From Desulfobulbus propionicus (GTDB lineage Bacteria; Desulfobacterota; Dissulfuribacteria; Dissulfuribacterales; DYLC01), in NCBI GenBank assembly GCA_020722285.1, contig DYLC01000006.1, positions 1-33,854 on the forward strand: a DNA stretch of 33,854 nt. Reading direction: 5' to 3'. Below, piece after piece: positions 1 through 33,854 of this stretch (position 1 is the first letter of the stretch; every line of letters begins with the position of its first letter). The notes beneath the pieces were generated by a model. That model was not told where the DNA came from, did not search any database, and saw only the letters and a program-made list of their open reading frames with translations. The position numbers and the translations under genes were made by a program.

Positions 1-2
1 GG

Positions 3-65
3 TTTGCTATACGTGAAGGTGGTCGCACGGTTGGCGCTGGCGTTGTTAGCAAGATAATAGAATAG
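3..65 (+). CDS. tuf: Elongation factor Tu, C-terminal end (partial, truncated by window start)
   Basis: Frame 3 reads FAIREGGRTVGAGVVSKIIE*, the conserved EF-Tu C-terminus, upstream of rpmG-tRNA-secE-nusG as usual. Confidence 0.93.
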   Translation, partial: FAIREGGRTVGAGVVSKIIE

Positions 66-74
66 AGGTGTGTG

Positions 75-224
75 ATGAGGGATAAAATAACCCTTGCCTG
101 TACAGAGTGTAAGAGGCGCAACTATATTACTAAGAAAAACAAGCGTACTACTCCAGAAAAGTTGCAGTTTAAAAAATACTGTCCATTTGATAGAAAACAC
201 ACTGTACATAAGGAAACTAAATAA
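75..224 (+). CDS. rpmG: 50S ribosomal protein L33
   Basis: 49 aa [49 protein letters not shown]; zinc-type CxxC L33 pattern; ORF absent from the supplied track because it is short. Confidence 0.95.
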
Positions 225-239
225 TAGAGTTGTTATTGC

Positions 240-315
240 AGACCAGTAGCTCTAACGGTAGAGCACCGGACTCCAAATCCGGGTGTTGGGGGTTCGAATC
301 CCTCCTGGTCTGCCA
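240..315 (+). tRNA. tRNA-Trp (anticodon CCA)
   Basis: Cloverleaf readable: acceptor AGACCAG/CTGGTCT, D arm GCTC..GAGC, anticodon stem CCGGA CTCCAAA TCCGG, T arm GGGGG TTCGAAT CCCTC, encoded CCA end. Confidence 0.95.
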
Positions 316-374
316 TTTGCTTTTTATGGCTATGTAAGTTAACTGCCTGCAAGCAGTCAAGATGGTTAAGGATG

Positions 375-683
375 ATGGCTCAAAAAAATAAAGACACAGG
401 TATCCTGAAGAAAAAAAACATTGAAGCAAGTAATGCTGTTTCTACCGTAGCAAGTAGAGATGAGGATAGGCAAGAGGATGTGCGGCCTTCAGAAAGTTGG
501 ATTTTGCAGACAAAGACCTTCTTGCTAGAGGTTAAGGCAGAGTTTGAGAGAATTACATGGCCGTCCCGAAAAGAAACAGTGGCCCTTGCGACATCTGTAC
601 TTTTTTTGACACTTTTTTTTACTGTTTTTCTTGGCGTTGTTGATTTGCTTTTTTCCAAATTGATCAGAATGATTATTTATTGA
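375..683 (+). CDS. secE: Preprotein translocase subunit SecE
   Basis: C-terminal part FLLEVKAEFERITWPSRKETVALATSVLFLTLFFTVFLGVVDLLFSKLI is a typical SecE TM; located directly before nusG. Confidence 0.94.
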   Translation: MAQKNKDTGILKKKNIEASNAVSTVASRDEDRQEDVRPSESWILQTKTFLLEVKAEFERITWPSRKETVALATSVLFLTLFFTVFLGVVDLLFSKLIRMIIY

Positions 684-719
684 TATAAAAGGAACTGATT
701 GAGGGGTGTGGCTATATAA

Positions 720-1268
720 ATGGACAAAGAACATAAGGCTTTAAAGTGGTATATTGTTCATACCTATTCAGGATTTGAGAAAAAAGTAAAGCAAACCCTT
801 GAAGAGCGGATTAAGCAGTATGAGCTTGGGCATCTTTTTGGTGAAATTGTGGTGCCTACAGAAAATGTAATGGAAATCGTGAGGGGAGAGCGCAAGACAT
901 CAACCCGCAAAGTTTATCCTGGATACATCCTTGTGCAAATGGTATTTAATGATGAAAGCTGGCATCTGGTACTTACCACTCCAAAGGTGTCAGGTTTTGT
1001 AGGTCATAAGGAACGGCCTGCTCCGCTTCCAGATAAAGACGCTGAAAAAATTATTCAAAAAATGGAAGAACGGTTACAAAAGCCTGTGCCTAAGTACACC
1101 TTTGAAAAAGGTGAGCAGGTTATTGTAATTGAAGGTCCCTTTGCTAATTTCCATGGTGTAGTTGATGAAGTAAAGCCTGAAAAGGGTAAGGTAAAGGTGC
1201 TTGTTTCCATATTTGGACGGCAGACATCAGTAGAGCTTGAATTTGCACATGTTCAGAAGGTGGCGTAG
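720..1268 (+). CDS. nusG: Transcription termination/antitermination protein NusG
   Basis: KWYIVHTYSGFEKKVKQTLEERI N-terminus and KOW domain FEKGEQVIVIEGPFANFHGVVDEV. Confidence 0.97.
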   Translation: MDKEHKALKWYIVHTYSGFEKKVKQTLEERIKQYELGHLFGEIVVPTENVMEIVRGERKTSTRKVYPGYILVQMVFNDESWHLVLTTPKVSGFVGHKERPAPLPDKDAEKIIQKMEERLQKPVPKYTFEKGEQVIVIEGPFANFHGVVDEVKPEKGKVKVLVSIFGRQTSVELEFAHVQKVA

Positions 1269-1359
1269 AGAGGCGCTTTTGAAAATATATTTTAGGGATT
1301 TTCTCAATGTGTCCCTCTAAAAGTTTTAAAATTGTTATAGTTTTTAAGGAGAAATTTGT

Positions 1360-1782
1360 ATGGCCAAAAAAATTGCAGCCTATGTAAAGCTTCAGCTCCC
1401 TGCAGGCAAGGCTAACCCATCCCCACCAGTAGGTCCTGCTTTGGGGCAGCATGGCGTTAATATCATGGAGTTTGTCAAGGCATTTAACGCCAAAACAGCA
1501 GATCAGGATGGTATGATTATTCCTGTTTTGATAACAATTTACTCTGATCGTTCCTTTACTTTTATTTTAAAGACCCCTCCCGCATCCATTTTGTTGAAGA
1601 AGGCCGCAAAAATTGAAAAAGGTTCCAGCGTGGCTAACAGAGACAAGGTTGGAAAGGTTACAAAGGCTCAGGTAGAGGAAATAGCAAGGCTGAAGATGCC
1701 TGACTTGAGCGCAGGGAGCCTTGAGGCAGCCATGCGTACAATAGAAGGGACTGCTCTCAATATGGGTATTGAAGTTGTGTAG
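1360..1782 (+). CDS. rplK: 50S ribosomal protein L11
   Basis: [37 protein letters not shown] is diagnostic for L11. Confidence 0.98.
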
Positions 1783-1800
1783 GAATAGAGGAGAAATAAA

Positions 1801-2490
1801 ATGGCTGGAAAAAAATATCGTGCTGTAAAGGCTAATGTAGATAATCTGAAGAAATATCAGCTGGATGATGCAATTTCGTTGGTTCTGGAGACTAAAACAG
1901 CAAAGTTTAATGAAAGTGTGGATGTTGCTATTGTGCTTGGGGTTGATCCAAAAAAAGCAGACCAGAACATCAGAGGGTCAATAGCTCTGCCACATGGAAC
2001 AGGAAAGGTTCCTCGTGTGCTTGTTATAGCTAAAGGTGAAAAGGTCAAGGAAGCAGAAGATGCAGGTGCTGACCATGTAGGCGCTGAAGATATGGTTGCA
2101 AAGATACAGGGAGGATGGCTTGAGTTTGATCGTGTAGTTGCCACGCCAGATGTGATGGGAGTGATCGGCAGGGTTGCAAAGATATTAGGACCTCGTGGAC
2201 TGATGCCAAATGCTAAGACAGGCACAGTAACTATGGATATCGGTAAGGCTGTAAGGGAGATAAAGGCAGGAAAGGTAGATTTTCGAGTTGATAAGGCCGG
2301 TGTTGTTCACCTACCTTTAGGCCGGGTTTCGTTTGGAGCAGGCAAAATCAAGGAAAATTTTGCCATTGTTGTTGAGACGCTGCAAAGGATGAAGCCTTCT
2401 ACTTCCAAAGGGACTTATATGAAAGGAATAGCACTTTCATGTACGATGGGACCTGGCATAAAGGTTGATACAACAGGGGTGTTGAAATAA
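1801..2490 (+). CDS. rplA: 50S ribosomal protein L1
   Basis: [22 protein letters not shown] motif of L1; gene order. Confidence 0.98.
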
Positions 2491-2524
2491 GTTTTTGTAG
2501 TTTAATAAAAATAAATATCAGGTC

Positions 2525-2640
2525 AAAGACAGTAGGTGCACCGATTCGTGTTTAATCTGAAGCTCAAACTTCTACCTACCGAGACAGGTGAGACCTCTGC
2601 TTTTGGCAGAAAAAACTGCCGCAGGCGGAAAGGGGTGAGA
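2525..2640 (+). ncRNA. L10 leader (autoregulatory rplJL mRNA leader), approximate bounds
   Basis: Leader between rplA and rplJ with AGTAGGTGC...CTACCTACCGAGACAGGTGAGACCTCTGC...CTGCCGCAGGCGGAAAGG, the typical L10-leader sequence pattern. Confidence 0.75.
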
Positions 2641-2642
2641 TT

Positions 2643-3167
2643 TTGGCGTTAAATAAAAACAAAAAAGAAGAATTGTATGGAGAGCTACATAAAAAGCTTA
2701 AAAAAGCCACTGCAATTGTGCTGACAGAAACATCAGCTTTGAAGGTGTCTGACTCAGATGATTTGAGACAGCGACTTAGAAAGATAGAATGTGAGTATAA
2801 GGTCTGCAAGAATACAATAGTTAGATTGGCTGCAAAAGACACTGATGCAGAGGTGCTTATTGACCATTTCAAAGGTCAAAAGGCTATGGCTATAACTTAT
2901 ACTGACCCTGTAGCGCTTGTCAAGCTGATGCTTGAATTTGTCAAGACACATGAATCTGTTAAGATAACAGGAGGAATGCTCGGAGGAAAGTATATAGATG
3001 CTTCTGCTGTAGAAGCTCTGTCAAAGCTTCAAAGCCGCGAGGTTCTTTTGTCCAAATTGCTGTCTATCTTTGTGGCAGTCCCAACCAACTTTGTTGGTGT
3101 GCTTGCAGCTATTCCAAGAAAGTTTCTGTATCTTTTAAAGGCTATTGAAGAAAAGAAAAGCAATTAG
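2643..3167 (+). CDS. rplJ: 50S ribosomal protein L10 (TTG start)
   Basis: L10-like sequence and position between L10 leader and rplL; start codon at 2643 is TTG. Confidence 0.96.
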   Translation: MALNKNKKEELYGELHKKLKKATAIVLTETSALKVSDSDDLRQRLRKIECEYKVCKNTIVRLAAKDTDAEVLIDHFKGQKAMAITYTDPVALVKLMLEFVKTHESVKITGGMLGGKYIDASAVEALSKLQSREVLLSKLLSIFVAVPTNFVGVLAAIPRKFLYLLKAIEEKKSN

Positions 3168-3210
3168 TTTTATAGAAAACACTTATAATCTGTGATGTTA
3201 GGAGAATAAA

Positions 3211-3591
3211 ATGGCTATTACCAAAGAAGATCTTATTGAGTTTATTTCAAATATGAGCGTTCTTGAGCTTGCTGAGTTAGTCAAGGAGCTTGAGGAAAAG
3301 TTTGGAGTAACTGCTGCCGCTCCAGTTGCTATGGCAGCGGCTGTTCCTGCTGCTGAAGCTGCCGCGCCTGTTGAAGAGCAGACAGAGTTTAATGTAATAC
3401 TTGCAGAAATTGGCGCAAACAAAATTAATGTAATTAAAGAGGTTAGAGCTGTTACAGGTCTTGGCTTAAAAGAAGCCAAGGATCTGGTAGAGAGTGCCCC
3501 TAAGGCTATAAAGGAAGCGGTGTCAAAGGAAGAAGCACAGAAGATAAAGGAAGCCGTGGAAAAGGCCGGAGCAAAGGTCGAGATCAAGTAG
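3211..3591 (+). CDS. rplL: 50S ribosomal protein L7/L12
   Basis: Ala-rich hinge and C-terminal [33 protein letters not shown]. Confidence 0.98.
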
Positions 3592-3603
3592 ATTATCTTT
3601 TTG

Positions 3604-3652
3604 GCGGAGTTGCACAGCTACATACTATGTATCTGCAACTCCGCTTTCTTTG
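3604..3652 (+). terminator. rplL-rpoB intergenic hairpin (attenuator/terminator-like)
   Basis: Perfect 11-bp stem GCGGAGTTGCA (3604-3614) / TGCAACTCCGC (3634-3644) followed by TTTCTTTG. Confidence 0.65.
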
Positions 3653-3795
3653 TTTACGAGTTGTTGCAGATTATTATTCGCAAGTTCTCTATCAATACGT
3701 TAAGGGCGCTGAATGTGTTCTTACTTCTAATAATATAATACCTTTTTTAGTTAAACTGCAGGTGTTATATCTTCACAAAATAAAATCGAGGCGTT

Positions 3796-6700
3796 ATGCA
3801 CATGGATTATACAGATAGCGTGGCTTTGAGAAAAAATTTTGGTCGTGTTGCAAAAGTTTTAGACTACCCTCACCTTATTGACCTTTTGAGAAAATCTTAT
3901 TCCAGGTTCTTGTTTGGAGTCTCTGGTAGTGAGTCGAAGGAAGGCTCAGGGCCTTATGCTGCTTTTAAGAGTGTTTTTCCAATAAAGGATTTTTCTGGTG
4001 CATTTGCTCTTGAATTTGTAAAGCATGACATAGAAGCGCCTAAATATTCTGTAGAGGAATGTTTGTCCCGAGGTGCGACCTATGAAGCCCCTGTAAGGTT
4101 GTATGTAAGGCTCATATCTTATGATGTGGATAAAGAAAGCGGGGTGCAAAGCATCAGGGATGTTAAGGAACAGGATATTTATTTTGGCACTATTCCTTTG
4201 ATGACAGATACAGGGACTTTTATCATCAATGGGACAGAAAGGGCGGTTGTTAGCCAGCTACAGAGGTCTCCAGGCGTTTTTTTTGATCATGATAGCGGAA
4301 AGGGGCATGCGAGCGGCAGGCTTATTTACTCAGCAAGAATTATCCCTGTTCGCGGCTCATGGATTGATTTTGATTTTGATGCCAAAGACAAATTAAATGT
4401 AAGGATTGACAGAAGGCGTAAATTTCCTGTAACGACTTTGCTCAGAGCAATCGGAGTTGAAGATATCTTGGCAGAGTTTTACAGTTTTGAGACTTATTAT
4501 CTTGAGAATTCTTTGTGTTACAAAAAAATTGACCCACACCTTCTACGAAATCAACGAGCTTCCCATGATATTGTGCATCCAGGAACAGGAGAGGTGTTTG
4601 TAAAAAAAGGCAATAAAATTTCCAAGATTGCTATTAAAAAGATAGAAGAATCAGGATTGGCACGTATCCCTGTCGAGGAAAATGAGTTAATAGGAAAGAT
4701 TGTGGCCTATGATATCAAGGAGATTAATTCCGAGCAGGTTATTATTCCTCATAATAGCCAATTGACTGAAGAAGGTTTAAACAAACTGAAAGAAACAGGT
4801 GCGTTTGAATTCAAGACCCTTTTTATTGACGCACATATTTCATGTCCAAGTATTAGCGAAACACTTAAAGACGACAAGACAAACTCAAGGGATGAGGCAA
4901 TCATGGATATTTATAGAAAGCTTCGTCCATCTAGTCCGTTGATCAAGGATGTGGCTGAAAAGTTTTTTAATTCCCTTTTCTTTGAGCCAGACACCTATGA
5001 CCTGTCTGAGGTCGGCAGATATAAGATAAATCAGAGATTAAAATTGGATATTCCTCTCGATCAAAAGGTTCTGACCCCGCAGGATATACTTGAAACAGTG
5101 AGAGAGATAGTCCGTATCAAGGATCAGAAAGGGGATGTGGACGATATTGATCATCTCGGCAACAGGCGTGTTCGGTCTGTAGGAGAGCTCATAGAAAATC
5201 AATACCGTATAGGACTGGTCAGAATGGAGCGGACGATCAAGGAGCGCATGACCATCCAGGAAATTGAGAGAATTATGCCAAATGACTTAGTTAATCCTAA
5301 GTCAGTTAATTCTGTCGTAAAGGAGTTTTTCAGTTCAAGTCAGCTTTCGCAATTTATGGACCAGACTAATCCTCTTTCAGAGGTAACTCATAAGAGGCGT
5401 CTTTCTGCCTTGGGACCTGGTGGTCTTTCAAGAGAGCGGGCAGGTTTTGAGGTCCGTGACGTTCATCCAACTCATTATGGGAGGATATGTCCAATAGAAA
5501 CCCCGGAAGGCCCGAATATCGGTTTGATTGTTTCGTTGAGTACATACGCGAAGGTTAATGACTACGGTTTTATTGAAACCCCATATCGTAAGGTCAAAAA
5601 TGGAGCAGTAAGTGGTGCTGTTGATTACATGACAGCATTTGAGGAAAAAGATGAATATATCGCCCCTGCATCTGCAAGGCTGGATGCCACTGGCAAGCTT
5701 ATGGATGAACTGGTTGGTGTTAGAATAAATGGCGATTTTCAGCTTGTTGCGCCTGAACAGATTACCCTGATGGATGTTGGAGCTAATCAGCTTGTGAGTG
5801 TGTCTGCTTCTATGATTCCTTTTCTGGAAAATGATGACGCAAACAGGGCGCTCATGGGATCCAACATGCAGCGTCAGGCAGTTCCTCTATTAAAACCGGA
5901 TTCACCTCTTGTGGGCACTGGCATGGAAAAAGTTGTGGCAAGGGACTCCGGAGTGACAATTATAGCAAAGGCTGATGGATGGATTGAAGATGTAGATGCC
6001 CAGCGAATAGTTGTTGTTTATGAAGATAAGAGTGATGAAGGCAAGGTTGAAGTTGATATCCACAGGTTAAAGAAGTTTCAAAAATCCAATCAGACTACCA
6101 CATTGAATCAAAAGCCCATAGTCAAGCCAGGTCAGAAGGTCAGAAAAGGGCAGGTGCTGGTGGATGGCGCTTCAACATATAAAGGAGAGCTAGCTCTTGG
6201 AAAAAATGTTGTGGTGGCATTTATGCCTTGGCGTGGCTACAATTTTGAGGACGCCATTATTATCAATGAAAATATTATCAAGCAGGATGAATTTACATCT
6301 ATTCATATAGAAGAGTTTTCAGTTGAAGCCAGAGATACGAAGCTTGGAAAGGAGGAGATCACCCGGGATATCCCTAATGTCAGTGAAGATGCCCTCCATG
6401 ATCTGGATGAAAGCGGGATTATAAGGCTTGGCGCTGAGGTGAAGCCTGGAGATATCCTTGTTGGAAAGGTTACTCCAAAGGGCGAGACCATGCTTTCTCC
6501 TGAGGAAAAGCTTTTGAGGGCTGTCTTTGGAGAAAAGGCAGGCGATGTCAAGGATTCATCATTCAGGGTGCCTCCTGGCATATCAGGATTTGTGGTGGAC
6601 ACAAAGGTGTTTAGCCGCAAAGGCGCTGAAAAAGATAGCCGTTCACTGGCGATCGAAGATGAAGAGATAGCCAAAATACAAAAGGATCAGTCTGATGAGC

Positions 6701-7884
6701 TTGGTGTAATCCAGAGGATTGCCAGGGAAAAGCTGGCAAGGCTGCTTGTCGGTAAGGTGCCCGCAATGTCTATCCGGGACAGCAGAGGTAATGTGATAGT
6801 AGAGGCGGGCGGCCCTATCACCCATAAGCTTATCATGACGATTCCTATCTACAGATTGCATGACCTGATTATTGAGGGGCAACACAAGCTTGATAATGCT
6901 GTTTACGATGTGCTTCGCTGGTATGAGCAGGAAGACGAGAGGTTAAGGCAGCATTTTGAGACAAGGCTTGATATGTTAAAAAAAGGTGATGATCTCCCAC
7001 CAGGGGTTATAAAAATGGTCAAGGTCTATGTGGCCATGAAGAGAAAGCTTTCTGTTGGAGACAAGATGGCGGGGAGGCATGGAAACAAAGGCGTGGTCTC
7101 AAAGATTGTGCCAGTTGAAGACATGCCTTACATGGAGGATGGAACCCCTGTTGACATTATCTTGAACCCTCTTGGTGTGCCTTCACGAATGAATGCAGGT
7201 CAGATATTGGAGGTGCATCTTGGGCTTGCAGCCAAAACTCTTGGCAGGCAACTATCGGATCTTGCGAGGGCGAATCTCCTGTCAGAGGTTCGTTCCAAGC
7301 TTTTAGGGCTTTTTGAGGGAGATGAGACAGAGACGATGCTTCGCGATATGAGCGATGAATCACTGAGGCGTCTGGCAATAAGTCTTGAAAGAGGTCTTCC
7401 AGTGGCTACCCCTGTCTTTGATGGAATTGAAGAGACGAGTATAAAAAAACTACTGAAAGAAACTGGTCAGCCTGTAAGTGGCCAATTGAGGCTATATGAT
7501 GGTCAGACAGGCGAGCCTTTTGCTGAAAAGGTAACTGTGGGTGTGATGCACATGCTAAAGCTGCATCACCTTGTGGATGACAAGATTCATGCACGTTCCA
7601 CAGGGCCTTACTCACTTGTCACCCAGCAGCCTCTTGGAGGTAAGGCTCAATTCGGCGGTCAGAGGCTTGGAGAAATGGAGGTGTGGGCAATGGAGGCATA
7701 CGGTGCAGCTTATTCACTTCAGGAGTTTTTGACTGTCAAGTCAGATGATGTCGCTGGCAGGTCTCGCATGTATGAGAAAATTGTAAAAGGCAATAATTTT
7801 CTTGAGGCAGGACTGCCGGAGTCCTTTAACGTGCTTGTCAAAGAGCTTCAGGGCCTTTGCATGGACATGGATCTGATAGAATAA
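3796..7884 (+). CDS. rpoB: DNA-directed RNA polymerase subunit beta
   Basis: 1362 aa; typical RpoB motifs ([55 protein letters not shown]). Confidence 0.99.
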
Positions 7885-7891
7885 GGAGATA

Positions 7892-10800
7892 TTGATGGAC
7901 GAGCTTTTTTCATTTTTTGCAAAACCTAAAGATCCGCTCAATTTCAAGTTGGTCAGAATCGGTATATCTTCTCCTAAAAACATTTTAGAGCGTTCTCACG
8001 GTGAGGTAAAACAGCCTGAAACAATAAATTATCGTACATTTAAACCAGAGAGGGAAGGCCTTTTCTGTGCAAGAATTTTTGGGCCTGTACGGGACTATGA
8101 GTGTCTTTGTGGTAAGTACAAACGAATGAAGCACAGGGGCGTGATCTGCGAAAAATGTGGTGTGGAGGTCATGCAGGCAAAGGTTCGCAGAGAAAGAGTG
8201 GGTCATATCAGTCTTGCATCCCCTGTAGCTCATATCTGGTTTCTGAAGAGTCTGCCCAGCAAGATAGGTGTGCTGCTGGACATGTCTATGCGTGAGCTTG
8301 AAAAGGTTCTGTATTTTGAATCATGCATAGTCTTGAGCTCGGATGTCCCGGAAATACAGCCAGGCCATGTTTTTAAGGATGATAGCCTTTATCAGAATGC
8401 TCTGGACAATTATGAGGGCAAGTTCACTGTCGGCATGGGGGCTGAAGCCATTCAAGAGTGCCTCAGAAAGCTGGATATTGAAGGGCTTTCTTCTTCTGTC
8501 AGGGAGGAGATGTCTAAGACACGTTCAGAGTACAAGCGCAAGAAGCTCGGTAAGCGACTGAGGGTGGTGGAGGCATTCAGGGACTCAGGAAATAAGCCTG
8601 AGTGGATGATACTTGATGTCATTCCTGTTATTCCGCCGGATTTGAGACCTCTTGTGCCGCTTGATGGCGGACGTTTTGCGACATCTGACCTCAATGATCT
8701 CTACCGCAGGGTTATAAATCGGAACAATCGATTGCGAAGGTTGCAGGAGCTTGATGCCCCTGAAATTATAGTAAGAAATGAAAAAAGAATGCTTCAGGAG
8801 GCGGTTGATGTCCTGTTTGACAATGGGCGCAGAGGCAGGGTTGTCACAGGCACGAACAAGCGGCCGCTCAAGTCTCTTTCAGACATGCTCAAGGGAAAAC
8901 AAGGACGTTTCAGGCAGAATCTGCTTGGAAAGCGGGTTGACTATTCAGGCCGTACAGTTATCGTCGTTGGCCCTGAGCTTAGGCTTTACCAGTGCGGACT
9001 TCCAAAACGCATGGCAATTGAGCTTTTCAAGCCCTTTATCTACAACAAACTTGAAGAAAAGGGGTTTGTCACTACCATAAAAAGCGCGAGAAAGATGGTG
9101 GAAAAAGAGTCGCCGGAGGTTTGGGATGCCCTTGACGAAGTGGTTAAGGAGTATCCTATTATGCTCAACAGGGCTCCCACACTTCACAGACTTGGCATTC
9201 AGGCCTTTGAGCCTGTGCTGATTGAAGGAAAGGCCATTCAGCTTCATCCGATGGTGTGCAGCGCATACAATGCAGATTTTGATGGTGATCAGATGGCAGT
9301 GCATGTACCACTTTCAGTGGAGGCCCAGACTGAGGCAAGAGTCCTCATGATGTCCACTAATAACGTGCTTTCTCCTGCCCATGGTGATCCGGTAATCTCT
9401 GCCACACAGGATATAGTGCTTGGCATCTACTACATGACCAGGGAAAGGCCTGGTGTGCATGGGATCGGAAAGGTGTTTTTATCCAGAGATGAAGTGCTCA
9501 TGGCCTGGCATCATGGCGATGTGCATCTTCAGGCCCGTATATTTATCAGATTAAATGGTGAACGCATTGAAACAACTGTGGGCAGGGTTATACTTTCTGA
9601 TATTTTGCCGTCTGAAGTGCCTTTTTCTGCCATCAACAAGGTGATGCGGAAAAAAGACATAGCTTCGCTGATAGATAAAAGTTATCGGCTGGCAGGAACC
9701 AAAAAAACAATACTTCTTGCCGATAAATTAAAAAATATGGGGTATCGTTTTGCCTCCATAGCTGCCATTTCCATCTGTATTGACAATATGATGACCCCTA
9801 AAAAGAAGAAAGATATCCTTGGCAAGGCACAGAATGATGTGGCTGATGTTAGGAATCAGTACATTGAGGGGCTTATCACTGATGGCGAGCGCTATAATAA
9901 GGTAATTGATATCTGGAGAAGGGCGACTGACGACCTTGCCAAGGAGATGATGGAAAATATCAAGGTGGAGTATTTTCCTGACGCCTCCGGCAAGATGGTA
10001 GAAGGTCAGAGTTTTAATCCAATTTTTGTCATGGCAGACTCAGGGGCTAGAGGTAGCCAGGATCAGATCAAGCAGCTTGCCGGTATGAGGGGGCTTATGG
10101 CCAAGCCTTCAGGTGAGATTATTGAAACCCCCATTCAGTCCAACTTCAGAGAGGGCTTAAGTGTTCTGGAGTATTTTGTTTCCACGCATGGGGCAAGAAA
10201 GGGTCTTGCAGATACTGCCCTTAAAACCGCCAACTCCGGCTATCTTACCCGCCGTCTTGTGGATGTGGCGCAGGACACCACGATTAACGAGGAAGATTGC
10301 GGAACCATTGATGGCATAGAGATGGAGCATCTCGTTGAGGGAGGCAAGATCATACAGCGTCTTGGCGACAGGATACTTGGCAGGGTGGCGCTTATGGACA
10401 TAGTTGATCCTGTCACAGGCGATGTGCTGGTAGAGGCCAATCAGGAGATTACCGAGAATCATGTAGCGCTTATCGAAGAGGCTGGAATATCTAAGGTGGA
10501 AATCAGGTCTGTGTTGACCTGTCGTTCGCCTTTTGGTGTCTGTTCAAAGTGTTACGGACGAGACCTCTCAAGAGGGAGGATGGTGGCTTTGGGTGAGGCT
10601 GTTGGCATCATGGCTGCTGAATCCATTGGTGAACCAGGCACGCAGCTTACCATGCGCACATTCCATATCGGAGGCACTGCAAGTGGTGCTACTGAACAGG
10701 CAGATATTACCGCAAGGGGAAGTGGTATGCTTCGCTACGAGCGTGTAAATTATGTCGTCAATCCAAATGGTCGCAGGGTTGTATTGAATCGAAACGGAGA

Positions 10801-11980
10801 GGTGGTGGTTGTAACCCCGGATGGCAGGGAAAGAGAGCGCTATCCGGTGGTATATGGCGCTGAGTTGTTGCTGGAAGATGGGGCACAGGTGGAACCTGGC
10901 ACCAGGCTGGCTGAGTGGGATCCATTCAACATCCCGATCCTTACAGAGGTAGGCGGTCTTGTCAAGTATGGGGATCTTATTGAGGGCATGACCATTCAGG
11001 AAAAGGTGGATCAAGTCACGGGCAGGATTACCAGAAAGATAATTCCCCATAAAGGCGCGGATATCACCCCCCGCATCTCCATCAAGGATGAGCGAGGCAA
11101 GACTACGAAGCTGCCATCATCCAAAAACGATGCGCGTTATATTCTGCCTGTGGGCGCAATTGTTGTAGTCAATGAAGGTGATGAGGTGAGGCCTGGAGAA
11201 GTTCTGGCTAAAATGCCTCGTGAGACTGTAAAGACAAAGGACATCACAGGTGGTCTTCCGAGGGTTGCAGAGCTTTTTGAGGTAAGAAAACCCAAGGAAT
11301 ATGCAATTATCTCGGAAATTGATGGCCTTGTTTCGTTTGGAAAGGATCTGAAGGGCAAGAGAAGGGTTATTGTTACCCCTGAGTTTGGAGATCCCAAGGA
11401 ATATCTGATCCCAAAAGGCAAACACATCAACGTCCATGAAGGCGATTATATCAGATCAGGCGAGGCATTGATGGATGGCGTGGTAAATCCCCATGACCTT
11501 TTGAGAATTAAGGGTATCAAGTCCCTTGCCGCCTATCTTGTTAACGAGATACAGCAGGTTTACAGGCTTCAGGGTGTCAAAATAAACGACAAGCATATCG
11601 AGGTAATAGTCAGGCAGATGGTAAAACGTGTCAGGATTACCACTGATGGAGACAGCACATTCATGCTTGGTGAGCAGGTTGAGCAGAGGAAGTTTGAGGA
11701 GGAAAACGACAGACTTTTTGCTGAGGGCAAGACGCCTGCAACTGCGGAGCCCATGCTTCTTGGCATAACGCGCGCATCTCTTGTGACAGACAGTTTCATA
11801 TCGGCAGCCTCTTTTCAGGAGACCACCAAGGTGCTGACAGATGCATCAATCGCGGGCAAGGTTGATGATCTTCGCGGGCTTAAGGAAAATGTTATTATGG
11901 GCCGGCTTATTCCAGCAGGAACTGGCAGGGTTTTCTATGAGATGAAGGAAAAGGCAAGGGCCAGGGAGCAAAGGGCGTGA
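7892..11980 (+). CDS. rpoC: DNA-directed RNA polymerase subunit beta'
   Basis: 1362 aa; [15 protein letters not shown] catalytic motif, zinc site [23 protein letters not shown]. Confidence 0.99.
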
Positions 11981-12708
11981 CAGGTAAAGCAAAAGGGGTG
12001 CCACGAGCAGGCTGCCCTGTTATTGATGACATCCCTGAAGAAGTGCAGTCAATCTATGTCCGGTTGAGAGATAAATATCAACTCGGGTTTGAGCCTCTGA
12101 CTGTGAGGGGCAGACGATTCCGGTTCCTAAATGTGACTGATCTTTCGCCATTTATAGAAGGGAAAAATCCTATGCTTTCACCGTCAGAGTTTCCTTTCTG
12201 GGTAAAAATATGGGAGTCTGCAATGGTTTTGGCCGACTTTCTTGCTCACATCAGCTCAGAGCCACCGAAAAGGGTACTCGAACTCGGGGCAGGCCTTGGG
12301 GTGAGTGGCCTTGTGGCTGCCTCGTATGGACATGAGGTTACCATTACAGATATGGAGGATGAAGTTCTGGATTTTTCACGCATCTCTGCTGCTGTGAATG
12401 GTTGTAAAAATGTAACATTTTCAAGGCTTGACTGGCTTTCCCCTTCGGATACACTTGGTCAGTTTGATTTGATAGTAGGTTCAGAGGTGTTGTTTAGTGA
12501 GAGGTTTTTTCAGCCTCTTTTAAAGGTTTTTGAGCTTTATCTGAAGCCTGATGGCGTAATCTATCTTGCGCATGATGTTCGAAGGCAAAGCCTTGTGAGG
12601 TTTTTTCCTTTGTGCGAGCCGCATTACAAGATTGGAGTGCAGAAGTTCACAATGAAGGCCAAAGGAGAGGCTCTGGAAATACTTTTGACCAGACTTATGA
12701 AAGGATGA
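11977..12708 (+). CDS. Class I SAM-dependent methyltransferase, METTL21/protein-lysine-methyltransferase-like
   Basis: [37 protein letters not shown]-binding motif; GTG start overlaps the rpoC stop (GTGA). Confidence 0.8.
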
Positions 12709-13391
12709 GATGCATGTTGTATAAAATCTTGCTGATTGTATGTATTGTGTCCGTTGAGGCAGGGGTCTGTTTTGCTGGCAGAAGTGATGTGGCGGACAGG
12801 GTTGCCATTGCCAATGGAGTCTTGAAGGACATGATGTCGCTTAATGAGGCGATTCCACAGGAATTGCTTGAGGTATGTTCAGGAATTGCAATCTTTCCAA
12901 ATACCTTCAAGGCTGGTTTTATTGTTGGTGTAAATTACGGCAAGGGAGTCTTTGTTGCCAAGGATCCAGTGACTGGAAAGTGGCATGGGCCAGTGTTTCT
13001 GACTATTGGCGGAGGCAGTTTTGGCTGGCAGATAGGCGCTCAGGTTACAGATTTCGTGCTTGTTGTGATGAATCAGCGGGGGGTATCTGCCTTCATGAAG
13101 GATAATGTCACACTTGGAGGGGACCTCTCTGTAGCTGTAGGGCCAGTGGGGCGCAAGATGACGGCTTCAACAGACATTGCCTTGTCTTCTGAGGTTTATT
13201 CTTATTCCCGAACAAGGGGATTTTTTGCGGGAGTTTCTCTCACCGGCGCATATCTTCACAATGACTATGAGTCAAATGAGCTTTTTTACCAGAAGGCGAT
13301 GCTTCCCAGGGAGATATTAAACGGCAAGATTCTGGAGCAGCCCAAAGAAGTTGAACAACTGCTTGCTTCCCTGGATAAGTGCTGTAAGTAG
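12705..13391 (+). CDS. Secreted SYLF-domain (Ysc84-like) lipid-binding protein
   Basis: Signal peptide [25 protein letters not shown] followed by SYLF pattern AIFPNTFKAGFIVGVNYGKGVFVAKD...IGGGSFGWQIGAQVTDFVLVVMNQRGVSAF. Start at 12705 (ATGA overlap with upstream gene) preferred over the longer ORF call at 12612. Confidence 0.85.
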   Translation: MRCMLYKILLIVCIVSVEAGVCFAGRSDVADRVAIANGVLKDMMSLNEAIPQELLEVCSGIAIFPNTFKAGFIVGVNYGKGVFVAKDPVTGKWHGPVFLTIGGGSFGWQIGAQVTDFVLVVMNQRGVSAFMKDNVTLGGDLSVAVGPVGRKMTASTDIALSSEVYSYSRTRGFFAGVSLTGAYLHNDYESNELFYQKAMLPREILNGKILEQPKEVEQLLASLDKCCK

Positions 13392-13394
13392 CTG

Positions 13395-14021
13395 ATGTGG
13401 GTTACATTGATTGCTGCCTCCACCCTTTGTGGCAGGATATCACCTGACATAAAAGGTAGCAATCTTGACAGGCAGCACCTTGAGCAGATGCGCATGGCAA
13501 CCGGCGCAGGTCTGATGGGGGCAGCCACGCTAAGGATCGACGATCCCGAGATGAGGGCTGTTGGTGGCGTGTTACCGCCAGAAAGAATCCGCTCGGTAAT
13601 CACGACCTCGCAAACCCTTCCTTTTCACAAAAGATTTTTTTCATCAAACCCTTTTCCTGTAGTTTTTACATCTGAATTATCTGTTGCTGCTTTAAAGCAG
13701 CAATCGCCACCCGGTGTGGAAGTAGTTGCCGTGCCTTTTTTTGCCAAAGGGCTTCTTTCACTCCAGCATGTGCTTGAATGGCTGGAACAAAAAGGGGTTC
13801 ACTCTGTTTTGATTGAGGGTGGCGGCAGGCTTAATTATGCCGCTTTTTCTCAGCAGATTATAGATGATATATATCTTACGGTAATCCCACGGATAGAAGG
13901 CGGTGTGAATGGCGCAATGTTTTTGGCAGGAGAAAAAGGCCTTGCCCAGGCATTAAGGCTTGTTAATTGTCTTTCCCTTGAGACAGGCGAGGTAATCCTG
14001 CATTATGAGGTGCTAAAATGA
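13395..14021 (+). CDS. RibD C-terminal (bacterial DHFR-like) reductase domain protein
   Basis: MRMATGAGLMGAATLRIDDPEM...HSVLIEGGGRLNYAAFSQQIIDDIYLTVIPRIEGG matches the RibD C-terminal family; lacks a deaminase domain. Confidence 0.82.
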   Translation: MWVTLIAASTLCGRISPDIKGSNLDRQHLEQMRMATGAGLMGAATLRIDDPEMRAVGGVLPPERIRSVITTSQTLPFHKRFFSSNPFPVVFTSELSVAALKQQSPPGVEVVAVPFFAKGLLSLQHVLEWLEQKGVHSVLIEGGGRLNYAAFSQQIIDDIYLTVIPRIEGGVNGAMFLAGEKGLAQALRLVNCLSLETGEVILHYEVLK

Positions 14022-14623
14022 ATGAGCAGTGTCCTGACAAGAAATCCAGCCAGGAGAGGCTTGCACGCTTTGCGCGTTTTTTGTTTGAGGGTGCTATACT
14101 CAAAAAGACCTGGCGCACAGGGTATGCCTTTTTAGGTCAGGGCAGGGAGTCTGTGGCAGAGCATACCTTTGGCATGATGCTCATTGCCATGATCCTTGCG
14201 AGGCTTTGCCCTGAGGTTGACGAGTTGAAATTGCTCAAGTTGTGTCTCTTGCACGATATGCCTGAGGCGCGTACGGGTGATGCAAACGCAGTACACAAGC
14301 GTTACATTGTCCGGGATGAGGAGAGAGCGGTTTTGGACATGGTGCGGGGGCTTGAAGGCGGTCAGTTGATAGAACGGCTTATTCATGAGTTTAACGATGG
14401 AAAAAGCCTTGAAGCCAGGCTTGCGCGGGATGCTGACCAGCTTGACATGATTCTTTCCCTGAAAACTCATTCAGACACAGGCAGTGATGATGCTGTGATC
14501 TGGATGCCTTATGTGAAGCGTCGCCTTGTGACGCAGGAGGCAAAGGCGCTGGCTGATGCTGTTCTTGCTGAGCATTGGTCATGCTGGTGGATGAGTGAGC
14601 TTTTGGGCGAGTGTGGTGGGTAG
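14018..14623 (+). CDS. HD-domain phosphohydrolase (YfbR/HDDC2-like 5'-deoxynucleotidase)
   Basis: SVAEHTFGMMLIAMIL...LKLCLLHDMPEARTGD...RDADQLDMILSLK; start overlaps previous stop (ATGA). Confidence 0.85.
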   Translation: MNEQCPDKKSSQERLARFARFLFEGAILKKTWRTGYAFLGQGRESVAEHTFGMMLIAMILARLCPEVDELKLLKLCLLHDMPEARTGDANAVHKRYIVRDEERAVLDMVRGLEGGQLIERLIHEFNDGKSLEARLARDADQLDMILSLKTHSDTGSDDAVIWMPYVKRRLVTQEAKALADAVLAEHWSCWWMSELLGECGG

Positions 14624-14655
14624 TCCGAAAAACTTTTTAGTTTCGATTTGGTGCT

Positions 14656-14832
14656 AAAGTTGATAGTATCGCAAAAAAAGTCGCCAACTGCCCAACTACT
14701 GCTATATTGTGCTACATCCTTTGTCTTTACGGCGTACAGGAATTACGCCTCATTCATCAGGATTTGTGTGCCTTGCATTTGACGATTTTTGATTAGCCAT
14801 CGTGTAGATTTTTTATGAGACCATAAAAGTTA
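14656..14832. repeat. MITE-like intergenic repeat, copy 1
   Basis: Core 14682-14754 is nearly identical to 24080-24152 (CCAACTGCCCAACTACTGCTATATTGTGCT..ATCCTT.GTCTTT.CGGCGTACAGGAA.TACGC); ends form imperfect inverted repeats (AAAGTTGATAGTATCGCAAAAAAA vs TTTTTTATGAGACCATAAAAGTT). Confidence 0.75.
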
Positions 14833-14885
14833 ATTACGAGCGATAGTTGATTTTTGTATTGGTTATTGGCAAAAGCTATTTTGGC

Positions 14886-14918
14886 TTGACAGATGAAGAT
14901 GGTTGCATAATAATGCAA
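14886..14918 (+). promoter_or_regulatory. Sigma70-like promoter with overlapping palindromic operator upstream of arsR-like gene
   Basis: TTGACA (14886-14891), 17-nt spacer, AATAAT (14909-14914); palindrome TTGCAT-AATA-ATGCAA (14903-14918) overlaps the -10. Confidence 0.6.
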
Positions 14919-14954
14919 TTATCGAATTAAGCAAATAGCTAAGTAATTGGTGCC

Positions 14955-15308
14955 ATGATGAGGTGTTTTTGTAATATGGATATATTTGCGCTTCATGCTG
15001 AGTTTTGTGCAATTTTTTCCTCTGAAATCAGGCTTCGCATCATGTGGGCGTTGGGGGATGGGGAAAAAACGGTAACAGACCTTGCCAATGAGCTTGGAAT
15101 CAGCATTTCTAACACATCTCAGCATCTTGCAATAATGAGAAGTCGTGGGGCAGTGGAGACGCGGCGGGAAGGAAGAACGATTTTTTATCGGATAGCTAAT
15201 TTCAAATTTTTTCAAGGAGCAAGCCTGATACGAGAGGGATTGCTGGAAGAGTTTATGAAAAAAAGTCAGATGTCGGTTCAGAGTGAAATATATCTGTCCG
15301 CTGTGTAA
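14955..15308 (+). CDS. ArsR/SmtB-family winged-helix transcriptional regulator (start may be 14976)
   Basis: FSSEIRLRIMWALGDGEKTVTDLANELGISISNTSQHLAIMRSRGAVETRREGRTIFYRIAN is a typical ArsR wHTH; alternative ATG at 14976 has a better upstream GAGGTG. Confidence 0.9.
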   Translation: MMRCFCNMDIFALHAEFCAIFSSEIRLRIMWALGDGEKTVTDLANELGISISNTSQHLAIMRSRGAVETRREGRTIFYRIANFKFFQGASLIREGLLEEFMKKSQMSVQSEIYLSAV

Positions 15309-15320
15309 AAGGAGGAAAAT

Positions 15321-16898
15321 ATGCCAAAAATACGTTTGTTAGCAGGGCTATACGCCTGTGGTTTTGCTGGCCTGGCATCAACTTCCTGGGCTTTGGTCCA
15401 TGAGATAAAGTCAGAACAGGCAGCGCTGCTGACTACCGCAGATCACAGGAAGTTTCAGGCTCTCAATCAGGAGTTTCAATCAGGGCCGGAGGTGACTAAG
15501 GCATGCCTGAGCTGTCACACAGAGGCAGCCAAGCAGGTGCATAAATCAATACACTGGAGCTGGCAGTGGGAAAAGGCAGGAGGTCTGGGCAAAAAAAACG
15601 CTGTCAATAACTTCTGAGTGGCTGTTACCTCCAACTGGTGCAGGTGCACCAGCTGCCACGCTGGCTATGGCTGGAAGGATGCGGAATTTGATTTTTCCTC
15701 ACAGGAGAACGTGGACTGCTTAGTATGCCACGACAGCACAGGAAAATACAAGAAATTTCCAACTGACTGCGGACACCCCGCCTATGAAGAGAAAAAATTT
15801 ATGGACAAGGTGTTTCCAAAACTTGATCTCAAGGAAATAGCCCAGAATGTCTCAAATCCTGACCGCCGAAACTGTGGTGCTTGTCATTTTTTCGGCGGAG
15901 GAGGAAATGGAGTGAAGCATGGAGACCTTGACACCTCGCTTCTGGCCCCATCCAAGGCGCTGGATGTCCACATGGACAAGGCTGGCCTGAACTACTCATG
16001 CGGCAAATGCCACACCACTGAGGCGCATCACATCGAGGGCAGACATTACAGCGACCCTGCCTCAAACGATCACAACTCTGCAATGCCAAAAGACAACCGC
16101 AACAGAATAGCCTGTGAATCCTGTCACTCGGCAACTCCTCATAAAAATAACGAAAAGCTCAACCACCATACTGACAAAGTGGCATGTCAGACCTGCCATA
16201 TCCCTGCATTTGCAAGGGAAAACCCAACGGTCATGTGGTGGGACTGGTCAAAGGCAGGTAAAAAAGCAGAAGATGGAAAGCCTGTCAAGAGTAAGAATGA
16301 ACAAACAGGCGTAGAATACACTACTATGAAAGGCGAACAGCACTGGAAAAAGAATCAATCCCCTGACTATTACTGGTACAACGGCAGCATGACTTACATC
16401 AAGGCAGGAGACAGGATTGCATTAACTGCTCCTGTAAAGCTTTCAGTCCCTGCTGGCGGTCAAAATGATCCGAATTCCAGGATTGCTCCATTTAAAATAC
16501 ACAAAGGCATCCAGCCTGTTGATGAGAAAAATCAGACCATCCTCATCCCAAAACTCTTTGGAAAACCCGGTTCAGGCGCATACTGGGCCGATTATGACTG
16601 GCAAAAGGCCGGGGAGATCGGCATGGCTGCGGCAGGACTTCCATTTTCCGGCCATGTGGGATTCGCAGAGACCTGGACGTTCTGGCCCATAAACCACATG
16701 GTAGCGCCAAAGGAACAGTCTCTGAAATGTGACGCCTGCCACAGCGGCGTGGGGCGTCTCAAAGACCTTGGTGGCTTCTATATGCCTGGCAGGGACAAAA
16801 GCAGGGTTATTGACATGATAGGTTGGGGCCTTGTGGGACTTTATGGCATAGGAGCTGGACTTCACGGCATCTTGCGGCTTTTTAAGACAAAAAAATAG
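15321..16898 (+). CDS. Octaheme c-type cytochrome, tetrathionate reductase (OTR)-like family; predicted selenoprotein, Sec at TGA 15615-15617
   Basis: ORFs 15321-15617 and 15618-16898 are in the same frame, separated only by TGA. Joined product: signal peptide plus CLSCH, CTSCH, CLVCH, CGACH, CGKCH, CESCH, CQTCH, CDACH = 8 heme sites; sequence across the junction ...KKNAVNNF-U-VAVTSNWCRCTSCHAGYGWKD; SECIS-like hairpin downstream of TGA. Confidence 0.88.
15615..15659 (+). promoter_or_regulatory. Predicted bacterial SECIS element (UGA plus downstream stem-loop)
   Basis: TGA 15615-15617; lower helix GTGGC (15618-15622)/GCCAC (15655-15659); upper helix CTGGTGC (15635-15641)/GCACCAG (15646-15652), 7 bp perfect, loop AGGT. 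Apex TGC-AGGT-GCACC resembles the E. coli fdhF apex GGUUGC-AGGUCU-GCACC. Confidence 0.85.
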
Positions 16899-16908
16899 GA
16901 GAAATGCC

Positions 16909-17502
16909 ATGCAAAGGATATATCTTTACTCCAGATTTGAAAGATTCTGGCACTGGTCCCAGGCTGCTCTCATTATTCTTCTAATCCTGAGCGGCTTTGA
17001 GATACACGGGACATGGAACATATGGGGCTTTGAAAAAGCCCACAGCCTGCATGTAATCAGCGCATGGGGGCTGACAGGCCTTGTGGCATTTGCCATATTT
17101 TGGCACTTCACTACTGGTGAGTGGAGGCAATACATCCCTACCTTTGAAAAACTCAAAGAGATGATCTCCTATTACACTGGTGGCATTTTTAAAGGCGAAC
17201 CCCACCCGTTTGAAAAGACCAAGGATAAAAAACTGAATCCGCTTCAAAGATGGGCTTATTTCAAGCTCAAGGTCATCCTGTTTCCTCTCCAGTTCATAAG
17301 CGGCTTTTTATTCCTGTATTACAATGACTGGAAGACGTTAGGCATAGACTTAACCCTTGAACCAGTGGCCTTGCTACATACCCTTGGCGGCTTTGCCTTT
17401 CTGGCGTTTCTGGTAATACATGCATATCTCACCACCACAGGCCATACACTTTTCAGCCATATAAAGGCCATGATAACAGGCTGGGAGACGACAGGCAGTT
17501 AA
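16909..17502 (+). CDS. Membrane cytochrome b (cytochrome b561/thiosulfate-reductase cyt b-like subunit)
   Basis: RFERFWHWSQAALIILLILSGFEIHGTW..., several TM segments with conserved His; immediately downstream of the octaheme cytochrome. Confidence 0.85.
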   Translation: MQRIYLYSRFERFWHWSQAALIILLILSGFEIHGTWNIWGFEKAHSLHVISAWGLTGLVAFAIFWHFTTGEWRQYIPTFEKLKEMISYYTGGIFKGEPHPFEKTKDKKLNPLQRWAYFKLKVILFPLQFISGFLFLYYNDWKTLGIDLTLEPVALLHTLGGFAFLAFLVIHAYLTTTGHTLFSHIKAMITGWETTGS

Positions 17503-18911
17503 ATTGGAAAAGTTTCACCATAGCCTGGCACTGTTACCTCTGTTTGAGGCAGAGCTGTTTGTATAGCATGCTTCAGGGATTTCAGGGCGTCAGGCTCTCC
17601 ATGAACTAGAAATACTTTTTTGGGCATAGCTTTTTTAGCAAATTCTACTAAATGATGCCTGTCAGCATGTGCTGAAAAGCCGTTGATTGTATAGATTTTT
17701 GCCTTAACCGCAACCTCTTCTCCAAAGATTTTGACAGGGTTTTCGCCATCGACTATCCTGCGGCCAAGGCTTCCCTGTGTCTGAAATCCAACAATTATAA
17801 GAGTGGTGTTTTCTCGCCATAGAAGGTGTTTGAGGTGGTGTTTGATGCGTCCGCCTGTCATCATTCCGCTGCCTGCAAGTATGATCTTTGGCCCAGTGAA
17901 ATTGTGAATCGCCCTTGATTCATCGATGGTTTCACTTAATATTAAACCCGGAAAAATGAATGGGGATGAGCGTTCTGTAAGTTGAACTTGTAATTTTGGG
18001 TCGCAAAAGGCACAGTGAGTATGGTAAAGTCTCGTGATGTTTATGGCCAAAGGACTGTTGAGGAATACTGGAATGTTCCTTGCAATTTTGCCTGTCTTTT
18101 TCAATAGGCCGATATGATACAGTATTTCCTGTGCCCTTTCAAGGGCAAAGGTAGGTATTAGCACAGATCCTTTCTTTTTAAGGGTGTGTACTATTGCCTC
18201 TTCAAACTCTAATACAGACTCTGCATAGCTTTTGTGCTCTCGATTTCCATAGGTTGATTCCATCACAAGCACATCAACTGACTGATTGGGTGAGGAAGGA
18301 TTTTTCACTACAGGTCTGTCTCCATCTCCGAGGTCGCCTGTGTAAAGCAGTTGTTTCACCCCCATGCCATCGCGCCCCTGATATTCTATGAAGGTTTGCG
18401 CTGAACCGAGTATGTGGCCTGCTTCGGAAAAGTGAAAAGAAAGGCGCACATCTTCTGACAGGGAAATAGGCGTGTCATATCCAACTGGCATGTCAAAAAA
18501 ATCCATGGAATAATAGACGTCTTCGGTGGAATATAGTGGCGCTGAGACCTCTATGCCTTTTCTTGCAAGCCTTCTTTTTTTCCAGTCGAACTCTTCCTTG
18601 TGAAGATGAGCAGCGTCGAGCAGAATGAGTCTTGCGATGTCTTTAGTGGGAGGCGTTGAGTAGATGTGTCCATGAAAACCATTTTTTACAAGTACAGGTA
18701 TCCTGCCACAGTGGTCAAGATGACCGTGGCTTAAAATAAGACCGTCCACCGCCTCAGCCCTGAAGGGAAAAGGTGCATAGTTTTGGCTTTCAACCTCCCA
18801 CTGTCCCTGAAACATGCCGCAGTCAAGGAGAAATGCTTTATGGTTGTTTTCAAAAAGGTGGCATGAACCTGTCACACCACCTGTCGCTCCATGAAAGGTT
18901 ATTGTAGTCAT
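17499..18911 (-). CDS. MBL-fold metallo-hydrolase, beta-CASP RNA exonuclease-like
   Basis: LSHGHLDHCGRIP metal motif, MESTYGNREH, GSGMMTGGRIKHHL, GFSAHADRHHL motifs. Confidence 0.93.
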   Translation of the reverse strand: MTTITFHGATGGVTGSCHLFENNHKAFLLDCGMFQGQWEVESQNYAPFPFRAEAVDGLILSHGHLDHCGRIPVLVKNGFHGHIYSTPPTKDIARLILLDAAHLHKEEFDWKKRRLARKGIEVSAPLYSTEDVYYSMDFFDMPVGYDTPISLSEDVRLSFHFSEAGHILGSAQTFIEYQGRDGMGVKQLLYTGDLGDGDRPVVKNPSSPNQSVDVLVMESTYGNREHKSYAESVLEFEEAIVHTLKKKGSVLIPTFALERAQEILYHIGLLKKTGKIARNIPVFLNSPLAINITRLYHTHCAFCDPKLQVQLTERSSPFIFPGLILSETIDESRAIHNFTGPKIILAGSGMMTGGRIKHHLKHLLWRENTTLIIVGFQTQGSLGRRIVDGENPVKIFGEEVAVKAKIYTINGFSAHADRHHLVEFAKKAMPKKVFLVHGEPDALKSLKHAIQTALPQTEVTVPGYGETFPI

Positions 18912-18916
18912 TTTTT

Positions 18917-20146
18917 TTACCCCTGTGGTTCTGGTGTGGTTTCAGGATATACGTAGTAGGAATTGACCCATCCTTTTCTTCCTTCAGGCAGCCTGATATA
19001 ATACCATTTATGATACGTACCTATTACAGGCAGTTTGTCGCCGTAATAAACTTCAGATATTACAGGAAAGTCTGAGGCTGGTCCTGACCGCACATTCAAT
19101 ATTTCTGTATTGACAATTATGAAGTCCGCCGGTGGGGCATCTACTTCCCAGACCGGAGGCAGTTCATCAGGCTCATTAATTACAACATATCCTCCGGGGG
19201 CGGAACGGTAATAAACTCCGGCATAGCTATAGTACTCAATGCCTCCAAGATAAAAGGTGGTATATCCAAATGGAAGGGTAGCCAGGACAAAACCAATCGG
19301 TGGGGCCACCCATACAAAACCGTTGTATGCCCTTCTGTAAAAACAGCCATCATGTATAAAAAACCAGTCATTTTTGAAATGAACTTTTTTGTGGCCCTGA
19401 GGCAGTTCACGATAAAAACTTTTGCCTGGTGGAGGCAACTTTCTTAAATCGCCATGTGAATATCTGTCATAGTCTTGCCTGTTATGATTGTAAGCACTTT
19501 CCCAATCTTTTGAAATTTTTTTGTCAGACCACGTAACCCGGTCTTTGTCCCTGTCTCCTGGTCTATGTCCATTCTCCTTGAGAGCTGGGTCGCTGAAGCG
19601 TTTGTGATCCAGTTCGTCTTTTTTGCCGGTTCTGAAGGTTTGTTTGTCGAATACGTGAGCATCTGGCGCTGACTGGCTGGTGGTGAACCCTGCGCTTTTC
19701 TGGAACGGATTTTGCTGAAAAGCGTTTTTGTCAAACCTCTGAGGCTGTTCAGTTTTATGAACCTTTAAGCCGGTGCTGTTTTGAGGAGTTCTGTTTTTGA
19801 AACCGCTATCACTGACAGAGTCACTGCGTTTTCTCACAGGGTCAACAGTGAGTTTTTCATATGGTTGCCGTTGGATGATATTTGCTTGGCTGCCGCTATT
19901 GTCAAAACCGGAACTGGATTGGTTGGATGGGGAAAAAGACATCGGCTTAGGCTTTCGAGTCATTGAATCCTTGTGTGATATGTCAAAACTGTCCCCTCCT
20001 GACTTGCTGTCAAATCTGTGGGAAGTGCCTTTTTGAGCCTCCCATGAAGAATGTCCGCCATCCCATGCAAAAACATAAGGCTCTGTCAATATCAATGAAG
20101 CAAGAACAAGTCCGATGCAACGGTGTTTTTTTTCAGCAGTTTTCAT
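18917..20146 (-). CDS. Secreted protein with C-terminal bacterial SH3 domain and a DUF6515-like domain
   Basis: Signal peptide MKTAEKKHRCIGLVLASLILTEPYVFA if started at 20146 (ORF extends to 20266); aromatic/Gly-rich CFYRRAYNGFVWVAPPIGFVLATLPFGYTTFYLGGIEYYSYAGVYYRSAPGGYVV; SH3b VNTEILNVRSGPASDFPVISEVYYGDKLPVIGTYHKWYYIRLPEGRKGWVNSYYV. Confidence 0.8.
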   Translation of the reverse strand: MKTAEKKHRCIGLVLASLILTEPYVFAWDGGHSSWEAQKGTSHRFDSKSGGDSFDISHKDSMTRKPKPMSFSPSNQSSSGFDNSGSQANIIQRQPYEKLTVDPVRKRSDSVSDSGFKNRTPQNSTGLKVHKTEQPQRFDKNAFQQNPFQKSAGFTTSQSAPDAHVFDKQTFRTGKKDELDHKRFSDPALKENGHRPGDRDKDRVTWSDKKISKDWESAYNHNRQDYDRYSHGDLRKLPPPGKSFYRELPQGHKKVHFKNDWFFIHDGCFYRRAYNGFVWVAPPIGFVLATLPFGYTTFYLGGIEYYSYAGVYYRSAPGGYVVINEPDELPPVWEVDAPPADFIIVNTEILNVRSGPASDFPVISEVYYGDKLPVIGTYHKWYYIRLPEGRKGWVNSYYVYPETTPEPQG

Positions 20147-20358
20147 GAGTTGTTGTCCTTTTAACAAAAAAAATGTGGAACAAGATTTTTTTTGCAAGTT
20201 ATAAGCCAATTCTATAAAAAGTCCTTGATTGAAAAGTTGCAGGTAACCTGGTATGAAGTCAGACATATCGTCAGTCGGATGTAGGAGTTTTTTTTATACA
20301 TTATGCAACAAACTTAATAATATGCAAGCGCTATGAGGCAATCCCGCCATAGGCAATT

Positions 20359-20536
20359 CCAGAAATCAGAAAGTTAGTTCGATGGCAAGGCGTGATAAGG
20401 CTGAAAAGCGCAGCATAATCCCCTGTATGTGAGTATTTGCCCTGCGCCTTGCAATAAAAAGCAAGGCTTGGAAAATTGCAAAGCAATTTGCCAGCCGACG
20501 AACAACGCAGCCATTGGACGAAATGGCAATTTCTGG
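20359..20536. repeat. Palindromic/MITE-like intergenic element (approximate bounds)
   Basis: Outer CCAGAAAT (20359-20366) / ATTTCTGG (20529-20536) with internal partially complementary segments in a non-coding GC-shifted region. Confidence 0.45.
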
Positions 20537-20603
20537 GACTTCCCTATAGAAGAAACGGAAAAATGCTACCAGACGTTTTGTCCCCATTTTTTATTTTAAG
20601 GGA

Positions 20604-20632
20604 TTGACAGCCAATCGTTATTGTGATAACAG
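20604..20632 (+). promoter_or_regulatory. Possible sigma70-like promoter for the atp F0 operon
   Basis: TTGACA at 20604 with weak -10 TAACAG at 17-nt spacing, upstream of atpZ start. Confidence 0.35.
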
Positions 20633-20690
20633 TGGGCATTCTGAAATGAATGAAGATTCAGAAAAATTCACATATTGAGGCAGACCCTGA

Positions 20691-20966
20691 ATGGCAGGCG
20701 TAAAAGAGGAGCTGTCTCTGCTTTTGAGGGGACTTAGCACAGCTACCACAATATCATTATCTGTGGTATTTTCTGTGTTTGCAGGGGTTTTAACAGGTTA
20801 TTACTTAGACAATCATGTGTTTAAGGGATCTACCACCCCGTGGCTTACAATGCTGTTTTTGTGTTTTGGAATAGGCGGTGGGATTAAAAACTTCATTATC
20901 CTCAGCAGGCGATTTAAGGATGATGAGGATAAAAAGGGCAAGGGAGAGGGAAAAGTAGGTGACTGA
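20691..20966 (+). CDS. atpZ: AtpZ/AtpI-family F0 assembly protein
   Basis: 91 aa two-TM protein: TTISLSVVFSVFAGVLTGYYLDNHVF...PWLTMLFLCFGIGGGIKNF; directly before AtpI and AtpB. Confidence 0.8.
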   Translation: MAGVKEELSLLLRGLSTATTISLSVVFSVFAGVLTGYYLDNHVFKGSTTPWLTMLFLCFGIGGGIKNFIILSRRFKDDEDKKGKGEGKVGD

Positions 20967-21381
20967 GGGGATAAAAAATCTGATAGCAGGCCATTTTGAT
21001 GATGGTTTTGTGTGCCATTTCCTGATATTCAACTGGTTGACAGGTGTAGTCTTGATAGCAATCCTTTCATTTTTTACTTCCGAACAAATAATCGTTGGAA
21101 CAGCCATAGGCTTTGCCATAGCCAGTCTGAATAGCGCAGGCCTTCATAAGGACTGTCTGAGGGTTATGAGATATAGCTCGGTTTATGTATATTATGGCGG
21201 GCTTGCAGTCAGGATAGGTTTGATAGCCTTGGTTGTCACTGTGGCGCTTTTATACCTCAAATCCTATGTCTCTCCCATAGGTTTGTTCATTGGCCTGTCA
21301 GTGCCTGTGATCAATTTTTATCTTCTTACCCTTTTAGTGGTGATAACAACTTTTAGATATAAGTATAAGGAGGCGTGTTAA
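20959..21381 (+). CDS. atpI: ATP synthase subunit I-like protein
   Basis: 140 aa four-TM protein between atpZ and atpB. Confidence 0.75.
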   Translation: MTEGIKNLIAGHFDDGFVCHFLIFNWLTGVVLIAILSFFTSEQIIVGTAIGFAIASLNSAGLHKDCLRVMRYSSVYVYYGGLAVRIGLIALVVTVALLYLKSYVSPIGLFIGLSVPVINFYLLTLLVVITTFRYKYKEAC

Positions 21382-21383
21382 CA

Positions 21384-22100
21384 ATGGAACATCCACTACT
21401 ATTTTTGTCTCTTCTGTTTGATGCAGTAGGGCTTCCTGCCCACGGCGGAACAAGTCCGCTGGAGATGATTCTTTCTCCTGCCATGCAGCACAGTTTTTTT
21501 GCCATGATCATCTGTTTGATCCTTGCAAAAATGGCCACAAGCAAGATGGAAATGATTCCAAAGGGGCTTCAGAATGTAATGGAGGCTTTTGTGGGCGGGC
21601 TTGAGGATTTTATCACAGAGCAGACACATGACAGGACAAAGACCAGAATTATTTTTCCTGTGGTTGCAACCTTTGGATTATACATCCTCATTGCAAACTA
21701 TATGGGGCTTATCCCAGGGCTTATGTCACCAACGGCTGACCTGCACATTACGCTCGGCTGTACTGCTATCTCTATCGTGATGTATCATGCGCTTGGCATA
21801 CGTTTTCATGGTGTTAAATATCTCAAGCACTTCATGGGGCCTGTGCCTGCGATGGCTCCTGTTGTGTTTCCCATTGAGATATTCAGCCATATCGGACGTC
21901 TGCTCTCTCTGGCAATTCGACTTTTTGGCAACATGGTTTCCAAGGAGATCCTGCTTGGTCTGTTTTTCATGCTTGCAGGTCCATATCTTGCCCCGCTTCC
22001 GATTATGTTCCTCGGTGTGCTGGTATGTCTGATACAGGCGTTTATTTTTATGATGCTCTCTACAGTCTATTCCGTAGAGGCTATGTCAGAGGAACATTAG
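21384..22100 (+). CDS. atpB: F0F1 ATP synthase subunit a
   Basis: IFSHIGRLLSLAIRLFGNMVSKEILLGLFF and QAFIFMMLSTVYSVEA; ATG at 21384 preferred over the track's 21375. Confidence 0.96.
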   Translation: MEHPLLFLSLLFDAVGLPAHGGTSPLEMILSPAMQHSFFAMIICLILAKMATSKMEMIPKGLQNVMEAFVGGLEDFITEQTHDRTKTRIIFPVVATFGLYILIANYMGLIPGLMSPTADLHITLGCTAISIVMYHALGIRFHGVKYLKHFMGPVPAMAPVVFPIEIFSHIGRLLSLAIRLFGNMVSKEILLGLFFMLAGPYLAPLPIMFLGVLVCLIQAFIFMMLSTVYSVEAMSEEH

Positions 22101-22180
22101 TAAAGCAGCAGTCAGGATTTTATAGATTACAATGGTTTGAAGAAGGCCAAAAAATATATCAAATTAAGGAGGTAGTACAA

Positions 22181-22555
22181 ATGAAGAAAGTGTCAGTGGT
22201 TTCGGTTTTGTCCTTGCTGATGCTCGTTGGCTTTGCGGCCATGGCATTCGCAGGCGATGGTGATGTAGTGGATAAGGGTGGCCATGTCAGTATAGTTATG
22301 GTTGCAGCGCTTATTGCAGCAGGTTTTGGAGTAGGTATTGCTGCAGCTGGTTGCGGTGTTGGTATGGGGCATTGCGCACGTGGTTGTCTTGAGGGTTCTG
22401 CCCGTAACCCTGAGCTTGCCGGAAAGCTCACAGTTACCATGTTTATCGGTCTGGCTCTTATCGAGTCTCTGACTATTTACGCCCTTGTTATCGCCCTTAT
22501 CGCCCTTTACGCTAACCCGCTTCTGCCACAGCTTACGAAGATATTCGGGCTGTAA
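22181..22555 (+). CDS. atpE: F0F1 ATP synthase subunit c
   Basis: ATG after AAGGAGG RBS; two-helix proteolipid ...EGSARNPELAGKLTVTMFIGLALIESLTIYALVIALIALYANP with N-terminal signal-like segment. Track start 22025 overlaps atpB and is too long. Confidence 0.95.
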   Translation: MKKVSVVSVLSLLMLVGFAAMAFAGDGDVVDKGGHVSIVMVAALIAAGFGVGIAAAGCGVGMGHCARGCLEGSARNPELAGKLTVTMFIGLALIESLTIYALVIALIALYANPLLPQLTKIFGL

Positions 22556-22596
22556 TAGCTGATTAGATTAAGCGTTAACGGTTAATAGCAGATCGA

Positions 22597-22626
22597 AGCC
22601 GCATGGGAAACCATGCGGCTTTTTTT
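22597..22626 (+). terminator. Rho-independent terminator after atpE
   Basis: AGCCGCATGG-GAAA-CCATGCGGCT perfect 10-bp stem followed by TTTTTT. Confidence 0.95.
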
Positions 22627-22664
22627 GTTGACAACAGCTCAAATCCTTTCATACTAAAAAAGAT

Positions 22665-24038
22665 ATGTGCACCTCATCCAAATACAACAACCTTCTGAGA
22701 GCGGATAGACAACACCTTTGGCATCCATACACCCAGATGAAGGATTTCGAGCAAAGGGATCCTCTTTTTATTGTTTCTGCCAAAGGCCCCTTTCTCTATG
22801 ACCACGAAGGAAGATGCTACTATGACTCCATATCATCCTGGTGGTCAAATCTTCATGGGCACTGCCACCCCAAGATAATTGAGGCAATTACAAGGCAATC
22901 CAGCAAACTCGATCATGTCCACTTTGCGGCCACTACGCATGAGCCAGGCATAGAGCTTGCTCAACAGCTTGTCAGCCTTGCCCCATCCAGCCTGAGCAGG
23001 GTGTTTTATTCAGACAATGGCTCAACTGCCTGTGAAGTTGCTATGAAGATGTCTTTTCAATATTGGTTGCAGACAGAAGGGGAACGTGATGCAAAAAAAC
23101 GTCATATTTTTATATCGCTGGATCGCGGCTATCATGGTGATACCTTCGGAGCTATGAGCGTAAGCGGAACATCGTGGTATCACAGTAGTTTTTCCCCTTT
23201 TTTGTTTGAATCGTTCAGGATTCCATCTCCATACTGCTATAGATGTCCGTATAACAGTAATATTGAAAGATGCGGCATAGAATGCCTCATGCCTCTTGGA
23301 AAAATCCTGAATGAAAAGGCTGACGAAATTTCTGGAGTGATCGTGGAGCCCATGCTTCAGGGGGCAGGAGGAATGATTGTGCACCCCCGGGGTTATATTG
23401 AAAAACTTGCCTCTATGGTGAAAACAGCAGGAGTGCATCTGATTTTTGACGAGGTCGCTACAGGTTTTGGCAGGACAGGAAAGATGTTTGCGCTTGAACA
23501 TTCTGGCGTAACACCTGATTTTTTGTGTCTTTCCAAAGGGCTCACCAATGGCACAATGCCCCTTGCAGTGACCATGACCACAGAAGATATTTACATGGCG
23601 TTTTATGATGATTTTCACAAAGGGAAGACCTTTTTCCATGGGCATACCTACACGGGAAATCCCCTTGCCTGCGCTGTCGCCGTTGCTTCACTTAAAATTT
23701 TTGAAGAAGAGGCTGTGCTTGAGAGGATCAAGCCAGCGATAGCGCAACTGCAACAGGGTAAGGACAATTTTAATGAGATAGATGCCGTGGGCGACGTGAG
23801 GGGGATTGGCATGGTGGCTGCCTTTGAACTAGTGCAGAACAGAGGAAGCAGGGAGCCATTTTCATCGGAAAAAAGGCTTGGCTGGCAGATATACCTTGAG
23901 GGTCTGGAAAAAGGACTTATTTTAAGGCCGCTTGGCGATGTGATCTATCTGTTGCTGCCTCTTTGCCTTGAAAAAACGGATATAGAGAGACTTTTAGAAA
24001 AAACCTTTGAGGTTATCCAAAAAGTGAGCACAGCATAA
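22665..24038 (+). CDS. bioA: Adenosylmethionine-8-amino-7-oxononanoate aminotransferase
   Basis: LWHPYTQMKDFEQRDPLFIVSAKGPFLYDHEGRCYYDSISSWWSNLHGHCHPKI; LIFDEVATGFGRTGKMFALEHSGVTPDFLCLSKGLTNGTMPLAVT. Confidence 0.97.
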   Translation: MCTSSKYNNLLRADRQHLWHPYTQMKDFEQRDPLFIVSAKGPFLYDHEGRCYYDSISSWWSNLHGHCHPKIIEAITRQSSKLDHVHFAATTHEPGIELAQQLVSLAPSSLSRVFYSDNGSTACEVAMKMSFQYWLQTEGERDAKKRHIFISLDRGYHGDTFGAMSVSGTSWYHSSFSPFLFESFRIPSPYCYRCPYNSNIERCGIECLMPLGKILNEKADEISGVIVEPMLQGAGGMIVHPRGYIEKLASMVKTAGVHLIFDEVATGFGRTGKMFALEHSGVTPDFLCLSKGLTNGTMPLAVTMTTEDIYMAFYDDFHKGKTFFHGHTYTGNPLACAVAVASLKIFEEEAVLERIKPAIAQLQQGKDNFNEIDAVGDVRGIGMVAAFELVQNRGSREPFSSEKRLGWQIYLEGLEKGLILRPLGDVIYLLLPLCLEKTDIERLLEKTFEVIQKVSTA

Positions 24039-24053
24039 TTTATAAGGTGCTGC

Positions 24054-24210
24054 TAAAACTTGATGACCTCACAAAAAGTTGCCAACTGCCCAACTACTGC
24101 TATATTGTGCTGTATCCTTCGTCTTTGCGGCGTACAGGAAGTACGCTGCATTTCTTAGGCCTCAGGATTTGAGCGTTTTGTATTAGAAGATTTGTAACTA
24201 TCCAGTATAA
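24054..24210. repeat. MITE-like intergenic repeat, copy 2 (right end diverged)
   Basis: Core 24080-24152 matches copy 1 core (14682-14754) with a handful of differences; located just upstream of recB. Confidence 0.75.
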
Positions 24211-24253
24211 TGCCGAAAACGAACGAAAACCACCGTACTGTAACTATTCAGCT

Positions 24254-27200
24254 ATGCCCCAGGTTATGAATGCACTGAATTTACTTGAAGCGCCGCTGGA
24301 ATCCATCAATCTGATTGAAGCCAGCGCTGGAACAGGTAAAACATATACGATTTCCAACCTTTATCTCAGATTTATTCTGGAAAAAGGTCTGAGCGTGCAT
24401 GAGATTCTGGTGGTGACATTTACTGAAGCAGCCACCAAGGAACTTCGGGAGCGGTTGTGGACAATTCTTGATAAGGCTTATTGTTTGCTCTGCTCACAAG
24501 AACTTGACACAGCGTTAACCGGAGAAGGGCATATCAAGGCAATACTTCGCAATTTTTGTTCTTCAAATAAAGGCGGGATTGAGGCAGCTAAAAAACGCCT
24601 GCGACTGGCGGTTGTCAGTTTTGATGAGGCCGCCATCTTTACGATTCATGGATTCTGCCAACGAATGTTGAATGAAAACGCATTCGAGAGCAATCTTCCT
24701 TTTGATCTTGAACTGATTACGCAGGACTCGGATATGCTTCAACAGGTTGTCAATGATTTCTGGCGCAGGCTTGTGTTGAGAGAAGACCTGTATGTCCAGA
24801 CATTGCTTGCCAATGGCCTTTTATCTCTGGAAGACCTTTCATCGTTTGCAAAATCCATCACGAAAAAAGCGGATATCCGCCTGTCTGATGACTCAGACAG
24901 GGCTGTGGCAGTCAACGGTAATGCCCTTGCCGAGAAGTTGAAAGAGTGTTGGTTTTCCAATAAAGAACAAATAGTTGCAATTCTTAAAGACACTAAGAAC
25001 AATAAGCTTACCCGTAGCCAAGACAAGTATGCAATAGTTATAGTTGATCAGGACGTGCTGTGCTTTGATCGCATGACTGATAATTTTTTTCCGGCTGAGA
25101 AGATAAGAAAGTATGCGCAAACTACTCTTAATGATGCTGTCACACCTGCGCAAAAGGCCAAGGGCGTGTTGGCGATGTCTCATGATTTTTTTACCCTGTG
25201 TGATGAGTTTACAGGGATGCTTGATGATAAGCTTCTGGAGATAAAGCATGAGTTTTTTAGATATATCAAACAGGAGTTTCGTGCGCGCAAGCTTCAGCTT
25301 AATGTGCAGAGTTTTGATGACATCCTGCACAATCTCCGGCAGGCTTTGAGGGATGACAGGCATGGCAGCTTTCATAACTTGATTCGTTCCAGGTTCAGGG
25401 CAGTCATGATTGATGAGTTTCAGGATACGGATCCTGTGCAGTACGAGATTTTTCAAAGGGTTTTCATGCAGGATGGCCATAGGCATACTGTATTTCTCAT
25501 AGGCGACCCCAAACAATCTATCTATAAATTCCGTGGTGCTGATATTTTTGCCTATTTGAAGGCCAAGAAGCTTGTGGATACCTGCTGGACACTTTCCACT
25601 AATTTCCGTTCCGAGGCGGTTATGATAGATGCAGTGAATCATCTGTTCATTCAGCAGAGTGAAGCCAATGTATCCGCCCTTAATCCATTTCTCGAAGCTG
25701 ATATTCCCTATCTGTCTGTCAAGGCCGGAGGCGTTGCGGAAAAAAAAGGACGTCTGTTGGCAGAAGGTGCAGTTTCAGGGGCTGGACTGGAGGTTATTTA
25801 TCTTGAAAAATCAGATACTGCTTTTAATGCTGAAAGTGCCCGACGCGCTTCGGTTCAGGCGACTGCCTGCAAAATTCTGGAGTTGGTGAATCTTGGGCAG
25901 CAAGGCAGGATCAGATTTGTTTCAGATGAAGGTGCAATCAAACCCCTGCAACCATCAGACATTACAGTGCTGGTTCGCACACATGATGAGGCGTTGAGCA
26001 TTCAGAATGCCCTGCAGGATTTTGGCGTTCCAGGGGTGCTTCAAAGCACAGGCAACATCTTTGAATCTGAGGAGGCTGAACATTTTTTTTATTTTATGGC
26101 GGCAGTGGCAGAGCCTGGCGAGCATTCGCTTCGTCCATTTCTGCTGACTCCTTTTGTGAATAAAACCCTGGCTGAACTCAGGGATATTTCAGATGATAAG
26201 TTGCAGGATTGGCATCAGTTAATGATAGAGCTTCAGGGTCTGTGGAAACGCGAGGGATTCATGAGCATGTTCAGCAGGTTTATGTTCCGTGAAAAGATAC
26301 GAGAGCGCATCCTGGCAATGAAGGGCGGAGAGCGCATCATTACCAATATGCTGCATCTGGCAGAGCTTGTTCACAGGCAAAGCGCTGAATGCAGGCATGG
26401 GATGGATGGGCTGTTGAGCTGGCTCAATAAAATGATCACAGAGCCTGAGACAAGACCTGAACATGAGATTTATCTGGAGCGGGATGCTGATGCTGTCCAT
26501 ATCCTTACTGTTCATGCAAGCAAGGGGCTTGAGTTCAATGTCGTATTCTGTCCGTTTGAATGGAACAGACATTACGATCCATGGTGGCTCAAGGGCGCCA
26601 GTTCCATAGAATATTACAATCGCACGAAAGAAAGGTGGGAGCTGGATATTCAAAAAAATGGAGATGATTGGGTTAAGCATAAACAGAGCGTGTGGCGCGA
26701 GGAGCTGGCTGAAAATCTCAGACTGCTGTATGTCGCTGTTACCAGGGCCAGAAACAAATGCTATCTTGTAACCGGAGATATAAGGGACTGCCAGTTGTCT
26801 GCGCTCAATTACCTTCTTTGCGGCAAAAAGTTTTCTGATGTGGCAGTCTATTTGTCTGCCATGAAACCTGAAGGCAATGGTTCAACCGAGTTAGCGAAAC
26901 AACAGCTTGATGAGATGAAAAAAGGCCTTGAAGTCCTGACTGCTTCATCCAATGGTTTGATTTACATGCAAAAGATTGCAGAGCCTCAACAGAGACTTTC
27001 TGTCAATGGAAAATATGTCCAGAGGCCGGCCAGCAGAATGGAGCTTAGGCCTGCTTCTTTTGCCGCTGTCATTGAAACAGACTGGGGGGTTGGCAGTTTT
27101 TCATGGCTTGTAAGAGAGGTCAGTCATGGCCACAAACAAGCGGAACCTGTTAAAGTACATGAAGGTGCTGAAGAGGATTTAATAGCCACGCCTAATACAG

Positions 27201-27970
27201 TTCGGGCAGCTTCAATGACTGTCCCGATTTTGCCTAAAGGCGCCCGTACTGGCTCTGCTGTGCATGAAATATTTGAGGAGGTTGATTTTGTCCTTCAGGA
27301 TGGCTTAAATGACATTGTCAGGGCGAAGCTGAGAAAATATGGGATTGGAAACCAGGGTGATTTTGAAAAGGTTGTATCTCATACAGCGCAACTGGTTGGT
27401 AATACATTGAAAACTCCAATACCCGCTGCTTTGAACCTGACCTTGAACACTGTCAGCAGGCAAAGGCGGTTGACAGAGCTTGAGTTCTTCTACCCTGTCC
27501 GAAACATTACACCTGATTCAGTCGCCGAGGTCTTTCGAACTCATGGAAAGGACATAATCAGCGAAAGATTCGCCAGCCAGATTGGTCGCCTGACCTTTAA
27601 TCTGAAAAAAGGCTTTATGGGTGGGTTTGTTGACCTGATTTTTGAACATGCAGGTCGCTATTACGTCCTTGACTGGAAAACCAACTGGCTCGGGCAAGGC
27701 GGCGATGCCTATTCACAGGCTATAATCAAAGATATCATGCTTGAGTCGTATTATATGCTTCAATATCACCTTTACACTGTGGCTGTACATCTTTATCTCA
27801 GGAAAAAGCTGCCAGGTTACAGATATGATGAGCATTTCGGCGGGGTAATCTACACGTTTGTCCGGGGTATGACGCCGGACAGGCCTGGTCACTCGGTCTT
27901 TTTTGATCGTCCGGATGAAATGCTGATACGTGAGCTTTGTCAGACTCTGGGGACTGATGTATCATCATGA
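24254..27970 (+). CDS. recB: RecB-like UvrD-family helicase/nuclease (exodeoxyribonuclease V beta)
   Basis: Walker A IEASAGTGKTYTISNLYLRFI, VMIDEFQDTDPVQYEIF, LTVHASKGLEFNVVFCPF, C-terminal nuclease motif YVLDWKTNWLG. Confidence 0.95.
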   Translation: MPQVMNALNLLEAPLESINLIEASAGTGKTYTISNLYLRFILEKGLSVHEILVVTFTEAATKELRERLWTILDKAYCLLCSQELDTALTGEGHIKAILRNFCSSNKGGIEAAKKRLRLAVVSFDEAAIFTIHGFCQRMLNENAFESNLPFDLELITQDSDMLQQVVNDFWRRLVLREDLYVQTLLANGLLSLEDLSSFAKSITKKADIRLSDDSDRAVAVNGNALAEKLKECWFSNKEQIVAILKDTKNNKLTRSQDKYAIVIVDQDVLCFDRMTDNFFPAEKIRKYAQTTLNDAVTPAQKAKGVLAMSHDFFTLCDEFTGMLDDKLLEIKHEFFRYIKQEFRARKLQLNVQSFDDILHNLRQALRDDRHGSFHNLIRSRFRAVMIDEFQDTDPVQYEIFQRVFMQDGHRHTVFLIGDPKQSIYKFRGADIFAYLKAKKLVDTCWTLSTNFRSEAVMIDAVNHLFIQQSEANVSALNPFLEADIPYLSVKAGGVAEKKGRLLAEGAVSGAGLEVIYLEKSDTAFNAESARRASVQATACKILELVNLGQQGRIRFVSDEGAIKPLQPSDITVLVRTHDEALSIQNALQDFGVPGVLQSTGNIFESEEAEHFFYFMAAVAEPGEHSLRPFLLTPFVNKTLAELRDISDDKLQDWHQLMIELQGLWKREGFMSMFSRFMFREKIRERILAMKGGERIITNMLHLAELVHRQSAECRHGMDGLLSWLNKMITEPETRPEHEIYLERDADAVHILTVHASKGLEFNVVFCPFEWNRHYDPWWLKGASSIEYYNRTKERWELDIQKNGDDWVKHKQSVWREELAENLRLLYVAVTRARNKCYLVTGDIRDCQLSALNYLLCGKKFSDVAVYLSAMKPEGNGSTELAKQQLDEMKKGLEVLTASSNGLIYMQKIAEPQQRLSVNGKYVQRPASRMELRPASFAAVIETDWGVGSFSWLVREVSHGHKQAEPVKVHEGAEEDLIATPNTVRAASMTVPILPKGARTGSAVHEIFEEVDFVLQDGLNDIVRAKLRKYGIGNQGDFEKVVSHTAQLVGNTLKTPIPAALNLTLNTVSRQRRLTELEFFYPVRNITPDSVAEVFRTHGKDIISERFASQIGRLTFNLKKGFMGGFVDLIFEHAGRYYVLDWKTNWLGQGGDAYSQAIIKDIMLESYYMLQYHLYTVAVHLYLRKKLPGYRYDEHFGGVIYTFVRGMTPDRPGHSVFFDRPDEMLIRELCQTLGTDVSS

Positions 27971-29958
27971 AGAGGATCATGGAGGCGCGACACGCCGACT
28001 TTCGCAATCGCTATGCTGGCCTGGGTTGCTTCAGGGAGATTGATTTTCATTTTGCAGAATTCATATTGAATCGCAGTGACAGCCACGATTCCCACAGCGC
28101 AAGCAGGGAAATGCTCTATCAGGCTGCGCTACTGCTCAGCCATGTCACCGGGCTTCAGAATGCTGCTTTAGACCTTAAATCAGCAGCAGGACAGCCAATA
28201 GAGAGCTTTTCTGGCATTGAGCAGCCATCATTTAAGGCATTGAGCATTTCGCTTGCTGACTATGCGCGATGGTTGAATGTATTGCGTGATGAATACGGGC
28301 GTCTTGTTGGCAGACCTGGGGAGAAAAAGCCCTTGATCCTGGATGACAACGGGCTGCTTTATCTGTACCGGTACTGGGACTACGAACAGCGGGTGGCAGA
28401 TGCTGTGATAAAACGCTGCGATAGTCTGTCGGAGCCTTTGTCAGGGCAGGAGCTGCTTGACAGCCTGTTTCCTGAGGCCGGAGACGGAATCGACTGGCAG
28501 AAAGTTGCTGCGGTTTCAGCGTTTCGCAGCCGTTTCTGCGTAATTTCAGGCGGGCCTGGCACAGGCAAGACCACCACTGTCGCAAGGCTTGTCGCCATGC
28601 TTCTTAATGCAATGCCAGGTTTGGTCATTGATATGGTAGCCCCGACAGGAAAGGCGGCCGATCGTCTGACTAAGTCTGTTCAGGCAGCCAAAACAAGACT
28701 TCATCTCCCTGATGAGCTGAAGAAACTGATGCCTGAGAAGGCGACAACCATCCATCGTTATCTGGGCTATCTTCCGTCAGTCAATACCTTCAGAAAAAAT
28801 GCGAACAACCGCACTGCGTCTGGTCTGCTGATTGTGGACGAGGCGTCCATGGTGTCCCTGCCCTTGTTCGCCTGTCTGCTTGAGGCCATCCCTGACGATT
28901 GCCGCGTGATTCTTCTCGGTGACAAGGATCAGTTGGCGTCTGTGGAAACAGGTTGTGTGTTTGGCAGTCTTGCAACCGCTGAGGTGACGAATCGTTTCAG
29001 CAACGCTTTTGCAAGCGATTACAAAGAGCTGTCTGAACAGATGGGCCTTCCGGTCACTGATTCACCAACGATTTTGACTGACAGGGTCATCAAGCTGGAA
29101 CACAGCTACCGGTTTGGAAGAGGCAGCGGCATTGGTCATCTCAGTTTTTTAGTCAATGAGGCTGAAACTGAGGAAGACGCCTCTGACATCATGACATTTT
29201 TGAAGGAGCGTAAACTGTCCATATCCGTCAGGAAAAAGCTCAGGAAGGCAGGAAGGCCAGAGCCGTCAGTGGACCTGTTTCAGGATATTGAATGGAAGGA
29301 ACTGCCTGAGCCAGGTCATTTAAAGTCAACTCTGAAAAAGATTATCAAGGATAATTTTGCCCATTATCGTGACGAAGTCAGTCGGTTTGAGGCAGGCAAT
29401 GCAAGGGTGGAGGATGTCCTTTCTGCTCTGGACAGTTTTCGCATCCTGTGCGCTGTGAATCAAGGCATTTTTGGCGTGGAAAACCTGAATGTGGTTTGTG
29501 AGGACGAACTTTTTGGCTTGAAAAAGGGCCTGTTCTATTCAGGCCGTCCTGTAATGGTGCTGACAAACGATTACACCCAGCGTCTTTTTAACGGAGATGT
29601 GGGGGTGATCCTGAAAAATGCAGATGGAACGATACGGGCGTATTTTCAGGGTGAAAATGGCAGCGTCCGTTCTTTTTCCACTGTATGTCTTCCAGCTCAT
29701 GAGACTGCCTTTGCCATGACAGTACACAAGAGTCAGGGATCGGAATTTGACAGGGTTCTGATGATCCTGCCTGAGCAGGATCTCAGGATATTAACCAAGG
29801 AAATCATTTACACAGGCATCACCCGCGCAAGGCAGAGCGTGGCAGTCTGGGGCAGTCAGGCCATCATAAAGGCTGCTGTATGCCGTTCTTCCAGCAGGGT
29901 GTCGGGGTTGAAGGCATTGCTGTCAAGGCAATCTGCATCAGAGAGCGCCTCTCAATAG
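27967..29958 (+). CDS. recD: RecD-like helicase (exodeoxyribonuclease V alpha)
   Basis: ISGGPGTGKTTTVARLVAMLL, LLIVDEASMVSLPLF, FAMTVHKSQGSEFDRVLMILP; overlaps recB by 4 nt. Confidence 0.95.
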   Translation: MKRIMEARHADFRNRYAGLGCFREIDFHFAEFILNRSDSHDSHSASREMLYQAALLLSHVTGLQNAALDLKSAAGQPIESFSGIEQPSFKALSISLADYARWLNVLRDEYGRLVGRPGEKKPLILDDNGLLYLYRYWDYEQRVADAVIKRCDSLSEPLSGQELLDSLFPEAGDGIDWQKVAAVSAFRSRFCVISGGPGTGKTTTVARLVAMLLNAMPGLVIDMVAPTGKAADRLTKSVQAAKTRLHLPDELKKLMPEKATTIHRYLGYLPSVNTFRKNANNRTASGLLIVDEASMVSLPLFACLLEAIPDDCRVILLGDKDQLASVETGCVFGSLATAEVTNRFSNAFASDYKELSEQMGLPVTDSPTILTDRVIKLEHSYRFGRGSGIGHLSFLVNEAETEEDASDIMTFLKERKLSISVRKKLRKAGRPEPSVDLFQDIEWKELPEPGHLKSTLKKIIKDNFAHYRDEVSRFEAGNARVEDVLSALDSFRILCAVNQGIFGVENLNVVCEDELFGLKKGLFYSGRPVMVLTNDYTQRLFNGDVGVILKNADGTIRAYFQGENGSVRSFSTVCLPAHETAFAMTVHKSQGSEFDRVLMILPEQDLRILTKEIIYTGITRARQSVAVWGSQAIIKAAVCRSSSRVSGLKALLSRQSASESASQ

Positions 29959-30113
29959 GGAGGTTCCAAAAATTGCCCTTTTGCTCGCAAGCATTAGCTT
30001 TCCGTAACTATCCATAGCTATTAATAAGGAAATATTATGTTTTATCAACACGACAAGGCAGTCCCAACGACAACCTCTGGGCATGTGGCATTTTCGTGCT
30101 TCATGGTGATAAT

Positions 30114-31748
30114 ATGATAAATTCGTCAGTTTCTCCTGACAATACAGGCATAAATGCCGGCGCTGTCAGAAAACAGAGTTCTGAAATCGCTCGTCGCCGC
30201 ACCTTTGGCATCATCAGCCACCCGGATGCTGGCAAGACGACACTTACCGAAAAGTTATTGCTATTCGGCGGTGCGATCCAGATGGCTGGCTCGGTCAAGT
30301 CCCGCAAGGCCAGCCGCCACGCCACCAGTGACTGGATGGACATAGAGCGTGAGCGCGGCATATCGGTCACCAGTTCTGTCATGCAGTTCGACTATCGCGA
30401 CCATGTCATAAACCTGCTGGACACTCCGGGACATGAGGATTTTTCAGAGGACACCTACCGTGTGCTGACCGCAGTGGACAGTGCAGTGATGGTGATTGAC
30501 AGCGTCAAGGGGGTAGAGCCCCAGACGCGCAAGCTGATGGAGGTATGCAGGATGCGAAACACACCGATTTTGACCTTCATCAACAAGCTTGACCGCGATG
30601 GCATGAAACCCCTCGACATTCTTTCGGATATCGAAGAGACCCTGCAGATCGAATGCGCGCCGCTCACATGGCCCATTGGCATGGGAAAACACTTCAAAGG
30701 CGCATATAACCTCTACCGCAAGGAGCTGGCCTTATTCACGCCAGGGCAGGAGCGATTGCCCTGCGACACCGTCGTTATCCGCAACATTGCGGACCCGTTG
30801 CTTGATGAAAAACTTGGGCGACAGGCGGACGAATTGCGCGAGGAGGTTGCCCTGCTGGAAGGTGCGGCCAACCCCTTTGATCTGACGGACTTTCTCAAGG
30901 GCAGTCAGACTCCTGTCTTTTTCGGCAGTGCTATCAACAACTTCGGTGTGCGCGAGTTGCTCAACACTTTTATTGATATTGCCCCTGCTCCCATGCCGCG
31001 CTCCGCCACAACCCGCACTGTGGCACCGGAAGAGGAACCTTTTTCAGGCTTTGTCTTTAAAATCCAGGCTAATATGGACCCTGCCCATCGCGACCGTATC
31101 GCCTTTCTGCGCGTCTGTTCCGGTTGTTTTCAACGGGGCATGACAGTACGTCACCACCGTATCGGCAAGGATATCATAATTGCCAACCCGATCATCTTCA
31201 TGGCCAGGGACCGCGCTTTTGCGGAAGAGGCATGGCCTGGCGACATCATCGGCATCCACAACCACGGCACAATCAAGATTGGCGATACTTTTTCGGAAAA
31301 GGAGCCGCTTTTTTTCACAGGCATCCCGAACTTTGCTCCTGAACATTTCCGGAGGGTGCGGCTGAAATCCCCTCTCAAGGCTAAACAGCTCCAGAAGGGG
31401 CTGACCCAGCTTGTTGAGGAAGGGGCTGTTCAGCTCTTCCGTCCCCTTTCTGGCAATGATTTTATCCTTGGCGCTGTAGGAGTTTTGCAATTCGATGTGA
31501 CTATGGCGCGGCTTAAGACAGAATACGGAGTGGACGCCGTCTATGAGCCGGTCAATTACGCAACTGCCCGATGGGTAAGCTGTGATGACAAGAAACGTCT
31601 CGCCGCCTTTGAAAAGGCTAACAAGGGCAACCTGGCCCTTGATGCCGAAGAAAATTTGACTTATCTGGCAACCAGCAAATGGTTGCTTAAACTGACATTA
31701 GAAGATTGGCCAGATATCGTATTTCGCAAAACCAGCGAGTACAATTAA
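30114..31748 (+). CDS. prfC: Peptide chain release factor 3
   Basis: [71 protein letters not shown] at 30114 (track GTG start 30096 also possible). Confidence 0.97.
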
Positions 31749-31931
31749 GGGAATCTTTTGGGAATAGGGGGACATCATACCTAAGTAATCAGCATGTTAC
31801 ATCAATATTATGCAATCATTGTTATTTATACCCCGAAATTTCTTCATGTATGAAATATGATGATAACATATGGAGTTTATTGGCTTTTGTTGGTTTTCGT
31901 TCAAGCACTAAATAGATAAACATATCTGAGA

Positions 31932-33095
31932 TCAAGCGCCCTGATTCAAGATGGAATCAAAAAGCTTTTTATGGGCTGCGGCGCTTTGCTCCCAACTGAA
32001 TTTACGTGCTCTGCTCAAACCTTTTTCAATCAGCAGATTTCTCAAGGCGTCATCATGCAGCATCTTCAAGATAGCATTCATTATTGCTTCTGGTGACATT
32101 GGATCCACGTAATATGCAGCGTCAGAGCAGACCTCAGGAAGCGATGAGGCATTGGATGCAATAACTGCCGCGCCACATGCCATGGCCTCCAATGGAGGAA
32201 TGCCAAAACCCTCGTAAACAGACGGATAGATAAACAATGCCGCATTGCTGTAAAGATCGGCCAGCTCTTCATCACTCACATATCCACTGTATTTAACCCA
32301 TCGGCTCAATGAACTGATCAGATTCAGGATTTCCAGATTATTCCAACCCTGAGGCCCAACTAATATCAAATTATACTCATCCCGTATCTGCTCGTCCAGC
32401 ATTCCATATGCCAACAGAAGATTCCTGAGGTTCTTGCGTGGCTCGATACTTCCAACAGCAAGCAGATATTTCTGTGATACATCAGAAATGCCCTTGCGAG
32501 GCAGAAACACGCCATGATCAATACCATTGTGGATGACGCTGATATTTTCAGGTTTTATGCTTACGCGCCTTATAACCTCCTCTTTCACATACTCCGAGAC
32601 TGTAATAATATGATCGCATCGTTTTATTGATGAATAGAAATTCTCCTGAAAATAAGCAATGCGCTCTTTGGGGTGAAACTCAGGGTAAATCTCCCACGAA
32701 AAATCGTGGACTGTTGCGATTACCCTTGATGCCCTTATTTCAGATCTGGGAATAAAATTTGGCTGCCAATACAGGTCATAATTAGTCTTTCCAGCCAGGC
32801 AGCAACGGGCCAGGCATCTTCGTACAACGGATTTAAGCCAGGGATTCCTGACAACCAGCGAGCGGATGTTTTTTTTAGCGCTTGGCTCAGAAGGCTGAAG
32901 CAGGTGATTAGAGATATAGCCATAAAAAAACCGGCAATCATAATCATTTGCCGATAAAATCCGTCTGGATACCTCAAAGGTATATCGCCCTATGCCAGCC
33001 AATGGGGATAAAAGCGACATGGCGTCAATAATCACCTTAAACAAAGGAACAGGCCCTGCGTTGGTTTGCAACCTGCGGAAAGAGCTTAATTCCAT
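31932..33095 (-). CDS. GT4-family glycosyltransferase
   Basis: [65 protein letters not shown]. Confidence 0.94.
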
Positions 33096-33311
33096 AGCAC
33101 TTTTTCACTCTCTTTAACAGGCGCATTTTCTCTGAGCCAATCAGACCAGTCATCCAGCGCCCAGCCAGCCACTGTGAAATTGTAGTAAAGGATAGAACGC
33201 CATTGACCAAGTTTGTCCTGATCAAATGTTATTCCGGCAGATTCAGGGAGGTTTTTATTTCTCTTGCGGGTCATTCGTGGAGCTCATCATGGTTCGCCGA
33301 TACTAAGCCGC

Positions 33312-33379
33312 ACCGCCCCGAACTTTGCCGAAGCTGAAAGGACGTTCTCGGCGTCGGCTTGAGTGCATTGTTGGGCGGT
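33312..33379 (+). repeat. Degenerate attC-like site (integron recombination site)
   Basis: 3' half CGTCGGCTTGAGTGCATT-GTTGGGC with GTTGGGC (33370-33376) matching R'' GTTRRRY; outer ACCGCCC (33312-33318) pairs with GGGCGGT (33373-33379). R' side does not match RYYYAAC well. Confidence 0.35.
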
Positions 33380-33686
33380 TTTTTAATATTCCATTAATTT
33401 TTTGGAAGTCGTTTTTATGGTTTCGACTCCAGAACCTTTTTTGTTTTTTTGTGCGTCGCTTACCGACTCGAATTTTTGTTCTCAATCACGCCGAGGCTGG
33501 CTGCAATGGTTCAATCGAGAGCATTCCAGCGGAGTGCCTCAAAATCGTACATCATGCGCCCAAATGGCGCAACCACGGTATAGCCGAACCTGGGCAACTT
33601 ACCTTCCTTTGCTTAATATTGTATTTGCTCAATAGAATAAATCCAACATACTGATTCTCTTTTTTCCTTTAGCGCCGGAGGCGTCC

Positions 33687-33741
33687 ATCCAACGTTCAAG
33701 GTAACCGGCGGCAATGGAGCGCAGCGGAATTGCCGCCCGGT
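33687..33741 (+). repeat. 5' part of an attC-like site
   Basis: ATCCAAC (33687-33693) fits R' RYYYAAC; hairpin ACCGGCGGCAAT (33704-33715)/ATTGCCGCCCGGT (33729-33741) with one extra C; expected R'' GTTRRRY end not found. Confidence 0.4.
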
Positions 33742-33800
33742 GCGGACCCGCATGCCGGGTGGTGTGGGGGCGGGGGGAGGAAAACCCCCGGCTACCCGAT
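33731..33800 (+). mobile_element. 3' end of a group II intron (domain V and VI remnant)
   Basis: 33731-33764 TGCCGCCCGGTGCG-GACC-CGCATGCCGGGTGGTG folds as a 34-nt D5 (14 bp, tetraloop, 2-nt 3' bulge); followed by D6-like GGGGG...AAAACCCCCGGCTACCCGAT. No RT ORF in the window. Confidence 0.6.
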
Positions 33801-33854
33801 TAGCTGCCTTCATGCTTGTTCTGCCCAATATAGACAAAGGACTTCCGCTTGTTC

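Follow-up and report, generated by a model that had tools for sequence, protein, structure and literature searches.

An octaheme cytochrome c gene with an in-frame TGA in a Desulfobulbus propionicus genome: evidence for a selenocysteine-containing form of the OTR family

Within the window (the whole 33,854-nucleotide stretch that was analysed) two ORFs lie in one frame, at 15321-15617 (98 aa) and 15618-16898 (426 aa), and a TGA is the sole separator between them. This raises the question of whether the locus is a broken gene, a pair of genes, or a single gene in which the TGA is read as selenocysteine (Sec). A first-pass annotation had favoured a single gene for an octaheme cytochrome of the tetrathionate-reductase-like (OTR) family, and the boundaries it gave for the two ORFs agree with those found here. 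The features of the locus are listed in Table 1.

One protein across the TGA

The joined protein (P0001) contains eight CxxCH motifs (CLSCH, CTSCH, CLVCH, CGACH, CGKCH, CESCH, CQTCH and CDACH), one of them upstream of the TGA and seven downstream. Its N-terminus, encoded by the first ORF, is a signal peptide, and a single membrane helix is found at the C-terminal end of the second (about residues 495-524). As the first-pass annotation had argued, it is only by read-through that eight heme sites come to stand behind one export signal.

Membership of the OTR family, proposed from the heme motifs, was borne out by the TIGR04315 profile, which matched P0001 over its full length with 601.8 bits against a curated cut-off of 375 bits (residues 40-487, profile positions 1-440 of 440) and which spans the TGA. 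PF11783 also matches. Among solved structures the one sequence relative is the octaheme cytochrome of Shewanella oneidensis (PDB 1SP3), which aligned with P0001 through the TGA (E 2.8e-122). Since both TIGR04315 and 1SP3 match across the TGA, the arrangement of the two ORFs is not a matter of chance. An AlphaFold2 model of P0001 (mean pLDDT 84.6) was searched with Foldseek, and the one fold that matched significantly was again 1SP3, with TM 0.87 of target and E 1.1e-47.

The TGA is placed after heme motif 1 and ten residues ahead of the CTSCH of heme 2, and falls on the Cys of an NNFC motif in 1SP3, counted as residue 64 of that chain. In an alignment of 54 sequences (A2) each row has Cys or Sec at this column, as expected from the first-pass placement of the codon at a Cys/Sec position; homologs lacking a conserved Cys or Sec there, which that annotation had named as contrary evidence, were looked for among these rows and none was seen. 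All eight CxxCH motifs are invariant in A2, as is K199, which pairs with a Lys of 1SP3 that we take to be K153. Catalysis in OTR takes place at heme 2, which has a conserved Lys as its ligand (PMC11024163). The matching Lys in the window protein, the expected distal ligand, is K199. The putatively recoded position thus lies near the catalytic heme along the sequence.

The window protein thus shares with the S. oneidensis OTR (SO4144) the fold, the eight hemes, the Lys ligand of heme 2 and an N-N-F-(C/U) loop ahead of that heme. It differs in having a predicted Sec in place of Cys64, and in its C-terminal membrane helix and adjoining cytochrome b561, whereas the Shewanella protein has been described as soluble and periplasmic (PMC6449678).

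Table 1. Positions of the predicted features at the octaheme cytochrome locus, numbered from the first letter of the window.
Feature	Position	Strand	Remark
ArsR/SmtB-family regulator	14955..15308	+	NF033788 over cut-off
Predicted Sec-containing octaheme c-type cytochrome, OTR / TIGR04315 family	15321..16898	+	525 aa, read through TGA
In-frame TGA, predicted selenocysteine 99	15615..15617	+	opposite Cys64 of the S. oneidensis protein (1SP3)
Candidate bacterial SECIS hairpin	15635..15652	+	7-bp stem CTGGTGC / GCACCAG, loop AGGT; codons for W-C-R-C-T-S
Cytochrome b561-type membrane protein	16909..17502	+	PF01292

The TGA codon and a candidate SECIS hairpin among relatives

Sixty seven related loci from the genome collection were compared at this codon. 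The nearest three relatives (L001-L003, 59-69% identity) carry TGA there, and all other readable loci have TGC or TGT. When 395 genomes of the phylum were surveyed, 69 had a TIGR04315 match over the cut-off, and in 30 of these the match contained exactly one TGA. When the surveyed genes were read individually, the context of the TGA was NNF, NSF or NNY every time. Counting the window and L001, 32 distinct Sec genes were recognised, and these were set against 100 Cys homologs. A plain ORF call splits Sec-containing OTRs, which is what the first-pass annotation had anticipated of annotation pipelines.

A maximum likelihood tree, built from 129 proteins by a quick method with SH-aLRT support values, placed 25 Sec genes, that of the window included, in a clade consisting entirely of TGA forms (SH-aLRT 96). 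Four more Sec genes form a second, distant clade, and three occur singly within a clade of Cys forms. On this tree a minimum of four switches between Sec and Cys is needed. Moreover, both forms can be found together: G134 combines two Sec genes with a single Cys gene (L095, L140, L147), and G184 (L092, L138) and G331 (L093, L139) have one of each.

A candidate SECIS element begins 17 nt past the TGA, within the coding frame. All seven base pairs form at this place in 29/29 main-type Sec genes, compared with 0/100 Cys genes, and the loop in the former is AGGT or AGTT. One gene, L140, shows a two-sided compensatory change from C-G to T-A. The region of the hairpin encodes N-W-C-R-C-T-S with codons that are almost frozen: the mean frequency of the top codon is 0.95, and the value at 152 conserved codons elsewhere in these genes is 0.55 (p = 2.5e-5). 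Main-type Sec genes, for example, use AGG for the Arg without exception, whereas CGC is preferred in Cys genes. When each sequence was folded alone, the hairpin was not always seen at minimum energy, and conservation of its pairs relative to Cys relatives was therefore used as the test. The 60 nt after the TGA in the window itself adopt a different minimum-energy structure, so that the hairpin rests on conservation and not on energy. The hairpin, which formed no part of the first-pass annotation, is the strongest sequence evidence that the TGA would specify Sec.

The SECIS of E. coli fdhF is an in-frame hairpin after the UGA with G/U in its apical loop. The candidate in the window is likewise in frame after the UGA and has G/U in the apical loop; it differs from the fdhF element in its 7-bp stem, its 4-nt loop (AGGU) and its start 17 nt after the UGA.

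The isolated Sec genes L094, L095 and L121 carry another hairpin, GCAACGA-GGC-TCGTTGC, which encodes NEARCTS rather than NWCRCTS. There would accordingly be two unrelated types of candidate SECIS in Sec-OTR genes. Because the hairpin differs, a separate origin of Sec decoding is suggested for these three genes; loss of the main-type hairpin and its replacement is a conceivable alternative.

In-frame stop codons were also encountered in more distant sequences. L142 (G154:C98) and L143 (G268:C73) belong to an OTR-like octaheme group scoring about 199 bits to TIGR04315, which is under the cut-off. Their first heme motif is CX4CH, and a single in-frame TGA lies between hemes 1 and 2 (ETY-U-APPN / HSY-U-APPN), making a further Sec subfamily possible. 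L144 (G044:C15), a distant member of the OTR family at 179 bits and likewise under the cut-off, was scored as having one in-frame TAG.

Selenocysteine machinery and other readings of the TGA

The first-pass annotation made its case dependent on selA, selB, selC and selD in the same genome, a metagenome-assembled genome of 1.69 Mb in 100 contigs (90% complete). Three of these genes, selA, selB and selD, are present, each over its curated cut-off. The Rfam tRNA-Sec model gave no match over cut-off in this genome. A direct DNA search recovered the 3′ 48 nt of tRNA-Sec (selC) at positions 1-48 of contig C85, sharing 98% identity with the SeC(tca) tRNA from the related genome G328; the Rfam miss is explained by the contig edge, which cuts the gene so that its 3′ half starts at base 1. 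The intact gene is seen in the close relatives G328 and G156, and this assembly holds the 3′ half only. The absence of selB, selC and selD that would have told against Sec is thus not borne out, with selC represented by its 3′ half. Moreover, the selD gene has an in-frame TGA of its own (RAAG-U-AAK), and an FdhA-like molybdoenzyme gene outside the window (G000:C1, about 24091-26007) has another in the context CARV-U-HAPSV and is likely a further Sec gene. Since SelD and the FdhA-like gene both carry TGA, UGA recoding appears to be in use in this organism.

Either selA or tRNA-Sec was found in each of the 30 genomes with a Sec-OTR over cut-off. These genes are present in almost every tested genome of the phylum (selA in 76/80, selC in 74/80), and their co-occurrence with Sec-OTR is therefore necessary but not discriminating. 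In five genomes from outside the phylum, where only Cys-OTR was seen, no selA was found over cut-off.

Four other readings of the TGA were considered, and all were rejected by comparison with relatives. TGC and TGT are one base away from TGA, and a true nonsense mutation of the conserved Cys codon would leave a pseudogene with its ORF split and no recoding. Such a mutation is very improbable, given that the identical TGA occurs in 31 other genes which share 40-70% identity and are nearly all otherwise open, that conservation in A2 continues past the TGA, and that the hairpin with its frozen synonymous sites is confined to TGA genes. The same 31 genes make a base-call error very unlikely indeed: a sequencing or assembly fault could be imagined in a metagenome-assembled genome of 100 contigs, but independent assemblies share the codon, and a hairpin downstream is not expected from an error.

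A changed code or a suppressor could insert another amino acid, such as Trp. No point in favour of this was found in the genome; the rest of the window reads normally with Table 11, the aligned residue is always Cys and never Trp, and the genome has Sec machinery and other Sec genes, all of which make this reading scarcely credible. The presence of a start codon, GTG 15618, directly after the TGA would allow for two proteins, a short exported monoheme peptide and a heptaheme product. However, whereas the ATG at 15321 has a clear AGGAGG ribosome-binding site ahead of it, inspection of the sequence upstream of GTG 15618 revealed no evident one. The second ORF has no export signal and its product alone would stay in the cytoplasm, as the first-pass annotation had noted, and in Sec relatives the codon after the TGA is mostly ATC or ATT, so that two separate products are highly improbable. 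The TGA shared by relatives, the hairpin downstream and the Sec machinery of the genome together decide for selenocysteine: the two ORFs are very probably one gene, with UGA codon 99 decoded as Sec. Because the Sec form occurs in about 30 species and is accompanied by an RNA signal, what is called as a split gene would be one working gene.

Possible function and relation to known selenoproteins

A cytochrome b561-type gene follows the OTR gene here, as it does in almost every relative examined, whether Sec or Cys. Its best NCBIfam match is to a thiosulfate reductase cytochrome b subunit, under the cut-off of that model, and its product is likely a quinol dehydrogenase feeding the octaheme protein. 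An ArsR-family gene is found upstream of the Sec-OTR in the window, in L001-L003 and in L164 and L171, and probably regulates the OTR and cytochrome b pair. Further along the window, on the reverse strand at 17499-18911, is an MBL/beta-CASP nuclease gene whose best NCBIfam match is the type VII CRISPR Cas14 model (416 bits against a cut-off of 800); its product is probably an ordinary beta-CASP RNase. Near the window end (33731-33800, forward strand) lies a match to an Rfam group II intron domain, only just over threshold (43.3 bits, cut-off 40).

The joined gene would encode an OTR-family octaheme cytochrome c, located in the periplasm and anchored to the membrane, with UGA 99 decoded by SelB and tRNA-Sec under the direction of the hairpin just downstream. 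Electrons would pass from quinol through the cytochrome b561 partner to the octaheme cytochrome and on to an oxyanion of sulfur or nitrogen. In most relatives a thiol serves at the catalytic, Lys-ligated heme 2; here a selenol would take its place and help to reduce an S-S, S-O or N-O substrate, for example tetrathionate, nitrite or hydroxylamine. We consider the case for this substrate class and for the catalytic role of the selenol to be evenly balanced.

Eight residues after the Sec lies C107, which is present in 29/32 Sec forms and in 0/100 Cys forms. This residue may be a redox partner of the Sec; alternatively, its codon may merely be dictated by the stem of the SECIS. Three Sec genes have no C107, and it is therefore not essential for the Sec form. 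A more specific scheme, in which selenol 99 is catalytic at heme 2 and passes through a selenenyl-sulfur or selenenylsulfide intermediate with C107 as the resolving partner, is regarded as rather unlikely. If true, an octaheme respiratory enzyme would combine heme and selenol chemistry.

The first-pass annotation had left open whether Sec-containing members of this family were already catalogued. They are: in a review of May 2026, 'Tetrathionate reductase family octaheme c-type cytochrome, TIGR04315' appears among the selenoprotein families, and the review's table gives one Sec example, WP_331457571.1, marked 'GenBank annotated' (PMC13188914). The Sec form of the OTR family is thus already known from that listing. 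WP_331457571.1 resembles the window protein in its TIGR04315 family and its one Sec per protein, a likeness read from the table row. In the searched passages of the review, TIGR04315 is treated by that table row, and they hold no analysis of its distribution, SECIS or evolution. The same review lists another multiheme c-type cytochrome with one Sec, ExtKL (NF040886), as a selenoprotein family (PMC13188914); ExtKL is of a different family, and the NF040886 profile does not match the window protein. The literature searched yielded no further paper joining selenocysteine and the OTR / TIGR04315 family, and none mentioning Cys64 of OTR.

What is new relative to the review entry, as judged from sequence comparison, is the distribution of the putative Sec form (30 of 69 OTR-bearing genomes), the evidence for a SECIS and for two candidate types of it, the apparently repeated exchange of Sec and Cys, and the tie to a presumed active-site Cys. 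Natural Sec/Cys pairs at a single position near a catalytic heme occur in this family, some of them within one genome, and the benefit of selenium in multiheme catalysis is thereby directly testable. Sec-OTR may also help to find what OTR does in vivo.
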